NCBI RefSeq assembly: GCF_016745505.1
Contig: NZ_JAERUC010000069.1
Location: forward strand, 1 to 64,000
DNA length: 64,000 nt
DNA from: Streptomyces silvae
GTDB lineage: Bacteria; Actinomycetota; Actinomycetes; Streptomycetales; Streptomycetaceae
Direction: 5' to 3'
The position numbers and the translations under genes were made by a program. Positions 1-64,000 of the stretch are shown here, piece by piece (positions within the stretch are counted from its first letter, which is position 1; each line of letters begins with the position of its first letter). The notes beneath the pieces are model-generated. The model was not told the origin of the DNA. It made no database searches and saw only the letters and a program-made list of their open reading frames with translations.

Positions 1-47
1 GGACCATGGGGTCCTGAGCCGCCCGCATCAGTGCTGGTAGGAGTGGT

Positions 48-215
48 CTACCAGCGATACCACCGGCCACGCTTGCCGCCGGAACTCGACCGGGCGAAGA
101 ACCCGACGAGCCAGACGATCAGCACGATCACGGCGATCCACCAGAGTGCCTTGAGTGCGAAACCGGCACCGAAAAGGATCAGGGCGAGCAGAAGAACGAG
201 AAGCAGGGGAACCAT
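48..215 (-). CDS. Small hydrophobic membrane protein (55 aa)
   Basis: A short protein that is almost entirely one or two membrane segments (residues about 2-42, a Leu/Ile/Val/Ala stretch broken by the Trp-Trp pair) followed by a small basic tail rich in Gly, Ser, Arg and Trp. Such tiny hydrophobic proteins are frequent in Streptomyces and have no assigned role. The ATG at 215 was preferred to a longer upstream start because GGAGG lies 8 nt before it on the minus strand. It is followed within 100 bp by nothing else in the same direction inside the window, and the tetR gene upstream is transcribed toward it, so read-through from tetR is possible. Function unknown. Confidence 0.75.
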   Translation of the reverse strand: MVPLLLVLLLALILFGAGFALKALWWIAVIVLIVWLVGFFARSSSGGKRGRWYRW

Positions 216-302
216 TGTTATCAACCTCCGAAACAGCTGGTGCCCTGAACCATTTCCTCTACACATCTGATCGGAAACTTAATTTCCGTGCCTGGTGAGG
301 GC

Positions 303-977
303 CTACGCGCGGGCGGTCACGATGCCCGTGACGAAGAGGTCGACGCCGGTCAGGAACTGCTCGCGGTCGTCGTGCTCGGGCAGTTGTGCCGCCACCCGGT
401 GCACGAAGGGGAACCGCGCGGGGTCGAGCCGCGCCCACTCCTCGGCGACCGAACCGAGGACGGCCGCACGATCCGTGCCCTCGGCGTAGAGGCGGCCGTT
501 CGCGGCGTTCTGCCCGGCGGCGCCGAGCACATGGCCCACGAGTGCGGACGTGGAGTCGAACAGCACGCGTTCGGGAACGCCGAGCGCCTCCAGCTGGCTG
601 CCGAACCCCTCGAAGAGCTGGGGCAGCGCCACCAGCCAGGGCCTGCGGGAGAGCTGGACGCCTGCCCACGGGTGCATGTCGATCGCGTCGAACACGCCCA
701 GGGCCATGGCCCTGATCGCGTCCCTCGGCTCCGCGTCCCCGGCCACGTCCGTCACCACGCGGGAGATGACGTCGTCGGTGGCCGCCGCGAGCAGCTCGTC
801 CTTGTTGGCGACGTGCCAGTAGATCGCCCCGCTCCCGGTGGCCAGGCGCGCCGCCAGGCCTCGGAAGGTCAGCGCCTTCTCCCCGCCCGCGTCGAGCATC
901 TCGATCGCGGCTTCGACGATGCGCTCCTTGGAGAGCGCGTCGGTACGCCGGGGGGACTGCTGCGGTCTGGTCGCCAT
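303..977 (-). CDS. TetR-family repressor divergent from FAD monooxygenase
   Basis: 224-aa TetR/AcrR regulator. The N-terminal helix-turn-helix (about residues 17-62, containing the typical LTFRGLAARL and IYWHVANKDELL segments) is followed by an all-helical ligand domain resembling TetR_C. The usual role of such a gene next to a divergent flavin monooxygenase is substrate-induced derepression of that enzyme. No Shine-Dalgarno precedes the ATG; a CAAACT hexamer lies exactly 6 nt upstream with TTGGAA 17 nt further up, so a leaderless transcript is likely. The first of two perfect 15-bp operators lies inside this promoter, which predicts autorepression. The effector is unknown. Confidence 0.93.
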   Translation of the reverse strand: MATRPQQSPRRTDALSKERIVEAAIEMLDAGGEKALTFRGLAARLATGSGAIYWHVANKDELLAAATDDVISRVVTDVAGDAEPRDAIRAMALGVFDAIDMHPWAGVQLSRRPWLVALPQLFEGFGSQLEALGVPERVLFDSTSALVGHVLGAAGQNAANGRLYAEGTDRAAVLGSVAEEWARLDPARFPFVHRVAAQLPEHDDREQFLTGVDLFVTGIVTARA

Positions 978-983
978 GGGGAC

Positions 984-1015
984 AGTTTGACACGACTGGA
1001 ACGCTGTTCCAATCT
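984..1015. promoter_or_regulatory. Face-to-face promoters of tetR and the monooxygenase gene
   Basis: On the minus strand TTGGAA (1012-1007), 17 bp, CAAACT (989-984) and then 6 nt to the tetR ATG. On the plus strand a perfect TTGACA (987-992), 17 bp, and a weak CAATCT (1010-1015) would start the monooxygenase transcript near 1022. Both promoters enclose operator O1. The -10 on the plus side is poor, so that promoter is less certain. Confidence 0.55.
997..1011. promoter_or_regulatory. TetR operator O1 (TGGAAC-N3-GTTCCA)
   Basis: Perfect inverted repeat TGGAAC GCT GTTCCA. It sits between the -35 and -10 positions of both divergent promoters, so a bound repressor should shut both. The identical arms recur in O2 26 bp away centre to centre. 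Confidence 0.85.
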
Positions 1016-1022
1016 AGAGGCA

Positions 1023-1037
1023 TGGAACAACGTTCCA
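1023..1037. promoter_or_regulatory. TetR operator O2 (TGGAAC-N3-GTTCCA)
   Basis: Second perfect copy of the same arms with spacer AAC. It falls at the expected transcription start of the monooxygenase gene, 32 bp before its ATG. Two identical sites 26 bp apart suggest two repressor dimers and tight control of the monooxygenase. Confidence 0.85.
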
Positions 1038-1068
1038 GAAGCTCCCCGTGCGTCCCGGAAGGAACCCC

Positions 1069-2205
1069 ATGACAACCTCCACGACCCCCGTCACGATCAT
1101 CGGCGCCGGCCTCGGCGGCCTGACCCTCGCCCGGGTCCTCCACGTCCACGGCATCGCCGCGACCGTCTACGAGTCCGACCCCTCGGCCGCCGCCCGCACC
1201 CAGGGCGGCCAGCTCGACATCCACGAGGAGGACGGCCAGCGGGCCCTCGCGGACGCCGGCCTCACCGAGGAGTTCCTCGCGATCATCCACGCCGGCGCCG
1301 ACGCCGCACGCGTACTCGACCAGGACGGCAAGCTGCTGCTGGACATCCCCGGCGAGGGCTCGATGACCCGCCCCGAGGTCCTGCGCGGCGACCTGCGGCA
1401 GATCCTGCTCGACTCCCTGCCCGAGGGGACCGTGCGGTGGGGCCGCAAGGTCTCCGGCGTCCGCCCCCTCGGCGACGGCCGCCACGAGGTGACCTTCACC
1501 GACGGCGCCACCGTCACCACCGGCCTCCTGGTCGGCGCCGACGGCGCCTGGTCCAGGGTCCGGCCGCTGCTCTCGGACGCCAAGCCCTCGTACATCGGCA
1601 CGACCTTCGTGGAGACCTACCTCCACGACGTGGACCGGCGCCACGCCGCCACGGCCGCCGCCGTCGGCGAGGGCGCCATGTACGCGCTCGCTCCCGGCAA
1701 GGGCATCGTGGCCCACCGCGAGGCGGGGAACGTCCTGCACACCTACGTCGAGCTGAACCGTTCCGCCGAGTGGATCGCCGACACCGACTTCACCGACCCG
1801 GCGGCCGCGGGCGCCCGGATCGCCGCCGAGTTCGAAGGCTGGGCGCCCGAGCTCACCGCCCTCATCACCGACGGCGAGACAGCCCCCGTCGCCCGCATGA
1901 TCCACACCCTCCCCGACGGGCACCGCTGGGACCGCGTCCCCGGGGTGACGCTCATCGGCGACGCCGCGCACCTCATGCCGCCCTCGGGCGACGGCGCCAA
2001 CCTCGCCATGTACGACGGCGCCGAGCTCGGCAAGGCCATCGCCGCCCACCCCGGGGACACCGAGGCGGCCCTCGCCGCCTACGAGCAGGCCATGTTCCCG
2101 CGCAGTGCCCGCTTCTACGAGGACGCCTCCGAGATCATCGACATCTGCCTCGGCGACAACGCCCCCACCAGCTTCATCGACTTCTTCACCGGCGGACAGC
2201 ACTGA
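1069..2205 (+). CDS. FAD-dependent monooxygenase (TetX/PHBH-like)
   Basis: 378-aa class A flavoprotein hydroxylase. Visible motifs are the N-terminal dinucleotide-binding GAGLGGL near residue 11, the middle DG motif (GADGAWSRVR, near 160), and the FAD-ribityl GD motif (LIGDAAHLMPPSGDGANLA, near 300). The GGQLDIHEEDG segment near residue 45 is characteristic of the TetX-like branch that includes tetracycline-inactivating and rifampicin-type hydroxylases, but the substrate cannot be told from sequence. ATG 1069 has GGAAGGA 5-7 nt upstream. Under control of the divergent TetR through O1/O2; the gene ends in a strong hairpin, so it is monocistronic. Confidence 0.92.
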   Translation: MTTSTTPVTIIGAGLGGLTLARVLHVHGIAATVYESDPSAAARTQGGQLDIHEEDGQRALADAGLTEEFLAIIHAGADAARVLDQDGKLLLDIPGEGSMTRPEVLRGDLRQILLDSLPEGTVRWGRKVSGVRPLGDGRHEVTFTDGATVTTGLLVGADGAWSRVRPLLSDAKPSYIGTTFVETYLHDVDRRHAATAAAVGEGAMYALAPGKGIVAHREAGNVLHTYVELNRSAEWIADTDFTDPAAAGARIAAEFEGWAPELTALITDGETAPVARMIHTLPDGHRWDRVPGVTLIGDAAHLMPPSGDGANLAMYDGAELGKAIAAHPGDTEAALAAYEQAMFPRSARFYEDASEIIDICLGDNAPTSFIDFFTGGQH

Positions 2206-2230
2206 GCCGCCCGGAAGGACCGGGCGGCTC
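2204..2230 (+). terminator. Hairpin terminator of the monooxygenase gene
   Basis: Perfect 11-bp stem (2204-2214 with 2220-2230) and AAGGA loop, overlapping the stop codon. No T-run follows, as is common in Streptomyces. It also lies just past the murP stop on the other strand, so it may serve both convergent genes. Confidence 0.75.
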
Positions 2231-2260
2231 GGTGGAGGGAGTGGGCCAGGGGCCGGGTGG

Positions 2261-3775
2261 TCAGACCCCGGCGGGTTCCTTCGCCGGGGAGTCGCCGTCC
2301 GAGGTGGTACGGCCACCGGTGGCCGCGACCGGGGAGGCGGCAGGCTCCTGGGAGACGTTGAACTCCGTCAGCAGCGCCTTGCTGAAGCCGAAGAAGTACG
2401 TCGCCACGAAGCCCGCGACATAGCCGACGAGCAGCCCGCCCGCGTAGATCGCGATCGTGGAGCCCAGGCCGTGGTTGCCGTCCAGGAGCGGGAACAGGGC
2501 CCAGCCGGACGGGCCGATGGCCGTGGAGCCGACCGAGTCGCCGAGCTGGTTGAACAGGCCCACGAAGCCGCCGCCGAACGCGCCGCCCACACAGGCCGTG
2601 ATGAACGGGCGGCCCAGCGGGAGCGAGACGCCGTAGATCAGGGGCTCGCCGACACCGAGCAGACCGGCCGGCATCGCGGACCTGATGGTCTTGCGGATCG
2701 ACTCGTTGCGCGGGAGACGGAGGTAGACCGCGGCGGCCGCGCCGACCTGGCCGGCTCCGGCCATCGCGAGGATCGGGAGCAGGACCGTGAAGCCCTGCTG
2801 CTCGATCAGCGTCGTGTGGATCGGGATCAGGGCCTGGTGCAGGCCCAGCATCACCAGGGGCAGGAAGAAGCCGCCGAGCAGGAAGCCCGCGCCCGCGCCG
2901 CCCGTGGAGAGCAGCCAGTCCGCGAACGTACCGATGGCGGAGGAGACCTCACCGGCCACGTACATCAGGCCGAAGATCGTGACGAGGCCGGAGATCAGGA
3001 CCGTCAGGGTCGGGGTGACCAGGACGTCCAGGGCCTCCGGCACCCAGCGGCGGCACCACTTCTCGACGTACACCGCGAGGACCGCCGCACCGAGGGCGCC
3101 GAGGACGCCGCCCTGGCCCGGGGCGAGGGTCTGGCCGAAGGCGTCGATGTTCGCGACACCCGGGAAGACGATGATCGCCGCCACCGCTCCGCCGAGGATC
3201 GGCGTACCGCCGAACTCCTTCGCCGTGTTGTAGCCGACGAAGACCGCGATCAGCGCCATGAAGCCGGAGGCCATCGCCGCCAGGGCCGGGGTGACCGAGG
3301 TCAGCCAGCCCAGGTTCACCAGGAGGCCGTTGAGGCCGGCGATGATGCCACAGCCGATCAGGGCGGGGATCAGCGGGACGAAGATGTTCGCGATCTTGCG
3401 CAGGAACAGCTTGAACGGGGTGGCGTTCTTCGCCTTCTGCTGCGCCTTGAGGGCCGCACCCTTGTCGGCCAGCTCCTCGGCCGTGTGGACGGGCGCGGGG
3501 TCCTCGGACGTCCGGCCCTCCTCGACCAGCTGCTCGAACTCGGGGGTGACCCGGGCGACCGTGCCCGGGCCGAGGACGATCTGGTACGTGTCGTCGTCGA
3601 CCACGCCCATCACGGCGGGGAGGGCCTTGAGGGCGTCGTCGTCGACGAGGGAACGGTCGTGCAGGCCCAGCCGGAGCCGGGTCATGCAGTGGGCGATCGA
3701 GCTGACGTTCGCGGCGCCACCGACAAGCGGCAGGATCGCGGCGGCAGTGGCGCGGTTCTTGTCTTCAGTAGCCAT
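2261..3775 (-). CDS. murP: PTS EIIBC, N-acetylmuramic acid type
   Basis: 504-aa phosphotransferase permease of the glucose/sucrose superfamily. An N-terminal EIIB domain (about 1-90) carries the phosphorylated cysteine C30 in AHCMTRLRL; a linker leads to an EIIC domain (about 120-475) with around ten membrane segments and the substrate-site motif GVGEPLIYG. There is no EIIA domain, so a shared EIIA must supply phosphate. The MurNAc assignment rests on the operon: murQ lies 35 bp upstream and an RpiR gene precedes that. MurNAc would enter as MurNAc-6-phosphate, the substrate of MurQ. GlcNAc- or beta-glucoside-type specificity cannot be excluded from sequence alone. Confidence 0.85.
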   Translation of the reverse strand: MATEDKNRATAAAILPLVGGAANVSSIAHCMTRLRLGLHDRSLVDDDALKALPAVMGVVDDDTYQIVLGPGTVARVTPEFEQLVEEGRTSEDPAPVHTAEELADKGAALKAQQKAKNATPFKLFLRKIANIFVPLIPALIGCGIIAGLNGLLVNLGWLTSVTPALAAMASGFMALIAVFVGYNTAKEFGGTPILGGAVAAIIVFPGVANIDAFGQTLAPGQGGVLGALGAAVLAVYVEKWCRRWVPEALDVLVTPTLTVLISGLVTIFGLMYVAGEVSSAIGTFADWLLSTGGAGAGFLLGGFFLPLVMLGLHQALIPIHTTLIEQQGFTVLLPILAMAGAGQVGAAAAVYLRLPRNESIRKTIRSAMPAGLLGVGEPLIYGVSLPLGRPFITACVGGAFGGGFVGLFNQLGDSVGSTAIGPSGWALFPLLDGNHGLGSTIAIYAGGLLVGYVAGFVATYFFGFSKALLTEFNVSQEPAASPVAATGGRTTSDGDSPAKEPAGV

Positions 3776-3810
3776 GGTGCGTGGTGCCTTGCTGTGCGGG
3801 GAGTGGTGCG

Positions 3811-4779
3811 TCAGGTGGTGCGGACGGCCGCGAGGGCGGCGCGGAGGTGACCGTCGGAGTCGGCCAGGAGGGTGGCGGCGGTGGGGCCGTCGACCCCGCC
3901 GAGGATGGTGAGGATGGCGTTCTTCACCTCGCCGTCGGTGGCGGCGAGCGCGGCCTCGATCTCCTCGTCACCGGCTCCGGTGGCGAGCGAGACGATCCGG
4001 CGGGAGCGGGCGCGCAGCTTCTCGTTGGAAGCGCGCACGTCGACCATCAGATTCCCGTACGTCTTGCCGAGCCGGATCATCGTGATCGTCGAGATCATGT
4101 TCAGGACGAGCTTCTGGGCCGTGCCCGCCTTGAGGCGGGTGGAGCCGGTGAGCAGCTCGGGGCCGACGACGATCTCCAGGCCGTGCTCGGCGGCGGCGGC
4201 GAGCGCCGAGTCCGCGTTGCAGGAGAGGCCCAGGGTGAGCGCGCCCTTGGCACGGGCGTGCTCGACGGCACCGATGGCGTACGGCGTGCGGCCGGAGGCG
4301 GAGATCCCGACCACCGTGTCGTCGGCGGTGAGACCCAGGGCGTCGAGGTCGGCGGCGGCCAGCTCCTTGCTGTCCTCGGCGCCCTCGACGGCCTTGACCA
4401 TGGCGGAGGGGCCGCCCGCGATCAGGCCGATGACCTCGGACGGGTCGGTGTTGAAGGTGGGCGGGCACTCGCTGGCGTCGAGCACACCGAGACGGCCGGC
4501 GGTGCCGGCGCCCGCGTAGACCAGCCGGCCGCCGCGCGCCATGCGCTCGGCGGTGGCGTCGATCGCGGTGGCGATCTGCGGGAGCTTCTCGGCCACGGCG
4601 GCGGGGACCGTGGCATCCTCGCCGTTCATGATGCGGGCGATCTCCCGCGTCGGCAGCTGGTCGATCTCGGCGAGCTCCGGCCGGAACGCCTCGGTGGTGA
4701 GGGTGGCGAGCTGGGCGCGGAGTTCGCCGTAGCCGCCGGGGGCGGCTTCGTCGGCGTTCGCGTCGGTGGTGGAGGTCAT
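3811..4779 (-). CDS. murQ: N-acetylmuramic acid 6-phosphate etherase
   Basis: 322-aa SIS-domain lyase that removes lactate from MurNAc-6-phosphate to give GlcNAc-6-phosphate during cell-wall recycling. Diagnostic motifs are YAGAGTAGRLGVLDASECPPTF (here split: GAGTAGRLG and DASECPPTF, near residues 89-108, containing the catalytic glutamate region) and GISASGRTPYAIGA near 160. Length matches the family. It starts 79 bp after the murR stop; that gap holds six GCGGGT repeats and only a weak purine stretch before the ATG, so translation efficiency may be modest. Confidence 0.96.
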   Translation of the reverse strand: MTSTTDANADEAAPGGYGELRAQLATLTTEAFRPELAEIDQLPTREIARIMNGEDATVPAAVAEKLPQIATAIDATAERMARGGRLVYAGAGTAGRLGVLDASECPPTFNTDPSEVIGLIAGGPSAMVKAVEGAEDSKELAAADLDALGLTADDTVVGISASGRTPYAIGAVEHARAKGALTLGLSCNADSALAAAAEHGLEIVVGPELLTGSTRLKAGTAQKLVLNMISTITMIRLGKTYGNLMVDVRASNEKLRARSRRIVSLATGAGDEEIEAALAATDGEVKNAILTILGGVDGPTAATLLADSDGHLRAALAAVRTT

Positions 4780-4814
4780 GGACAGCGCTCTGCTTTCTCG
4801 TGCTCGTACGGTTC

Positions 4815-4850
4815 GCGGGTGCGGGTGCGGGTGCGGGTGCGGGTGCGGGT
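4815..4850. repeat. Six tandem copies of GCGGGT in the murR-murQ gap
   Basis: 36 bp of perfect 6-bp repeats (ACCCGC on the transcribed strand), 35 bp upstream of the murQ ATG and just beyond the murR stop. Non-coding. Slippage would change the murR-murQ distance in 6-bp steps. Confidence 0.95.
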
Positions 4851-4858
4851 GGCCGTGG

Positions 4859-5776
4859 TCAGCGGCTGCGCGGGGTGTGGCGGTGGGCGAGCGCCTCGTA
4901 CGAGGCGGACAGGGCGGGGGCGGCCGTCTCGTACGTCCGCTGGGCGACCCCTATGAAGAGGCAGTCGACGACGAGGAGCTGGCTCGTGCGGCTCGACATG
5001 GCGGCGGGCCGCAGCTCGCTCTCCCGGGCCGTGGACGTGGTCAGCACATGATCGGCGTACTGCGAGACCGGGCCGTCCGGGCGGCCGGTGATCGCGACCG
5101 TCGTCGCGCCCCGGTCGAAGGCGACGCGCAGCGGCTCTATGACGTCGCCCGTGGAGCCGGAGTGGGTGATCGCGATGGCCACGTCGCCGGAGCGGAGCTG
5201 CACCGCGTTGGTCACGGCGAGGTGCGGGTCCATGTGGGCGTGGGCTATCAGGCCGATGCGGAGGAGCTTCTGCGCCAGGTCCTGGCCGACGAGGGAGGAC
5301 GCGCCGACGCCGTAGATGTCGATGCGGCGGGCGGTGGCGGCGGCGGCCACGGCGGCGCCGAGCTGCACCGTGTCGAGACCGGCGGCGGTGTCGGCGAGGG
5401 TCTGCTGCTCGTCGTAGGCCAGCTTCGTGACGACGTCCGCGATGGGGTCGTCGACCGCGATGTCGGCGGTGACGGCGGGCGCCCGGCCGGACTGCTGGTG
5501 GGCGGCGAGGCCGGCGAGCGCGAGGCGCAGGTCGCGGTAGCCCGGGTAGCCGAGGAGGCGGGCGGTGCGGACCACGGTCGCCTCGCTCGTGCCCGTGAGC
5601 TCGGCGAGACCGGTGACGGTGAGGGCGGCACACCCCGCGGGGTCCCCCGCGACCGCTTCGGCGACCCGCTGCATGGAACGGGTCATGGACGGAGCGAGCG
5701 TCCGCACCTTGGCCGCGAGCGCCGCGGGGGCGGGCGGGGAGTCCGCGTTGAAACTTTCCTTCACGTCATGGGTCAC
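4859..5776 (-). CDS. murR: RpiR/MurR-family regulator of the mur operon
   Basis: 305-aa regulator with an N-terminal RpiR helix-turn-helix (about 20-95; LAELTGTSEATVVRTARLLGY) and a C-terminal SIS sugar-phosphate domain (about 130-270; GVGASSLVGQDL and ITHSGSTGDVIE). First gene of murR-murQ-murP. MurR proteins normally sense MurNAc-6-phosphate. The ATG follows within 3 bp of a TGAAA-N5-TTTCA palindrome and there is no Shine-Dalgarno, so the transcript may be leaderless and the operator would cover the start site. The gene name is by function; orthology to E. coli MurR is inferred from context. Confidence 0.88.
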   Translation of the reverse strand: MTHDVKESFNADSPPAPAALAAKVRTLAPSMTRSMQRVAEAVAGDPAGCAALTVTGLAELTGTSEATVVRTARLLGYPGYRDLRLALAGLAAHQQSGRAPAVTADIAVDDPIADVVTKLAYDEQQTLADTAAGLDTVQLGAAVAAAATARRIDIYGVGASSLVGQDLAQKLLRIGLIAHAHMDPHLAVTNAVQLRSGDVAIAITHSGSTGDVIEPLRVAFDRGATTVAITGRPDGPVSQYADHVLTTSTARESELRPAAMSSRTSQLLVVDCLFIGVAQRTYETAAPALSASYEALAHRHTPRSR

Positions 5777-5779
5777 ATT

Positions 5780-5794
5780 TGAAAGATATTTTCA
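5780..5794. promoter_or_regulatory. RpiR-type operator before murR
   Basis: Inverted repeat TGAAA GATAT TTTCA, 3 bp upstream of the murR ATG. A related half (TGAAACTTTC, from about 5749) occurs just inside the coding region. TGAAA-N5-TTTCA-like sites are known for RpiR proteins of cell-wall amino sugar operons in actinobacteria; binding here is inferred. Confidence 0.65.
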
Positions 5795-5879
5795 CCGACG
5801 AATCCCGTCAACCCCCCTTTGGTCCCTACCTCTGAAGGATCAAGGCCGGGCCGGTGGACGGCCGGGGGACAATGGGGCC

Positions 5880-6248
5880 ATGGAGTTGAACAACCTGGAA
5901 CAGGAGCTGCACACCGCGCGTGCGCTGGTGATGGCCGACCTCGTCGCGGGCGACGTGGCCGAGGCCGGCATCGTCTCGATGGTCGAGGACGCGGTGGCCC
6001 ACCGGCGGTGGTGGGTCGAGCAGTGGCCCGAGGGCGTGTCCTTCGTCACGGGGCTCGTGGCGCAGGACGTCCAGGACGCTCTTCTCGAAGAGTACGGGCG
6101 CTGGCCGCTGTGCCCGGTGTGCACGGAGGAAGGGCCGCACGCGCTGGACGTCGAGCCGGAGCTCGGACCCGACCCGCACTGGGTCTGCACCAAGGCCACG
6201 GTGTCCGTCGCCCGGGTCGGGTCGCTCGCCGAGGTGTTCGGCCGGTGA
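5880..6248 (+). CDS. Conserved hypothetical protein preceding DUF4031
   Basis: 122-aa acidic soluble protein without recognisable domain; residues about 78-105 contain a CPVC pair and a further Cys (WVCTK), hinting at a small metal site. It overlaps the DUF4031 gene by GTGA, so the two are co-translated and probably co-function. ATG 5880 has no Shine-Dalgarno; GACAAT lies exactly 6 nt upstream, fitting a leaderless transcript. Divergent from murR with only about 100 bp between, so it could share the murR operator region. Function unknown. Confidence 0.75.
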   Translation: MELNNLEQELHTARALVMADLVAGDVAEAGIVSMVEDAVAHRRWWVEQWPEGVSFVTGLVAQDVQDALLEEYGRWPLCPVCTEEGPHALDVEPELGPDPHWVCTKATVSVARVGSLAEVFGR

Positions 6249-6517
6249 CCGTCTACATCGACCCGCCGACCTGGCCGGGGCACGGCCGCATGTGGTCGCA
6301 CCTGGTCAGCGATGCGTCGTTCGAGGAGCTGCACGCCTTCGCCGCCACGATCGGCTGCCCGCCCCGCGCCTTCGAGCGCGACCACTACGACGTGCCCGAG
6401 GCGCGTTACGCCGACGCGGTGCGCGCCGGGGCGCGGGAGGTCGGGTCGAAGGAGATCGTGCGCCGGCTCACGGACGCGGGGCTGCGGCGGCCGAAGGGGC
6501 GGCCTGCTCCGGGATGA
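6245..6517 (+). CDS. DUF4031 domain protein
   Basis: 90-aa protein that is essentially one DUF4031 domain: it begins with TVYIDPP and contains the WSHLVSD and RDHYDVPE-like segments typical of the family. Function unknown. GTG start overlaps the TGA of the preceding gene. Its last 50 bp overlap, tail to tail, the end of the MFS gene on the other strand. Confidence 0.88.
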   Translation: MTVYIDPPTWPGHGRMWSHLVSDASFEELHAFAATIGCPPRAFERDHYDVPEARYADAVRAGAREVGSKEIVRRLTDAGLRRPKGRPAPG

Positions 6518-7766
6518 GGTGGGCCGGAGTGCTCGCGGCGACGCGCCGGGACGGCGTGCCTCCGCCGCCCAGCCGCAGCGACACCGTCACGGCCACCAGG
6601 CCGAGCAGCAGCATCCCGGCACCCGCCCAGGCCGTGGCCCGGAAGCCGAAGTCCGCGTCGATGACCGCACCGCCCAGCCAGGGCCCGCTCGTGTTGCCCA
6701 GGTTGAACGCGGCCGTGGTCGTCGCCCCCGCCAGCGTCGGGGCCACCCCCGCGACGTTGAACATCCGGGCGTTGAGCGCCGGGGCCGTGTAGAACGCCGA
6801 CAGGCCCAGCAGGAACGCCAGGACGACGACGGCGACCTGGTTCGACGCGAAGAGGGCCAGGGCCACCAGGAAGACCGTCGAGGCGCTGATGCCGCTCAGC
6901 AGCACACCGAAGAGGTGCGCGTCCGCGACCCGGCCGCCGATCGTCGTACCGATGAGCGCGCCGACGCCGAACAGCGCGAGCACCCACGGCACCCAGCCCG
7001 AGCTGAGCCCGGCCACGTCCGTCAGCAGCGGCGCGAGATAGCTGAACGCGCAGAACACACCGCCCGCCGCGAGGGCCGTGATCACGATGGACAGCCAGAC
7101 CTGCCGGTCCCTGTAGATCGCCACTTCCCGCTTGAGCTGCGGCTTCTCGTCCGGCAGCGGGATGCGCGGGATGCGGGTGACGACACCGACCAGGGCCACG
7201 GCGGACGCGGCGCCCACCGCCCAGAACGCCGAACGCCAGCCGAAGCTCTCCCCGAGGAAGGCGCCCAGCGGCACCCCCAGCACATTGGCGATCGACAGCC
7301 CGCCGATCATCACGGCCATCGCCCTGGCCCGCGCGTTCACCGGAACCATCGCGATGGCGACCGCCGCGCCGACCGCCCAGAAGCCGGCGCACGCCAGCGC
7401 GCTCACCACCCGGGACACGAACAGCACGTCGTACGTCGGGGCCAGCGCGCCCGCGACCTGGCCCAGTCCGAAGACCGAGATGAGCGCGATCAGCGTCGTA
7501 CGCCGTGGCAGCCGCAGTGTGGCGACGGCGAGCAGCGGGGCGCCGACCACCATGCCGATCGCGAAGGCGGATATGAGGAGTCCGGCCTTCGGTATGGAGA
7601 CGTCCATGTCCTCGGCGATGGGCGGCAGCAGCCCGGACAGCATGAACTCGCTGGTACCGAGGGCGAAGACGGAGAGGCCGAGGATGTACACGGCCATCGG
7701 CATGCGGGAGCGGCTGGAAACAGAGTCGGGCATGACAGTGGCCAACAGCGCCGTAGTCCCTGTCAT
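6468..7766 (-). CDS. MFS transporter, Cmx/DHA1 drug-efflux type
   Basis: 432-aa, twelve-TM major facilitator. The first loops show LSVFALGTSEFMLSGLLPPIAEDM and the motif-A region, typical of AraJ/Cmx-like sugar-efflux and chloramphenicol exporters. Likely a proton-driven exporter; substrate unknown. Starts 9 bp after the HD-hydrolase stop, so the two form an operon. The extreme C-terminus (Pro/Ala rich) overlaps DUF4031 on the opposite strand. Confidence 0.88.
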   Translation of the reverse strand: MTGTTALLATVMPDSVSSRSRMPMAVYILGLSVFALGTSEFMLSGLLPPIAEDMDVSIPKAGLLISAFAIGMVVGAPLLAVATLRLPRRTTLIALISVFGLGQVAGALAPTYDVLFVSRVVSALACAGFWAVGAAVAIAMVPVNARARAMAVMIGGLSIANVLGVPLGAFLGESFGWRSAFWAVGAASAVALVGVVTRIPRIPLPDEKPQLKREVAIYRDRQVWLSIVITALAAGGVFCAFSYLAPLLTDVAGLSSGWVPWVLALFGVGALIGTTIGGRVADAHLFGVLLSGISASTVFLVALALFASNQVAVVVLAFLLGLSAFYTAPALNARMFNVAGVAPTLAGATTTAAFNLGNTSGPWLGGAVIDADFGFRATAWAGAGMLLLGLVAVTVSLRLGGGGTPSRRVAASTPAHLIPEQAAPSAAAAPRP

Positions 7767-7775
7767 TCCCCTGTC

Positions 7776-8453
7776 TCAGTGGGTGAGCAGCTCCAGTTCC
7801 GTGGTCAGGTTCTGCCGCGCCCTGGGTTCCCATTGCGCAGCCCCGTGCGGGGTGCGGAAGAGCCGGGGCAGCTCCAGCAGCTGCCGCAGGACGGCGGCCC
7901 GCCCCTCGCGGAACGCCTCGTCGGGGACGAAGCCGTACTCCTCGCGCACCTGGGCCGCGTACGCCGCGTACTCCTTGGGGGCCGCCGCGAGGATCGCGAG
8001 GTCCGCGTCGCACAGCACCTCGCCGTTGGTGTCGCCGTCCGCCGGGTCGTGCGTGACGGTGAGCCGGACCAGCCGGGCGACCTCCGCCGTCGCCGCGTCG
8101 GGGACACCGGCCTCGGGCAGGGCGCGTTCGGCGAGGGCGGCGCTGCGCTCCTCGTTCTCGGAGCGGTCGGGGCGGTAGACCGCGTCGTGGAACCAGACGG
8201 CGAGGCGCACCAGGTCCGGGTCGGCGGCGTGGCCGGCCAGCGTGTCGACGCGGTCCAGGACCTGCGTGAGGTGGGCGGTGGTGTGGTAGCGCCGCTGGGG
8301 TTCGGCCCAGCGTTCCAGGAGGTTGTCCGCGTAGGGCAGCGGGTCGGGGCCCGCCCCGCCGCGCGCGGCGCTCAGGGCCTCGCTCCAGCGGCCACGGAGC
8401 GCGGAGGTGTCGTCGGACGGGGCGGGGGCCGTGTCGGGGGCGCTGTCGCTCAT
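7776..8453 (-). CDS. HD-superfamily metal-dependent phosphohydrolase
   Basis: 225-aa protein with the predicted HD hydrolase fold: RRYHTTAHL near residue 55, the WFHDAVYRP HD signature near 87, and a late D (CDADLAIL) that completes the metal site. Related actinobacterial proteins are annotated as predicted metal-dependent HD phosphohydrolases of unknown substrate. ATG 8453 gives MSDSAPDT; a start 11 codons upstream is possible. A strong terminator of the upstream DUF2891 gene lies 43 bp before it, so it begins its own transcript with the MFS gene. Confidence 0.85.
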   Translation of the reverse strand: MSDSAPDTAPAPSDDTSALRGRWSEALSAARGGAGPDPLPYADNLLERWAEPQRRYHTTAHLTQVLDRVDTLAGHAADPDLVRLAVWFHDAVYRPDRSENEERSAALAERALPEAGVPDAATAEVARLVRLTVTHDPADGDTNGEVLCDADLAILAAAPKEYAAYAAQVREEYGFVPDEAFREGRAAVLRQLLELPRLFRTPHGAAQWEPRARQNLTTELELLTH

Positions 8454-8495
8454 AGGCCGAGAGTAGGACGTACGCCCCGCGCGCACGGCGTGCGC

Positions 8496-8522
8496 CCCGG
8501 CCCCGCTCGCGGCGGGGCCGGG
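8496..8522 (-). terminator. Terminator after the DUF969-DUF979-DUF2891 operon
   Basis: Perfect 11-bp G/C stem (8496-8506 with 8512-8522), loop of 5 nt, directly after the DUF2891 stop on the minus strand. It separates the 5-oxoproline-associated operon from the HD/MFS pair. Confidence 0.75.
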
Positions 8523-8531
8523 ACGCGTCGC

Positions 8532-9572
8532 TCAGTGGCCGGGCGCCGTGTCCAGGGCCAGGGCCGCGTACGTCGCCAGCCAGTGGTCGGAGGAGAAGTC
8601 CCCGGAGGACACCGTCGGCAGACCGCGCGCGAGGTGGGCCTCCGCGGAGGCCAGCAGCGCGGTGCGGCCCGGGCCGTCCGGGAGCGCGCCGGCGATCGAG
8701 CGCAGGGCGGCGGCCCGGCTCAGGGTGAGGCCGAGCAGATGGCCGATCTGGGGGTCGGCGTGGTCGGAGACCACCGGCGGTTCGAGCAGCGTGGAGTCGG
8801 GCGTGGCGGAGACCAGGTCCGGCAGGAAGCCGGCGATCCAGGTACGGAACTCCGCGACCGGCAGCACCCGCCGCATCGCGTCCGCCTCGGCCAGCGCGGG
8901 GGAGAGGAAGTCCTGGCCGGAGGGCTCCCAGTGGGCGGGCGCGTCGTGGTCGTCCGTGAACCAGGTCCGCAGCCGGTCCGCCGCCGCGTCCAGGACCGCC
9001 GCCGGCAGCCCGGCCGCCGGGCCCGCGTCCAGGATCAGGCCGAGGCCGAACGCGCTGTTGTTGTGGACGCCGTGCCGCACCGGATAGGTCGCCTTGGGCA
9101 GCCAGCCGCCGAGCAGGTCGCCGACCGCTGCCACACCGGAGGCCAGCGCGTCGGCCCAGCGGTCGCCGTCGGGCGTGCCGAGGGTCCGGCACTCACCGGC
9201 GAGCGCGATCAGCCACGCCCAGCCGTAGGGGCGCTCGAAGTGCGGCCGGCCGCGCAGGTAGGACGCCTCGACGGCGATGTTCTCCGGGGTCAGATGGCTG
9301 TCGAGGACCTCGCGGATCCGGGTGGTGAGGGTCGCCGGAAGATCGCCGGTGGTGGAGAAGCGGCGCACGATGCGGACGAGCAGCCAGTGCATGTGCACCG
9401 TGGAGTGCCAGTCGTAGCCCCCGTAGAACGCGGGGTGCAGCGTGCGGGGCGCGACCAGCTCCTCGGGTCCGGCGTAGAGGTGGGCGGGCGCGTTGGGGTA
9501 TTCGCGTACGACGTTGGCGAGGGCCAGCTCCGCGAAGGGGACGGCGTACGCGGCGGGGAGCGCGGGGGACAT
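8532..9572 (-). CDS. DUF2891 family protein
   Basis: 346-aa cytoplasmic protein of the DUF2891 family, with conserved YDWHSTVHMHW (about 53-63), ERPYGWAW (about 113-120), HGVHNNSAFGL and SSDHWLA. The repeated His/Trp-rich motifs and alpha-helical content suggest an (alpha/alpha) barrel hydrolase or epimerase, but no activity is established. It is the last gene after DUF969-DUF979, 63 bp downstream of DUF979, and ends in a terminator, which ties it to 5-oxoproline metabolism. ATG 9572 has GGAG 8 nt upstream and was preferred to a GTG three codons earlier. Confidence 0.88.
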   Translation of the reverse strand: MSPALPAAYAVPFAELALANVVREYPNAPAHLYAGPEELVAPRTLHPAFYGGYDWHSTVHMHWLLVRIVRRFSTTGDLPATLTTRIREVLDSHLTPENIAVEASYLRGRPHFERPYGWAWLIALAGECRTLGTPDGDRWADALASGVAAVGDLLGGWLPKATYPVRHGVHNNSAFGLGLILDAGPAAGLPAAVLDAAADRLRTWFTDDHDAPAHWEPSGQDFLSPALAEADAMRRVLPVAEFRTWIAGFLPDLVSATPDSTLLEPPVVSDHADPQIGHLLGLTLSRAAALRSIAGALPDGPGRTALLASAEAHLARGLPTVSSGDFSSDHWLATYAALALDTAPGH

Positions 9573-9635
9573 CGGGGTCACTCCAGGGGGTGGTTCGGGT
9601 CGGAAGGCACAGCGCGGCGGGAGGAGTCGGGCGGG

Positions 9636-10604
9636 TCAGAAGGCGAAGAGGGCCATGATCGCGACGTTGCAGACCAGCAGGGCCGCGGCCGTGGGGAGCT
9701 GGGCCTTGATCGGGCCGTACTGGTCCTTGAGTTCGAGGAGCGCCGCGGGGACCAGGTTGAAGTTGGCGGCCATCGGCGTGACGAGCGTGCCGCAGAAGCC
9801 GCAGAGCATGCCGATCGCGAGGACGGCGGGCGCGTTGCCGTTCATCTGCTCGATGAGGACGGGCCAGCCGATCGCGGCGGTCATCACGGGGAACGCGGCG
9901 AAGGCGTTGCCCATGACGATGGTGAACAGCGCCATGCCGCAGCAGTAGACGGCCACGGCCACGAGCCGCTGGCCGTCCGGGAGCACGGCCTCGGTGATCC
10001 TGCCGACCTGCTCGCCGACACCGGCGGTCTGGAAGATCGAGCCGAGCACGGAGAGGAGCTGGGGCAGGAGCAGCGCCCAGCCCATCGATTCGAGCATGTT
10101 GCGGCCGGAGTGCAGCGGCACGGAGAGCTTCCGCTCGCGCAGGAGCAGCATGCCCACGACCAGGGCGGCGATCGCACCGACGCCCAGGCCGAGAATGGTC
10201 TCGGACCCCGGCTCCAGGACCGGTTCGCCACCGATCTTCCAGCTCTTCACGAGCGTCGCGCAGATCATCGCGACCACGGGGATGGTGAGCGCCGGGAGGA
10301 ACAGCTTGTTGCCGAAGCGGGCGGCCGAGGCGACGCGCTTCTCACGGGGCGGGGTGTGCGGGGCGCCCTTGCCGGTGAGGCCGAAGCCGCCCAGGACGAT
10401 GAGGACCAGGACGACGACGCCCAGGGGTTCGGCGGGCAGGGACTTGTCGACGACCCCGGTGGAGTAGAAGAACGCGGCGCCCAGCAGACCCCAGAAGCCG
10501 GCGGAGCCGAAGCGCTTGGGGTTGGTGCGGTCCACGGCCATCTGCGCGGCCATGACGAGGAACACCGCGCCGACCAGCCAGAAGAAGTACTCGGACTTGA
10601 TCAC
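9636..10604 (-). CDS. DUF979 membrane protein, probable 5-oxoproline permease subunit
   Basis: 322-aa DUF979 protein with about nine membrane segments. GTG 10604 overlaps the DUF969 stop (GTGA) and has GGAGG 7 nt upstream. DUF969 and DUF979 always occur as a pair and look like two halves of one permease. In many bacteria they cluster with pyrrolidone-carboxylate peptidase or pxpABC, so transport of 5-oxoproline is the established guess; here the shared GntR operator supports it. Confidence 0.9.
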   Translation of the reverse strand: MIKSEYFFWLVGAVFLVMAAQMAVDRTNPKRFGSAGFWGLLGAAFFYSTGVVDKSLPAEPLGVVVLVLIVLGGFGLTGKGAPHTPPREKRVASAARFGNKLFLPALTIPVVAMICATLVKSWKIGGEPVLEPGSETILGLGVGAIAALVVGMLLLRERKLSVPLHSGRNMLESMGWALLLPQLLSVLGSIFQTAGVGEQVGRITEAVLPDGQRLVAVAVYCCGMALFTIVMGNAFAAFPVMTAAIGWPVLIEQMNGNAPAVLAIGMLCGFCGTLVTPMAANFNLVPAALLELKDQYGPIKAQLPTAAALLVCNVAIMALFAF

Positions 10605-11332
10605 TTGGCGTCCTCCGTCCGGAGCCCGGCGTGTGCCGTCAGGTCGTTCTCGGCTGCGGCGACGGCGAGTTCGCGCTCCAGCTGCCGGTCCAGGTTGAGG
10701 AGGCGGGCCCCGTGGATCAGGAAGGCGCAGATCGCGGAGGGGATCGCCCACATCGCCAGGTGCAGGGGTTCGAGGTGCTGGTCGTACGTGGAGTTCACGA
10801 AGCCGGTGATCAGCAGGATCGACCCGATGGCGAGGAAGCAGTCCTCACCGAAGAACACACCGATGGTGTCGGCACCGGACGCGTGCGAGCGGACCTTCTC
10901 GCGCAGCTTCTGCGGTAGGGGACCGCCCGCCTTGGTCTCGGCGGCGGCCTCGGCCATCGGGGCGATCAGCGGCCGCACGCTCTGCGCGGGGCCGCCGATG
11001 CTGGTGAGGCCGACGGCGGCGGTGAGCTGCCGGATCAGCAGGTAGAGCGTCAGGAAACGGCCGGTGGTCAGCTTGCCCAGCCTGCCGATGAGCGTACGGG
11101 CCTGCTCCTGGAGCCCGTAGCGCTCCAGGAGCCCGATGACGGGCAGCGTGATGACGAAGACCGTCACGGAACGCGCGGAGGCGAAGCTCTCCCCGAAGGA
11201 GGCCAGCACCTCCTGCGGGGACATCTTGCCGAGCAGCCCCGTGACGATGCCTGCGACACCCACGACGAGGAGGGGATTGCGGCGGGTGGCGAATCCGAGG
11301 ATCACCACGAGCACGCCGAGGAGAACGATCAC
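10601..11332 (-). CDS. DUF969 membrane protein, probable 5-oxoproline permease subunit
   Basis: 243-aa DUF969 protein; the first segment VIVLLGVLVVILGFATRRNPLLVVG is a membrane helix at the very N-terminus, and later segments include LTSIGGPAQSVRPLIAPMAEAAAE, a family hallmark. GTG 11332 has AAGG about 8 nt upstream and was chosen over longer in-frame starts because the upstream part is not protein-like. First gene of the DUF969-DUF979-DUF2891 operon, with a copy of the GntR operator about 80 bp upstream. Confidence 0.9.
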   Translation of the reverse strand: MIVLLGVLVVILGFATRRNPLLVVGVAGIVTGLLGKMSPQEVLASFGESFASARSVTVFVITLPVIGLLERYGLQEQARTLIGRLGKLTTGRFLTLYLLIRQLTAAVGLTSIGGPAQSVRPLIAPMAEAAAETKAGGPLPQKLREKVRSHASGADTIGVFFGEDCFLAIGSILLITGFVNSTYDQHLEPLHLAMWAIPSAICAFLIHGARLLNLDRQLERELAVAAAENDLTAHAGLRTEDAK

Positions 11333-11410
11333 GCGTCGGCCTTCTTCCGCGCAGGACGTGGCGGTGCACGGTCCTGACCAGACGGGGTTGGTACGCGAGA
11401 CCTTAGGGTC

Positions 11411-11421
11411 TTGTTCAACAA
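11411..11421. promoter_or_regulatory. GntR/FCD operator before DUF969
   Basis: TTGTTCAACAA, a perfect 5+1+5 palindrome; read on the minus strand it is GGATTGTTGAACAAG, sharing GATTGTTGAACAA with the site before pxpA. It fits the FadR-subfamily pattern TNGTNNNACNA. TAAGGT, 11-16 nt downstream on the minus strand, could be the -10. The rest of the 228-bp gap is featureless. Confidence 0.75.
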
Positions 11422-11559
11422 TCCCACAAGAGTGTGAGCTACATGGATCGGAATCGGCAGTTCCGAAGAGTGGGGTGAGGGATTGCTTGTCCGGATGTGC
11501 CTGCATTCGGGGCGGAATGCGGGCCTGCGGGCGACGGGGAGATCAGGGAACGATCGGGG

Positions 11560-12288
11560 TCAGCGCTCGGTGAGCCGCTGTGCGTACGCCTCCGCCAGCT
11601 GGCGCCTGGAGTCCTCCAGGTAGAAGGCGAGCATCCGCTCCGCGCCGGCCGCGTCCCCCTTGGTCAGTCTGTCCGTGATCTCCCGGTTCCGGGTGAGATA
11701 GGGCTCGTGGAAGCGGCGGGGGTCGGCCATCACATGGAAGGCGAGCCGCAGTTCGGCGAGGACGTTGCGCATCAGCTCGTCGGTGCGGGGGCTGTCCGCC
11801 AGGCCGGCCAGCGCCTGGTGGAAGCGGATGTTGGCGGTGGAGCAGGCGGCCCAGTCGTCCCGCAGCGCGGCCTGTTCGCCCGTCGAGACCGCCGCCTCGA
11901 CCGCCGTCAGGTCGAACGGCGGCTCACCCAGGGCGCGCAGGGCCGCGCACTCGACGAGGAGCCGCACCCGGTAGATGTCGATCAGGTCGTCCACGGCCAG
12001 GATGCGGACGAAGACGCCCCGGTTGAGCCGGTGCTCCAGCAGGCGCTCGTGCGACAGCAGGCGGAACGCCTCGCGCAGGGTGTTGCGGGACACGGCCAGT
12101 GCGCCGCTGATGCTCTCCTCGGACAGCCGGCTGCCCGGCGGGAAGTACCCCTCGGTGATCCGGTCCCGCAGGACGACGGCGACCCGCTCGGCCGTGCCGG
12201 AGCGCTTCAGGGAGGCGCTGTGCGTCGCCAGTTCCGAGAGATCCGGTGCGCCGCCGCCGTTCGTCCCGCCGGCCGTCGTCCCCGCCAT
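11560..12288 (-). CDS. GntR regulator, FadR (FCD) subfamily, of 5-oxoproline genes
   Basis: 242-aa repressor with an N-terminal winged helix (about 35-100; SRLSEESISGALAVSRNTLREAFRLL) and a C-terminal FCD ligand domain (about 115-235) that keeps the metal-type residues DDLIDIYRVR...E and FHQALA. ATG 12288 has AAGGGG upstream. Divergent from pxpA and upstream of DUF969; identical palindromes in both control regions imply that it governs the whole locus, probably responding to 5-oxoproline or glutamate derivatives. Confidence 0.9.
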   Translation of the reverse strand: MAGTTAGGTNGGGAPDLSELATHSASLKRSGTAERVAVVLRDRITEGYFPPGSRLSEESISGALAVSRNTLREAFRLLSHERLLEHRLNRGVFVRILAVDDLIDIYRVRLLVECAALRALGEPPFDLTAVEAAVSTGEQAALRDDWAACSTANIRFHQALAGLADSPRTDELMRNVLAELRLAFHVMADPRRFHEPYLTRNREITDRLTKGDAAGAERMLAFYLEDSRRQLAEAYAQRLTER

Positions 12289-12386
12289 GCCCCGCCCCTT
12301 GCCTGGTGTTCCGTCAGCTGTGTTCAGTTGTGTCCAGTGTTTCAGTGAACCGTACGGGGTCTCAGGCGGCGGGCGGGCTCTTGTCA

Positions 12387-12409
12387 GATTGTTGAACAAT
12401 CGCTAGCGT
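12387..12409. promoter_or_regulatory. GntR operator and -10 element of the pxpABC promoter
   Basis: GATTGTTGAACAATC (12387-12401) is a perfect 15-bp palindrome with core TTGTTGAACAA. Two bp later comes TAGCGT (12404-12409), then exactly 6 nt to the GTG of pxpA, a leaderless layout. A bound repressor would block this promoter; the gntR start is about 100 bp away on the other side. Confidence 0.82.
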
Positions 12410-12415
12410 GCGCCC

Positions 12416-13204
12416 GTGACGGATCTGATGAGTGTGACGCGCCCGGTACGGACGATGGACCTCAACGCGGACCTGGGCGAAGGGTTCGGGCGCTGGACCC
12501 TCACCGAGGACGAGGCGCTGCTGACCTGTGTCACCAGCGCCAACGTGGCCTGCGGCTTCCATGCGGGCGACGCCTCCGTGATGCGGCGGGTCTGCGACGC
12601 GGCGGCGGAGCGCGGCGTACGCATCGGGGCCCAGGTCTCCTACCGCGACCTGGCCGGGTTCGGGCGGCGCGCCATGGACGTACCGGCGGCCGAGCTCACC
12701 GCCGAGATCGCCTACCAGATCGGCGCCCTGCGGGTCTTCGCGGAGGCGGCGGGGTCCACCGTCTCGTACGTGAAACCGCACGGCGCGCTCTACAACCGGG
12801 TCGTCCGGGACGAGGAGCAGGCCGCCGCCGTCGTCGCGGGCGTGCTGCTCGCGGGCGGCCGGCCCGCGGTGCTCGGGCTGCCCGGGTCGCGGCTGCTCGC
12901 CCACGCGGAGGCCGCCGGCCTGACCGCCGTCGAGGAGGCCTTCGCCGATCGCGCGTACACCCCGCACGGCACGCTCGTGCCACGGGGCGAGACCGGCGCC
13001 GTGGTGCACGACGCGGACGAGGTCGTACGCCGCAGTGTCGGCATGGCCGTCGACGGCGCCGTGACCGGGGTGGACGGCAGCCGGATAGCGGTCGCCGCCC
13101 GGTCGCTGTGCGTCCACGGGGACACCCCCGGTGCCGCCGCGCTCGCCCTGCGGGTGCGGACGGCGCTGGAAGAGGCGGGCGTCAGCGTGCGGGCGTTCGC
13201 GTGA
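12416..13204 (+). CDS. pxpA: 5-oxoprolinase subunit A (LamB/YcsF family)
   Basis: 262-aa LamB/YcsF protein. Motifs DLNADLGEGFG (about 15-25), ANVACGFHAGD (about 42-52), and YVKPHGALYN (about 120) are family signatures with likely metal-binding Asp/His residues. Together with PxpB and PxpC it makes the ATP-dependent 5-oxoprolinase that opens 5-oxo-L-proline to glutamate. GTG 12416 is favoured because TAGCGT lies exactly 6 nt upstream; ATG starts 4 and 13 codons later remain possible. pxpB follows with a GTGA overlap. Confidence 0.94.
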   Translation: MTDLMSVTRPVRTMDLNADLGEGFGRWTLTEDEALLTCVTSANVACGFHAGDASVMRRVCDAAAERGVRIGAQVSYRDLAGFGRRAMDVPAAELTAEIAYQIGALRVFAEAAGSTVSYVKPHGALYNRVVRDEEQAAAVVAGVLLAGGRPAVLGLPGSRLLAHAEAAGLTAVEEAFADRAYTPHGTLVPRGETGAVVHDADEVVRRSVGMAVDGAVTGVDGSRIAVAARSLCVHGDTPGAAALALRVRTALEEAGVSVRAFA

Positions 13205-13890
13205 GCGCCGGCCGGGCGGACGCCGACAGCGCCGCGCGAGCGGTCACCGACCGGGTGCGCGGCATCCGGGTCCTGGAGGCGGGCCCCCGCGCCCTGCTCG
13301 TGGAACTGGACTCCGGCGAGGACGCGGAGGCCTTCCACGCGGAGCTGCTCCGCCGCCGGGCCGCCGGTGAACTCCCCGCCGTACGCGAGATCGTCCCCGG
13401 CGCCCGCACGGTGCTGCTCGACGGGGTGGAGGACCGGACGCTCGCCGGGCGGATGCCGTCGTGGACCGTGCCGCCGCTGAGCCGGGGCGCGGGGGAGGCC
13501 GTCGAGATACCCGTCGTCTACGACGGCCCGGACCTCGCCGATGTGGCCGAGGCGTGGGGCGTCGCCGTCGACGAGGTGCCGCGCATCCACGCCCGTGCGG
13601 AATTCCGGGTGGCCTTCTGCGGGTTCGCGCCCGGCTTCGCCTATCTCACCGGTCTGCCCGCGCACCTGAGCGTGGAGCGCCGGGCCACGCCCCGGACCCG
13701 GGTGCCGGCCGGGGCGCTGGCCCTCGCCGGGCCGTACACCGGGGTCTATCCGCGTACCTCGCCCGGCGGCTGGCAGATCATCGGCCGGATGCCCGGACCG
13801 GACGCGCTCTGGGACCCGGGACGCGAACCCGCCGCGCTGCTCGGCCCCGGGGCGCGCGTGCGCTTCGTACCGACGGGGGTGACCGGATGA
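13201..13890 (+). CDS. pxpB: 5-oxoprolinase subunit B (KipI-like)
   Basis: 229-aa protein of the KipI/PxpB family (cyclophilin-like fold). Signature segments are EIPVVYDGPDLADVAE, FCGFAPGFAYLTGLP, RTRVPAGALALAGPYTGVYP and SPGGWQIIGR. An N-terminal 25-residue extension is unremarkable. Overlaps both neighbours (GTGA with pxpA, ATGA with pxpC), so the three subunits are translationally coupled in the order of the complex. Confidence 0.94.
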   Translation: MSAGRADADSAARAVTDRVRGIRVLEAGPRALLVELDSGEDAEAFHAELLRRRAAGELPAVREIVPGARTVLLDGVEDRTLAGRMPSWTVPPLSRGAGEAVEIPVVYDGPDLADVAEAWGVAVDEVPRIHARAEFRVAFCGFAPGFAYLTGLPAHLSVERRATPRTRVPAGALALAGPYTGVYPRTSPGGWQIIGRMPGPDALWDPGREPAALLGPGARVRFVPTGVTG

Positions 13891-14747
13891 GCCCGGCGAT
13901 CGAAGTGGTCCGGGCCGGCGCCCTGACCACCGTGCAGGACGCGGGCCGTACCGGCTGGGCGCACCTCGGCGTACCCCGCGCCGGGGCGCTGGACGAACCG
14001 GCCCGGCGGCTGGCCAACCGGCTCGTCGGCAACGCCCCCGAAGCGGCCGTGCTGGAGACCACGCTCACCGGGTGCGCGGTCCGCGTGACCGGCACCCGGC
14101 CGGTGTACGCCGTCGTCGGCGGGGCGGGCTGCCGGGTCACCGTGGACGGCCGCCCGGCCGCCTGGGGCGCGCCCGTGCGGGTGCCCCCGGGCGCGGTGCT
14201 GGAGGCCGGGCCCGCGGTGCACGGGCTGCGCGGCTATCTGGCGTTCGCGGGCGGCCTGGAGCCCGAGCCGGTGCTCGGCAGCCGGTCCGCCGACCTGCTC
14301 TCGGGGCTCGGCCCGCCCGTCCTGCGCGACGGGGACCGCCTGCCGCTGGGCCGGCCGGGCGGGGCACCCCGCGCCGACACCGTGCCCTGGCCGGGTGCGC
14401 CCGCCGAGCTGGTGCTGCCGCTCCACCGGGGCCCGCGCGACGGCTGGTTCACCGAGGAGGCGCTGCGCACGCTCACCACCGCCGGGTACCGGGTCTCGGA
14501 GCGCAGCAACCGCATCGGGCTGCGTACGGAGGGGCCCGCCCTGCGGCGCGTCCGGGACGGTGAACTGCCCAGCGAGGGCATGGTGCTGGGCGCGGTCCAG
14601 GTGCCGCCGGACGGGCTTCCGGTGGTGTTCCTCAACGACCATCCGACGACCGGGGGTTACCCCGTCGTGGGTGTGGTCGCGGAAGCCGCGCTGGCGGGCG
14701 CGGCGCAGGCGGCCCCGGGGACACCGGTGCGCTTCGTGGAGGCGTGA
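13887..14747 (+). CDS. pxpC: 5-oxoprolinase subunit C (KipA-like)
   Basis: 286-aa biotin-dependent-carboxylase-like domain protein of the PxpC/KipA family, recognised by TTVQDAGRTGWAHLGVPRAGALDE at the N-terminus, LETTLTGC, SERSNRIGLRTEGPAL and PSEGMVLGAVQVPPDG. It completes the PxpABC complex. It may have begun as a fusion with PxpB, as seen in other bacteria, but here they are separate and overlapping. A 10-bp-stem terminator follows within 5 bp. Confidence 0.94.
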   Translation: MSPAIEVVRAGALTTVQDAGRTGWAHLGVPRAGALDEPARRLANRLVGNAPEAAVLETTLTGCAVRVTGTRPVYAVVGGAGCRVTVDGRPAAWGAPVRVPPGAVLEAGPAVHGLRGYLAFAGGLEPEPVLGSRSADLLSGLGPPVLRDGDRLPLGRPGGAPRADTVPWPGAPAELVLPLHRGPRDGWFTEEALRTLTTAGYRVSERSNRIGLRTEGPALRRVRDGELPSEGMVLGAVQVPPDGLPVVFLNDHPTTGGYPVVGVVAEAALAGAAQAAPGTPVRFVEA

Positions 14748-14751
14748 CGCG

Positions 14752-14778
14752 CCGTACGGGGGATGACGCCCCGTACGG
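14752..14778 (+). terminator. Terminator after pxpABC
   Basis: Perfect 10-bp stem CCGTACGGGG/CCCCGTACGG with a 7-nt loop. It overlaps a possible upstream ATG of the sigma-factor gene and so argues for that gene's later GTG start. Confidence 0.75.
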
Positions 14779-14876
14779 ACAATGGGAGGAACGGGAACCC
14801 GGATGCGGGCATCGGCCAACAGGAGGTGACCGAGCCCGCCTCAGCAAGGGATGCCCATGAGCCCAGGAGCCGACCG

Positions 14877-15527
14877 GTGAGCGCCCCGCCGGGGTTCGAA
14901 GCACGGGAGGTCCCCGTCGCCGCCGACGAGCACACCGAGTCCGACGCCTCGGTCGTGCGGCGTTCCCTGGAGGATCCGGACGCCTTCTCCGTGCTGTTCG
15001 ACCGGTACGCCGACGACATCCACCGGTACGCGGCCAGGCGGCTCGGCACCGAGGCGGCCGACGACCTGATGGCCGAGACCTTCGTGATCGCCTTCCAGCA
15101 GCGTCGTAGGTACGACCTGTCGAGGCCGCAGGCGCGGCCCTGGCTCTACGGCATCGTCACCAACCTCGTGGGAGGGCACCGCCGCGCCGAGGCCCGGCGG
15201 CTGCGGGCGCTGTCACGCGCCGCGTCCACCGCCCCGGGCGGGGACGCCGAGCCGCTGGCGGACCGGGTGGCCGCCCGGGTCAGCGCCGAGGGTGTCCGGG
15301 CCGAACTCGCGGGCGCACTGGCCGCGTTGCCCGCCCGCTACCGGGACGTGCTGCTGGTGGTCGCCTGGGGCGACCTGGACTACGCGGAGGCGGCCGAGGC
15401 GCTGGGCGTCCCCGTGGGCACCGTACGGTCGCGGCTGCACCGGGCCCGGAAGAAGCTGCGCGAGGCGCTGGGCGGTTCCGACCCCACCCGCCCGCACGAC
15501 GACCACGAGGAGCCCGGCCATGGATGA
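14877..15527 (+). CDS. ECF RNA polymerase sigma factor
   Basis: 216-aa sigma-70 family protein with region 2 (about 25-95; FSVLFDRYADDIHRYAARRLG) and region 4 (about 140-200; LPARYRDVLLVVAWGDLDYAEAAEALGVPVGTVRSRLHRARKKL). GTG 14877 has AGGAG 7-8 nt upstream and lies beyond the pxpC terminator. It overlaps by 8 bp the gene for a CU044_5270 membrane protein, the usual partner of this sigma group and a candidate anti-sigma factor. Signal unknown. Confidence 0.92.
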   Translation: MSAPPGFEAREVPVAADEHTESDASVVRRSLEDPDAFSVLFDRYADDIHRYAARRLGTEAADDLMAETFVIAFQQRRRYDLSRPQARPWLYGIVTNLVGGHRRAEARRLRALSRAASTAPGGDAEPLADRVAARVSAEGVRAELAGALAALPARYRDVLLVVAWGDLDYAEAAEALGVPVGTVRSRLHRARKKLREALGGSDPTRPHDDHEEPGHG

Positions 15528-16440
15528 CCTCAGCGCGCTGCGGGAGCTGGAGGCCGAGGTGCCCGCGCTCACCGGGGAGGCCCGCGCCGCGGGCCGCGCC
15601 CGGCTGGCCCGCGCCATGGCCGAGGAGACCCGCCGGACGCCCTCCCGTGCCGTGCCCCGGCGGCTGGTCCTGCGGGCGGGCTTCGCCGCGACGGCGGCCG
15701 CCGCGGTGGCCGCCGTCGTCGTCGCCTCGGACGACCGGCCCGCACCGCGGATGACCACGCTCTCCGCGGCCCAGGTGCTGCGCCGGGCGGCCGACCGGAC
15801 CCGCGCCGAGGGCGGCGGAGTGCCGGTGCCGCGCGGCGACCAGTACCTCTACGCCAAGGAGGTCTCCACGCGGATCCCGCTCAAGGGCGGGAAGCGGACG
15901 ACGCACACCGACGAGTACTGGATCTCCGTGGACGGCTCCCGGCTCTCCCGGTACGTCTACGACGGGCGGACCAAGGACGAGCCGCCGTCGGCGCACAGCG
16001 TCCGGTGGCCGCCCACCGAGTACGCCAAGCTGGCCGAGCTGCCGACCGACCCGGAGAAGCTGCTCGCCCTGTTCGACGCGAGCGGCTCCCGGGGGGACGC
16101 GGCCTACATGGACCTCTGCCTGCTGATGCGCGGTCCGCGCGTCATGCCGCCGGGGCTGCAGGCCGCCGCGTTCGAGGCCCTCGCGCTGCTGCCCGGCATC
16201 GTGCTGGACGCCGACGAGGTGGACGCCCTCGGCCGGCACGGCATCGGTGTCTCGTATCCAGGGATGTCGTTCGGCCCCGTCTTCGAACGGAGTACGTACG
16301 CCTACCTCGGCATGCGCATGGAGGGCGTCAGGGGGGCGAAGCCGGTGGGCGGGGAGCTCAAGGGCGGCGCGAAGTACACCGAGGTCAAGGGCCTCGTGAA
16401 GTCCGGCGTCGTGGACGAGATCGGGCAACGGCCCCACTAG
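15520..16440 (+). CDS. CU044_5270 family membrane protein, putative sigma-factor partner
   Basis: 306-aa protein. An Arg/Ala-rich cytoplasmic N-terminus (about 1-48) is followed by one membrane helix (about 50-68) and a large extracytoplasmic domain with YLYAKEVSTRI and DEYWISVDGSR segments. This matches the CU044_5270 family, commonly encoded after an ECF sigma gene and thought to act as anti-sigma or sensor. ATG 15520 has GAGGAG 7 nt upstream and overlaps the sigma stop. There is no clear zinc-binding anti-sigma motif at the N-terminus, so the anti-sigma role is inferred from context. Confidence 0.87.
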   Translation: MDDLSALRELEAEVPALTGEARAAGRARLARAMAEETRRTPSRAVPRRLVLRAGFAATAAAAVAAVVVASDDRPAPRMTTLSAAQVLRRAADRTRAEGGGVPVPRGDQYLYAKEVSTRIPLKGGKRTTHTDEYWISVDGSRLSRYVYDGRTKDEPPSAHSVRWPPTEYAKLAELPTDPEKLLALFDASGSRGDAAYMDLCLLMRGPRVMPPGLQAAAFEALALLPGIVLDADEVDALGRHGIGVSYPGMSFGPVFERSTYAYLGMRMEGVRGAKPVGGELKGGAKYTEVKGLVKSGVVDEIGQRPH

Positions 16441-16448
16441 GACCGGGG

Positions 16449-16476
16449 GCAGGCCCGGTCGGGGGGCCGGGCCTGC
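16449..16476 (+). terminator. Terminator after the sigma-factor operon
   Basis: 10-bp perfect stem (16449-16458 with 16467-16476), 8-nt loop, followed by TTCCCCC, immediately after the CU044_5270 stop. Confidence 0.75.
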
Positions 16477-16617
16477 TTCCCCCGCACGCCCCCGCATGCC
16501 CTTTCCGTACGCGCTTCCGGCACGTTACCGAAGCGTAACTTACCGACGAGTTACCTGAGGTAACCCCGCGGTGCTAGCTTGCGCTGACCTTCATCGGAGC
16601 AGAGCGAGGAGTGAGCC

Positions 16618-18042
16618 GTGAGTCCGCGCAAGATCACCCGTTCGAGCTCGACCGTGAACACCCCCCACCTTCCGGAACCCCGTCGGCCGGGACGCCGCAC
16701 GGGGCGCCTGCTGACCGCTGTCACCGGTCTGGGTGCCGCCGTCGCCTGCCTGGGCGCCGCCGTCGTACCGGCGTCGGCCGCCGACAGTGCCTCCGCCGGA
16801 CCGGAGCCGGTGGTCTCCCGAGGGGTGACCATCCCCGCCTTCTACAACCCGCCGGCGCAGCTGCCCTCCGCCGACGGATCCCTCGTCCGTACGGAGCCGC
16901 TGCCCCTCGGGCTGAGCCTCCCCGGCCTGGACGGCCGCCGGCTGCCCGGCACCGCGACACGGCTGATGTACAAGTCCACCGACGCGGGCGGCGGCCCCGT
17001 CGCCGTCACCGGCGCGTACATCGAACCGGCCGCCGCGTGGAAGGGCGGCGGGCCCCGCCCCCTGGTGGCGCTGGCCTCGGGGACCATGGGCCAGGGCGAC
17101 CAGTGCGCCCCCTCGCTCTCGCTCCAGAACCCGCTGACCATTGGCGAGGGCACGGTCTCCATCGGGTACGACAACCTCGCGGTCTACCGCTTCCTCGCCG
17201 CCGGTGCCGCCGTCGTCGTCACCGACTACGCCGGCCTCGGCACGACCGACCGGCTCCACACCTACGTCAACCGCGTCGACGAGGGCCACGCGCTCCTGGA
17301 CGCGGCCCGCGCCGCCCGCTCCGTCACGGGCGCCTCGGTCACCTCCGCCTCGCGGGTCGGCCTCTACGGCTACAGCCAGGGCGGCGGCGCCAGCGCCTCG
17401 GCCGCCGAGCTTCAGTCCTCGTACGCACCCGACGTCAATCTGGCTGGCACCTACGCGGGGGCCCCGCCCGCCGACCTCACCGAGGTCATGAAGGGCATCG
17501 ACGGCAGCGCCCTGGCCGGCGCGCTGGGCTGGTCGATCAACGGCTTCGCCCAGTCCGACCCGTCCCTGGAGGCGGTCGTCGAGGCGAACACGAACGACGT
17601 GGGCAAGGCCGCGCTGAAGGACACCTCGACCATGTGCGTGGGCGACGCGATCCTCGGCTACGGCTTCACCAACAGCAAGAAGTGGACCGCGAGCGGCAAG
17701 CCGATCGCCGACATCATCGCGGCCGAACCAAAGCTCCAGGCGATCCTCGCCCAGCAGCGCATAGGCAACCTGAAGCCGACCGCCCCGGTGCGGCTGGCGA
17801 CCGGGGTGCAGGACGACATCGTCGGTCACAAGCAGGCCAGGCAGCTCGCGGTGGACTGGTGCCGCAAGGGCGGCGACATCACGTACGAGGCCGTCCTGCT
17901 GCCCAACCTCGGCGACAAGCTCCTCACCAACCACCTCGCCCCGCTCCTCACCGACCAGGGCAGCGCCATCTCCTGGCTGACCGACCGGCTCGCCGGCAAG
18001 AAGACCACCTCCAACTGCTGGTCGATGCCGGTCCAGCCCTGA
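16618..18042 (+). CDS. Secreted lipase (LIP family alpha/beta hydrolase)
   Basis: 474-aa secretory lipase resembling Candida LipA-type enzymes (PF03583). A long basic n-region (residues 1-31) precedes a hydrophobic core and a signal-peptidase site near AVVPASA-A (about 54). The nucleophile elbow GYSQGG lies near residue 255; likely Asp and His of the triad are in VQDDIVGHKQA (about 395) and NHLAPLL (about 440). GTG 16618 has GAGGAG upstream. It probably cleaves extracellular lipids; monocistronic, ending in a strong hairpin. Confidence 0.92.
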   Translation: MSPRKITRSSSTVNTPHLPEPRRPGRRTGRLLTAVTGLGAAVACLGAAVVPASAADSASAGPEPVVSRGVTIPAFYNPPAQLPSADGSLVRTEPLPLGLSLPGLDGRRLPGTATRLMYKSTDAGGGPVAVTGAYIEPAAAWKGGGPRPLVALASGTMGQGDQCAPSLSLQNPLTIGEGTVSIGYDNLAVYRFLAAGAAVVVTDYAGLGTTDRLHTYVNRVDEGHALLDAARAARSVTGASVTSASRVGLYGYSQGGGASASAAELQSSYAPDVNLAGTYAGAPPADLTEVMKGIDGSALAGALGWSINGFAQSDPSLEAVVEANTNDVGKAALKDTSTMCVGDAILGYGFTNSKKWTASGKPIADIIAAEPKLQAILAQQRIGNLKPTAPVRLATGVQDDIVGHKQARQLAVDWCRKGGDITYEAVLLPNLGDKLLTNHLAPLLTDQGSAISWLTDRLAGKKTTSNCWSMPVQP

Positions 18043-18063
18043 CCCTCCCGTCCCGTGACCCCT

Positions 18064-18105
18064 GAGGCCGCGGCGCGTCCGTTCCCCGGATGCCGCCGCG
18101 GCCTC
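18064..18105 (+). terminator. Terminator after the lipase gene
   Basis: Perfect 12-bp stem (18064-18075 with 18094-18105) around an 18-nt loop, 21 bp after the lipase stop. Confidence 0.7.
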
Positions 18106-18170
18106 GCGTATCTTCACGCATGCGTTGCGAGGGGGAGCTGCGCCCCGGGTGACCGACCCGTAGTCTGGTT

Positions 18171-18186
18171 ATTGGACTAGACCTGT
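18171..18186. promoter_or_regulatory. DasR-like (dre) site before cutC
   Basis: ATTGGACTAGACCTGT matches the known DasR responsive element consensus (A-S-TGGTCTAGACCA-S-T) at 13 of 16 positions, including the central CTAGACC. It overlaps a second inverted repeat GGACTA-N6-TAGTCC (18174-18191). Located 33-48 bp upstream of cutC. Control by the GlcNAc regulator DasR or another HutC-type GntR protein is inferred. Confidence 0.55.
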
Positions 18187-18218
18187 AGTCCGCAGCCGCT
18201 CCGAAGGATGGGAACACC

Positions 18219-18908
18219 ATGAGCAACCGTGCACTCCTGGAGGTGATCGCTCTCGACGCGGAGGACGCGGTCGCGGCGCAGGCGGGCGGTGCGGACCGCC
18301 TCGAACTGGTCACCGACATGGCGGCCGACGGACTGACGCCCCCGCTCGCCACCTTCGAGGAGATCCGGGACGCCGTACGGATCCCGCTGCGGGTCATGCT
18401 CAGGATCGCGGACGGATTCGCCGCCGGTGACATCGACGTCCTCGTCGAGAAGGCCCGCGCGCTACGCGCCGCCGGGGCCGAGGAGTTCGTCCTGGGCTTC
18501 CTCGACCAGGACGGCCACGCCGACCTGGTGGCCGTCGAGCGGATCGTCGCCGAGCTGAACGGCTGCCCGTGGACCTTCCACCGCGCCATCGACCGCGCGA
18601 CCGACCGTGACGTCCTGCGCAAGCACCTCGCCGACCTGCCCGGCCTCGACACCTTCCTCACGGCCGGCTCGCCGGACGGCGTCGACGCGGGCATGGACAC
18701 GCTGCTCGACGAAGCGGCGCGCGCGGAACTGCCCGGCTACGAACCGCGGATCATGGTGGGCGGCGGCCTGCGCCTGGACCACCTGCCACGGCTGCGCGCC
18801 GCGGGCATCGGGGCCTTCCACATCGGAGGGGCGGCCCGGCCGAACGGCTGGAGCGGCCCGGTGGACGCCGCAGCCGTACGGGAATGGCGCACGGTGCTCG
18901 ACAGCTGA
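18219..18908 (+). CDS. cutC: CutC family protein (copper homeostasis)
   Basis: 229-aa TIM-barrel protein of the CutC family: LLEVIALDAEDAVAAQAGGADRLELV opens the barrel, followed by RVMLRI, FHRAIDR and IMVGGGLRLDHL. Full length for the family. CutC was linked to copper tolerance in E. coli, though that role is disputed, and no copper ligands are obvious. AAGGATGGG precedes the ATG. The DasR-like site upstream hints at control by amino sugar rather than copper. Confidence 0.92.
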   Translation: MSNRALLEVIALDAEDAVAAQAGGADRLELVTDMAADGLTPPLATFEEIRDAVRIPLRVMLRIADGFAAGDIDVLVEKARALRAAGAEEFVLGFLDQDGHADLVAVERIVAELNGCPWTFHRAIDRATDRDVLRKHLADLPGLDTFLTAGSPDGVDAGMDTLLDEAARAELPGYEPRIMVGGGLRLDHLPRLRAAGIGAFHIGGAARPNGWSGPVDAAAVREWRTVLDS

Positions 18909-18944
18909 CGGCCCCGAACCGGCCGACGTCGAGGAGCAGCAGGT

Positions 18945-18971
18945 GGTGACCCCGCTCCGGCGGGGGTCACC
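18945..18971 (+). terminator. Terminator after cutC
   Basis: GGTGACCCC/GGGGTCACC stem of 9 bp (18945-18953 with 18963-18971), 9-nt loop, followed by CGTTCCCCC. Confidence 0.7.
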
Positions 18972-19057
18972 CGTTCCCCCACTCCGGGGTGCCGTGGCGG
19001 TGGGACCGGCTTTGAATGCTGAGTGTCCCAGGTGCCCGGCCACGACCCGGAGTCCCC

Positions 19058-21298
19058 ATGCCACTGCACCAGTCCACCCATGGCTCCGGCGCGGGGCCGG
19101 CCCGGGGCGGTGCCCTGCGTGCGACCGGGGAGTGGTGCGCCCGGCACTTCGTGATCGTCCTCGTCCTGTGGCTGGCCGCGCTCGTCGCCCTCCAGGTCGC
19201 CCAGCACGCGTTCGGCGGTGACTACTCGGACGACTTCTCCGTCCCGGGAACCCAGTCGCAGAAGGGCCTCGACGTCCTGGAGGCACACGCACCCTCGGCG
19301 GGCGGCTACAGCAGCCAGGTGGTGGTGCACGACGCGGACGCGTCCCTCAGCGGTCTGAGCAGCCAGATGTCGACGGCCGTCGGCAGCCTCCAGAAACTCC
19401 CCGACGTGCTCTCCGTCCAGAACCCGCTGACGGCGCAGAGCAGCAGCGGCGGCCCGGACGTGGGGCCGCTCTCCAGCGACGGGAGGACGGCGTACATCAC
19501 CGTCCGCTTCGGCGTGCAGCCCTCCACCCTGGGGTCCGGCTACCTCCACGGGGTGGACTCCGCCGTCCAGCCGCTGCGGGCGGCCGGCGCGGACGTCGAG
19601 TACGGCGGCCCGCTCGGCGAGCTCGCCCGGCCCGAGGCGAACGACCGCACCAGTGAGGCCATCGGTTTCGGGGTGGCCGTCCTCGTGCTGCTGATCGGCT
19701 TCGGCAGCCTGGTGGCCGCCCTGCTGCCGCTGGTCACGGCCCTGATCTGCGTCGTCTGCGGACTGGCCCTGCTGGGGCTGCTGGCCGCCGCGACGACCTT
19801 CGCCACCGTGTCACCGACCCTGGCCACGATGATCGGGCTCGGCGTCGGCATCGACTACGCCCTGTTCCTGGTCACCCGGCACCGCCAGAACCTCATGGAC
19901 GGCAGGGACCCGGTGTCCGCCGCCGGCTCCGCCACGGCCACCAGCGGACGGGCCGTGCTGCTCTCCGGCTGCACCGTGATCATCGCCCTCTGCGGGCTGT
20001 GGGTCTCCGGCATCGGCTTCATCGGCAAACTGGGCCTGGCCGCAGCCGTCACCGTCGTCACGGCCGTGCTGGGCGCCCTCACCCTCGTACCGGCCGTGCT
20101 GGGGCTCATCGGCAGGCGCGTCGACCGCATCCACGTCCGCAAGCCGGTCGCCGAGACGGACGCCGGGCCCGGGCAGGACGCGCACGGCCCCTGGCACCGC
20201 TACGCGCGACGGGTGGAGCGCCGCCCCTGGTGGTTCCTGGCCGGCGGGGTGGTCGTCCTGGCGGTCCTCTCCTTCCCGGCCTTCTTCATGCAGCTCGGCC
20301 ACATCGGGGACGGCGCCGACCCCAGGTCGTTCACCGACCGGCGCGCGTACGACCTGATGTCCTCGGTGTTCGGGCCCGGATCGAACGGTCCGCTGACGCT
20401 CGTGATCGACCAGAGCGGGGTCCCGGGGAGCGACCGGTCCGCGCTGCTGACGCAGGCCCAGCAGTCCCTGACGAAGGTGCCGGACGCCTCGTACATCACC
20501 CCGCTCACCGCCACCTCGGACGGCGACGTCCTCACGGCCACCGCGTACTCCGTCGCCGCACCGCAGGACGGCAGGACCACGAGTCTGGTCAACCACCTGA
20601 AGGACGACGTGCTGCCCGACGCGGTCTCCGGCACCGGCGCCCACGGTTACGTCACCGGCACGACCGCCGCGCAGGTGGACTTCCTCGACATCGTCTCCAG
20701 CAGACTGCCCCTGATCATCGCCGTCGTCGTCGGCCTCGCCCTCCTGGTGATCCTGGCCGTCTTCCGGGGCGTGCTCGTCGCCGTCAAGGCGGCCGTGCTC
20801 AACGTGCTGTCGATCGCCGCCTCGTACGGGGTCGTCGTGGCGGTCTTCCAGTGGGGCTGGGGCGGGCCCGCCCTGGGCGTGTCCGGCGACGTACCGATCG
20901 AGAGCTACGTGCCGATGATGATGTTCGCCATCGTCTTCGGCCTGAGCATGGACTACGAGATCTTCCTGCTGTCCCGGATCCACGAGGCGTGGCTGCGCAC
21001 CCGGGACCCCCGGGCGAGCGTCGCCCACGCGCTGGAGATCACCGCCCGGGTCATCACCTGCGCCGCACTGATCATGGTTAGCGTCTTCGCCGCCTTCCTC
21101 ATCAGCGACAACATCGTCGTCAAGATGCTCGGGCTCGGCCTCGCGGCGAGTGTGCTCATCGACGCCACCGTCGTACGGCTGCTGCTGGTGCCCGCCGTGA
21201 TGACGCTGCTCGGCCGCGCCGCCTGGTGGACCCCGCGGTGGCTGGACCGGATCCTGCCGCACCTCGACGCGGAGGGGGACGCCGGGGCCGGGAGATGA
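19058..21298 (+). CDS. MMPL/RND-type membrane transporter
   Basis: 746-aa MMPL protein with the expected 12-TM layout: one N-terminal helix (about 33-52), an extracytoplasmic loop, a five-helix block (about 180-350), a second helix near 385-405 and loop, and a second block (about 540-720). Each block carries the GxGxxxDY signature ([18 protein letters not shown] and [16 protein letters not shown]) with conserved Asp-Tyr pairs for proton coupling. Likely exports lipids or hydrophobic compounds. ATG 19058 has GGAG 6 nt upstream. Ends in a bidirectional terminator shared with the LPMO gene. Confidence 0.93.
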
Positions 21299-21312
21299 AC
21301 CCCGGCCCCGGC
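21281..21312. terminator. Bidirectional terminator between MMPL and LPMO genes
   Basis: GCCGGGGCCGGG (21281-21292) pairs with CCCGGCCCCGGC (21301-21312) across an 8-nt loop containing the MMPL stop codon; convergent genes on both sides. Confidence 0.75.
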
Positions 21313-21332
21313 GCCCCTCCGTGGCACTGCCG

Positions 21333-22322
21333 TCAGCCGTTCCGTCCGGCCTCACGGCGCCGGCGCCGGCTCTGCGCCACCGCACCCGCGCCGAACACCA
21401 GGGCGGCGCCCGTCAGGGAGAGGGCCGTCGCGGCGGGCAGATAGCCGGTCGAGGAGTCCTCGGCGGAAGCCACCAGACCGGCCTCACCGGCCGCCGCCGT
21501 GTGCTCGGCGTGCTCCGCGTGGACCGGGTCCGCCGTGATCCCGGCCTTCTCCGCCTTCTCCGCCAGCTCGGCCGCCGAGAGCTGACCGCCCTTCATGCCG
21601 GTGACCTCGCCGTTGCCGCCGTCGAAGGCGATGTCGGAGCAGGAGTAGAAGTTCTCCTGGCTGTCCGAGCGGATCCAGTGGATGAACAGCATGTGCTTGC
21701 CTGTCCTGCCCTGCGGGAGCTGGAGGTCCCAGTAGTAGTTGCCCCCGTCCGAGCCCGCCCCACCCGACTGCGGCGGGTTGTTCACGGTCTGGGTGAGCGT
21801 CAGGTCGTCCCAGGCCAGCGGCTGGTCCGGCGTCCAGCCGTCCTTGGTGAGGTAGACGTCGAACTTCCCCGGGTGGGCGGCCCAGTTGCTGTACTTCACC
21901 TGGATCGTGGAGCCCGCGGTCAGATGCGTCGTCGGCCAGTCGCTGCGGGCCGCGTTGTACGAGGAGAAGTTGTACGGGCCGTTGTGGCCGCCGCTGCACA
22001 GCTCGCCGTCCGGGATGTAACCCTTGGTCCGGCCACCGCCGTTGGAGTCCAGGACGCCGAACCAGTTGTACAGCGGGGTGGTGCCGGTCTGCGCGACCGC
22101 GGCGGCGCACGCCGGGTTGGACGGGGTCTGGTTCCCGCTCGCGATCATGTCCTTGTAGCACAGGTAGCTGCGTGAGCCCGGCTCCATGGCGACGCCGTGG
22201 GCCGACGCGGGGGAGGGCAGGCAGGCCAGGGTGAGGCCCAGGAGGCCCGCGCCCAGGAGGCTCAGCACGCGGGGTGCGCGGCGCGTCGTCGTCCTGCTCC
22301 GGAGGGTGGTTCGCATAGCCAT
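21333..22322 (-). CDS. AA10 lytic polysaccharide monooxygenase, cellulose type, membrane anchored
   Basis: 329-aa copper enzyme. Signal peptide residues 1-41 (cleavage ASA-H) leaves His42 as the N-terminal residue of the histidine brace; His150 (NWAAHPG) is the second ligand and Phe225 (QENFYSCSD) the axial residue. The domain (42 to about 236) closely resembles the Streptomyces cellulose-active ScLPMO10C group (HGVAMxPGSR, DGGNGEVTG). Unusually for that group there is no cellulose-binding module; an Ala/Glu-rich linker leads to a membrane helix (about 295-316) and Arg-rich tail, without a clear LPXTG/LAXTG sorting signal. GAGGAG lies 9 nt before the ATG. A perfect CebR box is upstream. Confidence 0.93.
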   Translation of the reverse strand: MAMRTTLRSRTTTRRAPRVLSLLGAGLLGLTLACLPSPASAHGVAMEPGSRSYLCYKDMIASGNQTPSNPACAAAVAQTGTTPLYNWFGVLDSNGGGRTKGYIPDGELCSGGHNGPYNFSSYNAARSDWPTTHLTAGSTIQVKYSNWAAHPGKFDVYLTKDGWTPDQPLAWDDLTLTQTVNNPPQSGGAGSDGGNYYWDLQLPQGRTGKHMLFIHWIRSDSQENFYSCSDIAFDGGNGEVTGMKGGQLSAAELAEKAEKAGITADPVHAEHAEHTAAAGEAGLVASAEDSSTGYLPAATALSLTGAALVFGAGAVAQSRRRRREAGRNG

Positions 22323-22368
22323 GAGGTTGATCTCCTCTGGGGGGATGAAGGAGAGTGCGAAGGTGGTG

Positions 22369-22382
22369 TGGGAGCGCTCCCA
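22369..22382. promoter_or_regulatory. CebR box before the LPMO gene
   Basis: TGGGAGCGCTCCCA, the exact 14-bp palindrome known for the cellobiose/cellotriose repressor CebR, 47 bp upstream of the LPMO ATG. It predicts repression without cello-oligosaccharides and agrees with the cellulose-type active site. Confidence 0.88.
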
Positions 22383-22440
22383 AAAACGTAGCGCGCGTCG
22401 GGAGGTCTGTAAACGCTCCGTGCACGGGGAACCACAACTT

Positions 22441-22478
22441 CCCCCGGAGTGGCTGGACTTGGCCGGTCACTCCGGGGG
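22441..22478 (-). terminator. Terminator after the HelD-like gene
   Basis: Perfect 11-bp stem (22441-22451 with 22468-22478) and 16-nt loop, 19 bp beyond the helicase stop; it isolates the LPMO promoter from read-through. Confidence 0.7.
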
Positions 22479-22497
22479 ATCCCGGCGTCCTGCGAGC

Positions 22498-24555
22498 CTA
22501 GGCCAGCTGCTCCGGGAGGTCCGCCGCGTGCAGCACGATCAGGCCCGAGACCGCACGGGTCAGGGCCACGTACAGACGGCGCAGGCCGGTGCGCTCGTCG
22601 GGCTCTCCGTCGACCACGGCCGCCGGTTCGTCCAGCACCACGTAGTCGTACTCCAGGCCCTTGGCCAGCGAGGCCGGGACCAGCGTCAGCCTCGACGCGG
22701 CGGTCGTCTCCTCGCCCGGGGAGAGGCAGGCGTGACCCGCCGCCGCGAGCGCCGCCGCCAGGGCCGGGATCCGGGCGTCGGCGGCGATCAGGCCGATCGA
22801 GCCCTCGTGGTGCAGCGACTCCTCGCACGCCGCGACCACCGCCGCCTCCAGCTCTGCCGCCGCCACCTCACGCACCGCGAGGGAGCCGGGCGCCTCACGC
22901 ACCGACTCCACCGGGGTGAGACCGGGCGAGATCGCGGGGAGCAGCCGGGAGGCGTACGCGATCACCTCGCGCGGCACACGGAAACCGGCCGTGAGCTCCT
23001 CCACCACCGCGTCCGCCTTGCCCAGATGGAACAGCGCCTGCTCCCAGCTGCCCGTCGACCACGGCGTCGTCCCCTGCGCCAGGTCGCCCAGCACCGTCGC
23101 CGAACCGGTCGAACAGCGGCGGCCCACCGCGCGGTACTGCATCGGCGACAGGTCCTGCGCCTCGTCGATCACGACATGGCCCAGCGAGTGCGTCCGTGCC
23201 ACCAGATCGGCCGCCTCGTCGATCAGGACCGCGTCCGCCGCCGTCCACCGCGCCGCCTTCACGCTGCGGGCGGGCTTCGCCATCAGGATCTGCTTCTGCT
23301 CGTCGTCGCCGAGGATCCCCTCCGCGTGCGCGGCCAGGAACTCCGCGTCCGTCAGCAGCCGCAGCACCAGCTTCGCCGGGTCCACCGCCGGCCAGACCGC
23401 CTTCACGGCCGCCTTCACCGCGGGGTTACGGGCCACCGCGTTCTGCACCCGGTCGTCGGGGGCCTCGCCCGCCTCCTCCATCCGTACGAGAACGGCGTGG
23501 GCGATGCGCTGCGGCAGGGCCTCGTGGGCGGCCCCGTACCGCATGTCACGGGCCAGGAGCTCGGCGGTCATCTCCTCGACCTCGTACGCCGGGACCCGCC
23601 AGCGGCGGGAGCCGCGCACCACCACGACCGGCTCCACCGGGGGCGTCACATGCGAACGGATCGCCCGCCGCAGGACCTCCGCCATCCGGGCGTCGCCCTT
23701 GATCACCGCGGCGGCGGACTCGTCCGTACCGCGCACCTCGACCCGCGCCGCCACCAGGTCCTCCACGGTGGCCTGCTGCACCTCCAGCTCGCCGAGCGCG
23801 GGCAGGACCTGCTCGATGTAGTGGAGGAACGACCGGTTCGGGCCGACGACGAGCGTCCCGGTGCGGGCCAGGCGCTCCCGGTGCGCGTACAGGAGGTAGG
23901 CGACACGGTGCAGGCCGACGGCCGTCTTCCCGGTGCCCGGGCCTCCCTGGACGCAGACCGTGCCGCCCAGATCGCTGCGGACGATCTCGTCCTGCTCCGG
24001 CTGGATCGTCGCCACGATGTCGCGCATGGGGCCCACGCGGGGCCGCTCGATCTCGGCCTGGAGGAGCTTGCTGGTCTGCTCGGTCTCCGACGGGTCGGTG
24101 AGGTACTCGTCCTCGTACGCGGTCAGCTCGCCGCCGGTGTAGCCGAAGCGGCGGCGGTGGTCGACGTCCAGCGGGTTGTTCCTGGACGCCTGGTAGAAGG
24201 GCTGGGAGACCGGCGCGCGCCAGTCGATGACCATCGGGTCGCCGTGGGCGTCGTGGACGTGGCGGCGCCCGATGTAGAACCGCTCCCCCTCGCTGCCCTC
24301 CGCCTTCTCGGCGCCGACCACGTGCAGATAGTCGAGGCGGCCGAAGAACAGCGGGGTGTGGCTGAGGTCGGCGAGCGCCTTGATGCGGTCGTCGATCTGC
24401 GACTGGAGGACCGCGGCGTTGACCCAGTTCGCGGTGACGTCGCGGATGTCGAGTGCCTGCACGTCCTCGCGCATGGCGCGCAGGGCGGCACGGGAGGCGG
24501 CGAGGTGCGCCCGCTCCCTGACCAGTGGATTGCTTGACTCTTCGTGCGCGGGCAC
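22498..24555 (-). CDS. helD: HelD-family RNA polymerase-associated ATPase/helicase
   Basis: 685-aa UvrD/Rep-like superfamily 1 protein. Walker A GGPGTGKTAVGLHR near residue 205, Walker B VIDEAQDLSPMQ near 465, and a C-terminal motif VALTRA near 665. The N-terminal coiled region (about 1-80) and the RFYIGRRHVHDAHGDPMVIDWRAP-like segment (about 92-115) mark the HelD clade, which removes stalled RNA polymerase from DNA; some Streptomyces members (HelR) give rifamycin tolerance. GTG 24555 has GGAGG 7 nt upstream. I do not see a rifamycin-associated element upstream, so whether it is HelR is open. Confidence 0.9.
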   Translation of the reverse strand: MPAHEESSNPLVRERAHLAASRAALRAMREDVQALDIRDVTANWVNAAVLQSQIDDRIKALADLSHTPLFFGRLDYLHVVGAEKAEGSEGERFYIGRRHVHDAHGDPMVIDWRAPVSQPFYQASRNNPLDVDHRRRFGYTGGELTAYEDEYLTDPSETEQTSKLLQAEIERPRVGPMRDIVATIQPEQDEIVRSDLGGTVCVQGGPGTGKTAVGLHRVAYLLYAHRERLARTGTLVVGPNRSFLHYIEQVLPALGELEVQQATVEDLVAARVEVRGTDESAAAVIKGDARMAEVLRRAIRSHVTPPVEPVVVVRGSRRWRVPAYEVEEMTAELLARDMRYGAAHEALPQRIAHAVLVRMEEAGEAPDDRVQNAVARNPAVKAAVKAVWPAVDPAKLVLRLLTDAEFLAAHAEGILGDDEQKQILMAKPARSVKAARWTAADAVLIDEAADLVARTHSLGHVVIDEAQDLSPMQYRAVGRRCSTGSATVLGDLAQGTTPWSTGSWEQALFHLGKADAVVEELTAGFRVPREVIAYASRLLPAISPGLTPVESVREAPGSLAVREVAAAELEAAVVAACEESLHHEGSIGLIAADARIPALAAALAAAGHACLSPGEETTAASRLTLVPASLAKGLEYDYVVLDEPAAVVDGEPDERTGLRRLYVALTRAVSGLIVLHAADLPEQLA

Positions 24556-24636
24556 GGTGTTGCCTCCGGCTTTTCGACGCAGGACGGCGGACAGGGCTCA
24601 CCGCCCGGTCCGCTCGGGGACGTTCACACACGGATG

Positions 24637-24657
24637 CGCACGCGGGGTGCGCGTGCG
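24637..24657. promoter_or_regulatory. Inverted repeat upstream of helD
   Basis: CGCACGCG-GGGTG-CGCGTGCG, 8-bp perfect arms, in the 268-bp gap between helD and the hxlR stop. It could be an operator of helD or a terminator of hxlR; nothing else in the gap stands out. Confidence 0.45.
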
Positions 24658-24823
24658 GCGTTTGTCGGCCGGTTTCCGTCCGGTCGGCGGCGCTCCCCCG
24701 GCTGCCGGCCGCTCGAAGGGCTGGCCGGTACCACGGTGCGGGAGGCGGGCAGACCGGCGATTGTATCGACCGCCGTGGCCGGGAGCGAACGAATTGTTCC
24801 CGGCCCGCGCCGTCCGGTGCCGG

Positions 24824-25192
24824 CTACCGGCCGCCGGACCCGTCCCGCTGCGACTCCTGGAAGTCGACGACGGCCTCGCCGTGCCGGTCCGCCCACTCCG
24901 TCAGGGCCGCGATGGGCACCACGAGCGTCCGGCCGAGCTCGGTCAGGCTGTACTCGACCCGCGCGTCCTCGTACACATGGCGCTCGACGAGGCCGTAGCC
25001 CTGGAGCTTGCGCAGTGTCTGGGTGAGGACCTTGCGGGAGATGCCGCCGATGAGCCCGACGAGTTCGCCGTGCCGGCACGGCCGGCGGCTGAGCGCGAAG
25101 ACCACGACGACGGCCCACTTGTCGGCGATGATCTCGATCGCCAGCCGGGCCGGGCAGTCGGCGAGGAAGACGTCTCCGGCCGGGTGGCTCAT
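24824..25192 (-). CDS. HxlR-type winged-helix regulator (QorR-like)
   Basis: 122-aa HxlR/DUF24 protein: DCPARLAIEIIADKWAVVVVFALS (about 12-36), GGISRKVLTQTLRKLQGYGLVERHVYEDARVEYSLTELG (about 51-90). The cysteine in the DCP segment is in the position used for redox sensing in QorR/YodB-type relatives. Divergent from a quinone oxidoreductase, the same pairing as qorR/qor2 in Corynebacterium. No Shine-Dalgarno; TACCTT lies 7 nt before the ATG, so probably leaderless, and the operator covers that hexamer. Confidence 0.92.
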   Translation of the reverse strand: MSHPAGDVFLADCPARLAIEIIADKWAVVVVFALSRRPCRHGELVGLIGGISRKVLTQTLRKLQGYGLVERHVYEDARVEYSLTELGRTLVVPIAALTEWADRHGEAVVDFQESQRDGSGGR

Positions 25193-25200
25193 GGAAGGGA

Positions 25201-25218
25201 AGGTACCAGGAGGTACCT
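25201..25218. promoter_or_regulatory. HxlR operator between hxlR and the oxidoreductase gene
   Basis: AGGTACC-AGGA-GGTACCT, a perfect 7+4+7 inverted repeat overlapping the likely -10 of hxlR. The GTACC-N4-GGTAC-like spacing suits HxlR dimers. It also lies about 90 bp before the oxidoreductase ATG, near a TAATTT hexamer (25229). Confidence 0.8.
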
Positions 25219-25307
25219 GGCCGCTCAGTAATTTCGTTGGTGTGCGGGCGGAACCGGCCCCCGGAGCCGCACCCAGCCACCCACCGAGAGAAGGACGGGT
25301 CACACCC

Positions 25308-26288
25308 ATGCCACGAGTCGTCGTGTTCGACAGGACCGGAGCCCCGGACGTCCTGCACCTCGTCGATGAACCGCTCGACGAGCCCGGCACCGGCGAGGTG
25401 CGGATCAGGATCGAGGCCGCCGGCGTCAACCGGCTCGACCAGATGATGCGCGCCGGCCACTACCCCGGGCCGGTCCGGCTGCCGCACGCCCGCCTGGGCT
25501 GCGAGGGAACCGGCACCGTCGACGCCGTGGGCCCCGGCGTCGAGGGGATCGCGGCCGGCGACGCGGTCATCATCACCGCCGTGCCCGCGATGGACCTCAA
25601 CGGGACCTACGCCGAATACACCACCGTGCCGGCCGCATCCGTCGTCCCGCGGCCCGCCGGCCTCGACGCCACCGCGGCCGCGGCCCTCTGGGTGGCGTAC
25701 TCCACCGCCTACGGCGCGCTCGTCGAGAAGGCCGCGACCCGGCCCGGTGACCACGTCCTGATCACCGCCGCATCCAGCGCCGTGGGGCTGGCCGCGATCC
25801 AGGTCGCCCGCCAGCTCGGCGCCGTGCCCCTGGCGGTCACCCGCAGCGGCGCGAAGAAGGACGCCCTGCTCGCCGCCGGCGCGGAAGCCGTCATCGCCAC
25901 CGACCGGGACGACGTGTCCGAGGCAGCCCACCGGCACACGGGCGGGGCCGGCGCCGACATCATCCTCGACACCGTCATGGGACCCGGCCTGGCGGACCTG
26001 GCCAAGGCGGCCAAGCCCGGCGGGACCCTGGTCACCGCGGGCTGGCTGGACCCCCGGCCCGCGTCGTTCCCGATGAACTGGCCGCTGACGATCATCGGTT
26101 ACGCGAGCTTCGAGCACACGCTGGACCCCACGGTGGTCCGCCGCATCGCCGCGTTCCTGGAGGCCGGTCTGCGCACGGGGGCGCTACGGCCCACCGTCGA
26201 CCGGGTGTTCGGCCTCGACGACATCGTCGCCGCGCACGCGTACCTGGAGGAGGGCCATCAGGTCGGCAAGATCGTCGTCACCGTCTGA
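25308..26288 (+). CDS. Zinc-independent quinone oxidoreductase (MDR family)
   Basis: 326-aa medium-chain dehydrogenase/reductase of the NADPH:quinone oxidoreductase branch. GroES-like N-domain with AAGVNRLDQMMRAGHYP and LGCEGTGTVDAVGPGV, and a Rossmann domain with ITAASSAVGLAAIQVARQLGA (about 145-165). Zinc ligands of alcohol dehydrogenases are absent. It probably reduces quinones or enones under control of the divergent HxlR protein. AAGGACG lies about 12 nt before the ATG, a rather long spacing. Confidence 0.93.
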   Translation: MPRVVVFDRTGAPDVLHLVDEPLDEPGTGEVRIRIEAAGVNRLDQMMRAGHYPGPVRLPHARLGCEGTGTVDAVGPGVEGIAAGDAVIITAVPAMDLNGTYAEYTTVPAASVVPRPAGLDATAAAALWVAYSTAYGALVEKAATRPGDHVLITAASSAVGLAAIQVARQLGAVPLAVTRSGAKKDALLAAGAEAVIATDRDDVSEAAHRHTGGAGADIILDTVMGPGLADLAKAAKPGGTLVTAGWLDPRPASFPMNWPLTIIGYASFEHTLDPTVVRRIAAFLEAGLRTGALRPTVDRVFGLDDIVAAHAYLEEGHQVGKIVVTV

Positions 26289-26406
26289 TCGAGGAAGGCG
26301 CGGCGGGCGTCCGTCCCGTAGGGGAGGGGTCCCCCTTTCGGCCGACTCGCAGCCCCGCACACTTAGGCCGGTCGGCCGATGCCGGGGCCCGGGCGGGCGG
26401 AGCACC

Positions 26407-26607
26407 ATGGAATACATGAGCACCGTTTACCTGAACCCCCGCAGGACCGGCCCCGCGCACGGCGCGACCGCGGCCACCGGTCACCCCCGCAGCCACCGCG
26501 TGGGAAACGCGGTACGCGCCGTGTCCGTCTTCGCCCGCACCGCGTTCGGGGTGGCCGTCCTCGGCGAGTACGCGGAGGAGGCGGGCGTCGTCCGCCGCCA
26601 CCGCTGA
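26407..26607 (+). CDS. Small basic hypothetical protein (66 aa)
   Basis: 66-aa Arg/Ala-rich peptide, MSTVYLNPRRTG near the start and VFARTAFGVAVLGEYAEEAGV near the end, no known domain. GGAG lies 4 nt before ATG 26407; the ATG three codons later is also possible. Third positions are strongly G/C, which supports coding. It sits between the oxidoreductase and the convergent XPB gene. Function unknown. Confidence 0.55.
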   Translation: MEYMSTVYLNPRRTGPAHGATAATGHPRSHRVGNAVRAVSVFARTAFGVAVLGEYAEEAGVVRRHR

Positions 26608-26650
26608 GCCCGCCGGGGCCGGCCCGCCCCGCCTTTGTCCGCTTCCCTTG

Positions 26651-28294
26651 TCAGCTCTCCGTCAGCAGCTCGTCCGCGTCGACGATCCGGTACGCGTAGC
26701 CCTGCTCGGCCAGGAACCGCTGGCGGTGCGCCGCGAAGTCCTGGTCGATCGTGTCGCGCGCGACCACCGAGTAGAACCGCGCCTCGTGCCCGTCCGCCTT
26801 CGGCCGCAGCACCCGGCCCAGCCGCTGTGCCTCCTCCTGGCGTGAGCCGAAGGTCCCCGAGACCTGGATGGCGACTGTCGCCTCCGGCAGGTCGATCGAG
26901 AAGTTCGCGACCTTCGACACGACCAGCACGCTGATCTCGCCCTGACGGAACGCCTCGAACAGCTTCTCCCGCTGCGCGTTGCTCGTCTCGCCCTTGATCA
27001 CCGGGGCGTCCAGGTGCTCGCCGAGCTCGTCCAGCTGGTCGATGTACTGCCCGATGACGAGGGTCTGCTCGCCCTGGTGCTTGCGTACGAGCGCCTCGGT
27101 GACCTTCCGCTTCGTCGCCGTCGTCGCGCAGAACCGGTACTTCTCCTCGGCCTCGGCGGTCGCGTAGGCCAGCCGCTCCGAGTCCGTGAGGTTGACGCGG
27201 ACCTCGACGCAGTCGGCGGGCGCGATGTAGCCCTGCGCCTCGATCTCCTTCCACGGGGCGTCGAACCGCTTGGGCCCGATGAGCGAGAACACGTCCGACT
27301 CGCGGCCGTCCTCGCGCACCAGCGTCGCGGTGAGCCCGAGGCGCCGGCGGGCCTGGAGGTCGGCGGTGAACTTGAAGACGGGCGCGGGCAGCAGGTGCAC
27401 CTCGTCGTAGATCACGAGCCCCCAGTCCCGGGAGTCGAACAGCTCCAGGTGCGGGTAGATCCCCTTACGGCGGGTGGTCAGCACCTGGTACGTGGCGATG
27501 GTGACCGGCCGGATCTCCTTGCGCGTACCGCTGTACTCGCCGATCTCGTCCTCGGTCAGCGAGGTCCGCTTCACCAGCTCGTGCTTCCACTGCCGGGCGG
27601 AGACGGTGTTGGTGACCAGGATCAGCGTGGTCGCCTTGGCCTCGGCCATGGCACCCGCCCCGACCAGCGTCTTTCCCGCGCCGCAGGGCAGGACGACGAC
27701 ACCCGAGCCGCCGTGCCAGAACCCCTCGACGGCCTGCTTCTGGTACGGGCGGAGCGCCCAGCCGTCCTGGGCGAGGTCGATCGGGTGCGCCTCGCCGTCG
27801 ACGTAACCGGCGAGGTCCTCGGCCGGCCAGCCCAGCTTCAGCAGGGTCTGCTTGATCTGGCCGCGCTCGGAGGGGTGCACGGCCACGGTGTCCGGGTCGA
27901 GACGCGCCCCGACCAGCGGCTGGACCTTCTTCGAGCGGAGGATCTCCTCCAGCACCGGCCGGTCGTTGGACGTCAGCACCAGCCCGTGGACGGGGTGCTT
28001 GGACAGGGTGAGGCGGCCGTACCGCGCCATCGTCTCGGCGATGTCGACGAGGAGCGCGTGCGGCACGGGGTAGCGCGAGTACTCCACGAGCGCGTCGACG
28101 ACCTGCTCGGCGTCGTGCCCCGCGGCGCGGGCGTTCCACAGGCCGAGCGGGGTCACCCGGTAGGTGTGGATGTGCTCGGGAGCACGCTCCAGCTCGGCGA
28201 AGGGGGCGATGGCACGACGGCAGGCCTCGGCCTGGTCGTGGTCGACTTCGAGGAGCAGCGTCTTGTCGCTCTGGACGATGAGGGGTCCGGTCAC
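26651..28294 (-). CDS. Bacterial XPB-type DNA repair helicase
   Basis: 547-aa superfamily 2 helicase. An N-terminal damage-recognition-like domain (about 1-150) precedes RecA-like lobe 1 with Q-motif region LRPYQKQAVEGF, Walker A PCGAGKT (about 205) and DEVH box (YDEVHLLPAP, about 295), and lobe 2 with KVANFSIDLPEA and QEEAQRLGRVLRPK. This is the XPB/Ercc3 form found in actinobacteria. GTG 28294 chosen; AAAGGG is about 10 nt upstream. The helicase-associated gene at 37.5-40 kb is its usual companion in actinobacteria. Confidence 0.94.
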   Translation of the reverse strand: MTGPLIVQSDKTLLLEVDHDQAEACRRAIAPFAELERAPEHIHTYRVTPLGLWNARAAGHDAEQVVDALVEYSRYPVPHALLVDIAETMARYGRLTLSKHPVHGLVLTSNDRPVLEEILRSKKVQPLVGARLDPDTVAVHPSERGQIKQTLLKLGWPAEDLAGYVDGEAHPIDLAQDGWALRPYQKQAVEGFWHGGSGVVVLPCGAGKTLVGAGAMAEAKATTLILVTNTVSARQWKHELVKRTSLTEDEIGEYSGTRKEIRPVTIATYQVLTTRRKGIYPHLELFDSRDWGLVIYDEVHLLPAPVFKFTADLQARRRLGLTATLVREDGRESDVFSLIGPKRFDAPWKEIEAQGYIAPADCVEVRVNLTDSERLAYATAEAEEKYRFCATTATKRKVTEALVRKHQGEQTLVIGQYIDQLDELGEHLDAPVIKGETSNAQREKLFEAFRQGEISVLVVSKVANFSIDLPEATVAIQVSGTFGSRQEEAQRLGRVLRPKADGHEARFYSVVARDTIDQDFAAHRQRFLAEQGYAYRIVDADELLTES

Positions 28295-28435
28295 GCGCGG
28301 CGGCCCTTTCCTACGGGGGGTGGCCGCCCGGGTGCGAACAGCCAAACGTCCAGTGTGCCGCATCGGGGGCCTGAGCGGGGCGCTGCGCTGCCCGCACCTC
28401 ACCACCCGAGATCGTCGCCGGCCGCGCGGCCGGGG

Positions 28436-29458
28436 CTACCGCTGGTTCGCCGGCAGCAGCGCCAGCACCGCGACGACCGCCCGATGGTCCGTACCCGGCA
28501 CGGTGTGCTCGCCGACGGAGACCCCCGCCAGGCCGGAGCCGTGCAGGACGTGATCCAGCTGGACCAGGGGCGGGACGAGGGCGTGGCCGACGGGCCACGT
28601 GCGGGCCCATCCACGGCCGAGTTCGGCATGGGTGTCCGTGAGGCCGGCCGAGAGCAGCTTCCGCATGGGGCTGTGATCGAGGGAGGCGTTGAAGTCACCC
28701 AGGAACACGGTGTCCGGGCCGCTGCGCCGGGCCACGGAGGTCAGGGCGGCCATATCCCGTGACCAGCGCTTCGTGTCCCCGAGCGGGTAGTAGGTGTGGA
28801 CGGCCACGAGCTGCACCGTGTGTCCGCCCACCGTGACCTCGGCGGTGGTCTGGGGCCAGGCGGTGTCGACATCCGTCGTGCCGCCGTCGGACAGCGGGTG
28901 CCGTGAGTAGAGGGAGGAGTCGTACTCGGGGTGGAGCTCCCGGTAGGGCATCAGCGCACCCAGGCCCGCCTCGTCGAGCGCGTCCACACCTGCCGACGGC
29001 ATCTGCTCCACGGCGAGCACATCGATCCGCTCGGTGCGGATCAACTCCACCAGCGCACGGGCGTCGGCGCGGCCGCCGTCGGTGTTGACGGTGGCGACAC
29101 GCAACTCGGCCGATCCTGCCGGCACGTGCTGGCGCGCAGGTACGAAGCGTGGTGCCAGCAGCGCTCCGTGGGCGACCACCACGGTCGTGAGCACGGCCAG
29201 GGCCCACCGCAACCGCAGAGCGGGAACAGCGGCCATCGCTCCCAGCACCAGCACACCGAGCACGGTCGACCAGGGAAAGAGCACCATGGGCATCGCGAAC
29301 AGCGTTCCCGCGTCGAGTCCCGCCAGCCGAACGACGAGCAGAGTGGCGGGTGCGGCAGCCAGGACGCCACAGCCCAGCAGTGCCCATGCTCTTCCGCGCC
29401 GGCGGAGTGACCGCCGCCGGCCCGGGTAACTCCGTTTGTCGGTACGCGTGTTCGTCAT
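28436..29458 (-). CDS. Membrane-anchored endonuclease/exonuclease/phosphatase family protein
   Basis: 340-aa protein with three N-terminal membrane helices (about 26-46, 53-78, 84-102) and an extracytoplasmic EEP domain (about 118-335). Catalytic motifs seen are ATVNTDGG (N), AVEQMPSAG (the metal-binding Glu), VHTYYP (His), LGDFNASLDHSPM (Asp-Asn), and GTDHRAVVA (Asp-His). Typical roles are hydrolysis of nucleotide or lipid phosphodiesters outside the cell. GAGGA lies close (3 nt) before ATG 29458. Last ordinary gene before the atypical 29.5-33.2 kb cassette. Confidence 0.9.
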   Translation of the reverse strand: MTNTRTDKRSYPGRRRSLRRRGRAWALLGCGVLAAAPATLLVVRLAGLDAGTLFAMPMVLFPWSTVLGVLVLGAMAAVPALRLRWALAVLTTVVVAHGALLAPRFVPARQHVPAGSAELRVATVNTDGGRADARALVELIRTERIDVLAVEQMPSAGVDALDEAGLGALMPYRELHPEYDSSLYSRHPLSDGGTTDVDTAWPQTTAEVTVGGHTVQLVAVHTYYPLGDTKRWSRDMAALTSVARRSGPDTVFLGDFNASLDHSPMRKLLSAGLTDTHAELGRGWARTWPVGHALVPPLVQLDHVLHGSGLAGVSVGEHTVPGTDHRAVVAVLALLPANQR

Positions 29459-29948
29459 TCGTCCTCGCTCCGGAGCCGTGCCCGGCGAGATGATCGTGAT
29501 CTTTCGGTCGAGGCCTGCAAGATACCTTCACACGCCCTTGAAAATGATGACCCTCTTGTATGTACTGAGGTCTCACCGGCACAACGGCGTCGAGGCGGCG
29601 GGCGTGTATTCGAAGGTCCGTCCCGCTCCCGACGGCAGGGCCTGTTCGTCCTTCATGGGCAGCATCGACGGTGCCGTGTCCCGAACGCCGGTCATCGCGG
29701 CCAGGACGTCGGCCGAACATGCCTGGGGCCTCCGCAGGAGGAGCGCGTCACGATGCTGATCTCCACACGCGTGGGGGCGGCGGCCCAGGTCGCTCCTGCC
29801 CCTCGCCCGGGTCACCCCGTTCACCTGCGCGCCGTTACGCCGTCCGGCCCCGGAGCCCTGCGCGGCGCCGTGGGCGGCGACCTGGGACGGCTGTTACCCG
29901 GAGCGTCCCGGCCGGTGAGCTCCACTCAACACAAGACGAGAGGGCAAC
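29459..29948. other. 490-bp AT-richer intergenic region before the lysin-like cassette
   Basis: Between 29500 and 29590 the DNA is markedly AT-richer than its surroundings. A plausible plus-strand promoter is TTGAAA (29538-29543), 17 bp, TGTACT (29561-29566), which would leave a roughly 375-nt leader before 29949. A 67-codon frame at 29753-29956, preceded by a good GGAGGAG and overlapping the next start by 8 bp, contains a rare TTA codon and only moderate third-position G/C; I do not call it a gene. No clear inverted repeats. Confidence 0.6.
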
Positions 29949-32165
29949 ATGGCTGACGAGATGGTGCTTCGCGCCCAGAGGTTCATCAACACGACCTATG
30001 GAAACGGTGCGACACTCGGTATTTCCAAGCTTGCGGAGGACGGAAAGACCGGCTGGCCGGTCATGTACGCCCTGACCCGAGCGCTGCAGTACGAGATGGG
30101 CATCACCGCGCTGTCGGACGCCTTCGGGCCGGCGACGATGGCCGCCATCGCCTCCACGTACGGCAAGATCGACGAAACGAACATCCCGTCGGCCAACTTC
30201 TGCCGGATCATCCAGTCCGCCCTGTACTGCAAGGGCTACGACGGCGGCGAGATCGACGGTACGTACAACGACCGCGTGCAGGCGTCAGTCGCCGAGCTGC
30301 ACCGGAACATGGGCGTGGACGGCACCTACCCGGGCAGCGCCTTGTGGCCGAAGACGGCCAAGGGTCTGTTCAACATGGACGCGTACACCACCGTCGGTGG
30401 CGGGTCGGACACCGTCCGTGCGATCCAGCAGTGGCTCAACGGCCAGTACGTCCTGCGCAAGGACTTCTACATCATCCCCTGTGACGGTTACCACTCCCGC
30501 GATGTCGCCAAGTCGATGCTGTTCGCCATCCAGTACGAACTCGGCATGGCGGACGGCGTGGCGAACGGTGTCTTCGGCCCGGGAACCCAGTCCGGCCTGA
30601 AGTCCCACACCGTCTCGACCTCCGTCAACGCGACCGGTGTGTGGGCACGGCTCTTCACCGCGGCCATGGTGCTGAACAAGAACGCCGTGGCGTTCGGGAG
30701 CTTCACCGAAGCGGTGCGCCAGGCCGTGGTGGGTTTCCAGGAGTTCTCCCGTCTTCCCGTCACGGGGGCAGGCGACTTCTCCACCTGGGCGTCCCTGCTC
30801 GTTTCCTACGGGGACCAGTCACGCAAGGGCACGGCCTGTGACGGCGTCACCCGGATCACTCCGGAGAAGGGCGCGGCGCTCAAGGCCGCCGGTTACGCGT
30901 ATGTCGGCCGCTACCTCTACAACCCGTACCCCGACGGGGACCTCCCCGAGAAGCAGATCCAGACGGGCGAGCTGTACGACATCAAGGAAGCCGGGCTGCG
31001 CTGCTACCCGATCTATCAGACGTGGAGCCGCTCCGCCGACTACTTCAGCACCCCCCAGGGCACCAGAGACGCCGTCGAGGCCATCAACTGGGCCCGCTTC
31101 CACGGGTTCAAGGCCGGCACCGTCATCTACTTCGCGGTCGACTACGACGCGATGGACGGCGAGGTCACCTCGTACGTCATCCCGCACTTCCGCGCCGTCG
31201 CCCGGACCATCAACGAGAACTCCCAGTACCACGTGGGCATCTACGGCGCGCGTAACGTGTGCCAGCGTGTGGTCGACGCGGGCTACGCGTCCGTGTGCAT
31301 GGTCTCCGACATGTCCAGCGGATTCTCCGGCAACCTCGGTTACCCGCTGCCCTCCAAGTGGTCCTTCGACCAGATATCCACCATCACCGTGGGTTCGGGC
31401 AGTGGATCCATCGAGATCGACAACAACATCGCCTCGGGCCGCGACACCGGCCAGGGGGACTTCGCCGCCCCCATCCCGTTCTACGGCATCGACACGGACC
31501 TCGACACGGACGCCTACCGTGCCTCGATGCTGACCGACGTCCAGACCTACCTGAAGTCGATCGGTGTCGCCGAGACCGGAGGGGACGGCTGGACGGACAC
31601 GGACTGGGCAACCCTCGGGGGAATCTCCACCACCGAGGCCTACGACGCGGTCGTCGACACGGACGCGCTCTTCACCTCACTGGCCCGGACGCTGAAGATT
31701 CGCAAGGCCCTGATCCAGGCTCCGGTGATGTGGGAACTGCGCAAGCTCAATCCCCTCGACTTCGTCGCCGACGCGGCTGTCCAAGCCGGTCAGAAGGATG
31801 ACTGCAGTACCGGCTGGGGACAGATCTTCGCCAAGACAGCCATCATGGCCCGCAACTACTGCATCGGCGAAGGCATCATCAGCGGAACGGGCATGGACTA
31901 CGACGACAAGGACGACCTGAAGACCGTGTGGGACAAACTCCACAACGACCAGGAGTACAACATACGTTCCGTCGCCTACACGCTGATCTTCAACGCGGAA
32001 CTGCTCGGCATTCCGCGCCCGGACCTCACCAGCGACGACCACGTCGCCGAAGCCGTGCTGGGCCGCTACAACGGGACGGGCCCCGCGGCCGAGCAGTACG
32101 GAGCGGAACTGATGGGCCTGTACAGGGTTCTGGAGAACTACAACGCCCTCTCGCGTGCCGTGTGA
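29949..32165 (+). CDS. Large DUF1906 / lysozyme-like peptidoglycan hydrolase without signal peptide
   Basis: 738-aa protein with four parts. Residues about 1-140 and 150-290 are two related repeats (compare ALTRALQYEMGIT...FGPATMAAI with MLFAIQYELGMA...FGPGTQSGL), probably wall binding. Residues about 295-515 form a DUF1906 GH25-like glycosidase domain (YAYVGRYLYN, VIYFAVDYDA, HVGIYGARNVC, IEIDNN). The tail (about 570-738) resembles lysozyme/transglycosylase folds: a candidate catalytic Glu596 (VMWELRK), STGWGQI at about 620, NIRSVAY and RYNGTGPAAEQYG at about 705. There is no signal peptide or TM segment. GAGAGGG precedes the ATG. First of three tightly spaced genes; codon use is less G/C-biased than around it. 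Confidence 0.88.
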   Translation: MADEMVLRAQRFINTTYGNGATLGISKLAEDGKTGWPVMYALTRALQYEMGITALSDAFGPATMAAIASTYGKIDETNIPSANFCRIIQSALYCKGYDGGEIDGTYNDRVQASVAELHRNMGVDGTYPGSALWPKTAKGLFNMDAYTTVGGGSDTVRAIQQWLNGQYVLRKDFYIIPCDGYHSRDVAKSMLFAIQYELGMADGVANGVFGPGTQSGLKSHTVSTSVNATGVWARLFTAAMVLNKNAVAFGSFTEAVRQAVVGFQEFSRLPVTGAGDFSTWASLLVSYGDQSRKGTACDGVTRITPEKGAALKAAGYAYVGRYLYNPYPDGDLPEKQIQTGELYDIKEAGLRCYPIYQTWSRSADYFSTPQGTRDAVEAINWARFHGFKAGTVIYFAVDYDAMDGEVTSYVIPHFRAVARTINENSQYHVGIYGARNVCQRVVDAGYASVCMVSDMSSGFSGNLGYPLPSKWSFDQISTITVGSGSGSIEIDNNIASGRDTGQGDFAAPIPFYGIDTDLDTDAYRASMLTDVQTYLKSIGVAETGGDGWTDTDWATLGGISTTEAYDAVVDTDALFTSLARTLKIRKALIQAPVMWELRKLNPLDFVADAAVQAGQKDDCSTGWGQIFAKTAIMARNYCIGEGIISGTGMDYDDKDDLKTVWDKLHNDQEYNIRSVAYTLIFNAELLGIPRPDLTSDDHVAEAVLGRYNGTGPAAEQYGAELMGLYRVLENYNALSRAV

Positions 32166-32191
32166 CGCGGGCACGTAAGGAAGTCGGAGAG

Positions 32192-32497
32192 ATGACCGGA
32201 CGGTGGCCCGCAGTCCTGGCGGCAAATCTGCTTCTCGGTATCCCCGCAGTGGTCCCGTTCTGGCTGCTGTGGTTTCTCGCGGCGAGCTGGGTGTCAGGTC
32301 CGCCGGCCGAGGAGAACGACGGAATGGCGCTCTGGCTGGTGATCGTCGTACCCGTCGTCGGCCTGTACGCCCTGCTCTGGTCGGCCGTCAACAGGCCGCT
32401 CGCCCGCCGAAGTTCGCTCACGCCCCGCACCTACTGGCTGCTCGGCGTCCTGGGCACTCTCCTGCCGACCACGGCACTCATCATCATTTACCCGTGA
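32192..32497 (+). CDS. Small three-TM membrane protein, holin-like in size and layout
   Basis: 101-aa protein with three membrane helices (about 8-32, 44-62, 80-99), an acidic loop after the first and a basic loop (RPLARRSS) before the last. GGAGAG is right before ATG 32192; a GTG at 32162 overlapping the previous stop is an alternative. Its own stop overlaps a GTG of the next gene. It matches no family I know; position between a signal-less hydrolase and an exported M15-like protein suggests a holin-like or export role, which is inference. Confidence 0.8.
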   Translation: MTGRWPAVLAANLLLGIPAVVPFWLLWFLAASWVSGPPAEENDGMALWLVIVVPVVGLYALLWSAVNRPLARRSSLTPRTYWLLGVLGTLLPTTALIIIYP

Positions 32498-32511
32498 AGG
32501 GAATCGAAGAC

Positions 32512-33213
32512 GTGAAGCTCGAAAAATCCGGGTTCTCCAGGCGAACCGTGCTGATCCAGGCCGGCGTCATCACCACCGCGGCGGCTGTGGCTTCTCTGAC
32601 TCCGGGCGTGGCGACAGCCGCGACGGGCAAGGCGACGGCAAGTGAGCCGGCCGACCTGCCCACATCCGCCAACGGCTGGCCCCTGGTGGAGCAGGCGAAC
32701 CATGTCTCCACCGTGTGGACCCGGCCCGTGCCCGGCACCGGACTGGACTTCGACGTCCGGATCGGGGACGCGGAAACCATTCTGCTCCATGTCATCCGAC
32801 GTTTTCACTACGAAGTCGAGCAGCTTCATGGTGCCGGTCTGGCCGGCTGGCAGGCGATCGGCAGTGTGAACAAGAAGAGACCGGAATCGAATCTTTCCTC
32901 CGGTACGGCTGTGCGTATCCGCCCCGGTGCCGCTGCCCGGGGAAGCTTCTTCCCGCTCCAGGAAATCGTGCTGCGTGACATCCTCGCCGACTGCGAGGGA
33001 ACAGTCCGTTGGGGCGGTGACGACTCCCAGGTCGACGAGTCGTTGTTCTACCTCGATCGCGGCCCCGACGATCCGCAGATCCGTCGACTGGCCACCAGAC
33101 TCCGCAAGGGAGAAGTCACTCCGGGTCTCGGCGCCGGCAGTGCCGTGAACGTCATGGCGCGGTCCCGGCAGGAACGCGCCGGCCGCCTCGCCGCGGAACA
33201 GCGCAAGAGCTGA
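32512..33213 (+). CDS. Tat-exported M15-peptidase-like protein lacking the zinc ligands
   Basis: 233-aa protein. A twin-arginine signal (SRRTVLI, R10-R11) and Ala-rich core predict folded export with cleavage near residue 36. The rest resembles actinobacterial D-Ala-D-Ala carboxypeptidases of family M15: SxHxxGxAxD appears as SNLSSGTAVR (126-135), TVRWGGDD is kept, and the DExHF segment reads DESLF (175-179). All three zinc ligands are thus replaced (H to L128, D to R135, H to L178), so it should be inactive as a peptidase and may bind wall peptide. GTG 32512 has AGGGA upstream; GTG 32494 overlapping the previous stop is an alternative. Confidence 0.8.
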   Translation: MKLEKSGFSRRTVLIQAGVITTAAAVASLTPGVATAATGKATASEPADLPTSANGWPLVEQANHVSTVWTRPVPGTGLDFDVRIGDAETILLHVIRRFHYEVEQLHGAGLAGWQAIGSVNKKRPESNLSSGTAVRIRPGAAARGSFFPLQEIVLRDILADCEGTVRWGGDDSQVDESLFYLDRGPDDPQIRRLATRLRKGEVTPGLGAGSAVNVMARSRQERAGRLAAEQRKS

Positions 33214-33235
33214 ACCGCGTGCACGGCTGACCCCC

Positions 33236-34129
33236 TCAGGCCCCGGCGGCCGATCCGTCGGCGGCGTCGCTCCGGGCGGTCCACGCCGGGGCGGCGCCGA
33301 CCAGCGAGTCGAGGCGTTCCAGACGCTGAGCGGTGCCGTCGTCGGTGGGCGTCATGACGATGATCCGTTCGCCCCGTGCCCGGTCCAGCCACAGGCTCTG
33401 GAACTGGACGTCGAGGGCGCCGACGCGCGGTGACACGTAGCGGCGCAGCTGGGTGCGGTCGCCCACGACTTCGTACGACTCCCAGTGCCGCACGAAGTCG
33501 GGCGACTCCTGGCGCAGACGGGTGATCAGCGCGTTCCACCGGGGGTCGTCGCGGTGTTCCGGCTGGCGGTTGCGGAGCTTCGCGGTGATCTCACGCAGGA
33601 CGGTGTCCTCGTCGACCAGGCTGTTGCGCCAGCTCGGCTCGGTGAACATCAGCCAGGCGCAGTTGCGCTCCTCCACCGGGTACGCGTCCAGGTCGGCGAA
33701 CAGGTACCGGTAGGTGCGATTGGCCGCGACCAGGTCGTAACAGTCGGTCTGCACGGCGGCCGGGTACGGCAGCAGCTTGGCCAGGACGGCGGTGTGCTCG
33801 GGGCGCAGGTCCATGGGCGGCCCCGGCTCGGGGGCCGTGCCGCGGCCCGCGAGCACCCTCAGGTGCCGGTGCTCGGCGGGGTCCAGGCGCAGGGCGCGTG
33901 CCACCGCGTCCAGCACCTGGTCGGACGCGTTCCTGGCGCGCCCCTGTTCGAGCCACGTGTACCAGGTGACCCCGACGCCGGCGAGCTGCGCGACCTCCTC
34001 GCGCCGCAGACCCGGTGTGCGGCGCCGCCCGCTCACGGGCAGGCCCACGTCACCGGGGGCGACGCGGGCGCGGCGGGCGCGCAGGAAGGCGCCGAGGGCG
34101 CTGCGGTCGGATGCCGAAGTGGTCACCAC
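33236..34129 (-). CDS. XRE-family regulator with MmyB-like ligand domain
   Basis: 297-aa protein. The N-terminal XRE helix-turn-helix (about 12-80; RRRTPGLRREEVAQLAGVGVTWYTWLEQGR) is followed by an MmyB-like domain (about 105-270; YDLVAANRTYRYLF, NCAWLMFTEP). These regulators often bind fatty acid or flavin-type ligands and control divergent transporters or oxidoreductases. Here an MFS exporter is divergent with a 14-bp palindrome between. Two consecutive GTG codons can start it. Confidence 0.92.
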   Translation of the reverse strand: MVTTSASDRSALGAFLRARRARVAPGDVGLPVSGRRRTPGLRREEVAQLAGVGVTWYTWLEQGRARNASDQVLDAVARALRLDPAEHRHLRVLAGRGTAPEPGPPMDLRPEHTAVLAKLLPYPAAVQTDCYDLVAANRTYRYLFADLDAYPVEERNCAWLMFTEPSWRNSLVDEDTVLREITAKLRNRQPEHRDDPRWNALITRLRQESPDFVRHWESYEVVGDRTQLRRYVSPRVGALDVQFQSLWLDRARGERIIVMTPTDDGTAQRLERLDSLVGAAPAWTARSDAADGSAAGA

Positions 34130-34189
34130 CCCAGTGTCATGCCTCGGTGCCGGTGGATCCAGGTAGTGCCGGTACCCCTATGAACAGGC

Positions 34190-34203
34190 TCCTGGTACCA
34201 GGA
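34190..34203. promoter_or_regulatory. Palindromic operator between XRE and MFS genes
   Basis: TCCTGGTACCAGGA, a perfect 14-bp palindrome 26 bp upstream of the MFS ATG and 61 bp from the XRE start. A partial relative (GCCGGTACCCC) lies 20 bp further left. Candidate binding site of the XRE regulator. Confidence 0.7.
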
Positions 34204-34228
34204 TGGCGCGAGGCGCAGGGTCGTGGTC

Positions 34229-35719
34229 ATGACCACGTACACCGATCCCGTCGCGTCCCCCGTGGCGCCGCACCCGGCGCGTTCCCTCACCGGCACCGGC
34301 CTCGCCGTCCTGCTCGTCGCCTACCTGCCCGTGAACATGACGTTCGGGTCGGTCAACCTGCTCGAACCCGCGATCACCGAGGACCTCGGCGTGACCGCGT
34401 CGGGCGGGCAGCTCGTGCTGTCCGCCTACACCACGGCGTTCGCCGCGACCCTCGTCGTCGCGGGGCGGCTGGGGGACCGGTTCGGACGGCGCCGGCTGCT
34501 CGCGGCCGGCGCCGGTGCGTTCGGCGTGGCCTCCGTCCTCGCCGCGCTCGCGCCGAACCTGGCCACGCTCGTGGTGCTGCGCGCCGTACTGGGCATCGCC
34601 GCAGGCCTGTTCACCCCGCAGGTCCTGTCCACCATCCAGTCCACGGCGCCCGAGAAGCTGCGGGCGCTGGGCGTCACCCTGTTCGCCGCCGTCAGCGGCA
34701 TCGCGACCATCACCGGACAGCTCCTCGCGGGCGCCGTCGCCCAGGCCGCGGGTGACCACTGGGGTTGGCGGCTCGTCCAGATAATCACCGGAGCGGTGGG
34801 GGCGGCGGCCCTGCTCGCCCTTCGTGCCGTGCCGGAGTCGCGCTCGACGGCGCCGCTCGCGCTCGACCTCCGCGGGGCCGCGCTCCTCGGGGCGGGCCTG
34901 CTGCTCGTCGTCGTGCCGCTGACGCTCGGCACCGGTGCGGGCGGCCTCGCCCCGGTGCTCGCGATGCCGGCCGCGGGCGGTGCGGTGCTCGCCGTCTTCG
35001 CCCGCTCGCAGCGCGCCGCCGAACGCCGCGGCGCGCTGCCCGTCGTGCCGCCGAGCGTGCTGCGCACCCCCGCCGTACGCCACGGCATGATCATGACGCT
35101 GCTGTTCTTTACCGGGTACGGGGCCTTCCTGTACGAGTTCTCGGCGCTCTCCCAGGGCACGTTCGGCGTGGACGCCTGGGGAGCCGTCGTGATGCTGCTC
35201 GGGTTCGGCGCGGCGTTCGTCGTCACCGCCCTCGCCCTCCCGGCCGTGGAACGCCGCACCGGACGCTGGACGATGACGGGTGCGGCCCTCGGGCAGACGG
35301 CGGTGCTCCTGAGCCTCGCCGTCACCGTGAACGGCACCCACGGAGCGCCCCCTCCCGCCCTCCAGCCCCTGCTGATCCTGCTCGGTGTCTCCCAGGCCCT
35401 GATGTACGGGCCGGTGCTCCGCACGGTCCTGTCCCGCACACCGACCTGGGCGGCGGGTGTCGCCGGCGGACTCTTCACCACGCTGCAGCAACTCGGCCTC
35501 GGTCTGGGTGTGGCGCTCCTGGGCGGCGTCTTCCACGCCGCGGCCTCCGCGACGCCGGGCGGTCCCGCCGCCGGGCTCCCGCACGGTTTCGCCGTCGCGG
35601 TGACCGTACAGGCCGTCCTGGCCCTGGCCTTCGCCTTCCTGGCCACCCGTGTCGCACGGGCCGGAGCGGGCGGGCCGGACATGATCCCGACGCGCCCCGA
35701 GCCGGGATCCACCGCGTGA
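34229..35719 (+). CDS. MFS drug exporter, DHA2 (14-TM) family
   Basis: 496-aa transporter of the EmrB/QacA type: the first helices read LLVAYLPVNMTFGSVNLLEPAITEDLGVTASGGQLVLSAY, motif A is GRLGDRFGRRRLL, and motif C-like G-rich segments follow near 135-165. Fourteen membrane segments fit the length. ATG 34229 has AGGG 8 nt upstream; a GTG two codons earlier is possible. Expected to export small hydrophobic compounds under control of the divergent XRE protein. Confidence 0.92.
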   Translation: MTTYTDPVASPVAPHPARSLTGTGLAVLLVAYLPVNMTFGSVNLLEPAITEDLGVTASGGQLVLSAYTTAFAATLVVAGRLGDRFGRRRLLAAGAGAFGVASVLAALAPNLATLVVLRAVLGIAAGLFTPQVLSTIQSTAPEKLRALGVTLFAAVSGIATITGQLLAGAVAQAAGDHWGWRLVQIITGAVGAAALLALRAVPESRSTAPLALDLRGAALLGAGLLLVVVPLTLGTGAGGLAPVLAMPAAGGAVLAVFARSQRAAERRGALPVVPPSVLRTPAVRHGMIMTLLFFTGYGAFLYEFSALSQGTFGVDAWGAVVMLLGFGAAFVVTALALPAVERRTGRWTMTGAALGQTAVLLSLAVTVNGTHGAPPPALQPLLILLGVSQALMYGPVLRTVLSRTPTWAAGVAGGLFTTLQQLGLGLGVALLGGVFHAAASATPGGPAAGLPHGFAVAVTVQAVLALAFAFLATRVARAGAGGPDMIPTRPEPGSTA

Positions 35720-35784
35720 TGATCAAGATGGTGGACTCGGCGTCCCGCTACGGCGCCGACCCGCCGGGCCCGTAGCGTGGAGGC

Positions 35785-36558
35785 ATGGACGGAGCGGGGA
35801 CGGCGGGGGCGGACGGGCCGGACTTTCCGGCCCGGCACGCGCCGCGCTGCTCCGGCCTGGGCGAGCTGGACGCCCTCGTCACGCAGTGCCGGGCCTGTCC
35901 CCGGCTGGTGGCCTGGCGGGAGGAGACCGCCGCGGCCAAACGGGCGGCCTTCCGGGACTGGGACTACTGGGCGCGGCCCGTTCCCGGCTTCGGGCCGGCG
36001 GACGCGACCGTGGCGGTGGTCGGGCTCGCGCCCGCCGCGCACGGCGGGAACCGGACCGGCCGGATGTTCACCGGTGACGCGACCGGTGACTTCCTCTTCG
36101 TCGCGCTGCACAGCCTGGGCCTCGCCTCGCAGCCGACGTCCCTCCACGCGGAGGACGGGCTCACCCTGCGCGGCGTACGGCTCACCTCGCCCGTGCACTG
36201 CGCGCCCCCGGCGAACAAGCCCACCCCGGGGGAGCGCGACACCTGCCGGCCCTGGCTGGCCGCCGAGCTGGAGCTGCTGAGCCCGGGGCTGCGCGCGGTG
36301 GTGGTCCTCGGCGGATTCGGCTGGCAGGCGGTGCTGCCGGTGCTCGTCGAGGCGGGCTGGCAGCTGCCGCGCCCCCGTCCGGCCTTCGGCCACGGGGCGC
36401 ATGTCGTGCTGCCTGCCACGGAGCGCAGGCAGGAACTGCACCTGCTGGGCAGCTACCACCCGAGCCAGCGCAACACGTTCACGGGGCGGCTCACCATGCC
36501 GATGCTCGTCGACGTGCTCCGGGAGGCCGCGACCGTCGGCGGGCTCCTGGCCGCGTGA
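35785..36558 (+). CDS. Family 5 uracil-DNA glycosylase (UDGb)
   Basis: 257-aa base-excision repair enzyme. Motif A GLAPAAHGGNRTGR (about 79-92) and the HPSQRNTFTGRLT segment (about 225-237) are diagnostic of family 5, which lacks the catalytic Asp/Asn of other families and removes uracil, hypoxanthine and similar bases. Cysteines C34/C37 plus two later (VHCAPP, DTCRPW) fit a 4Fe-4S cluster. No usable Shine-Dalgarno (GGAGG is 1 nt from ATG); TAGCGT lies exactly 6 nt upstream, so a leaderless mRNA is likely. Confidence 0.93.
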   Translation: MDGAGTAGADGPDFPARHAPRCSGLGELDALVTQCRACPRLVAWREETAAAKRAAFRDWDYWARPVPGFGPADATVAVVGLAPAAHGGNRTGRMFTGDATGDFLFVALHSLGLASQPTSLHAEDGLTLRGVRLTSPVHCAPPANKPTPGERDTCRPWLAAELELLSPGLRAVVVLGGFGWQAVLPVLVEAGWQLPRPRPAFGHGAHVVLPATERRQELHLLGSYHPSQRNTFTGRLTMPMLVDVLREAATVGGLLAA

Positions 36559-36648
36559 CGGTCTTCCCCTCGGCCGACCGGCCGTCAGGAACGGCTGGTA
36601 GAAAGGGTTGTCGCGTCGGCAGGGCGCCGGCCGCGGGGGAGGAACGCC

Positions 36649-37521
36649 ATGTCACAGCCGCCACCCTGGCCACCGCAGCAGCCCGACGGCCGGCCGCCGG
36701 CGCAACCACCCGCGCAGCCGTACGCGCCCCCGCCCGCGCAGCCGTACGCGCCCCCGCCCGCCCAGCCGTACGCGCCCCCGCCCGCTCAGCCGCCCGCGCA
36801 GCCGTACGAACCGGCGCAGGCCGGGTCCGGGAATCCGTACGGGGGACAGCCCGTGGCGGACAACCCCTACGCGACCCAGCAGCACGCGCAGCCTCAGCAG
36901 CCCCCGCAGCCTCCGCCGTACGGTGCGTATCCTCCGCCGCCCCAGGGGCCGGGGACACCGCTGCCCCCGGCCCCGGGCAAGCGCCGTACCCCGCTGATCG
37001 TGGGCGCCGCTCTCGTGGCGCTCGTCCTGATCGGCGGCGGGGTGTGGTTCGCGCTCGGCACCGGCGGTGAGGACGACCCCAAGGGGCCCGTCGCCGAGGG
37101 GAGCGCCTCGGCCTCCCCCTCGGTCTCCGCGGCCCCGAGCGGGTCGGAGGAGACGCCGCCCGAGGAGTCACCCTCGCCCTCGGTGGCGCCCACGCCCACC
37201 GGGACCGGGCTCCAGGCCGTCTGGCGGACCTCCGGCTCCACGATGCTGGGGCTGGGCGAGGAGTACCTCGACGAGCCCGCCCGGATCAACGCGGTCCTCA
37301 CCACCGCCGACGGCCTGGACTGCGAGGGCCGGTGGCAGAAGGACGAGAGCGGCGACTTCCTGGAGATGGCCCTGCTCTGCAAGGAGGACGGGGTCCGGGT
37401 CAAGTCCAAGGACCGCATCGGCAATCTGGAGCAGACCGGGGACACGCTGTCCGTCGAGTGGAAGAAGGGCGCCACCGGCACGGAGACCTTCGAGCGGGCC
37501 CGGGACCTCGAACCCGAGTGA
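36649..37521 (+). CDS. Proline-rich single-pass membrane protein
   Basis: 290-aa protein. A cytoplasmic Pro/Gln/Tyr-rich N-terminus (1-108) with three PYAPPPAQ repeats precedes one membrane helix (about 114-135), a Ser/Glu/Pro linker, and an extracytoplasmic domain (about 185-285) with two cysteines (LDCEGRW, LLCKEDG) that probably form a disulphide. Many Streptomyces proteins have this layout; function unknown. GGAGGAA lies 5 nt before the ATG. Confidence 0.85.
   Translation: MSQPPPWPPQQPDGRPPAQPPAQPYAPPPAQPYAPPPAQPYAPPPAQPPAQPYEPAQAGSGNPYGGQPVADNPYATQQHAQPQQPPQPPPYGAYPPPPQGPGTPLPPAPGKRRTPLIVGAALVALVLIGGGVWFALGTGGEDDPKGPVAEGSASASPSVSAAPSGSEETPPEESPSPSVAPTPTGTGLQAVWRTSGSTMLGLGEEYLDEPARINAVLTTADGLDCEGRWQKDESGDFLEMALLCKEDGVRVKSKDRIGNLEQTGDTLSVEWKKGATGTETFERARDLEPE
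36718..36789 (+). repeat. Three near-identical 24-bp coding repeats (PYAPPPAQ)
   Basis: Three in-frame 24-bp units of almost identical DNA, each beginning CCGTACGCGCCCCCGCCCG. In-frame slippage would vary the length of the Pro-rich tail without breaking the gene. Confidence 0.9.
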
Positions 37522-37545
37522 CGCCCCGGAACCGGGCGGACCGGG

Positions 37546-40017
37546 TCAGGTCGCCTGGTCGTCGGCGAGCTCCGCGACGCCCGTGATCCGGTGCAGCGGA
37601 TACGTCCTGACCTCGTCGGCCGTGTGGTCGTACGCCGTCACGAAGCCGCCCTCCACCTTGACCGGGGCGATCACCCGCTGGCTGGCCGCGCCGTCCGCGT
37701 TGACGTAGCCGATCCAGACGGCCGAGCCGGTCATCGCCGCCGCCTGCACCGTGGCCAGGGTCTCGGCGGCGGTCGTCCGGGGGAGGGAGCCCGCCGTGGC
37801 GGAGCCCGCGTCCGCGGACTCCCGGTGCACGGCCCTGGCGGCGGTGTCGCCGGCCCGGATGGCCCGGACCGCCGCCGTCAGCAGTGTGGCGTCCGGGACC
37901 GGCGGGCCCTCGGGGACCGGCGTGGGCGGCGTACGGGGCGGAGTGCGGCGGGCGCCGGCGCGCGTGATCAGGACATCGCCCTCGGCGGACTCGGCGGCCG
38001 GGGCGTACCCCATCTCGCGCAGCCCTTCGAGGAGCGAGCCGGGGTCGGCCTGCGCGGCCAGGACGGTCGGCGCGAGCCGGCGCAGCCGCAGGGTCGCGGA
38101 ACGCTTGTCGGCCAGGATCTCGTTGAGCACGGCCTCGTCGTCGCAGCGTACGTACGCGGAGGCGGCGCCGATCCGCAGATGGCCGTGGCGGCGCGCCACG
38201 TCGTCGATGAGGTAGCTCAGCGGCTGGGGCACCGGCGTACGGCTGTGGGTGGCCAGGAAGGCGTGCAGGTCCGTCGCGGCCCGACCGGCGTCGAGGGCGC
38301 GGCGTACGGAGCCGGGGGTGAAGCGGTAGACCGTCGCGCCGCCCTTGGACTCGACGTCGGCGAGGACCGAGAGCATGTCGGCGAGCGGGCGCTCCAGCGG
38401 GCCGGGGGCGACCGCCGTCAGGTCGGCCTGGAGCAGCACATGGTCCAGGGGTTCCGGGATCAGCGGGGCGAGGCGGGCGGCGGCGGCCTCGGGGCCCTCG
38501 TCGAGCAGGGCGCGGGCCTGGGAGGAGAGCGCCCCGCGGCCGGTGATCCCGAGCAGCTCCGCGTCGTTGACCGTCCACAGGGCGATCCGGGAGCGGAGGT
38601 CGGAGGCGTCGCCCTGGGGTGTCGGTCCGCCCGTTGCCGAGGCGCGCAGCGGCCGTTCCCAGCGGAGCCGGGCGAGCAGGGTCTGCGGGTCGGGCGCGGT
38701 GCCCGGCGGGAGCGAGGCGAACAGGGCGAGGACCCGGCGGCGTACCTCGGGGGCGGCCGAGCGGTCCAGGTCGGGGCCGAGCGTGGACAGCGCACGCCCC
38801 TTGGCGTCCTGGCCGCCGATGAGGCCCGGGGTGCGGGTGGCGGCGAGCCAGGCGGTGGCGAGGTGGGCCCAGCGGTCCTGGGCGGGGAGGTCGAGCCACT
38901 CGTCGGAGGCGGGCGTCGGCGCGTACCGTTCGTCGGTCTCGCCGTCGGAGGCCAGCAGGCCCGCCGCGTAGGCGAGTTCGATCCAGAAGGCGGCGACGGG
39001 CTCGGTGACGTCGAGCGCGGCGGCGGCACGCTTCAGCTCGCGCACGCTCAGACCGCCGGCACGGAGTATGGCGGGGCCGCCGTCGTTCCAGAGCTTCAGC
39101 AGCTCCTCGACGGTGGACAGCGCCATGAAGCCCTGGCCGGCCGCGGCTCTGTCCACAGCCTGGGGATCCCGCTCGGCCGCCGCGACGAGCTCCGGCGGCA
39201 CGGGCTCGGGGGTGCGGTGGGCGCGGCCGGCCCGCAGGTGCAGCGCCGCCTCGCGCGGCAGGACGACCGTGCGCGTCGACACGGGCAGCAACAGCCCGCG
39301 GTCGCGCAGCCATTGCACGGGCGGGGCGGGGTTCGGGGTGACCTCCCCGTACGGCGGGCCCCAGACCAGCCGGTCGAGCACGGACAGCGCCTCGACGGGG
39401 GCGGTGTCCAGCAGCTCGGCCATCCTGGTGCGGTCGGTGAAGAGCCCGGCCAGGGCGGCGACGGCGGACACCGGGTCGTGGGTGGCGGGCAGTCCGGCGT
39501 CGGCCAGGATCTCCTGGAGCCGGCCGGGCGACATCCCGGCCGTGGCCTCGGAGACCGTCGGGCCGAGTCCCGTGGGGGAGGGGTGCTGCGGGGAGGGTGC
39601 CAGCAGCTCGCGCGCCGTGCGGACGAGGTGCAGCCCGGTGTCCTCGCCCCAGACCAGGGCCTGTTCGCGCAGGGTCGTCAGGGCGGTGGGCAGCGCGGCG
39701 GTGATCGCGGCGCCCGCGTCGTCGCGCCCGTCGCCGTCGTCCTGGCCGTCGCCGGTGAGAAGCGCGAGCAGCGTGTCGTACGGTGCCGGGTCCGGCGCCA
39801 CCGCCAGTGCCTCCGCGGTCTGGAGGGCGAAGCGGTCGAGGTGCTCCAGCGCACGGACGACGGAGGCGCGCGTGCCGGCCCGCGTCGCCAGCTGGGTGAT
39901 GTCGTTCGGCACGGGGCTGAGCAGGTCGGGGCGGGCACGCAGCAGCCCTGCCAGCGATTCGTCGCCCCGGGCGCGCAGGGCTTCGGCGAGCGTGCGCGGT
40001 GGTGTGGTCGTCCCCAT
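37546..40017 (-). CDS. Helicase-associated (XPB/Ssl2-like) domain protein
   Basis: 823-aa actinobacterial protein with a large helical N-terminal part, a helicase C-terminal-like winged region (about 520-640; LQADLTAVAPGPLERPLADMLSVLADVESKGGATVYRFTPGSVRRAL) and a C-terminal WYL-like domain (about 765-815; VWIGYVNADGAASQRVIAPVKVEGGFVTAYDHTADEVRTYPLHRI). In mycobacteria the homologue neighbours XPB and probably assists it in DNA repair. No helicase ATP motifs are present. ATG 40017 (MGTTTPP) preferred over an upstream start. Confidence 0.88.
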   Translation of the reverse strand: MGTTTPPRTLAEALRARGDESLAGLLRARPDLLSPVPNDITQLATRAGTRASVVRALEHLDRFALQTAEALAVAPDPAPYDTLLALLTGDGQDDGDGRDDAGAAITAALPTALTTLREQALVWGEDTGLHLVRTARELLAPSPQHPSPTGLGPTVSEATAGMSPGRLQEILADAGLPATHDPVSAVAALAGLFTDRTRMAELLDTAPVEALSVLDRLVWGPPYGEVTPNPAPPVQWLRDRGLLLPVSTRTVVLPREAALHLRAGRAHRTPEPVPPELVAAAERDPQAVDRAAAGQGFMALSTVEELLKLWNDGGPAILRAGGLSVRELKRAAAALDVTEPVAAFWIELAYAAGLLASDGETDERYAPTPASDEWLDLPAQDRWAHLATAWLAATRTPGLIGGQDAKGRALSTLGPDLDRSAAPEVRRRVLALFASLPPGTAPDPQTLLARLRWERPLRASATGGPTPQGDASDLRSRIALWTVNDAELLGITGRGALSSQARALLDEGPEAAAARLAPLIPEPLDHVLLQADLTAVAPGPLERPLADMLSVLADVESKGGATVYRFTPGSVRRALDAGRAATDLHAFLATHSRTPVPQPLSYLIDDVARRHGHLRIGAASAYVRCDDEAVLNEILADKRSATLRLRRLAPTVLAAQADPGSLLEGLREMGYAPAAESAEGDVLITRAGARRTPPRTPPTPVPEGPPVPDATLLTAAVRAIRAGDTAARAVHRESADAGSATAGSLPRTTAAETLATVQAAAMTGSAVWIGYVNADGAASQRVIAPVKVEGGFVTAYDHTADEVRTYPLHRITGVAELADDQAT

Positions 40018-40080
40018 CCGTCCCACGGTAGCCCCTGGAACGCTACCGTCGGGGCAGGGCAGCGGAGGGAGAAGGTTCGC

Positions 40081-41301
40081 GTGGGGATCGAGAGCGACCA
40101 GCTCGTCTACGACTATCTCAGCCGGGTCGGTGACCTGGCGCAGCAGCAACAGCTGTCCTCGGGCGCCCGGATGAGACTCGTCGCGACGCTCCGGGGCGAG
40201 ATCGACCGGCAGCGCGGCACGGACGGCTCGGACTCCCCCGCGGTGGTCCGGCGCATCCTCGGCCGGCTCGGCGCCCCGGGTGAACTCGTCGCCGCGGCGG
40301 CCGAGTCGGGCGACGGCGCGGTCCCTCTGCCGCAGCCCCGGGCGGACGCGGGCGCGGGCGCCACGGAAGCGCGCGGGGTGCCGCGGGCGCGGCGGAGCGT
40401 GCTCCGGAAAGCCGCTTCACGCAAGGGCGCGTCGCCGGAGCCGGGGGAGCCGGGGAAGGCCAGCAGGTCCGGAGAGTCCGGGGGGCCCGGGGAGTCCGCG
40501 AAGCCCTCACGCCGTACGGAATCCGTGTCCGCGGACACGTCCCCCGAGCGCCCTGTGGACGGTGCGCCGGTCCCCGACTGGCCGTCGGCGTCCGCGCCGC
40601 ACATGGCGGGCCTGGGCGAGGCCCCCTCGGAGGCCGGACCCGAGTGGTGGCGGATCGAGCCGGGCCCCTTCGGTGACGACGGGCAGGGCGACCAGGGCAT
40701 GCCGGGCGCCATGGGCCCGGGCACGGCGGTCCCCGGCTTCGTGGGCGGGCTGGAGAGCCCGGAGCTCTTCGGGCTGCCGAGCGCCCCGGGCCTCCGGAAG
40801 CCCCAGGGGCCGCGTGTCCCGGCCGAGGACGAGGAGGGGGAGCCGGGGCCGGCGGCGGGCGGGGAGCAGGCCGCGCCGCCCGTGGTGGCCCGCCCCCGGT
40901 GGAAGCTGCGGCTGCGCCGCCGCCGGGTCCTCGCGGACGGCGAGGTGGCGGCCGTGCGGCCCCGCCTCTCGAACCCGTTGCTGCTGGTGGCCGCCGCGCT
41001 GCTGGTGGCCGGCGCCGTGTCCGGGCAGTGGCTGGCGCTCGCGGGCGGCTGGCTGCTGGCGTACAGCTCGCGCAAGTTCTCGCGCGCGGAGGCCAAGTGG
41101 GTCGCTATGGGCCTGCCGGGCGTGGTCGTGGCCGGGGCCTTCGTCTGGCTCTGGGGGCGGATGGACGGCCGCTGGGGCGAACCCCTCGCCGAGGGCGCGG
41201 TCGGGGACGCGATGTCGGACGTCTGGCCGGTGGTGGTGCGCGTGGCGGCGGTGACGTCGGCGCTGTACCTGGTGTGGCGGTCCCGCAGGCTGGCGGGGTG
41301 A
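40081..41301 (+). CDS. HAAS-domain-like membrane protein
   Basis: 406-aa protein. The N-terminus (about 5-80; DQLVYDYLSRVGDLAQQQQLSSGARMRLVATLRGEID, VVRRILGRLGAPGELVAAAA) matches the HAAS/DUF1700 helical domain that pairs with regulators in other bacteria. A long disordered Gly/Pro/Ser/Glu region (about 85-275) leads to three or four membrane helices (about 300-345, 350-370, 385-402). GTG 40081 has GAAGG 5 nt upstream. Divergent from the helicase-associated gene (63-bp gap). Function unknown. Confidence 0.85.
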   Translation: MGIESDQLVYDYLSRVGDLAQQQQLSSGARMRLVATLRGEIDRQRGTDGSDSPAVVRRILGRLGAPGELVAAAAESGDGAVPLPQPRADAGAGATEARGVPRARRSVLRKAASRKGASPEPGEPGKASRSGESGGPGESAKPSRRTESVSADTSPERPVDGAPVPDWPSASAPHMAGLGEAPSEAGPEWWRIEPGPFGDDGQGDQGMPGAMGPGTAVPGFVGGLESPELFGLPSAPGLRKPQGPRVPAEDEEGEPGPAAGGEQAAPPVVARPRWKLRLRRRRVLADGEVAAVRPRLSNPLLLVAAALLVAGAVSGQWLALAGGWLLAYSSRKFSRAEAKWVAMGLPGVVVAGAFVWLWGRMDGRWGEPLAEGAVGDAMSDVWPVVVRVAAVTSALYLVWRSRRLAG

Positions 41302-41335
41302 GGGAGGCGCCGGCGCGCGGGCGGGAGAGTGGAGC

Positions 41336-41365
41336 GTACGTTCGTACACCTCGTCGGGGTACGAT
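41336..41365 (+). promoter_or_regulatory. Operator GTACG-TT-CGTAC and -10 of the acetyltransferase-tetR operon
   Basis: GTACGTTCGTAC (41336-41347) is a perfect 12-bp inverted repeat placed where a -35 would be; TACGAT (41360-41365) is a good -10, followed by 7 nt to the ATG. The downstream TetR probably binds here. Confidence 0.7.
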
Positions 41366-41372
41366 CGCACGC

Positions 41373-41954
41373 ATGCCGACGGACTACTTCGCCAACGATC
41401 CGCGCACCAACCTGGAGCGCATGCTCGCGGGCGACCTCTACATCGCCGACGATCCGGAGATCGCCGAGCGCCAGCAGCGGGCGATGCGCCTCGCGGCCCG
41501 CTTCCAGGCCGCCCACACCGAGGACGCCGAGGCCGCCAGGGCCGTCCTGGCCGAGCTGCTGGACTCCGTGGGCGAAGGGGTCGACCTGCGCCCGCCGCTG
41601 TACGTCGACTACGGCAGCAACATCACGATCGGCGCCCGGACCTTCGTCAACTACCACCTCACCGCACTCGACGTCGCACGCATCACGATCGGCGAGGACT
41701 GCCAGATCGGGCCCAACGTCCAGCTCCTCACCCCCACCCACCCCGTGGAGCCCGGGCCTCGCCGGGACAAGCTCGAAGCCGCGCTCCCCATCACCATCGG
41801 GGACAACGTCTGGCTCGGCGGCGGCGTCATCGTGTGCCCCGGGGTGAGCATCGGCGACAACTCCGTGATCGGTGCGGGAGCCGTCGTCACGAAGGACATC
41901 CCCGCCGACGTCGTCGCCGTGGGCAACCCCGCCCGCGTCGTCCGCAGCGTCTGA
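41373..41954 (+). CDS. Maltose/galactoside O-acetyltransferase-like protein
   Basis: 193-aa left-handed beta-helix acetyltransferase. An N-terminal Mac domain (about 3-55; DYFANDPRTNLERMLAGDLYIADDPEI) precedes hexapeptide repeats (ITIGARTFVNYHLTALDVARITIGEDCQIGPNVQLLTPTHPV, with catalytic His at about 127). Acetyl-CoA donates to a sugar; these enzymes probably detoxify non-metabolised sugars. No Shine-Dalgarno; TACGAT lies 7 nt before the ATG (leaderless). tetR follows 12 bp downstream in the same operon. Confidence 0.92.
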   Translation: MPTDYFANDPRTNLERMLAGDLYIADDPEIAERQQRAMRLAARFQAAHTEDAEAARAVLAELLDSVGEGVDLRPPLYVDYGSNITIGARTFVNYHLTALDVARITIGEDCQIGPNVQLLTPTHPVEPGPRRDKLEAALPITIGDNVWLGGGVIVCPGVSIGDNSVIGAGAVVTKDIPADVVAVGNPARVVRSV

Positions 41955-41966
41955 GCCGGCCGCTCC

Positions 41967-42515
41967 ATGGCCACCGGACGCACGGATCCGCAGCGGCGCG
42001 AACGCATCCTCGCCGCCACGCTCGACCACATCGCCGAGGAGGGGGTCGCGGGCGTCTCCCACCGCAAGATCGCCGTACGTGCCGATGTCCCGCTGGGCTC
42101 GATGACGTATCACTTCGACGGCATCGACGACCTGTTGCGCGAGGCCTTCACCCGCTTCGCCGACCACATCGTGGCCGTCTTCGAGCTGTACCTGGGCCGC
42201 GCCGAGACCCCCGAGCAGGCCCGTGAGGCGGTCACCGACCTCATCCACGTGCTCTCCGAAGGCCCCCGCCGGGAGCTCGTCCTCACCCAGGAGCTCTACA
42301 CGCTGGCCGCCCGGCGCGACGAGTACCGCGAGCTGACCCACGCGTGGATGAACCGCAGCCGCCGTCTGCTGGAGCAGCACTTCGACCCGGACACCGCGCG
42401 CACGCTGGACGCCCTGATCGAGGGGCTCGCCCTGCACCGGGCCCTCGACACCGAGCCGCAGGACCGCGAGCTGACGCGGCTCGCGGTGCTGCGCATGACC
42501 CCGGGCCCGTCGTAA
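41967..42515 (+). CDS. TetR-family regulator co-transcribed with the acetyltransferase
   Basis: 182-aa TetR protein: helix-turn-helix about 10-55 (ERILAATLDHIAEEGVAGVSHRKIAVRADVPLGSMTYHFDGIDDLL), C-terminal ligand domain with FTRFADHIVAVFE. Placed 12 bp after the acetyltransferase stop, so it probably autoregulates the pair through the GTACGTTCGTAC site. Ends before a strong bidirectional terminator. Confidence 0.92.
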   Translation: MATGRTDPQRRERILAATLDHIAEEGVAGVSHRKIAVRADVPLGSMTYHFDGIDDLLREAFTRFADHIVAVFELYLGRAETPEQAREAVTDLIHVLSEGPRRELVLTQELYTLAARRDEYRELTHAWMNRSRRLLEQHFDPDTARTLDALIEGLALHRALDTEPQDRELTRLAVLRMTPGPS

Positions 42516-42538
42516 GGCCGACGAGCCCTCCCCGAACC

Positions 42539-42576
42539 GCCTGTGGGGCGCGGACCTGACACCGCGCCCCACAGGC
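42539..42576. terminator. Bidirectional terminator between tetR and the siderophore operon
   Basis: Perfect 15-bp stem (42539-42553 with 42562-42576) and 8-nt loop between two convergent genes; the strongest hairpin in the window. Confidence 0.85.
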
Positions 42577-42589
42577 TTCAGCCGCTACC

Positions 42590-43576
42590 TCACTTCGTCA
42601 GGTCGGCCCGGAGCTCGTCGAGGATCTTGTCCGCCGCCGTGTAGCCGATGCCCTGGATCCACAGCTCGTCCTCGACGGGGAACACCTTGCCGCTCTTCAC
42701 CGCGGCCATGTTCTTCCACAGGCCGCTGCCTACCGTCTGCGTCTCCTTGGACTTCTTGGCGTCCCCGTACGTCGAGTGGAAGATCACGTCCGCGTCCGCC
42801 TGGTCGATCTTCTCCGGGCTGACGTCGTACGAGAAGCCGTCCTTCGCCTTGTCGACGATCGCGGGCCGGCCCAGACCGACGTCGGCGAGGATCGTCGCGA
42901 TGTAGTTCTCGAGTCCGTAGACACGGATGTCCGCGCCCTCGACGAAGCGCACCATGTTGACCTCGGTGGCCGCCGCCTTCTCCTTGCCGCCGAGCGCCTC
43001 GGTGACCTCGCCGACGTGCTTCCCGTACGCGGCGATGACCTTCTCGGCCGCCGGGACCTTGCCGAGCGCGTTGGCGTGGACCTGGAAGTTCTCCTTCCAG
43101 GGGTAGCCCGTGTTCTCCGTCATGACCGTCGGCGCGATCTTGGACAGCTCGTCGTACTTGTCGCCGTGGCGGATCTTGCTGGTGAGGATCAGGTCGGGCT
43201 TCAGCCCCGCGATGGCCTCCAGGTTCGGCGTCATCATCTCGCCGACGTCCTTGATGCCGGCGACCTTCTCCTGGGGCAGGTAGCTCAGGTAGCCCGACTC
43301 CGTGCCGGTGTGCGTGGCGCCGACCGGCGTGACACCGAGGGTGAGCGCGGAGTCCAGCTCGGCGGTGTCCAGGACGACGACCCGCTTCGGGGCGACCGGG
43401 ACCTTGACGTTGCCCATGGCGGTGGCGACCGCGTGGGTCCTGCCGTCGGAGGTCGAGCCGCCGGAGTTGGAGTCCGAGCCGGAGCCGGAGTCGGACGAGC
43501 AGGAGGTGAGGGCCAGTGCGGTGGCCAGGGCCAGCGAACCGGTGACGAGCAGACGAGCCGCAGGAGCTGTGGGCAT
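42590..43576 (-). CDS. Iron-siderophore ABC transporter, lipoprotein binding subunit
   Basis: 328-aa FecB-like binding protein. Signal peptide with lipobox LTSC (Cys about 26), then a Ser/Gly/Asp linker and the periplasmic-binding fold (about 50-325; RVVVLDTAELDSALTLGVTPVG, LKPDLILTSKIRH, VIFHSTYGD). Attached to the membrane, it delivers ferric siderophore to the permease. Last gene of the operon, only 1 bp after the ATPase stop. Ligand unknown; catecholate/enterobactin-like and mixed-type ligands are possible. Confidence 0.92.
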   Translation of the reverse strand: MPTAPAARLLVTGSLALATALALTSCSSDSGSGSDSNSGGSTSDGRTHAVATAMGNVKVPVAPKRVVVLDTAELDSALTLGVTPVGATHTGTESGYLSYLPQEKVAGIKDVGEMMTPNLEAIAGLKPDLILTSKIRHGDKYDELSKIAPTVMTENTGYPWKENFQVHANALGKVPAAEKVIAAYGKHVGEVTEALGGKEKAAATEVNMVRFVEGADIRVYGLENYIATILADVGLGRPAIVDKAKDGFSYDVSPEKIDQADADVIFHSTYGDAKKSKETQTVGSGLWKNMAAVKSGKVFPVEDELWIQGIGYTAADKILDELRADLTK

Positions 43577-43577
43577 G

Positions 43578-44471
43578 TCAGAGAGCCTTTCCGGAGGAGG
43601 ACGGGGACGGGGCGGACGGGGCGGACCGGTCCGGGGACCAGGGAGCGCCCGGTACGACGAGCGGTGAACCCGTGACCGGGTCCGGGACGATGACGGCCTC
43701 CAGGCCGAAGACCTCGCGGACGAGTCCGGCGGTGACCACGTCCTCGGGGCGCCCCTCCGCGACGATGCGCCCCGCCTTCATGGCGACGAGGTGGTCGGCG
43801 TACCGGGCGGCCTGGTTGAGGTCGTGCAGGACGGTGACGACGGTCCGCCCCCGGGTGCCGTCCGCCGCCGGGGCGGCCAGCCGGCGCACCAGGTCCAGGA
43901 CCTCGACCTGGTGGGCGATGTCGAGATACGTCGTCGGCTCGTCGAGCAGCAGCAGATCGGTGTCCTGCGCGAGGGCCATCGCGATCCACACCCGCTGCCG
44001 CTGGCCCCCGGACAGCTCGTCCACCGGCCGGTCGCCGAGCGCGGTGATGTCCGTACGCTCCATGGCGTCCGTGACCGCGCGCTCGTCCTCGTCCGACCAC
44101 TGCTGCCACCAGCGCTGGTGCGGCTGGCGGCCCCGGGCGACCAGATCGGAGACGGTGATCGCCTCGGGCGCCACCGGGCTCTGCGGGAGCAGTCCGACCG
44201 ACCTGGCGATGGTGCGCGTGGGGATGCGCGCCAGCTCCGTACCGTCCAGGAGCACCGATCCGCCGGCCGGTTTCAGCAGCCGGCCCAGGGCGCGCAGCGT
44301 CGTCGACTTGCCGCAGGCGTTGGGGCCGACGATCACCGTCACGCGCCCGTCGGGCACGGCGAGGTCCAGCTCGTGCACGACGGTGCGGTCCTCGTAGGCG
44401 AGGGTCAGGAAGCGCGCCGTGAGCCTGGACGGCGTCGTGGTGTCGGCGTCCGTGGGACAGGTCGTGGTCAT
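43578..44471 (-). CDS. Iron-siderophore ABC transporter, ATPase subunit
   Basis: 297-aa FecE/FepC-like ATPase: Walker [15 protein letters not shown] (about 50), Q-loop [13 protein letters not shown], signature [17 protein letters not shown] (about 150), Walker [14 protein letters not shown]-loop [18 protein letters not shown] is 6 nt before the ATG, which overlaps the permease stop (ATGA). The Pro/Ser-rich C-terminal tail is longer than usual. Confidence 0.95.
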
Positions 44472-45553
44472 GCGTTGCCTCCAGTGCGGCCACCGTGGCC
44501 ACGGATGATCAGCCAGATCAGGTACGGGGCGCCGACCGCCGCCGTCAGCACGCCCACCGGCAGCTCGGTGGGGGAGAAGAGCCTGCGGGCCAGCAGATCG
44601 GCGAGGACGACGATCACGGCGCCGAGCAGCGCCGAGCACAGCAGCGGGATCTGCGCCGTACGCGTCATCCGCCGCGCGATCTGCGGGGCGAGCAGCGCCA
44701 CGAAGTCGACCGGCCCCGCCGTGCCCGTCGCCACGGACGCCAGGACCACCCCGAGGGCGACGAGCCCCAGCCGTACGCGCCCGAGGCGTACGCCCAGCGC
44801 CGTCGCGGTGTCGTCGTCCATCGACACGGTGCGCTGCGCGCGGGCCGCCCACAGCACGGCGGGCAGCAGGACGAGCAGGGCCCAGCCGATGGGGGCGGCC
44901 TCGTCCCAGCCGCGGCCGTTGAGCGAGCCCGTCATCCAGATCTGCGCCTGCTGGGCGACCAGGTAGTCGCCCTTGGTCAGGAACAGGGTCGTCACCGAGC
45001 GCAGGGCGATCGCGAAGCCGATCCCGATGAGGACGAACCGGGTCGCGTGGAGCCCGCCGCGCCACGCGAAGACGTACACCAGCGCGGCGGCGGCGATCCC
45101 GCCGACGACGGACAGGTAGGGCAGGACGGTGTACGAGGTGAGGCCGAAGGTCATCGCGCCGACGGTGAGCGCGCTCGCGCCCTGGCTGATGCCGATGATG
45201 TCGGGGCTGGCGAGCGGGTTGCGGGCGACGGTCTGGATCAGCGCCCCGGCGATCCCGAAGGCCGCGCCGACGAGCAGCCCGACGACCATGCGGGGCAGCC
45301 GCAGGGTGCCCACGACCAGCTCGTCCGGGGAGGGCTGCCCGAGGACGACCTTCACCGCCTCCGCGGGCGCCACGAAGCTCTCGCCGGTGCAGAGGTAGGC
45401 GACACAGACCGCCGCCAGCAGGACGACGAGGGCCACCGCGACGAGCGCGGCCCGCCGGTGGAGCAGGAACCGGGCCCGCTTCCCGACCCGTACGACCCGG
45501 TAGCCGGCGGGACGGACCGGGGTCCGTACGGGCACTGCCGTGTCCGCGCTCAT
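44468..45553 (-). CDS. Iron-siderophore ABC transporter, permease (FepG-like)
   Basis: 361-aa FecCD-family permease with nine or ten membrane segments; [44 protein letters not shown] is the family hallmark (about 82-125). N-terminal 35 residues are Arg-rich and cytoplasmic. ATG 45553 overlaps the preceding permease stop. Pairs with the FepD-like subunit. Confidence 0.94.
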
Positions 45554-46560
45554 GCGGGCACCGCCTTCCGGCGTACGAGGGTGACCAGGAACGGGACGCC
45601 GATCAGCGCCGTCATCACGCCCGCCGGGACCTCGCCCGGCGGGAACAGGACCCGGCCGACGACATCGGAGACCAGGAGCATCACGGGCCCGACGAGCGCC
45701 GCCATCGGCAGCACCCAGCGGTGGTCGCCGCCGACGATCGCGCGGGCGATGTGCGGCACCGCGAGGCCGACGAAGGCGATCGGCCCGGCCGCCGCGACGC
45801 CCGCGCCGGTGAGCACGGTGGCGCCGATGCCGCCGACGATGCGGACCGCCGCCACGTTCTGCCCCAGGCCCTTCGCGACGTCGTCGCCCAGCGCCAGCGC
45901 GTCGAGCCCGCGCGCCACGGACGCCACGAGGACGGCGCCGATCAGCAGGAACGGCCAGATCTGCTGGGCGACCTGGGCCTCCCGGCCGGCGATCGATCCC
46001 ACCTGCCAGAAGCGGAACTCGTCCAGCGCCGACGCCTTGGTGGTGAGCACCGCCATCGTCACCGACACCAGCAGCGCGTTGATCGCGGCGCCGCCCAGCG
46101 CGAGCTTCACCGGCGTCGCACCGCCCCGGCCCCGGGCGGCGATGGCGTACACGGCGACGGACGCGACGGCGGCGCCCGCGAACGCGAACCACACATAGCC
46201 GGTGAGGGTGTGGACCCCGGCGTAGGCGATGGCCAGGACGACGGCCACCGAGGCGCCCTGGCTGATCCCGAGGATCCCCGGGTCGGCGATGGGGTTACGG
46301 GTGATGCCCTGGAGCACGGTGCCCGCGAGGGCGAGCGCCGCACCGACCATCAGCCCGATCACGGTGCGCGGCACCCGCATCTGCCGGATCACCTCGGCGG
46401 CGTCGGAGTGCCCGCCGTGCAGCAGGGCGTCGAGGACCGCCGACGGCGCGATGGTCCGGGCCCCCACGGCGAGGCTGAGCAGGACGGCGAGCAGCAGGGC
46501 GACGACGGCGACGGCGATCGCCGTCGCGCGTCGGGACAGGCGTGGAGCGGCGGCTGCCAT
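45550..46560 (-). CDS. Iron-siderophore ABC transporter, permease (FepD-like)
   Basis: 336-aa FecCD-family permease: [44 protein letters not shown] near residues 62-105 and a second conserved block [15 protein letters not shown] near 250. First gene of the four-gene operon (D-G-C-B order). ATG 46560 chosen; a TTG three codons upstream is possible. An iron-box-like site lies 54 bp upstream. Confidence 0.93.
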
Positions 46561-46613
46561 CGGAACCAATCGGGGTGAGCGAGAACCAGGGAGTGCGGGG
46601 GAGCGGGATGTTG

Positions 46614-46632
46614 CGAGGTAAGGCTTGGCTAA
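46614..46632. promoter_or_regulatory. Iron box (DmdR/IdeR-type) before the siderophore operon
   Basis: CGAGGTAAGGCTTGGCTAA matches the 19-bp IdeR/DmdR consensus TTAGGTTAGSCTAACCTAA at 13 positions. Placement 54-72 bp upstream of the first permease ATG fits iron-dependent repression of uptake. Confidence 0.7.
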
Positions 46633-46678
46633 GTCTATGGGTGCCCTGTGGACCGGGTCAGGGCACCCGCCCCCTTCG

Positions 46679-47233
46679 TCACCGCGCCCGCGCCGTACGC
46701 AGCTCCACCTCCCGGGCGGTCACGGGCGCCCGGCAGCTGTGGACGTCGCCGGGCCGCAGGGCGCCGGGCGTGCTGTACGGGCCGTGGACGGCGACGAAGG
46801 AGACGGCCGTCAGCGAGGCGGGCTGCCAGAAGGTGCGGTAGTACGGCGCGTTGCCCGGGTACTCCGGGACCTCCACCAGCGGCACGCCCCGCCGGTCCAG
46901 CAGACGCCGCAGCTTCTCGAACCGGAGCCGCGGTGCGAACCGTCCGTAGCGGGCCCGGAGCTCCTCGCCCGGGACGGTGCGGGCGCGGTGGGCGAGCCGG
47001 TGCACCTGGAGGGTGAAGTGGTGCCCCTCCCAGGGGTCGCGGGCCCGTGCGCGGTGGAAGTGGAACTCGGCCAGGCCGTAGTCACGGCACATGGCCCTGC
47101 CGCCGAAGTCGCTCTCGGCGAAGCCGGGCCCCAGGACGGAGGCGACGCGCTCGGGGGAGTCGTCCGGCCGGAGGCCGAGCACGGTGCCGGTGGTGACGGC
47201 ATGGACGTAGAACGCCAGGGAGTACGGGGTCAA
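46679..47233 (-). CDS. Conserved hypothetical protein (about 184 aa)
   Basis: A soluble protein with AFYVHAVTTGTVLGLRPDDSPERVASVLGP at the N-terminus and FHFHRARARDPWEGHHFTLQVHRLAH in the middle; I recognise no family. The start used is TTG 47233, which has GAGGAAGG just upstream; a GTG ten codons earlier is possible. It faces the HAD phosphatase gene (108-bp divergent gap) and precedes the iron box of the siderophore operon, but nothing ties it to iron. Leucine/arginine-rich C-terminus. Confidence 0.7.
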   Translation of the reverse strand: MTPYSLAFYVHAVTTGTVLGLRPDDSPERVASVLGPGFAESDFGGRAMCRDYGLAEFHFHRARARDPWEGHHFTLQVHRLAHRARTVPGEELRARYGRFAPRLRFEKLRRLLDRRGVPLVEVPEYPGNAPYYRTFWQPASLTAVSFVAVHGPYSTPGALRPGDVHSCRAPVTAREVELRTARAR

Positions 47234-47341
47234 GGGCCTTCCTCGGGGGCGCGGGCTTGGCACGGCAGGGGAGCGGACGCGTCCGGTTCGCGCCGTGGAC
47301 GGCCCGGCCGGCCGGTTCGGGGGACCTGCACAATGGGTCGC

Positions 47342-47959
47342 ATGCCTTCACCCAGCCTGACGGTCGGTTTCGACCTCGACATGACGCTCATCGACTCGCG
47401 GCCCGGGATCAAGGTCGCCTACGAGGTACTGGCCGCCGAGACGGGTGTGTACATCGACACCGATCTGGTCGTCAGCCGGCTCGGGCCGCCGCTCCAGGAC
47501 GAGATGCGGAACTGGTTCCCGGCCGACGCGATCGACGAGGCCTGCGACCGGTACCGCGCGATCTACCCGGACACCGCGATCACCCCGTCGACCGCGCTCC
47601 CGGGCGCGCGGGAGGCCGTCGAGGCCGTCCAGGCGCTCGGCGGGCGGGCGATGGTCGTCACCGCCAAGTACGAGCCGAACGCCAAGCTCCACCTCGCGCA
47701 CCTCGGCATAGAGGCGGACGTGCTGATCGGCGGGCTCTGGGCCGAGGGCAAGGCGGAAGCCCTCCTGGAGCACGGTGCGCGGATCTACGTCGGCGACCAC
47801 ACCGGGGACGTCCGCGGGGCGCGCGCGGCGAACGCCCTGTCGGTCGCGGTCACCACCGGCCCGTGCGACGAGGCGGAGCTGCGGACGGCCGGCGCCGATG
47901 TGATCCTGCCGGACCTCACGGAGTTCCCCGCCTGGCTGCGGACCTTCGCGGCGGCCTGA
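47342..47959 (+). CDS. HAD-superfamily hydrolase
   Basis: 205-aa phosphatase of the haloacid dehalogenase superfamily: motif I FDLDMTLIDS (about 9-18), motif II VVTAKYE (about 103), motif III Lys in EGKAEALLEHG, motif IV YVGDHTGDVRGA (about 144-155). A small helical cap follows motif I. Phosphoglycolate phosphatase-like, substrate uncertain. No Shine-Dalgarno; CACAAT lies 8 nt before ATG 47342 (leaderless possible); an ATG three codons upstream exists. Confidence 0.9.
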   Translation: MPSPSLTVGFDLDMTLIDSRPGIKVAYEVLAAETGVYIDTDLVVSRLGPPLQDEMRNWFPADAIDEACDRYRAIYPDTAITPSTALPGAREAVEAVQALGGRAMVVTAKYEPNAKLHLAHLGIEADVLIGGLWAEGKAEALLEHGARIYVGDHTGDVRGARAANALSVAVTTGPCDEAELRTAGADVILPDLTEFPAWLRTFAAA

Positions 47960-48010
47960 CGCCCGACGCCTGACACCCGACGCCCGGCCCTGTGGGCGGA
48001 ATCCGGGCGG

Positions 48011-48247
48011 CTACCTCGTGGCGGCGCGCTTCGGGGAGTTCTTCCACACCGACCGCACCACCCCCGCGGCGGCGATCAGGAAGCCCAGGCCCATCAGCAT
48101 GCACACCGCGTAGGCGGCGGACGGGAACGGGTCGGTGCCCAGGAACAACGGGGCCACAGTGACCAGTGTGGCCAGTGCGCCGATGAAGAAGACGATCGCG
48201 CCGACCTGAACGAGCCGGTCGCCTGCGCCGGAAGGAGTAGTACTCAC
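48011..48247 (-). CDS. Small two-TM membrane protein
   Basis: 78-aa protein with two membrane helices (about 15-37 and 43-66) and a basic C-terminus (VWKNSPKRAATR). Common in Streptomyces beside the cold-shock gene; function unknown. GTG 48247 has TACCCT exactly 6 nt upstream and no Shine-Dalgarno, another likely leaderless gene. Divergent from the cold-shock gene. Confidence 0.82.
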   Translation of the reverse strand: MSTTPSGAGDRLVQVGAIVFFIGALATLVTVAPLFLGTDPFPSAAYAVCMLMGLGFLIAAAGVVRSVWKNSPKRAATR

Positions 48248-48292
48248 CCGGTCAGGGTAGTTCCCAGCTCGGCGGAACCGTTCGGCGACGTC

Positions 48293-48377
48293 TTGTGTCC
48301 GGCCCCTGGACCATTAGCCTGGGGCATGGCGGGTCGGAAGACCCGCTGTACTGCTATCCGGAGCCGTTTCACGGCTC
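48293..48377 (+). promoter_or_regulatory. Promoter and two-hairpin 5' leader of the cold-shock gene
   Basis: TTGTGT (48293-48298), 16 bp, TAGCCT (48315-48320) would give a leader of about 87 nt. It contains hairpin GCGGGTC-GGAA-GACCCGC (48329-48346) and hairpin GAGCCG-TTTCA-CGGCTC (48361-48377), both before the Shine-Dalgarno. Such structured leaders are common before cold-shock genes. Confidence 0.6.
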
Positions 48378-48413
48378 TCCCGCGCACCGACGAGTACGAG
48401 GACGAGGACAGAC

Positions 48414-48797
48414 GTGCCCACGGGTAAGGTCAAATGGTTCAATTCGGAAAAGGGCTTCGGCTTTCTTTCGCGCGACGACGGCGCCGACGTCTTCGTCCAC
48501 TCCTCCGTCCTCCCGGCCGGCGTCGAGGCGCTCAAGCCCGGTCAGCGCGTCGAGTTCGGTGTGGTCGCGGGCCAGCGCGGTGACCAGGCCCTCTCCGTGG
48601 TGATCCTCGACCCGACCCCGTCCGTCGCCGCCGCACAGCGGCGCAGGCCGGACGAGCTGGCCTCGATCGTGCAGGACCTGACGACGGTCCTGGAGAACAT
48701 CACACCGCTGCTGGAGCGGGGCCGCTACCCCGACAAGGCGGCCGGTGCGAAGATCGCCGGCCTGCTCAGGGCCGTCGCCGACCAGCTCGACGTCTGA
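48414..48797 (+). CDS. Cold-shock domain protein with C-terminal extension
   Basis: 127-aa protein. Residues 1-66 are a cold-shock domain with RNP1 KGFGFLS and RNP2 VFVHSSV; the remaining 60 residues form a helical extension (ELASIVQDLTTVLENITPLLERGRYPDKAAGAKIAGLLRAVADQLDV) seen in actinobacterial CspB-like proteins. Binds single-stranded RNA/DNA. GTG 48414 has GAGGA 5-6 nt upstream. Confidence 0.94.
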   Translation: MPTGKVKWFNSEKGFGFLSRDDGADVFVHSSVLPAGVEALKPGQRVEFGVVAGQRGDQALSVVILDPTPSVAAAQRRRPDELASIVQDLTTVLENITPLLERGRYPDKAAGAKIAGLLRAVADQLDV

Positions 48798-48809
48798 CCG
48801 GGGGCCGGT

Positions 48810-48832
48810 GGCCGGGCCCGTGCGGCCCGGCC
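48810..48832. terminator. Terminator between cold-shock gene and mqnD
   Basis: GGCCGGGCC-CGTGC-GGCCCGGCC, 9-bp stem between convergent genes. Confidence 0.65.
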
Positions 48833-48840
48833 CGCCCGCC

Positions 48841-49740
48841 TCAGCGCCCGGTGACGGAGAACGCGTCGGGGGCCAGCGCCGGCACGAGGCCCTCGGCCGC
48901 CGCCCGGGTCAGCAGCCCCCGGATCGCCGCGTAGCCGTTCTCGCCCAGGTCGGCGGTGAACTCGTTCACGTACAGCCCGATGTGCTGGTCGGCCACGGCC
49001 GGGTCCATCTCCTGGGCGTGCTCCAGGACGTACGGGCGTGAGCGCTCCGGGTCGTCCCAGGCCATCCGCACCGACGTACGGATCGACTCCGACAGCCGGT
49101 TCAGCGTCTCCTCGCCCAGTGAGCGCTTCGCGATGATCGCGCCCAGCGGGATCGGCAGGCCGGTGGTCGACTCCCAGTGCTCGCCCATGTCGGCGAGGCT
49201 GTGCAGCCCGTAGTTCTGGTAGGTGAAGCGGGCCTCGTGGATCACGAGCCCGGCGTCCACCCGGCCGTCGCGCACCGCCGGCATGATCTCGTCGAACGGC
49301 ATGACGACGATCTCGCCCACCCCGTCCGGCACGACCTCGGCCGCCCACAGCCGGAACAGCAGATAGGCCGTGGAGCGCTCGCTCGGCACGGCGACCGTCT
49401 TCCCCGTCAGGTCCGTGCCCGGCTCCTTCGTGAGGACGAGCGGCCCGCAGCCGCGCCCCAGGGCCCCGCCGCACGGCAGCAGCGCGTACTCGTCGAGCAC
49501 CCACGGCAGGACGGCGTACGACACCTTCAGCACATCCAGCTCGCCGCGCTCGGCCATGCCGTTGGTGAGGTCGATGTCGGCGAAGGTGACGTCGAGGGCG
49601 GGCGCGCCGGGGACCCTTCCGTGCGCCCAGGCGTCGAAGACGAAGGTGTCGTTCGGACACGGCGAGAAGGCGATCCGCAGCGCGGGGAGCGAGGCGGAGC
49701 CGGTCGCGGTGTCAGTCACGGTGTCGGTCGATTCGGTCAT
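48841..49740 (-). CDS. mqnD: 1,4-dihydroxy-6-naphthoate synthase
   Basis: 299-aa enzyme of the futalosine menaquinone pathway that converts cyclic dehypoxanthinyl futalosine to 1,4-dihydroxy-6-naphthoate. The solute-binding-like fold shows IAFSPCPNDTFVFDAWAHG, DIDLTNGMAERGELDVLKVS, AVPSERSTAYLLFRLW and DAGLVIHEARFTYQ. A 20-residue disordered N-terminus is extra. Overlaps mqnB by 29 bp, with mqnB upstream. Confidence 0.95.
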   Translation of the reverse strand: MTESTDTVTDTATGSASLPALRIAFSPCPNDTFVFDAWAHGRVPGAPALDVTFADIDLTNGMAERGELDVLKVSYAVLPWVLDEYALLPCGGALGRGCGPLVLTKEPGTDLTGKTVAVPSERSTAYLLFRLWAAEVVPDGVGEIVVMPFDEIMPAVRDGRVDAGLVIHEARFTYQNYGLHSLADMGEHWESTTGLPIPLGAIIAKRSLGEETLNRLSESIRTSVRMAWDDPERSRPYVLEHAQEMDPAVADQHIGLYVNEFTADLGENGYAAIRGLLTRAAAEGLVPALAPDAFSVTGR

Positions 49741-50425
49741 GCCGGGTCCAACTTTCCACTACGGGTGCGGTCTTCCCGAACGCCTCGGTGAGCGCCGCCA
49801 GGGCGTCCCCGATGCGCCAGGCCGCGCGGTCGCGCGGCCCCACGGCGTTCGAGACGGCCCGGAGCTCCAGCGCCGGCACACCGAACCTGGCGGCGGCCTC
49901 CGCGACGCCGAAGCCCTCCATGGCCTCGGCGACGGCTCCGGGATGTGCGGCCAGCAGCTCGGCGGTGCGGGCCGCGCTGCCGGTCACGGTGGAGACGGTG
50001 AGGACGGTGCCCGGCAGGGCGCCGGTGGCCTCCGCCACGTCCCGTACGAGGGCCTCGGGCGGCAGGAAGGTGTCCCTGCCGAAGCCGAGACCGGTGACGG
50101 GCACGAAGCCGTCCGGGGTCTCGGCGCCCAGATCGGCGGCGACGACGGAGCTCGCCACGACGAGCGAGCCGACGGGCGCGGCGGGTGCGAAACCGCCGCC
50201 GATACCGGCCGAGACGACGGCTGCGTACGGGGTGGACGCGGCGGCCAGGGCGCAGGCGGTGGCGGCCGCCGCCGCGGCCGGGCCCGCGCCGCCCGCGAGG
50301 ACGTCGAAGGGGCCGGCCAGGTGCAGCTCGGCGCCCGGCACCTCACGTATCCGCGGCCCGTCCCCGAACGCGCGCGTGACCGCGTCCCGTTCGGCCGGGA
50401 CAGCGGTCACGACGAGCACCCGCAC
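49712..50425 (-). CDS. mqnB: Futalosine hydrolase
   Basis: 237-aa nucleosidase of the MTA/SAH nucleosidase fold that removes hypoxanthine from futalosine in the same pathway. Motifs VLVVTAVPAERDAV at the N-terminus, VVSAGIGGGF near 72, and AMEGFGVAEAA with the purine-site Glu near 170. GTG 50425 has GAGGA about 8 nt upstream. Its 3' end overlaps mqnD by 29 bp in another frame, so the two are coupled. Confidence 0.93.
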   Translation of the reverse strand: MRVLVVTAVPAERDAVTRAFGDGPRIREVPGAELHLAGPFDVLAGGAGPAAAAAATACALAAASTPYAAVVSAGIGGGFAPAAPVGSLVVASSVVAADLGAETPDGFVPVTGLGFGRDTFLPPEALVRDVAEATGALPGTVLTVSTVTGSAARTAELLAAHPGAVAEAMEGFGVAEAAARFGVPALELRAVSNAVGPRDRAAWRIGDALAALTEAFGKTAPVVESWTRHDRIDRHRD

Positions 50426-50462
50426 GGTGGAGATCCTCGGGTTCAGGGGGTCGGTCGGAGGG

Positions 50463-50945
50463 TCAGGAGGTCTTCGTGAGCTGGAAGTGCCAGACGCCCG
50501 TGAGCTTCTGACCCTTGGTCTCGACGATGCTGACCTGCGTCTTGTCCGCCGTGGTCTCGCCCGTCTGGCTGGCGAAGAAGGCGCTGCCGGGGATCGACCG
50601 GTAGGTCTTCTTGTACGGCTCCTGCTCGGCCTGCTGGCCGTTGATGAAGAGGGTCCAGCCGTGGTCCGCGATCTCGGGGTCGACGCCGAAGCGGACCTTG
50701 TCGTCCATCGCGACCTTGACGGACTTCTCCGCCTTCTTGTTCAGGCAGCCCTGGACCTCGGACTCCTTGAGCGCGTCGCCGTCGTTGTAGCAGGCGGCCT
50801 CGGTGCTCACCGAGTTGTCGCCGACCGTCACGGTGGCGAGCGGCGTCGGCTTGTCGCAGGCGGACAGGACAAGGAGTCCCGCGGACACGGCACCAAGAGC
50901 GACGCCGATTCGACGGCCCTTACCGGAGAAGAACGCAACGGTCAT
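50463..50945 (-). CDS. DUF2771 lipoprotein
   Basis: 160-aa exported lipoprotein: signal peptide with LSAC lipobox (Cys30) and an extracytoplasmic DUF2771 domain (NGQQAEQEPYKKTYRSI, GVWHFQLTK). Function unknown. No Shine-Dalgarno; TAGCCT lies 7 nt before ATG (leaderless). Sits 37 bp before mqnB and 27 bp after the MFS gene, a conserved actinobacterial order. Confidence 0.9.
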   Translation of the reverse strand: MTVAFFSGKGRRIGVALGAVSAGLLVLSACDKPTPLATVTVGDNSVSTEAACYNDGDALKESEVQGCLNKKAEKSVKVAMDDKVRFGVDPEIADHGWTLFINGQQAEQEPYKKTYRSIPGSAFFASQTGETTADKTQVSIVETKGQKLTGVWHFQLTKTS

Positions 50946-50972
50946 GGGCCGAAGGCTATCGGTCGGACCCGC

Positions 50973-52430
50973 TCATGCCACGCGGGGGTGCGGTGAGCCG
51001 CGCCGCGCGGCCCCCAGGAGGCCCCGTACGGAGGCCACGGCGCCCAGCGCGAGGAGACCCGCGGCGACGGAGATGCCGAGTACTCCGTTGAGGGGGAGCG
51101 CGATGCCGATGGCACCGCCCACCACCCAGGACATCTGGAGCAGCGTCTCGGACCGGGCGAAGGCCGACGTACGCACCTCCTCCGGCACATCGCGCTGGAT
51201 CATCGCGTCCAGCGACAGCTTCGACAGGGCCTGGGTGAACCCGGCGACCGCGGTGAGGGCGGCGACCATCACCGTGCTGAAGAACACCGCGGTGAGCACG
51301 GCGACCCCCAGGGCGAGCCCCAGCACCGTCGCGACGATCACCTCCGGGCCGCGCGCCCTGAGCCAGGAGCCCACCGCCGTGCCGGCCGCGTTCCCGGCGC
51401 CCGCCGCGACCCCGACGATGCCGAGGGAGACGGCGGCGCTCTGCCCCGCCAGGGGGTGCTCGCGCAGCAGGAACGCCAGGAAGAAGATGAGGAAGCCGGA
51501 GAGCGCGCGGTGCGCGGCGTTCGCCTGGAGACCGTGCAGCACGGACGGCCCGACGGACCGCAGCCCCGGCGGCTTCTCCCGCCCGTTCCGTCTCCTCGCG
51601 GCCCAGGTGCTGCCGGTCCTGCCGCCCTTCGCGTCCTTCGCCGTGCTGACCGGCGGGAGCGCCGCCTCCTCGTGCGGGACGACGAGGCGGGCCTTGCGCT
51701 CGCCCTTCGCGGAGTCGACCTTGTGGGGCAGCGTGAAGGCGAGGACGGTCCCGCCGAGGAAGATCGCGCAGGCGCCGTAGAGCGGCCAGGGGGACCCGAT
51801 GCTCTGCAGCCCCGCCCCGATCGGCGCCGCGACACCGGTGGCCAGCAGCCCGGCCAGGGTGACCCGCGAATTGGCCTTCACCAGGGAGAAGCGCGGCGGC
51901 AGGAGACGGGGCACCACGGCGCTGCGCACCACCCCGTACGCCTTCGAGCAGACCAGGACGCCCAGGGCCGCCGGATAGAGCTCCAGGCCGCCCGTGGCCA
52001 CCGCGCCGGACATCGTGATCGCGAGCACCGCCCGCGCGAACATCGCGCCGGCCATCGCGGCGCGGCGGCCGTGCGGCAGCCGGTCCAGGAGCGGGCCGAC
52101 CACCGGGGCGAGCAGCGTGAAGGGAGCCATGGTCACGGCGAGGTAGAGGGCGACGCGCCCGCGCGCCTCGTCCGTCGGCACGGAGAAGAAGACCGTCGAG
52201 GCGAGCGCCACGGTGATCATGACGTCCCCGGCGCCGTTGACCGCGTGCAGCTCGATCAGCTTGCCGAGGCCGGACTCGCCCGCCCCGTGGGCGTGGGTCG
52301 CCTTCCTGATGCCCCGCGCGGTGCCGGTGAACGGGGCCCGCAGGGCACGGGCCATCGCCCGGCCCGCCCTGCGGAGCGGACCGGATCCGTCGGACGACCT
52401 GGCGGCAGCCACGTGGTCATAGTGCCCCAC
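50973..52430 (-). CDS. MFS transporter of the conserved actinobacterial DUF2771 cluster
   Basis: 485-aa, about twelve-TM protein. A long basic cytoplasmic N-terminus (1-55) and a charged central loop (about 240-295; KDAKGGRTGSTWAARRRNGREK) are features of the actinobacterial group related to mycobacterial Rv0876c. First helices begin at VNGAGDVMITVALASTVFF. Substrate unknown. GTG 52430; divergent from the DUF3027 gene. Confidence 0.86.
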   Translation of the reverse strand: MGHYDHVAAARSSDGSGPLRRAGRAMARALRAPFTGTARGIRKATHAHGAGESGLGKLIELHAVNGAGDVMITVALASTVFFSVPTDEARGRVALYLAVTMAPFTLLAPVVGPLLDRLPHGRRAAMAGAMFARAVLAITMSGAVATGGLELYPAALGVLVCSKAYGVVRSAVVPRLLPPRFSLVKANSRVTLAGLLATGVAAPIGAGLQSIGSPWPLYGACAIFLGGTVLAFTLPHKVDSAKGERKARLVVPHEEAALPPVSTAKDAKGGRTGSTWAARRRNGREKPPGLRSVGPSVLHGLQANAAHRALSGFLIFFLAFLLREHPLAGQSAAVSLGIVGVAAGAGNAAGTAVGSWLRARGPEVIVATVLGLALGVAVLTAVFFSTVMVAALTAVAGFTQALSKLSLDAMIQRDVPEEVRTSAFARSETLLQMSWVVGGAIGIALPLNGVLGISVAAGLLALGAVASVRGLLGAARRGSPHPRVA

Positions 52431-52853
52431 CCCCCGCCGTCACGAACCCATGATCGGGCCGGGGCGCGGCGTCGTCCGCTCCGTCGGGTGAGTCGGACCC
52501 GGCCGGGAAATGGCCGGTACGCACCCCCGGGCCGGGGCGGCCACCGGCCGCGCCCGGCGGCCGGTCACCGCCGATCCGCACGGGTTCCGGTCCTGTTTGG
52601 GACGGGCAGGTGGGCGCGGGGCGGCGGAGAGGGTAGCGTGCACTCACGCGCCACCGGCGGTTGTTCTTGGCCGCGCGCCTCTCCGCGATCCCGCAGAATG
52701 GGTGGCAGAAGGCGCGCCCGAGGCAGGCACAACGGGTGTGGACGTCGACGCGGCCCCCAGGTCCGCTCCGCCCACAACTGTCATGGCCGAAATCGGACAT
52801 CGATGGAGCTGCTGGCGCGCTCGTGAGACGGCGTATGGAGAGAAGCGAGACCT
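52431..52853. other. 423-bp divergent region between MFS and DUF3027 genes
   Basis: Contains TAGCGT (52635-52640), a likely -10 for the DUF3027 gene with a long leader of about 205 nt. Two short frames in the leader are possible upstream peptides: 52803-52829 (8 codons) and 52783-52857 (24 codons), the latter ending in a GTGA overlap with the DUF3027 start. No strong palindromes or known RNA motif seen. Confidence 0.5.
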
Positions 52854-53786
52854 GTGAGTGCTGCGACGACGCGAAGCCGTACGGCCCGTACCCCCGCCCC
52901 TGACCGTCTGTGCGCCGAGGCGGTAGACCTCGCACGCGCGGCCGCGGAAGAGGCTGCCGCCCCAGGAGTGGTGGGTGAGCACGTGGCCCTGGTCTCCGAG
53001 GGGGACCGGGTCGTCACGCACTACTTCGAGTCCAAGGAGCCCGGCTACCGGGGCTGGCGCTGGGCGGTGACGGTCGCCAGGGCCTCCCGCGCCAAGAACG
53101 TCACCCTTGACGAAACGGTGCTGCTGCCCGGGTCCGACGCCCTCCTCGCCCCGGAGTGGGTGCCCTGGAGCGAGCGGCTGCGGCCCGGCGACATGGGCCC
53201 CGGCGACCTGCTGCCCACCGAGGCGGAGGACCCGCGCCTGGAGCCCGGCTGGACGGGCGAGGACGAGCCCCTGCCGAACTCCCCGGTCTCCGAGGTGTCC
53301 CAGGAGCTCGCCGCCCTCGCCGACGCCGAGGACGCGGAGCTGACGACGCGGCCGGGCACGAGCCGCGGTTCGATCGCCGCGGTCGCGGACGAGCTGGGCA
53401 CCCGGCGGGCGCGGGTGCTGTCCCGGTACGGGCTGCGGCTGGCGGCGGACCGCTGGGACGAGGAGTTCGGCGCGAAGACGCCCATGGCGCAGGCCGCGCC
53501 GGCCTCGTGCGTCACCTGTGCGTTCCTGGTGCCGATGGCGGGCTCGCTCAAGCAGGCCTTCGGGGTCTGCGCGAACGAGTTCGCCCCGGCGGACGGCCGG
53601 GTGGTCTCCCTGGCGTACGGCTGCGGGGGGCACTCCGAGGCGGCGGTCATGCCGAAGCCGCCGAAGCCCGCGCCGCACGCGCTGGACACGATGCGGGTGG
53701 ACGACTACTCGCTGCGTCCGGCCGACGACTCCGGCTCGGTGCCGGACCGGACGGACGGCTCGACGGACGACCTCGGCCACTCCTGA
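52854..53786 (+). CDS. DUF3027 protein
   Basis: 310-aa actinobacterial DUF3027 protein. Conserved segments: YFESKEPGYRGWRWAVTVARA (about 57-77), VPWSERLRPGDMGPGDLLPT (about 102-121), and a zinc-ribbon-like pair SCVTCAFLVP (about 218-227) with later C (GVCANEF) and YGCGGHSE. Likely a nucleic-acid-binding regulator, unproven. GTG 52854 lacks a strong Shine-Dalgarno and may be coupled to a 24-codon upstream frame. Usually linked to the MFS/DUF2771/cold-shock genes, as here. Confidence 0.9.
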   Translation: MSAATTRSRTARTPAPDRLCAEAVDLARAAAEEAAAPGVVGEHVALVSEGDRVVTHYFESKEPGYRGWRWAVTVARASRAKNVTLDETVLLPGSDALLAPEWVPWSERLRPGDMGPGDLLPTEAEDPRLEPGWTGEDEPLPNSPVSEVSQELAALADAEDAELTTRPGTSRGSIAAVADELGTRRARVLSRYGLRLAADRWDEEFGAKTPMAQAAPASCVTCAFLVPMAGSLKQAFGVCANEFAPADGRVVSLAYGCGGHSEAAVMPKPPKPAPHALDTMRVDDYSLRPADDSGSVPDRTDGSTDDLGHS

Positions 53787-53895
53787 CGCTCCTGGCCGCT
53801 GGGGGGTCCGGGCTTGCGGTGCCCGGGCATCGCGGGCCGGGGGCCCCTGGAGGCTTGATTGTTTGTGGGCCTGTTCGCTGCCGGCCCTGGGACCG

Positions 53896-54082
53896 GCTTG
53901 TCCTCAAGCGCCGGACAGGCTTGGTTTTGCTGCCCCGTGCGTTGCGTGTCCTGGGACCCGCTTGTCCTCAAACGCCGGACGGGCTTGATTTGCCGGGGTT
54001 CGGGCTTGGTTTGCCGGGCCTGTGCGTTGCGTGTCCTGGGGCCCGCTTGTCCTCAAGCGCCGGACGGGCTTGATTTGCCGGG
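53896..54082. repeat. Three copies of a Streptomyces intergenic repeat
   Basis: The core GCTTGTCCTCAAGCGCCGG followed by ACGGGCTTG occurs at 53896-53923, 53960-53987 and 54045-54072. Copies 2 and 3 share a longer 60-bp unit (53937-53996 and 54022-54081, offset 85 bp, only 2 mismatches seen). CCGGCGCTTGAGGACAAGC-like elements are widespread between Streptomyces genes; three in tandem is unusual. The rest of this 372-bp gap holds no gene. Confidence 0.88.
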
Positions 54083-54158
54083 CGCGGGGGGTTTCCGGGT
54101 CGCGGTACCTTCGGGCGCACACTGGGCGTCAGGGTCACCGGAAGAGTGGAGTGCGAGC

Positions 54159-57100
54159 GTGAGCATGAATGCGACCGAGGGGGCCGATCCGTTCGGGACG
54201 GCGCGACTGCGGCGCGGCGTGCTCGACGCCTGGGGCGCGGGTCCCGCCCGCTTCCGTGAGGACGCCAACGCCGAGGAGGACCTCGCGCTGGGCGGCTACC
54301 GCGACCGCCTGGTCGTCGAGCTCGCCCAGAACGCCGCCGACGCCGCCGCCCGCGCCGGTGTCCCCGGCCGGCTCCGCCTCACCCTGCACGAGGCGGACGG
54401 CAACAGCCCCGCCGTCCTGGCCGCCGCCAACAACGGCGCCCCGCTCGACGCGACCGGCGTCGAATCGCTGAGCACCCTGCGGGCGTCCGCCAAGCGTGAG
54501 GGCCACGAGACGTCCGTCGGCCGCTTCGGCGTCGGTTTCGCCGCCGTGCTCGCCGTCAGCGACGAGCCCGCGGTGATCGGCCGCCACGGCGGTGTCCGCT
54601 GGTCCCTCGCCGAGGCCCGCGACCTCGCGCGGCAGGCCGCCGTCGGCAGCCCCGGCCTCGGTGACGAGCTGCGGCGCCGCGACGGACACGTACCGCTGCT
54701 CAGGCTGCCGCTGCCCGCCGAGGGCACCGCTCCCGACGGGTACGACACCGTCGTCGTCCTGCCACTGCGCGACGGCGTCGCCGAGGACCTCGTGGGCAGG
54801 CTGCTCGGCGGGGTCGACGACGCGCTGCTCCTGACGCTGCCCGGCCTCGACGAGGTCGTCATCGAAACCCCCGACGGCGTAAGGACGTTGCGCCGCTCGC
54901 AGCACGGCCCGTACACGCACGTCGACGACTCCGCGCACGGCCTGCACCGCTGGCGCACCATCGCCGCCCACGGCCCCGTGGAGCCCGCGCTGCTGGCCGA
55001 CCGGCCCGTCGAGGAACGGCTGCGTCCGCACTGGTCGGTGACCTGGGCGGTGCCCGTCGGCGAGGACGGGGCGCCCCAGCACCCCCGTACGGCTCCCGTC
55101 GTGCACGCGCCGACCCCCACCGACGAGCCCCTCGGCGTCCCGGCGCTGCTGATCGCCTCGCTGCCGCTGGACACCACCCGCAGGCACCCCGCGCCGGGGC
55201 CGCTGACCGACTTCCTGGTGCAGCGCGCTGCCGACGCGTACGCCGAGCTGCTCGCCGGGTGGGAGCCCGTGTCCGTCGCCACGATCGCGCTGGTGCCGGC
55301 CGTGCTCGGCAAGGGACAGCTCGACGGCGCGCTGCGGGCCGCGATCCTGGAGCGGCTGCCCCGGGTCGCGTTCCTGGAGCCCGCCGCACCCCGGGACCCC
55401 GCCGAGGCGGCGGCGCAGTGGGACGACTGGGACGGCGCCGGGGCGCCCAGCCCGGGGACGACCGCGCTGCGGCCCGTCGAGGCCGAGGTGGTCGAAGGCG
55501 TGGGCGACCGGACCGTACGGGTCCTCGCCGAGGTCCTCCCCTGTCTGCTGCCCGCGGGCCTGGAGCGCCGTGTCGAGCTGCGCACGCTCGGCGTCGCCCG
55601 GGTCCCGCTCACCGAGGCCATCGACCGGCTGGCCGGACTGGAGCGTGACCCGGACTGGTGGCGGCGGCTGTACGACAGCCTGGCCGGCGTCGACCCCGAC
55701 CGGCTCTCCGGGCTGCCCGTGCCCCTCGCGGGCCCGGCGGACGCGCCGCCCCGCACCACCATCGGCCCCCGGCAGGTCCTCCTGCCGCTGCCGGACGCGC
55801 TGACCTCGCCCGTCCTGGACCGGCTGGCCCGGCTCGGGCTGAAGGTGGCCCACCCGGACGCCGCCCACCCCCTGCTGGAGAAGCTGGGCGCCCTGCCGGC
55901 CACCCCCCGTGCCGTGCTGCGGACCCCGCAGGTCCGGGCCGCCGTCGCGGGCTCGCTGGACGCGGGCGAGATCTGGGACGAGGACGCGCTGGACGGGGAC
56001 GAGCTCGCCGACACCGTCCTCACGCTCGTACGCGACGCGGACCTCGCGCCCGGCGACGAGCCCTGGCTGGGTGCGCTCGCCCTGCCCGACGAGGACGGCG
56101 AGCCCGCGCCCGCCGGTGAACTCGTCCTGCCGGACAGCCCGTTCGCCCAGGTGATGCGTGAGGGTGAACTCGCCCTGTGCGACGCGGAGCTGGCCGGGCG
56201 CTGGGGCGAACAGCCGCTGACCGCCTGCGGGGTGCTGGCCACCTTCGCCCTCGTACGGGCCACCGACGTCGTCCTGGACCCGGACGAACTGGAGCCCCGC
56301 GACAGCGACTTCGCCGAGCCCGACGACGCCGGGCTGCTCGACGCCGTCGACGTGTGGTGCGAGGACGTCCTGGACCAGCTCCCGGACACCCCCGTCCCAC
56401 CGGTCGCCACCGAGCTCGTGGCCGTACGCGACCTGGACCTCGTCGACGACGACGCCTGGCCGCAGGCGCTGGCGATGCTCGCACGGCCTCCGCTGCGCGA
56501 CGCGCTGACCCAGCCCGTACGCGTCCTGCTCCCGGACGGCACGACGCAGTCCGTGCGGCCCTACACCGCGTGGTGGCTGCGCGACCACCCCGTGCTCGAC
56601 GGCCGCCGCCCGGCCGGTCTGCGCGCGGCGGGCGGCGACCCGCGTCTGGCCGGCCTGTACGACTCCGCCGACGCGACCGGCTTCGACGACGCCCAGGTGC
56701 TGCGCGCCCTCGGCGTACGGACCTCGGTGGCGGCGCTCCTGGACGAGCCGGGCGGGGCGGCCGAGCTGCTCGGCCGGCTCGCCGACGAGGAGCGTCCCGT
56801 CGGCCCCGTACAACTGCACTCGCTCTACACCGCGCTCGCCGAGCTGGACCCCGAACAGGTCACGCTGCCCGACGAGTTGCGGGCCGTCGTGGACGACGAG
56901 GTGCGGGTCGCCGACGCGGCGGACGTCGTGATCGCCGACGCCCCCGACCTGCTGCCGCTGACCGGCGGGCTCCCGCTGCTCCCGGTGGCCCCGGCGCGGG
57001 CGGCCGAGCTGGCGGACCTGCTCCAGGTGCGGCGGCTGGGGGAGACCGTCGAGGCCGTGGTCACGACGGAGGGCGAGGAGCACGAGGTGCCCGAGTCCGT

Positions 57101-57344
57101 ACGGATCCTGCTCGGCGCCGGAACCCCGGACAGCTATGTCGAGCACAGCGAACTGCGCGCGGGCGGCGTCGAGCTGGACTGGCGCCGTACCCCGGACGGC
57201 GTGGTCCACGCGTCGACGGTGGAGGGCGTGGCGGCCGGTCTCGCCTGGGCGGCGGGTCAGTGGCCGCGCCGGTTCGAGGTGGCCGCGCTGCTGGAGGACC
57301 CGTCCCGTACGGAGGAGCTGGCCCGGGACCGCTGGTTCGACTGA
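54159..57344 (+). CDS. Sacsin-like GHKL ATPase protein
   Basis: 1061-aa protein with an N-terminal HSP90-type ATPase domain of the sacsin group (about 35-200): LVVELAQNAADAAARAG (N-box), ANNGAPLDATGVESLSTLRASAKR (G1, with Asn for the usual Asp), and SVGRFGVGFAAVLAVSD (G2). The rest is an acidic, leucine-rich region of unknown structure. Probably a chaperone-like or DNA-associated ATPase; no experimental role known to me. GTG 54159 has GGAG 7 nt upstream; the frame continues upstream through the repeats but that part is not protein-like. Confidence 0.88.
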   Translation: MSMNATEGADPFGTARLRRGVLDAWGAGPARFREDANAEEDLALGGYRDRLVVELAQNAADAAARAGVPGRLRLTLHEADGNSPAVLAAANNGAPLDATGVESLSTLRASAKREGHETSVGRFGVGFAAVLAVSDEPAVIGRHGGVRWSLAEARDLARQAAVGSPGLGDELRRRDGHVPLLRLPLPAEGTAPDGYDTVVVLPLRDGVAEDLVGRLLGGVDDALLLTLPGLDEVVIETPDGVRTLRRSQHGPYTHVDDSAHGLHRWRTIAAHGPVEPALLADRPVEERLRPHWSVTWAVPVGEDGAPQHPRTAPVVHAPTPTDEPLGVPALLIASLPLDTTRRHPAPGPLTDFLVQRAADAYAELLAGWEPVSVATIALVPAVLGKGQLDGALRAAILERLPRVAFLEPAAPRDPAEAAAQWDDWDGAGAPSPGTTALRPVEAEVVEGVGDRTVRVLAEVLPCLLPAGLERRVELRTLGVARVPLTEAIDRLAGLERDPDWWRRLYDSLAGVDPDRLSGLPVPLAGPADAPPRTTIGPRQVLLPLPDALTSPVLDRLARLGLKVAHPDAAHPLLEKLGALPATPRAVLRTPQVRAAVAGSLDAGEIWDEDALDGDELADTVLTLVRDADLAPGDEPWLGALALPDEDGEPAPAGELVLPDSPFAQVMREGELALCDAELAGRWGEQPLTACGVLATFALVRATDVVLDPDELEPRDSDFAEPDDAGLLDAVDVWCEDVLDQLPDTPVPPVATELVAVRDLDLVDDDAWPQALAMLARPPLRDALTQPVRVLLPDGTTQSVRPYTAWWLRDHPVLDGRRPAGLRAAGGDPRLAGLYDSADATGFDDAQVLRALGVRTSVAALLDEPGGAAELLGRLADEERPVGPVQLHSLYTALAELDPEQVTLPDELRAVVDDEVRVADAADVVIADAPDLLPLTGGLPLLPVAPARAAELADLLQVRRLGETVEAVVTTEGEEHEVPESVRILLGAGTPDSYVEHSELRAGGVELDWRRTPDGVVHASTVEGVAAGLAWAAGQWPRRFEVAALLEDPSRTEELARDRWFD

Positions 57345-57360
57345 GCGGCGGCCCGCGGCG

Positions 57361-57621
57361 TCACAGCTCCCGGACGTACCGGTTCGCGATGACCAGCGAG
57401 GCGAGCGGGTGGTCGTCCCGGACGGCCTTGACCGCCGCGACGTCCCCCCGGGCGCTGCGCACGGAGCGGACCTTGTCCTCGTCGACCTGGTGCCGGAAGC
57501 CCTCGTAGCTGCCGTAGTGGTCCCGGAAGGCGCGCTTGCGTCTGCGGGCCGCGCGGTCGCCGGCGATGCCCAGCGCTCCCACGATCCCGGCCGCGACGGC
57601 CCCGGTGATCAGGTCGGTCAT
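57361..57621 (-). CDS. Small membrane-associated hypothetical protein (86 aa)
   Basis: An N-terminal helix (TDLITGAVAAGIVGALGIAGDRAA) is followed by a basic, hydrophilic tail (RRRKRAFRDHYGSYEGFRHQVDEDKVRSV). Start at ATG 57621 with GGGG about 6 nt upstream; ATG 57633 is an alternative. Convergent with the sacsin-like gene. Function unknown. Confidence 0.6.
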   Translation of the reverse strand: MTDLITGAVAAGIVGALGIAGDRAARRRKRAFRDHYGSYEGFRHQVDEDKVRSVRSARGDVAAVKAVRDDHPLASLVIANRYVREL

Positions 57622-57818
57622 CCGTGTCCCCATTCCTGTTCCGGATTTCTGCTCCGGAAGGCTTCCGGCCGGCCGTGTGCCCGCACCGCGCCGAGGTGTT
57701 GATACCCGCCCGGGCCGTCGGGCCTGTGTGATCTTCACCAGAAATACACGACCCGGGCACAACCATTCACATGTGGCCGCTGTCTGATCGTGCGAGTCAC
57801 CAGACTCATCGACCAGCT

Positions 57819-57868
57819 GGGACCTGCCGGGGACACCACCTCGGCGGGTCCCCTGCTCCACAGGGGAC
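57819..57868 (+). promoter_or_regulatory. Leader with two mutually exclusive hairpins over the Shine-Dalgarno
   Basis: Helix A: 57819-57829 with 57842-57852 (11 bp, one G-U pair). Helix B: 57848-57855 with 57861-57868 (8 bp, CTCCA loop), which buries the AGGGGA ribosome site 3 nt before ATG 57872. They share 57848-57852, so only one can form: A frees the site, B hides it. This looks like a translational switch; it matches no riboswitch class I know. Confidence 0.55.
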
Positions 57869-57871
57869 CAC

Positions 57872-58735
57872 ATGCGTATCCGTGCCACCGTCGCCGCTGT
57901 TTCCGGCGCCCTGGCCCTGTCCGCTCTCGCCGTTCCGGCGGCTCAGGCGGCCGACAAGGACCTCCCGAGCCTCGACCGGCCCACCGCGGCCGACGTCTTC
58001 GGCACCGGCGCCCGGGCGCCGCGCGCGGCGGCTCGCGCCGCCGTGACGACCCCGGTCATCTCCAAGGTCGTCATCAACGGCGGCAAGGACATCGTCGTCG
58101 GCACCACGGCCGCCAAGAAGTTCACCGTCTCCGTCACCGCGTCCCACCCGTCCGGCATCGTCGACGGCTACATCGACCTGTGGCACGGCACGAACGTGGA
58201 CGCCGGTCTCGACGGCGTGCTGCTGCCGAACGAGGACGCGGCGTCCTGCAAGAACGTCAACGCCACGACCGCCACCTGCACGATGACGATCACGGCGTAC
58301 CCGGGCTACGACCTGTACGCGAACGCGCTGGCCGGCACCTGGAAGGTCACCGCGGGCGCGCTCGCCGGCGACCAGAGCATCGCGTGGAACGACTACCAGT
58401 CCACCGCCCGCGTCCAGCGCCTCTCCAAGCTGACCGTCAACGCCGCCCCGGAGCCCGTCAAGAAGGGCAAGACCATCACGGTCACCGGCAAGCTGTCGCG
58501 CGCCAACTGGGAGACCGGCACCTACAAGGGCTACACCGTCCAGCCCGTCAAGCTGCAGTTCCGCAAGAAGACCAGCAGCACCTACACCACCGTCAAGACC
58601 ATCAAGTCGAACAGCACGGGTGCGCTGAAGACCACGGTCAAGGCCTCGGTGGACGGCTACTGGCGCTACAGCTACGCCGGCACCTCGACCACCCCGGCCG
58701 TCACGACCGCGGGTGACTTCGTCGACGTGAAGTAA
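57872..58735 (+). CDS. Secreted protein with two beta-sandwich-like halves
   Basis: 287-aa exported protein. Signal peptide 1-26 (cleavage AQA-A), a short proline/arginine linker, then a Lys/Thr/Val-rich part (about 58-180) with a Cys pair (ASCKNVNATTATCTMTI), and a second part (about 185-285; KLTVNAAPEPVKKGKTITVTGKLSRANWE, VKLQFRKKTSSTYTTVKTIKSN) resembling Ig-like surface domains. Abundant in Streptomyces, role unknown. Codon use is strongly biased, as for a well-expressed gene. Preceded by the switch-like leader. Confidence 0.85.
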   Translation: MRIRATVAAVSGALALSALAVPAAQAADKDLPSLDRPTAADVFGTGARAPRAAARAAVTTPVISKVVINGGKDIVVGTTAAKKFTVSVTASHPSGIVDGYIDLWHGTNVDAGLDGVLLPNEDAASCKNVNATTATCTMTITAYPGYDLYANALAGTWKVTAGALAGDQSIAWNDYQSTARVQRLSKLTVNAAPEPVKKGKTITVTGKLSRANWETGTYKGYTVQPVKLQFRKKTSSTYTTVKTIKSNSTGALKTTVKASVDGYWRYSYAGTSTTPAVTTAGDFVDVK

Positions 58736-58747
58736 CCCGGACAGCTC

Positions 58748-61156
58748 TCACGAGCGGAAGCGGCGGCCGACCAGGCGCCAGGCCAGCTCAAGGACGGCCG
58801 CCGCGACCACCGAGATGCCCACCGCGGTCCAGGGCATCGTCACCCCGACCAGCTTCAGCGCGAAGAAGTCCTGGAGCCAGGGCACCGCGAGCACGACGAG
58901 GAAGCACAGGCCCATCGCCGCCACCAGGCCCACCCGCCACCAGGTGTACGGACGGGCGATGATCGCCAGGACCCACATGGAGACCAGGAACAGGGTGAGG
59001 GTCGCCGCGCTCGTCTCCGCGTCCAGCGCCCCCGGACCCGAGTAGGCGTGCCGGGCGATCAGATACGTGGCGAAGGTGGCCGCCGCCGCGATGACCCCGG
59101 ACGGGATCGCGTACCGCATGACCCGGCGTACGAAGTGCGGCTGGGCCCGCTCCTTGTTGGGGGCGAGCGCCAGGAAGAACGCCGGTACGCCGATGGTCAG
59201 CGTGGACAGCAGGGTGAGATGGCGCGGCAGGAACGGGTACTCCACCTGGAAGCAGACCACCAGGACCGCCAGCAGCACCGAGTAGACGGTCTTCGTCAGG
59301 AACAGGGTGGCGACCCGGGTGATGTTGCCGATGACCCGCCGCCCCTCCGCGACGACCGACGGCAGGGTCGCGAAGCTGTTGTCCAGCAGCACGATCTGCG
59401 CCACCGCACGGGTCGCCTCGGAGCCCGAGCCCATCGAGACCCCGATGTCGGCGTCCTTGAGCGCCAGCACGTCGTTGACGCCGTCCCCGGTCATCGCGAC
59501 CGTGTGCCCGCGTGACTGGAGCGCCCCGACCATCTCCCGCTTCTGCTGCGGGGTGACCCGGCCGAAGACCGCGTTCCGCTCGATCTCCGACGCCATGGCG
59601 TCGGCGTCCCCGGGCAGCCGGCGGGCGTCCAGGGGGTGCTCGGCGCCCGGCATCCCCAGCTTCTGGGCCACCGCGCCGACCGAGACGGCGTTGTCGCCGG
59701 AGATGACCTTCGCGTCGACGTTCTGGTCGTCGAAGTAGGCCAGGGTCTCCCCGGCGTCGGGCCGCAGCCGCTGCTCCAGGACGACGAGCGCGGCGGGTTC
59801 GGCCCGCGAAGCGGCGTCCGGGGCGTCCAGCTCGCCCGGCACCCGGGCGAGGAGCAGGACCCGCAGCCCCTGCTCGTTGAGGTGGCCGGTCTCGGCCAGG
59901 GCCGGATCGTCGGCGGCCAGCAGCACGTCGGGCGCGCCGAGCAGCCAGGCCGACGCGCCGCCGCCGGACTCGGTGAAGGCGGCCCCGCTGTACTTGCGGG
60001 CCGAGGAGAACGGCATGGCCTGCCGGACGTCCCAGCCCCCGCCGTCCGGGTAGGCGTCGATGATCGCCTGGAGGCTGGCGTTGGGCCGGGGGTCGGAGGC
60101 GCCGAGCGCACCCAGGACGCGGTGGACGTACGCCTCGTCGGAGCCGTTCAGCGGGCGGACCTCGGTGACGTCCATACCGCCCTCGGTGAGGGTGCCGGTC
60201 TTGTCCAGACAGACCACGTCGACCCGGGCCAGGCCCTCGATGGCCGGCAGCTCCTGCACCAGGCACTGCTTGCGGCCGAGCCGGATGACGCCGATCGCGA
60301 AGGCGACCGAGGTGAGCAGGACCAGGCCCTCGGGGATCATCGGGACGATGCCGCCGACCGTGCGGGCCACCGACTCCTTGAAGTCGTTCTCCTTGACGAC
60401 CAGTTGGCTGATGACGAGCCCGATCGCCGTCGGCACCATCATCCAGGTCACGTACTTGAGGATCGTGCTGATGCCGCTGCGGAGCTCGGACTGTACGAGG
60501 GTGAAGCGGGACGCCTCCTCGGCGAGCTGGGCGGCGTACGCCTCGCGGCCGACCCTGGTGGCGGTGAACGCCCCGCCTCCGGCGACGACGAAGCTGCCCG
60601 ACATCACCGGGTCGCCGGGCCGCTTGACCACCGGGTCGGCCTCGCCGGTCAGCAGCGACTCGTCGATCTCCAGGCTGTCGGCCTCGGCGACCGTGCCGTC
60701 GACGACGGCCTTGTCCCCGGGGCCCAGCTCGACCAGGTCGCCGAGGACGATCTCCGAGACGGAGACCTCGGCGGAGGTCCCGTCGCGCCGTACGGTCGGC
60801 TTGGCCTCGCCGATCACCGCGAGGCTGTCCAGGGTCTTCTTGGCGCGCCACTCCTGGACGATGCCGATCCCGGTGTTGGCGATGATCACGAAGCCGAAGA
60901 GGCTGTCCTGGATCGGCGCGACGAACAGCATGATCACCCAGAGCACGCCGATGATCAGGTTGAACCGGGTGAGGACGTTCGCGCGGACGATCTCGGTGAC
61001 GGAGCGGGACGAGCGAACCGGTACGTCGTTGACCTCGCCGCGGGCGACCCGCTCGGCGACCTCGGCGGTCGTCAGCCCGCCCGGTGGCGCGGGCGCCGGC
61101 GAGGTCTGTACGGGGTCCGGCTGCTCACCGGAGGAATCGAGTGCCCGCTGCGTCAT
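58748..61156 (-). CDS. ctpE: CtpE-type P-type cation (calcium) ATPase
   Basis: 802-aa P-type ATPase. Actuator LTGEADPV (about 170), ion-site helix VPMIPEGLVLLTS (about 275), phosphorylation site DKTGTLTEGG (Asp about 322), hinge TGDGVNDVLALKDADIGVSMGSGSEA (about 555). No N-terminal metal-binding domains. Closest to mycobacterial CtpE, a calcium-uptake pump needed for envelope integrity. ATG 61156, weak Shine-Dalgarno. Convergent with the secreted-protein gene (12 bp). Confidence 0.9.
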   Translation of the reverse strand: MTQRALDSSGEQPDPVQTSPAPAPPGGLTTAEVAERVARGEVNDVPVRSSRSVTEIVRANVLTRFNLIIGVLWVIMLFVAPIQDSLFGFVIIANTGIGIVQEWRAKKTLDSLAVIGEAKPTVRRDGTSAEVSVSEIVLGDLVELGPGDKAVVDGTVAEADSLEIDESLLTGEADPVVKRPGDPVMSGSFVVAGGGAFTATRVGREAYAAQLAEEASRFTLVQSELRSGISTILKYVTWMMVPTAIGLVISQLVVKENDFKESVARTVGGIVPMIPEGLVLLTSVAFAIGVIRLGRKQCLVQELPAIEGLARVDVVCLDKTGTLTEGGMDVTEVRPLNGSDEAYVHRVLGALGASDPRPNASLQAIIDAYPDGGGWDVRQAMPFSSARKYSGAAFTESGGGASAWLLGAPDVLLAADDPALAETGHLNEQGLRVLLLARVPGELDAPDAASRAEPAALVVLEQRLRPDAGETLAYFDDQNVDAKVISGDNAVSVGAVAQKLGMPGAEHPLDARRLPGDADAMASEIERNAVFGRVTPQQKREMVGALQSRGHTVAMTGDGVNDVLALKDADIGVSMGSGSEATRAVAQIVLLDNSFATLPSVVAEGRRVIGNITRVATLFLTKTVYSVLLAVLVVCFQVEYPFLPRHLTLLSTLTIGVPAFFLALAPNKERAQPHFVRRVMRYAIPSGVIAAAATFATYLIARHAYSGPGALDAETSAATLTLFLVSMWVLAIIARPYTWWRVGLVAAMGLCFLVVLAVPWLQDFFALKLVGVTMPWTAVGISVVAAAVLELAWRLVGRRFRS

Positions 61157-61283
61157 GATTCCGACCGTACGGGCGGAAGGGAGGGTTCACCCGCCGGGAA
61201 CAGGAAGTTCCGACCGGGGGAGGACCGGAATGGTCCCACGGTCGTACGCGCGGTGGATCAGGTGCGGCCGGCGCGTCCCGGGA

Positions 61284-61571
61284 TCAGTGGTGCGCGCCGT
61301 CGGGCGCGGACTCCTCGGCGGCGGCGTGCGCGGCAGCCCGCTTGAGCGCGGCGTCCCGCCCCCGGACGTACCAGATGCCGATCAGGCCGAGTCCGGCGCC
61401 GGCCAGACAGACCCAGATCCACCAGGCGTGGCCCCGGTCGTCGAACCAGCCGTAGAAGGGGACCTGCACCACGAAGAGGACGAACCAGAGGATCGTGCCG
61501 CCGGTGACGGTGGCGACGACGGGGCCCTCCAGGGGCTCGGGCGCCTCGTGTTTCGGTGTCCACTTCTCCAT
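61284..61571 (-). CDS. DUF2530 membrane protein
   Basis: 95-aa DUF2530 protein with two membrane helices (about 23-40 and 49-67), typical EPLEGPVVATVTGGTILWFVLF and WWIWVCLAGAGLGLIGIWYVRGRDAAL. Function unknown. No Shine-Dalgarno; TAGACT lies exactly 6 nt before ATG (leaderless). Divergent from the NCS2 permease. Confidence 0.9.
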   Translation of the reverse strand: MEKWTPKHEAPEPLEGPVVATVTGGTILWFVLFVVQVPFYGWFDDRGHAWWIWVCLAGAGLGLIGIWYVRGRDAALKRAAAHAAAEESAPDGAHH

Positions 61572-61746
61572 GCGATCAGTCTACGGGCTGCGCCGCGGGC
61601 CAGTCGGCCCAAGGATCTACGCGCGGAGATAGCGATCTTCCCCTTATGTATTCATACTGAATCCGGTTGCGGATGACTCGATTTATTCGTGTGAACATCC
61701 AAATCTGACTACTTTCATCCCCCCGTCGCACGACTGAAGGTCATAC

Positions 61747-63198
61747 ATGTCCTCCTCGGCCACCGCTCCGGTCGATCAGCCCCCGGCGCCGCAGCAGCCT
61801 CACGGCGTCCTCGATCGTTACTTCAAGATCTCCGAGCGGGGGTCGACGGTCGCGCGCGAGGTCCGTGGTGGTTTCGCCACGTTCTTCGCGATGGCGTACA
61901 TCATCGTGCTCAACCCGATCATCCTCGGCAGCGCGAAGGACATGTACGGGCACCAGCTCGACGGTGGCCAGCTCGTCACGGCCACCGTGCTGGCGGCCGC
62001 GTTCTCCACGCTCCTGATGGGTGTCATCGGCAACGTGCCGATCGCGCTCGCCGCCGGTCTCGGCGTCAACACCGTCGTCGCCCTCCAGCTCGCCCCCCGG
62101 ATGAGCTGGCCCGACGCGATGGGCATGGTCGTCCTCGCGGGCATCGTCGTGATGCTCCTCGTCGCGACCGGGCTGCGGGAGCGCGTCATGAACGCCGTGC
62201 CGCGCTCGCTCCGCAAGGGCATCGCGATGGGTATCGGCCTCTTCGTGCTCCTGGTCGGCCTGGTCGACTCGGGCTTCGTCTCCCGCATCCCGGACGCCGC
62301 GCACACCACCGTGCCGCTCCAGCTCGGCAGCGACGGCCACCTCAACGGCTGGCCCGTCCTGGTCTTCGTCCTGGGCACGCTGCTGACCCTCGCGCTGATC
62401 GTCCGCAAGGTGCCGGGCGCGATCCTGCTCTCCATCGTCGTCATGACGGTCCTCGCCCTGGTCATCGACGCGGTCGCGGACCTGCCGGCCGGCGCCTGGG
62501 GGCTGACCGTCCCCGAGTGGCCCGGCAATCCCGTGGCCTCCCCGGACTTCGGCCTGATCGGCCAGGTCAGCCTGTTCGGCGGCTTCGGGAAGGTCGGCAT
62601 CCTGACCGGCGTCCTCTTCGTCTTCACCGTCCTGCTGTCCTGCTTCTTCGACGCGATGGGCACCATCCTCGGCGTCGGCGACGAGGCCAAGCTGATGGAC
62701 AAGGACGGCAACTTCCCCGGGATCAACAGGGTCCTGCTCGTCGACGGTGTCGCCGTCGCCGCGGGCGGTGTGAGCTCCTCCTCCGCCTCGACCTGCTTCG
62801 TCGAGTCCACGGCCGGTGTCGGCGAGGGCGCCCGTACCGGACTGGCGAGCGTGGTGAGCGGGCTGCTCTTCTCGGTGGCGCTGCTCCTGACGCCGCTGGC
62901 GACGATGGTCCCCTCGCAGGCGGCCACCCCGGCGCTGATCGCGGTCGGGTTCCTGATCCTCGCGGGCAATGTGCGGGACGTCGACTGGAGCGACTACACG
63001 CTCGCCATCCCGGCCTTCATGGCCATGCTGATGATGCCGCTCACGTACTCGATCACCAACGGCATCGGCATCGGCTGCATCGCCTTCAGCGTGATGCGCC
63101 TGGCCGCGGGCCGTGGCCGGGAGGTCCCGGTGGCCATGTACGTGGTCTCCGCGGTCTTCGTCTTCTACTACGCGATGCCGGCGCTCGGCCTCACGTAG
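61747..63198 (+). CDS. NCS2 purine permease (AzgA/PbuG type)
   Basis: 483-aa uptake transporter for guanine, hypoxanthine or adenine. Family marks: RYFKISERGSTVAREVRGGFATFFAMAYIIVLNP at the N-terminus, AAGLGVNTVVAL, FFDAMGTILGVG, and SSSSASTCFVESTAGVGEGARTGLASV near 345-370. About twelve membrane segments. GAAGG is 6 nt before the ATG. The 175-bp region upstream is AT-rich (61640-61700), with several possible -10 hexamers and no clear operator. Confidence 0.93.
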   Translation: MSSSATAPVDQPPAPQQPHGVLDRYFKISERGSTVAREVRGGFATFFAMAYIIVLNPIILGSAKDMYGHQLDGGQLVTATVLAAAFSTLLMGVIGNVPIALAAGLGVNTVVALQLAPRMSWPDAMGMVVLAGIVVMLLVATGLRERVMNAVPRSLRKGIAMGIGLFVLLVGLVDSGFVSRIPDAAHTTVPLQLGSDGHLNGWPVLVFVLGTLLTLALIVRKVPGAILLSIVVMTVLALVIDAVADLPAGAWGLTVPEWPGNPVASPDFGLIGQVSLFGGFGKVGILTGVLFVFTVLLSCFFDAMGTILGVGDEAKLMDKDGNFPGINRVLLVDGVAVAAGGVSSSSASTCFVESTAGVGEGARTGLASVVSGLLFSVALLLTPLATMVPSQAATPALIAVGFLILAGNVRDVDWSDYTLAIPAFMAMLMMPLTYSITNGIGIGCIAFSVMRLAAGRGREVPVAMYVVSAVFVFYYAMPALGLT

Positions 63199-63241
63199 GC
63201 GCGTACGTACGCCGTCCTCACCCCTGCGGGGCGGACGCCCG

Positions 63242-63457
63242 TCAGGTGACCCGGTCGGCCGGGTCCGGATGACGGGTGTCCGCCCCGTAGAACTTCTCCG
63301 TCTCGTCGACGGCCGCGTGGAAGCGCTCGTCGAAATCGTCGCGGACGAGCGTCCGGACCACGTAGTCCTGGACGCTCATGCCGCGTCTGGCGGCGTGCTG
63401 GCGGAGCCGGTCGAGCAGCTCACCGTCTATGCGCAGGCTGAGCACTGTCGATCCCAT
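63242..63457 (-). CDS. Ribbon-helix-helix DNA-binding protein
   Basis: 71-aa protein with an Arc/CopG fold: STVLSLRIDGELLDRLRQHAARRGMSVQDYVVRTLVRDDFDERF. No toxin gene adjoins it, so an antitoxin role is not supported; it may be a small regulator. No obvious Shine-Dalgarno at ATG 63457. Convergent with the NCS2 gene and divergent from marR. Confidence 0.85.
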   Translation of the reverse strand: MGSTVLSLRIDGELLDRLRQHAARRGMSVQDYVVRTLVRDDFDERFHAAVDETEKFYGADTRHPDPADRVT

Positions 63458-63560
63458 GCCAAGCAGGGTCGCGGCACACGCGGCCTTTTCGCGGCTGTTT
63501 CCGACTCATACTCACTCGTTCGGGTGATCAGTTTCTCGCGCGTGTACCACCCGCTGGTAT

Positions 63561-63584
63561 TTAGCATTGCTAATGAGTTACGCT
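63561..63584. promoter_or_regulatory. MarR operator and -10 before the marR gene
   Basis: TTAGC-ATT-GCTAA (63561-63573), perfect 5-bp arms, followed by TACGCT (63579-63584) and 7 nt to the ATG. Typical of MarR autorepression. Confidence 0.75.
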
Positions 63585-63591
63585 AAGGAAC

Positions 63592-64000
63592 ATGCCTGAC
63601 CTGATCCACGACGGTGACAGTGCCGCCGCCGTGAGCTCCCTCCGCTCCGCCGTGATGCTGCTGGGCCGTCGTCTGAAGCACCAGCGCGTCGACGAGTCGC
63701 TGAGCCCCACCGAGATGTCGGTGCTCGGCACACTCGCCCGCTGCGGTTCCGCCACCCCCGGTGAGCTGGCCCGCAAGGAGCACGTGCAGCCGCCGTCGAT
63801 GACCCGCATCGTCGCGCTGCTGGAAGCGAAGGGCCTGGTCAGACTGGAACCGCACCCCGATGACCGTCGGCAGAAGATGGTCAGCCGGACCGAGCAGGCG
63901 GAAGCCATGCTCGCCGAGAGCCGCGACAAGCGGAACGCCTGGCTGGCCAACCTCGCCGAGGGCCTGGACGAGGACGAGTGGGACACGCTGCGGGCCGCCG
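63592..64000 (+). CDS. MarR-family regulator (cut by the window end)
   Basis: At least 136 residues of a MarR winged-helix protein: LSPTEMSVLGTLARCGSATPGELARKEHVQPPSMTRIVALLEAKGLVRLEPHPDDRRQKMVSRTEQAEAML. The C-terminus lies outside the window. The operator TTAGCATTGCTAA is just upstream. Targets unknown; the frame starts MPDLIHDGDSAAAV. Leaderless or very short leader, with AAGGA close to the ATG. Confidence 0.93.
   Translation, partial: MPDLIHDGDSAAAVSSLRSAVMLLGRRLKHQRVDESLSPTEMSVLGTLARCGSATPGELARKEHVQPPSMTRIVALLEAKGLVRLEPHPDDRRQKMVSRTEQAEAMLAESRDKRNAWLANLAEGLDEDEWDTLRAA

What the first reader, a model, noticed from the sequence alone, without database searches (positions are those of the whole stretch)
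29949..33213. Three-gene lysin/holin-like cassette with lower G+C
The sequence shows a signal-less hydrolase-like protein, a 101-aa three-TM protein and a Tat-exported M15-like protein in one tight operon, flanked by AT-rich DNA and with less biased codon use than its neighbours. Known parallels are phage lysis cassettes and holin-like release of large proteins. I infer a release, killing or cell-wall remodelling system; no phage structural or contractile-injection genes are nearby.
Basis: partly seen in the sequence, partly recalled or inferred. Interest (0 to 1): 0.85.

Follow-up and report, generated by a model that had tools for sequence, protein, structure and literature searches.

The report
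Wall-cutting bacterial toxin with escort gene
A soil bacterium carries a small gene set that looks like a cell-wall-cutting weapon against rival bacteria, with a small membrane protein that may protect the owner and an exported, apparently dead enzyme that may carry the weapon out of the cell.

Summary
The three genes are real and in a tight operon. It does not look like a holin/lysin cassette. Gene 1 (738 aa, no signal peptide) has peptidoglycan-binding repeats, an Rv2525c-like barrel, and a C-terminal domain whose predicted fold matches the T6SS muramidase toxin Tse3. In relatives the same N-terminal chassis carries other C-terminal domains: TelC-like, Rhs repeats, Ybfg_C and others. Gene 3 carries a Tat signal and an M15/VanY-type fold, but only 1 of 46 sequences keeps all three zinc ligands; the window's copy keeps none. 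Genes 1 and 3 co-occur in 33 genomes (36 have gene 1, 34 have gene 3, of 150). Gene 2 is a three-TM protein; its family, and the unrelated 3TM-CCDN-like family that replaces it, also occur alone and stay open where gene 1 has decayed, as immunity genes do. A 2025 eLife paper already predicted the TelC + 3TM-CCDN + VanY version as a conflict system. The window is a variant with a different warhead and membrane partner that I did not find described. My most novel reading: gene 3 is a Tat escort that carries signal-less gene 1 out. This fits the anatomy but is unproven.

The parts
29949..32165 (+). gene 1: signal-less 738-aa wall-directed toxin candidate
   Evidence: ORF with its start behind a GA-rich stretch; Pfam PG_binding_1 and Rv2525c_GlyHyd-like; AlphaFold model, mean pLDDT 90.6
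29949..30818 (+). N-terminal region with peptidoglycan-binding repeats (residues 1-290)
   Evidence: PF01471, E 1.3e-13, 2 stretches
30822..31457 (+). Rv2525c-like TIM barrel (residues 292-503), acidic residues D398 and D400 invariant in alignment A1
   Evidence: PF08924 E 6.5e-51; 4pmr Z 23.3 over 198 residues, rmsd 2.6; invariant columns
31545..32156 (+). C-terminal Tse3-like muramidase domain (residues 533-736), candidate catalytic Glu596
   Evidence: Tse3 4m5e Z 12.8, 176 residues, rmsd 3.8, 17% identity; Glu in 17 of 22 rows (window included), Ala in 5
32192..32497 (+). gene 2: 101-aa three-TM protein (family A), candidate immunity protein
   Evidence: three hydrophobic segments; same family alone in other genomes
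32512..33213 (+). gene 3: 233-aa Tat-signal protein with M15/VanY-type fold and no zinc ligands
32512..32628 (+). Tat signal peptide of gene 3 (residues 1-39, SRRTVL ... ATA; end set by eye)
   Evidence: twin arginine invariant in 41 of 41 rows of A2 (start choice favoured RR, five rows left out); TIGR02811 E 5e-5, below its cut-off
32662..33159 (+). M15-like pseudoenzyme domain of gene 3 (residues 51-216); ligand positions 128, 135, 178 are L, R, L
   Evidence: phrog_1512 residues 51-216; ligand table

Best explanation
A conflict (bacteriocin-like) operon. Gene 1 is a toxin made of a wall-binding chassis (peptidoglycan-binding repeats plus an Rv2525c barrel) and a swappable C-terminal warhead, here a Tse3-like muramidase that would cut glycan strands of neighbouring cells from outside. 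Gene 2 is a membrane protein with a conserved acidic loop (around E41, D43, G44), placed outside by its charge pattern, that would protect the producer where the warhead acts. Gene 3 is an exported, catalytically dead M15-fold protein that works with the chassis, not with the warhead. My preferred role for it is a Tat escort: it binds folded gene 1 in the cytoplasm and carries it across by its own twin-arginine signal. Shown here: gene anatomy, predicted folds, ligand loss, co-occurrence, warhead swapping, solitary and retained small membrane genes. Inferred: muramidase activity, killing, membrane topology, immunity, the gene 1-gene 3 complex and Tat export.
For: Tse3-like fold, with spacing E596/D604/D608 and G622..Q625 close to Tse3 E250/E258/D262 and motif 2 (PMC3792639 passages; spacing read by eye). 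Same chassis with TelC-like warhead (5ukh Z 9.1 against 3.6 for the next row), N-terminal amidase-like domain (by eye), Rhs repeats, Ybfg_C, DUF4474; 22 C-terminal blastp clusters among 69 proteins outside Streptomyces (an upper bound on unrelated families). Genes 1 and 3 in 33 common genomes of 36 and 34; gene 3 downstream on the same strand in 43 of 49 fetched loci, ends overlapping in two. Gene 3 is kept across all three warhead types, and its distances follow the gene 1 chassis (r 0.80, 37 rows). No hydrophobic N-terminus on gene 1 in 36 of 36 relatives, in-frame upstream included; Tat signal on gene 3. Small TM families occur alone: family A at 20 of 27 places, family B in 41 of 70 genomes without genes 1/3. 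In 8 loci found through gene 1 or 3 where gene 1 is broken or truncated, the small TM frame is open in 8 of 8, gene 3 in 5 of 8.
Against: No activity, killing, immunity or export was measured. 13 of 37 intact cassettes have no small TM gene between genes 1 and 3. Candidate catalytic Glu is Ala in 5 of 22 Tse3-class rows. Outside Streptomyces gene 3 was not found (profile match in 4 of 80 loci L127-L206, all four Streptomyces), although the compact relatives there also lack a signal (13 of 22 starts examined); so the chassis can exist without the escort, and a YbfG (DUF1906) protein is listed in the cell-free phase of B. amyloliquefaciens (PMC12020853, passages). Gene 3 stays open in 5 of 8 loci with broken gene 1, which an escort would not need. 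Solitary family A genes share neighbours in some genomes, which also fits an unrelated resident function. Gene 1/gene 3 distance correlation can come from common descent alone; within the Tse3 class gene 3 follows the chassis (r 0.65) hardly better than the warhead (r 0.58). Several broken copies may be assembly errors.
Confidence: 0.5

Rival explanations
1. Same toxin, but gene 3 is a second, chassis-specific immunity or wall-shielding protein sent out by Tat to protect the producer's own peptidoglycan; gene 1 leaves by another route (lysis or an unknown secretion path).
For: Immunity proteins of wall-cutting toxins act outside the membrane (Tsi3, PMC3792639 abstract and passages); gene 3 keeps an M15-type, possibly peptidoglycan-binding fold without its ligands; it stays open in 5 of 8 loci whose gene 1 is broken; relatives outside Streptomyces manage without gene 3.
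Against: Gene 3 without any gene 1 match was seen in 1 of 34 genomes, and the three copies with no gene 1 or only a short remnant beside them (L108, L109, L234) are frameshifted, lack the signal or are a fragment; it does not change with the warhead.
Confidence: 0.27
2. Phage-type lysis or holin-mediated release cassette: gene 2 is a holin, genes 1 and 3 are lysins.
For: Three-TM small protein beside wall-enzyme folds; gene 3 resembles mycobacteriophage lysin A over about half its length at about 34-36% identity; its profile's only PDB hit at E <= 0.01 is ChiX (E 0.0024; its place in the Serratia chitinase release path is recalled).
Against: Gene 3 has lost its catalytic ligands and has its own Tat signal; gene 2 is absent or replaced in 33 of 37 intact cassettes and stands alone elsewhere; tblastn finds gene 1 in 2 of 50,697 phage records, and the viral-contig scans gave no relative of either gene (close relatives only).
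Confidence: 0.07
3. Effector carried by an extracellular contractile injection system encoded elsewhere in the genome.
For: A tail-sheath family gene is in 29 of 37 genomes with the system against 64 of 113 without (Fisher p 0.02, uncorrected for several tests), and in the window's own genome at C64.
Against: 8 of 37 genomes with the system have no sheath match, among them G082 with four gene 1 loci; sheath matches also include phages.
Confidence: 0.06
4. A housekeeping wall-remodelling or sporulation operon.
For: All three parts point to the cell wall or membrane; the Rv2525c family has a Tat-exported, single-domain member (titles).
Against: Patchy: gene 1 in 36 of 150 genomes of the genus, up to four loci in one genome, broken copies, swappable C-terminal domain.
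Confidence: 0.1

Closest known systems
PGBD + Rv2525c barrel + TelC proteins with 3TM-CCDN and secreted VanY-family protein (predicted conflict system, eLife 2025, PMC12419801, section 31 read in full)
   Same: Same chassis, same kinds of partner: a small three-TM gene and a secreted M15/VanY-type gene; the TelC-class loci found here fit that description
   Different: Window warhead is Tse3-like; the three-TM gene has no cysteines and does not align with the 3TM-CCDN-like family found here (hhalign probability 8%); gene 3 has a Tat signal and lacks peptidase ligands
Tse3/Tsi3 T6SS muramidase effector and immunity (PMC3792639, abstract and passages)
   Same: Predicted fold of residues 533-736, candidate Glu and acidic ligand spacing
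   Different: Chassis of peptidoglycan-binding and barrel domains; neighbouring genes are a three-TM protein and an M15-type protein, not an Ig-fold immunity gene
Rv2525c (4pmr and kin)
   Same: Barrel fold, Z 23.3
   Different: Rv2525c carries its own Tat signal and no warhead (title; rest recalled)
Tat hitchhiker pairs (ternary case in PMC4273604, abstract start in search listing; MelC1/MelC2 of Streptomyces recalled)
   Same: Signal-less partner plus partner with twin-arginine signal, adjacent genes
   Different: No complex or co-export shown here; the carrier would be a dead M15 fold

Membership tests
PGBD-Rv2525c-TelC / 3TM-CCDN / VanY conflict operon | PG-binding repeats plus Rv2525c-like barrel | tested here: met
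PGBD-Rv2525c-TelC / 3TM-CCDN / VanY conflict operon | TelC-family C-terminal domain | tested here: inconclusive
   Residues 533-736 match Tse3 (Z 12.8) and TelC is not listed; TelC match found for the other warhead class
PGBD-Rv2525c-TelC / 3TM-CCDN / VanY conflict operon | three-TM partner with two conserved cysteines (3TM-CCDN) | tested here: not met
   gene 2 has no cysteine (sequence); family A against B hhalign probability 8%
PGBD-Rv2525c-TelC / 3TM-CCDN / VanY conflict operon | secreted VanY/M15-superfamily partner | tested here: met
   Tat-type signal and M15-type match
active M15 peptidase | zinc ligands H, D, H | tested here: not met
   window L, R, L; all three present in 1 of 46 rows (motif positions recalled)
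Tse3-like muramidase | SLT-type fold with catalytic Glu | tested here: met
   Z 12.8 and E596 by motif position; activity not tested
Tse3-like muramidase | cognate Ig-fold Tsi3-type immunity gene | tested here: not met
   the next genes are a three-TM protein and an M15-type protein
Tse3-like muramidase | delivery by a type VI secretion system | not tested
   -
holin-endolysin cassette | holin tied to the lysin gene | tested here: not met
   gene 2 family: 6 of 27 places beside genes 1/3 (two of these with broken gene 1), 1 beside a gene 1 remnant
holin-endolysin cassette | membrane pore formation | not testable with these tools
   -
Tat hitchhiker pair | one partner with RR signal, other without signal, adjacent genes | tested here: met
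Tat hitchhiker pair | complex formed before export; export of the signal-less partner depends on the other | not testable with these tools

The most novel reading that the evidence does not exclude
A modular bacterial toxin family whose signal-less, wall-binding chassis is exported fully folded by a dedicated Tat escort that evolved from an M15 peptidase and lost its catalysis: a hitchhiker secretion route for polymorphic wall-cutting toxins in Streptomyces, with interchangeable muramidase, lipid II-cutting (TelC-like) and amidase warheads and replaceable small membrane immunity proteins.
Probability: 0.35. Interest if true: 0.8.

Novelty: new variant of a known kind. Interest (0 to 1): 0.58.

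Why it matters
How large signal-less toxins leave Gram-positive cells is often unclear. Here the pairing of a signal-less toxin with a Tat-signal pseudoenzyme gives a simple test. It would show that a Tat escort can serve as a secretion route for polymorphic toxins, and it adds a muramidase warhead and a new candidate membrane immunity family to a conflict system that the eLife paper predicted from sequence and structure models.

Tried and rejected
Holin/lysin and phage origin: see the rivals. The phage record that matched gene 1 (MT836466, unannotated) carries ORFs that look conjugation-related by eye, so it may be a piece of an integrative element.

Gene 2 as a warhead-specific partner: rejected as a strict rule, because the same small TM family (B) goes with both Tse3-like and TelC-like warheads. 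Gene 2 (A) and B as one family: hhalign probability 8%. A three-TM gene beside a Tse3-like warhead in Paenibacillus (L157) scored only 5 bits against family A, so kinship is not claimed.

Sequence searches of genes 1 and 3 against PDB chains gave nothing at E <= 1; the C-terminal profiles gave no useful hit (A3: best E 0.041, ribosomal protein; A5: none at E <= 1). Foldseek alone did not show TelC for the second warhead; the second look did. Phylum-wide search: gene 1 in 6 of 396 genomes, gene 3 in 3 of 396, the latter three all of the own genus. Papers searched for the window's variant: DUF1906, Rv2525c, ybfG + Bacillus subtilis, Tse3 + muramidase + E250, Tse3 + Tsi3 + crystal structure, Streptomyces + Tat + signal peptide + hitchhiker, Rv2525c + polymorphic toxin, Streptomyces + Tse3 + twin-arginine; in these listings, and in the passages read of three papers (PMC12419801, PMC12020853, PMC3792639), I saw no Tse3-like version described.
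Full report
Observation. Three genes on the + strand at 29949-32165, 32192-32497 and 32512-33213, separated by 26 and 14 nt. GC of the cassette is 0.651 against 0.726 for the window; GC3 is 0.897, 0.832 and 0.773 against a mean of 0.929 (sd 0.041) of 43 mechanically called genes, gene 1 among them. The flanks are only mildly poorer in GC (0.687 upstream, 0.717 downstream). The genus is taken to be Streptomyces: contig G001:C336, same genus as the window, has the same length (38223) as a contig titled Streptomyces.

Gene 1. No signal peptide; Pfam gives PG_binding_1 and the Rv2525c-like domain. The AlphaFold model (mean pLDDT 90.6) matches Rv2525c at residues 292-503 (Z 23.3, rmsd 2.6, 198 residues) and Tse3, the T6SS muramidase, at 533-736 (Z 12.8, rmsd 3.8, 176 residues, 17% identity; other Tse3 entries Z 11.9-12.6). 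The domain is mostly helical, for which Z under about 13 alone can be a common arrangement; the match is helped by the Glu and acidic spacing E596/D604/D608 and the TGWGQ motif, which resemble the Tse3 residues reported in PMC3792639 (passages). Glu is kept in 17 of 22 rows (window included) and is Ala in 5. No sequence search found Tse3.

Relatives. Gene 1 is in 36 of 150 genomes of the genus, gene 3 in 34 of 150, both in 33 (Fisher p 1.4e-28). One-sided cases: gene 1 only in G048 (cut by a contig end; a profile later found a partial gene 3 match there, E 5e-12), G053 (weak partial match) and G126 (pieces in different frames); gene 3 only in G130 (fragment). Of 49 loci fetched with flanks (L062-L110), 43 have gene 3 downstream of gene 1 on the same strand. 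For the tree I used 37 rows (window plus 36; 10 of 46 gene 1 rows, broken, short or cut, were dropped). On the chassis tree (residues 1-503, quick method, 8 of 34 inner branches open) there are 22 Tse3-class, 13 TelC-class and 2 rows with an N-terminal amidase-like domain and no C-terminal warhead; warheads change at least twice and the middle gene at least six times. The middle gene is family A in 4, family B in 20 and missing in 13 of 37 (in L089 family B rests). The second warhead was folded by itself (mean pLDDT 92.4) and matches TelC 5ukh at Z 9.1, next row 3.6, although the Foldseek list shows no TelC chain.

Outside the genus. Among 69 proteins over 600 aa that are not from Streptomyces, the C-terminal parts fall into 22 blastp clusters, 15 of them single; distant kin can be split, so this is an upper bound. 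Pfam names Rhs repeats, Ybfg_C, DUF4474 and an LCAT-like stretch among eight scanned. Of 79 proteins searched, the TelC-like profile matches 12 and the Tse3-like profile five: four of Streptomyces and one of Paenibacillus with the Glu conserved. Of 22 proteins whose starts I examined, 9, all large versions, have a hydrophobic N-terminal extension like a Sec signal; the other 13 do not. Gene 3 was found by profile in 4 of the 80 loci, all Streptomyces.

Gene 3. phrog_1512 endolysin E 6.7e-17; Pfam M15_4 in 5 of 41 rows. Of 46 rows, all three zinc ligands are present only in L077; first His 6, Asp 1, last His 20 of 46; the window has none. The twin arginine is invariant in 41 of 41 rows of A2, but the start choice favoured RR and five rows (L069, L078, L107, L108, L109) were left out; in L069 and L078 an RR signal lies in frame just upstream, in L107 and L108 in another frame (frameshifted copies), and in L109 I saw none. 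Pfam's own Tat model rings in only 4 of 41.

Small membrane genes. Family A (gene 2): 27 places in 26 of 150 genomes; 6 beside genes 1/3 (two with broken gene 1), 1 beside a gene 1 remnant, 20 elsewhere, 4 of these weak (places compared). Of nine such places read, eight have no gene 1 or 3 match within about 11 kb, the ninth a gene 1 remnant. Family B (two cysteines, VP.[YW]VNP; it fits the 3TM-CCDN of the eLife paper): 70 of 150 genomes at E <= 0.001, 41 of them without genes 1/3; the window's own genome has a weak match on another contig. 10 of 11 places read had no gene 1 or 3 nearby, one a gene 3 fragment. Where gene 1 is interrupted or truncated and a small TM gene is present, the latter is open in 8 of 8 loci found through gene 1 or 3 (L083, L084, L086, L102, L105, L106, L107, L108), gene 3 in 5 of 8; two more (L234, L243) were found through the small gene itself and are biased. 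Some broken copies may be assembly errors.

Site. In relatives the helicase beside the cassette is conserved (86-90% within query 40-1779 in all 12 congeners compared), but in the rows listed the cassette DNA maps elsewhere or is absent: in G009 it lies about 469 kb from that helicase. This fits horizontal movement.

Literature. The eLife 2025 paper (PMC12419801; section 31 in full, other passages by search) predicts PGBD + Rv2525c + TelC proteins in operon with 3TM-CCDN and a secreted VanY-family peptidase as a conflict system. The window is therefore a variant of a predicted kind. What I add: Tse3-like warhead, new three-TM partner, loss of peptidase ligands and Tat signal in gene 3, near-perfect gene 1/gene 3 co-occurrence, and solitary small membrane genes.

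Mechanism. Because gene 3 stays while the warhead changes, it should act with the chassis. Because it carries the only signal and lacks the catalytic ligands, an escort that takes gene 1 through Tat is the simplest single role; a wall-side protective role is the main rival, and gene 3 staying open beside broken gene 1 in 5 of 8 loci speaks for that rival. The contractile-injection rival gets weak support from sheath co-occurrence (29 of 37 against 64 of 113, p 0.02, uncorrected) but 8 genomes lack a sheath match.

Noticed in passing
L077:8961-9695: The only gene 3 relative with all three zinc ligands; its neighbour's Tse3-like domain has Ala at the catalytic Glu position.
   Followed up: partly
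L098:5504-7669 and L100:1988-4195: Gene 1 relatives with an N-terminal PGRP/amidase-like domain (by eye) and no C-terminal warhead; gene 3 follows with overlapping ends.
   Followed up: partly
L141, L149, L150, L152, L153, L154, L174: Firmicutes proteins with the same chassis, an apparent Sec signal and a C-terminal part of one cluster; L141 and L153 were scanned and hold Rhs repeats.
   Followed up: partly
L235-L242: Solitary family A genes, some with shared neighbours (a similar ORF in L237 and L240, another in L240 and L242), possibly domesticated immunity genes.
   Followed up: partly
L111: Record MT836466, filed as a phage, carries ORFs that look conjugation-related and a chassis protein with a hydrophobic C-terminus followed by a small TM gene.
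   Followed up: no
L123:5353-8362: Gene 1 relative from another genus of the same phylum (2.4 Mb genome) with TelC-like C-terminal part, followed by a TM gene; no gene 3 match in the stretch.
   Followed up: partly
G000:C64:50928-51341: Tail-sheath family match elsewhere in the window's genome.
   Followed up: no
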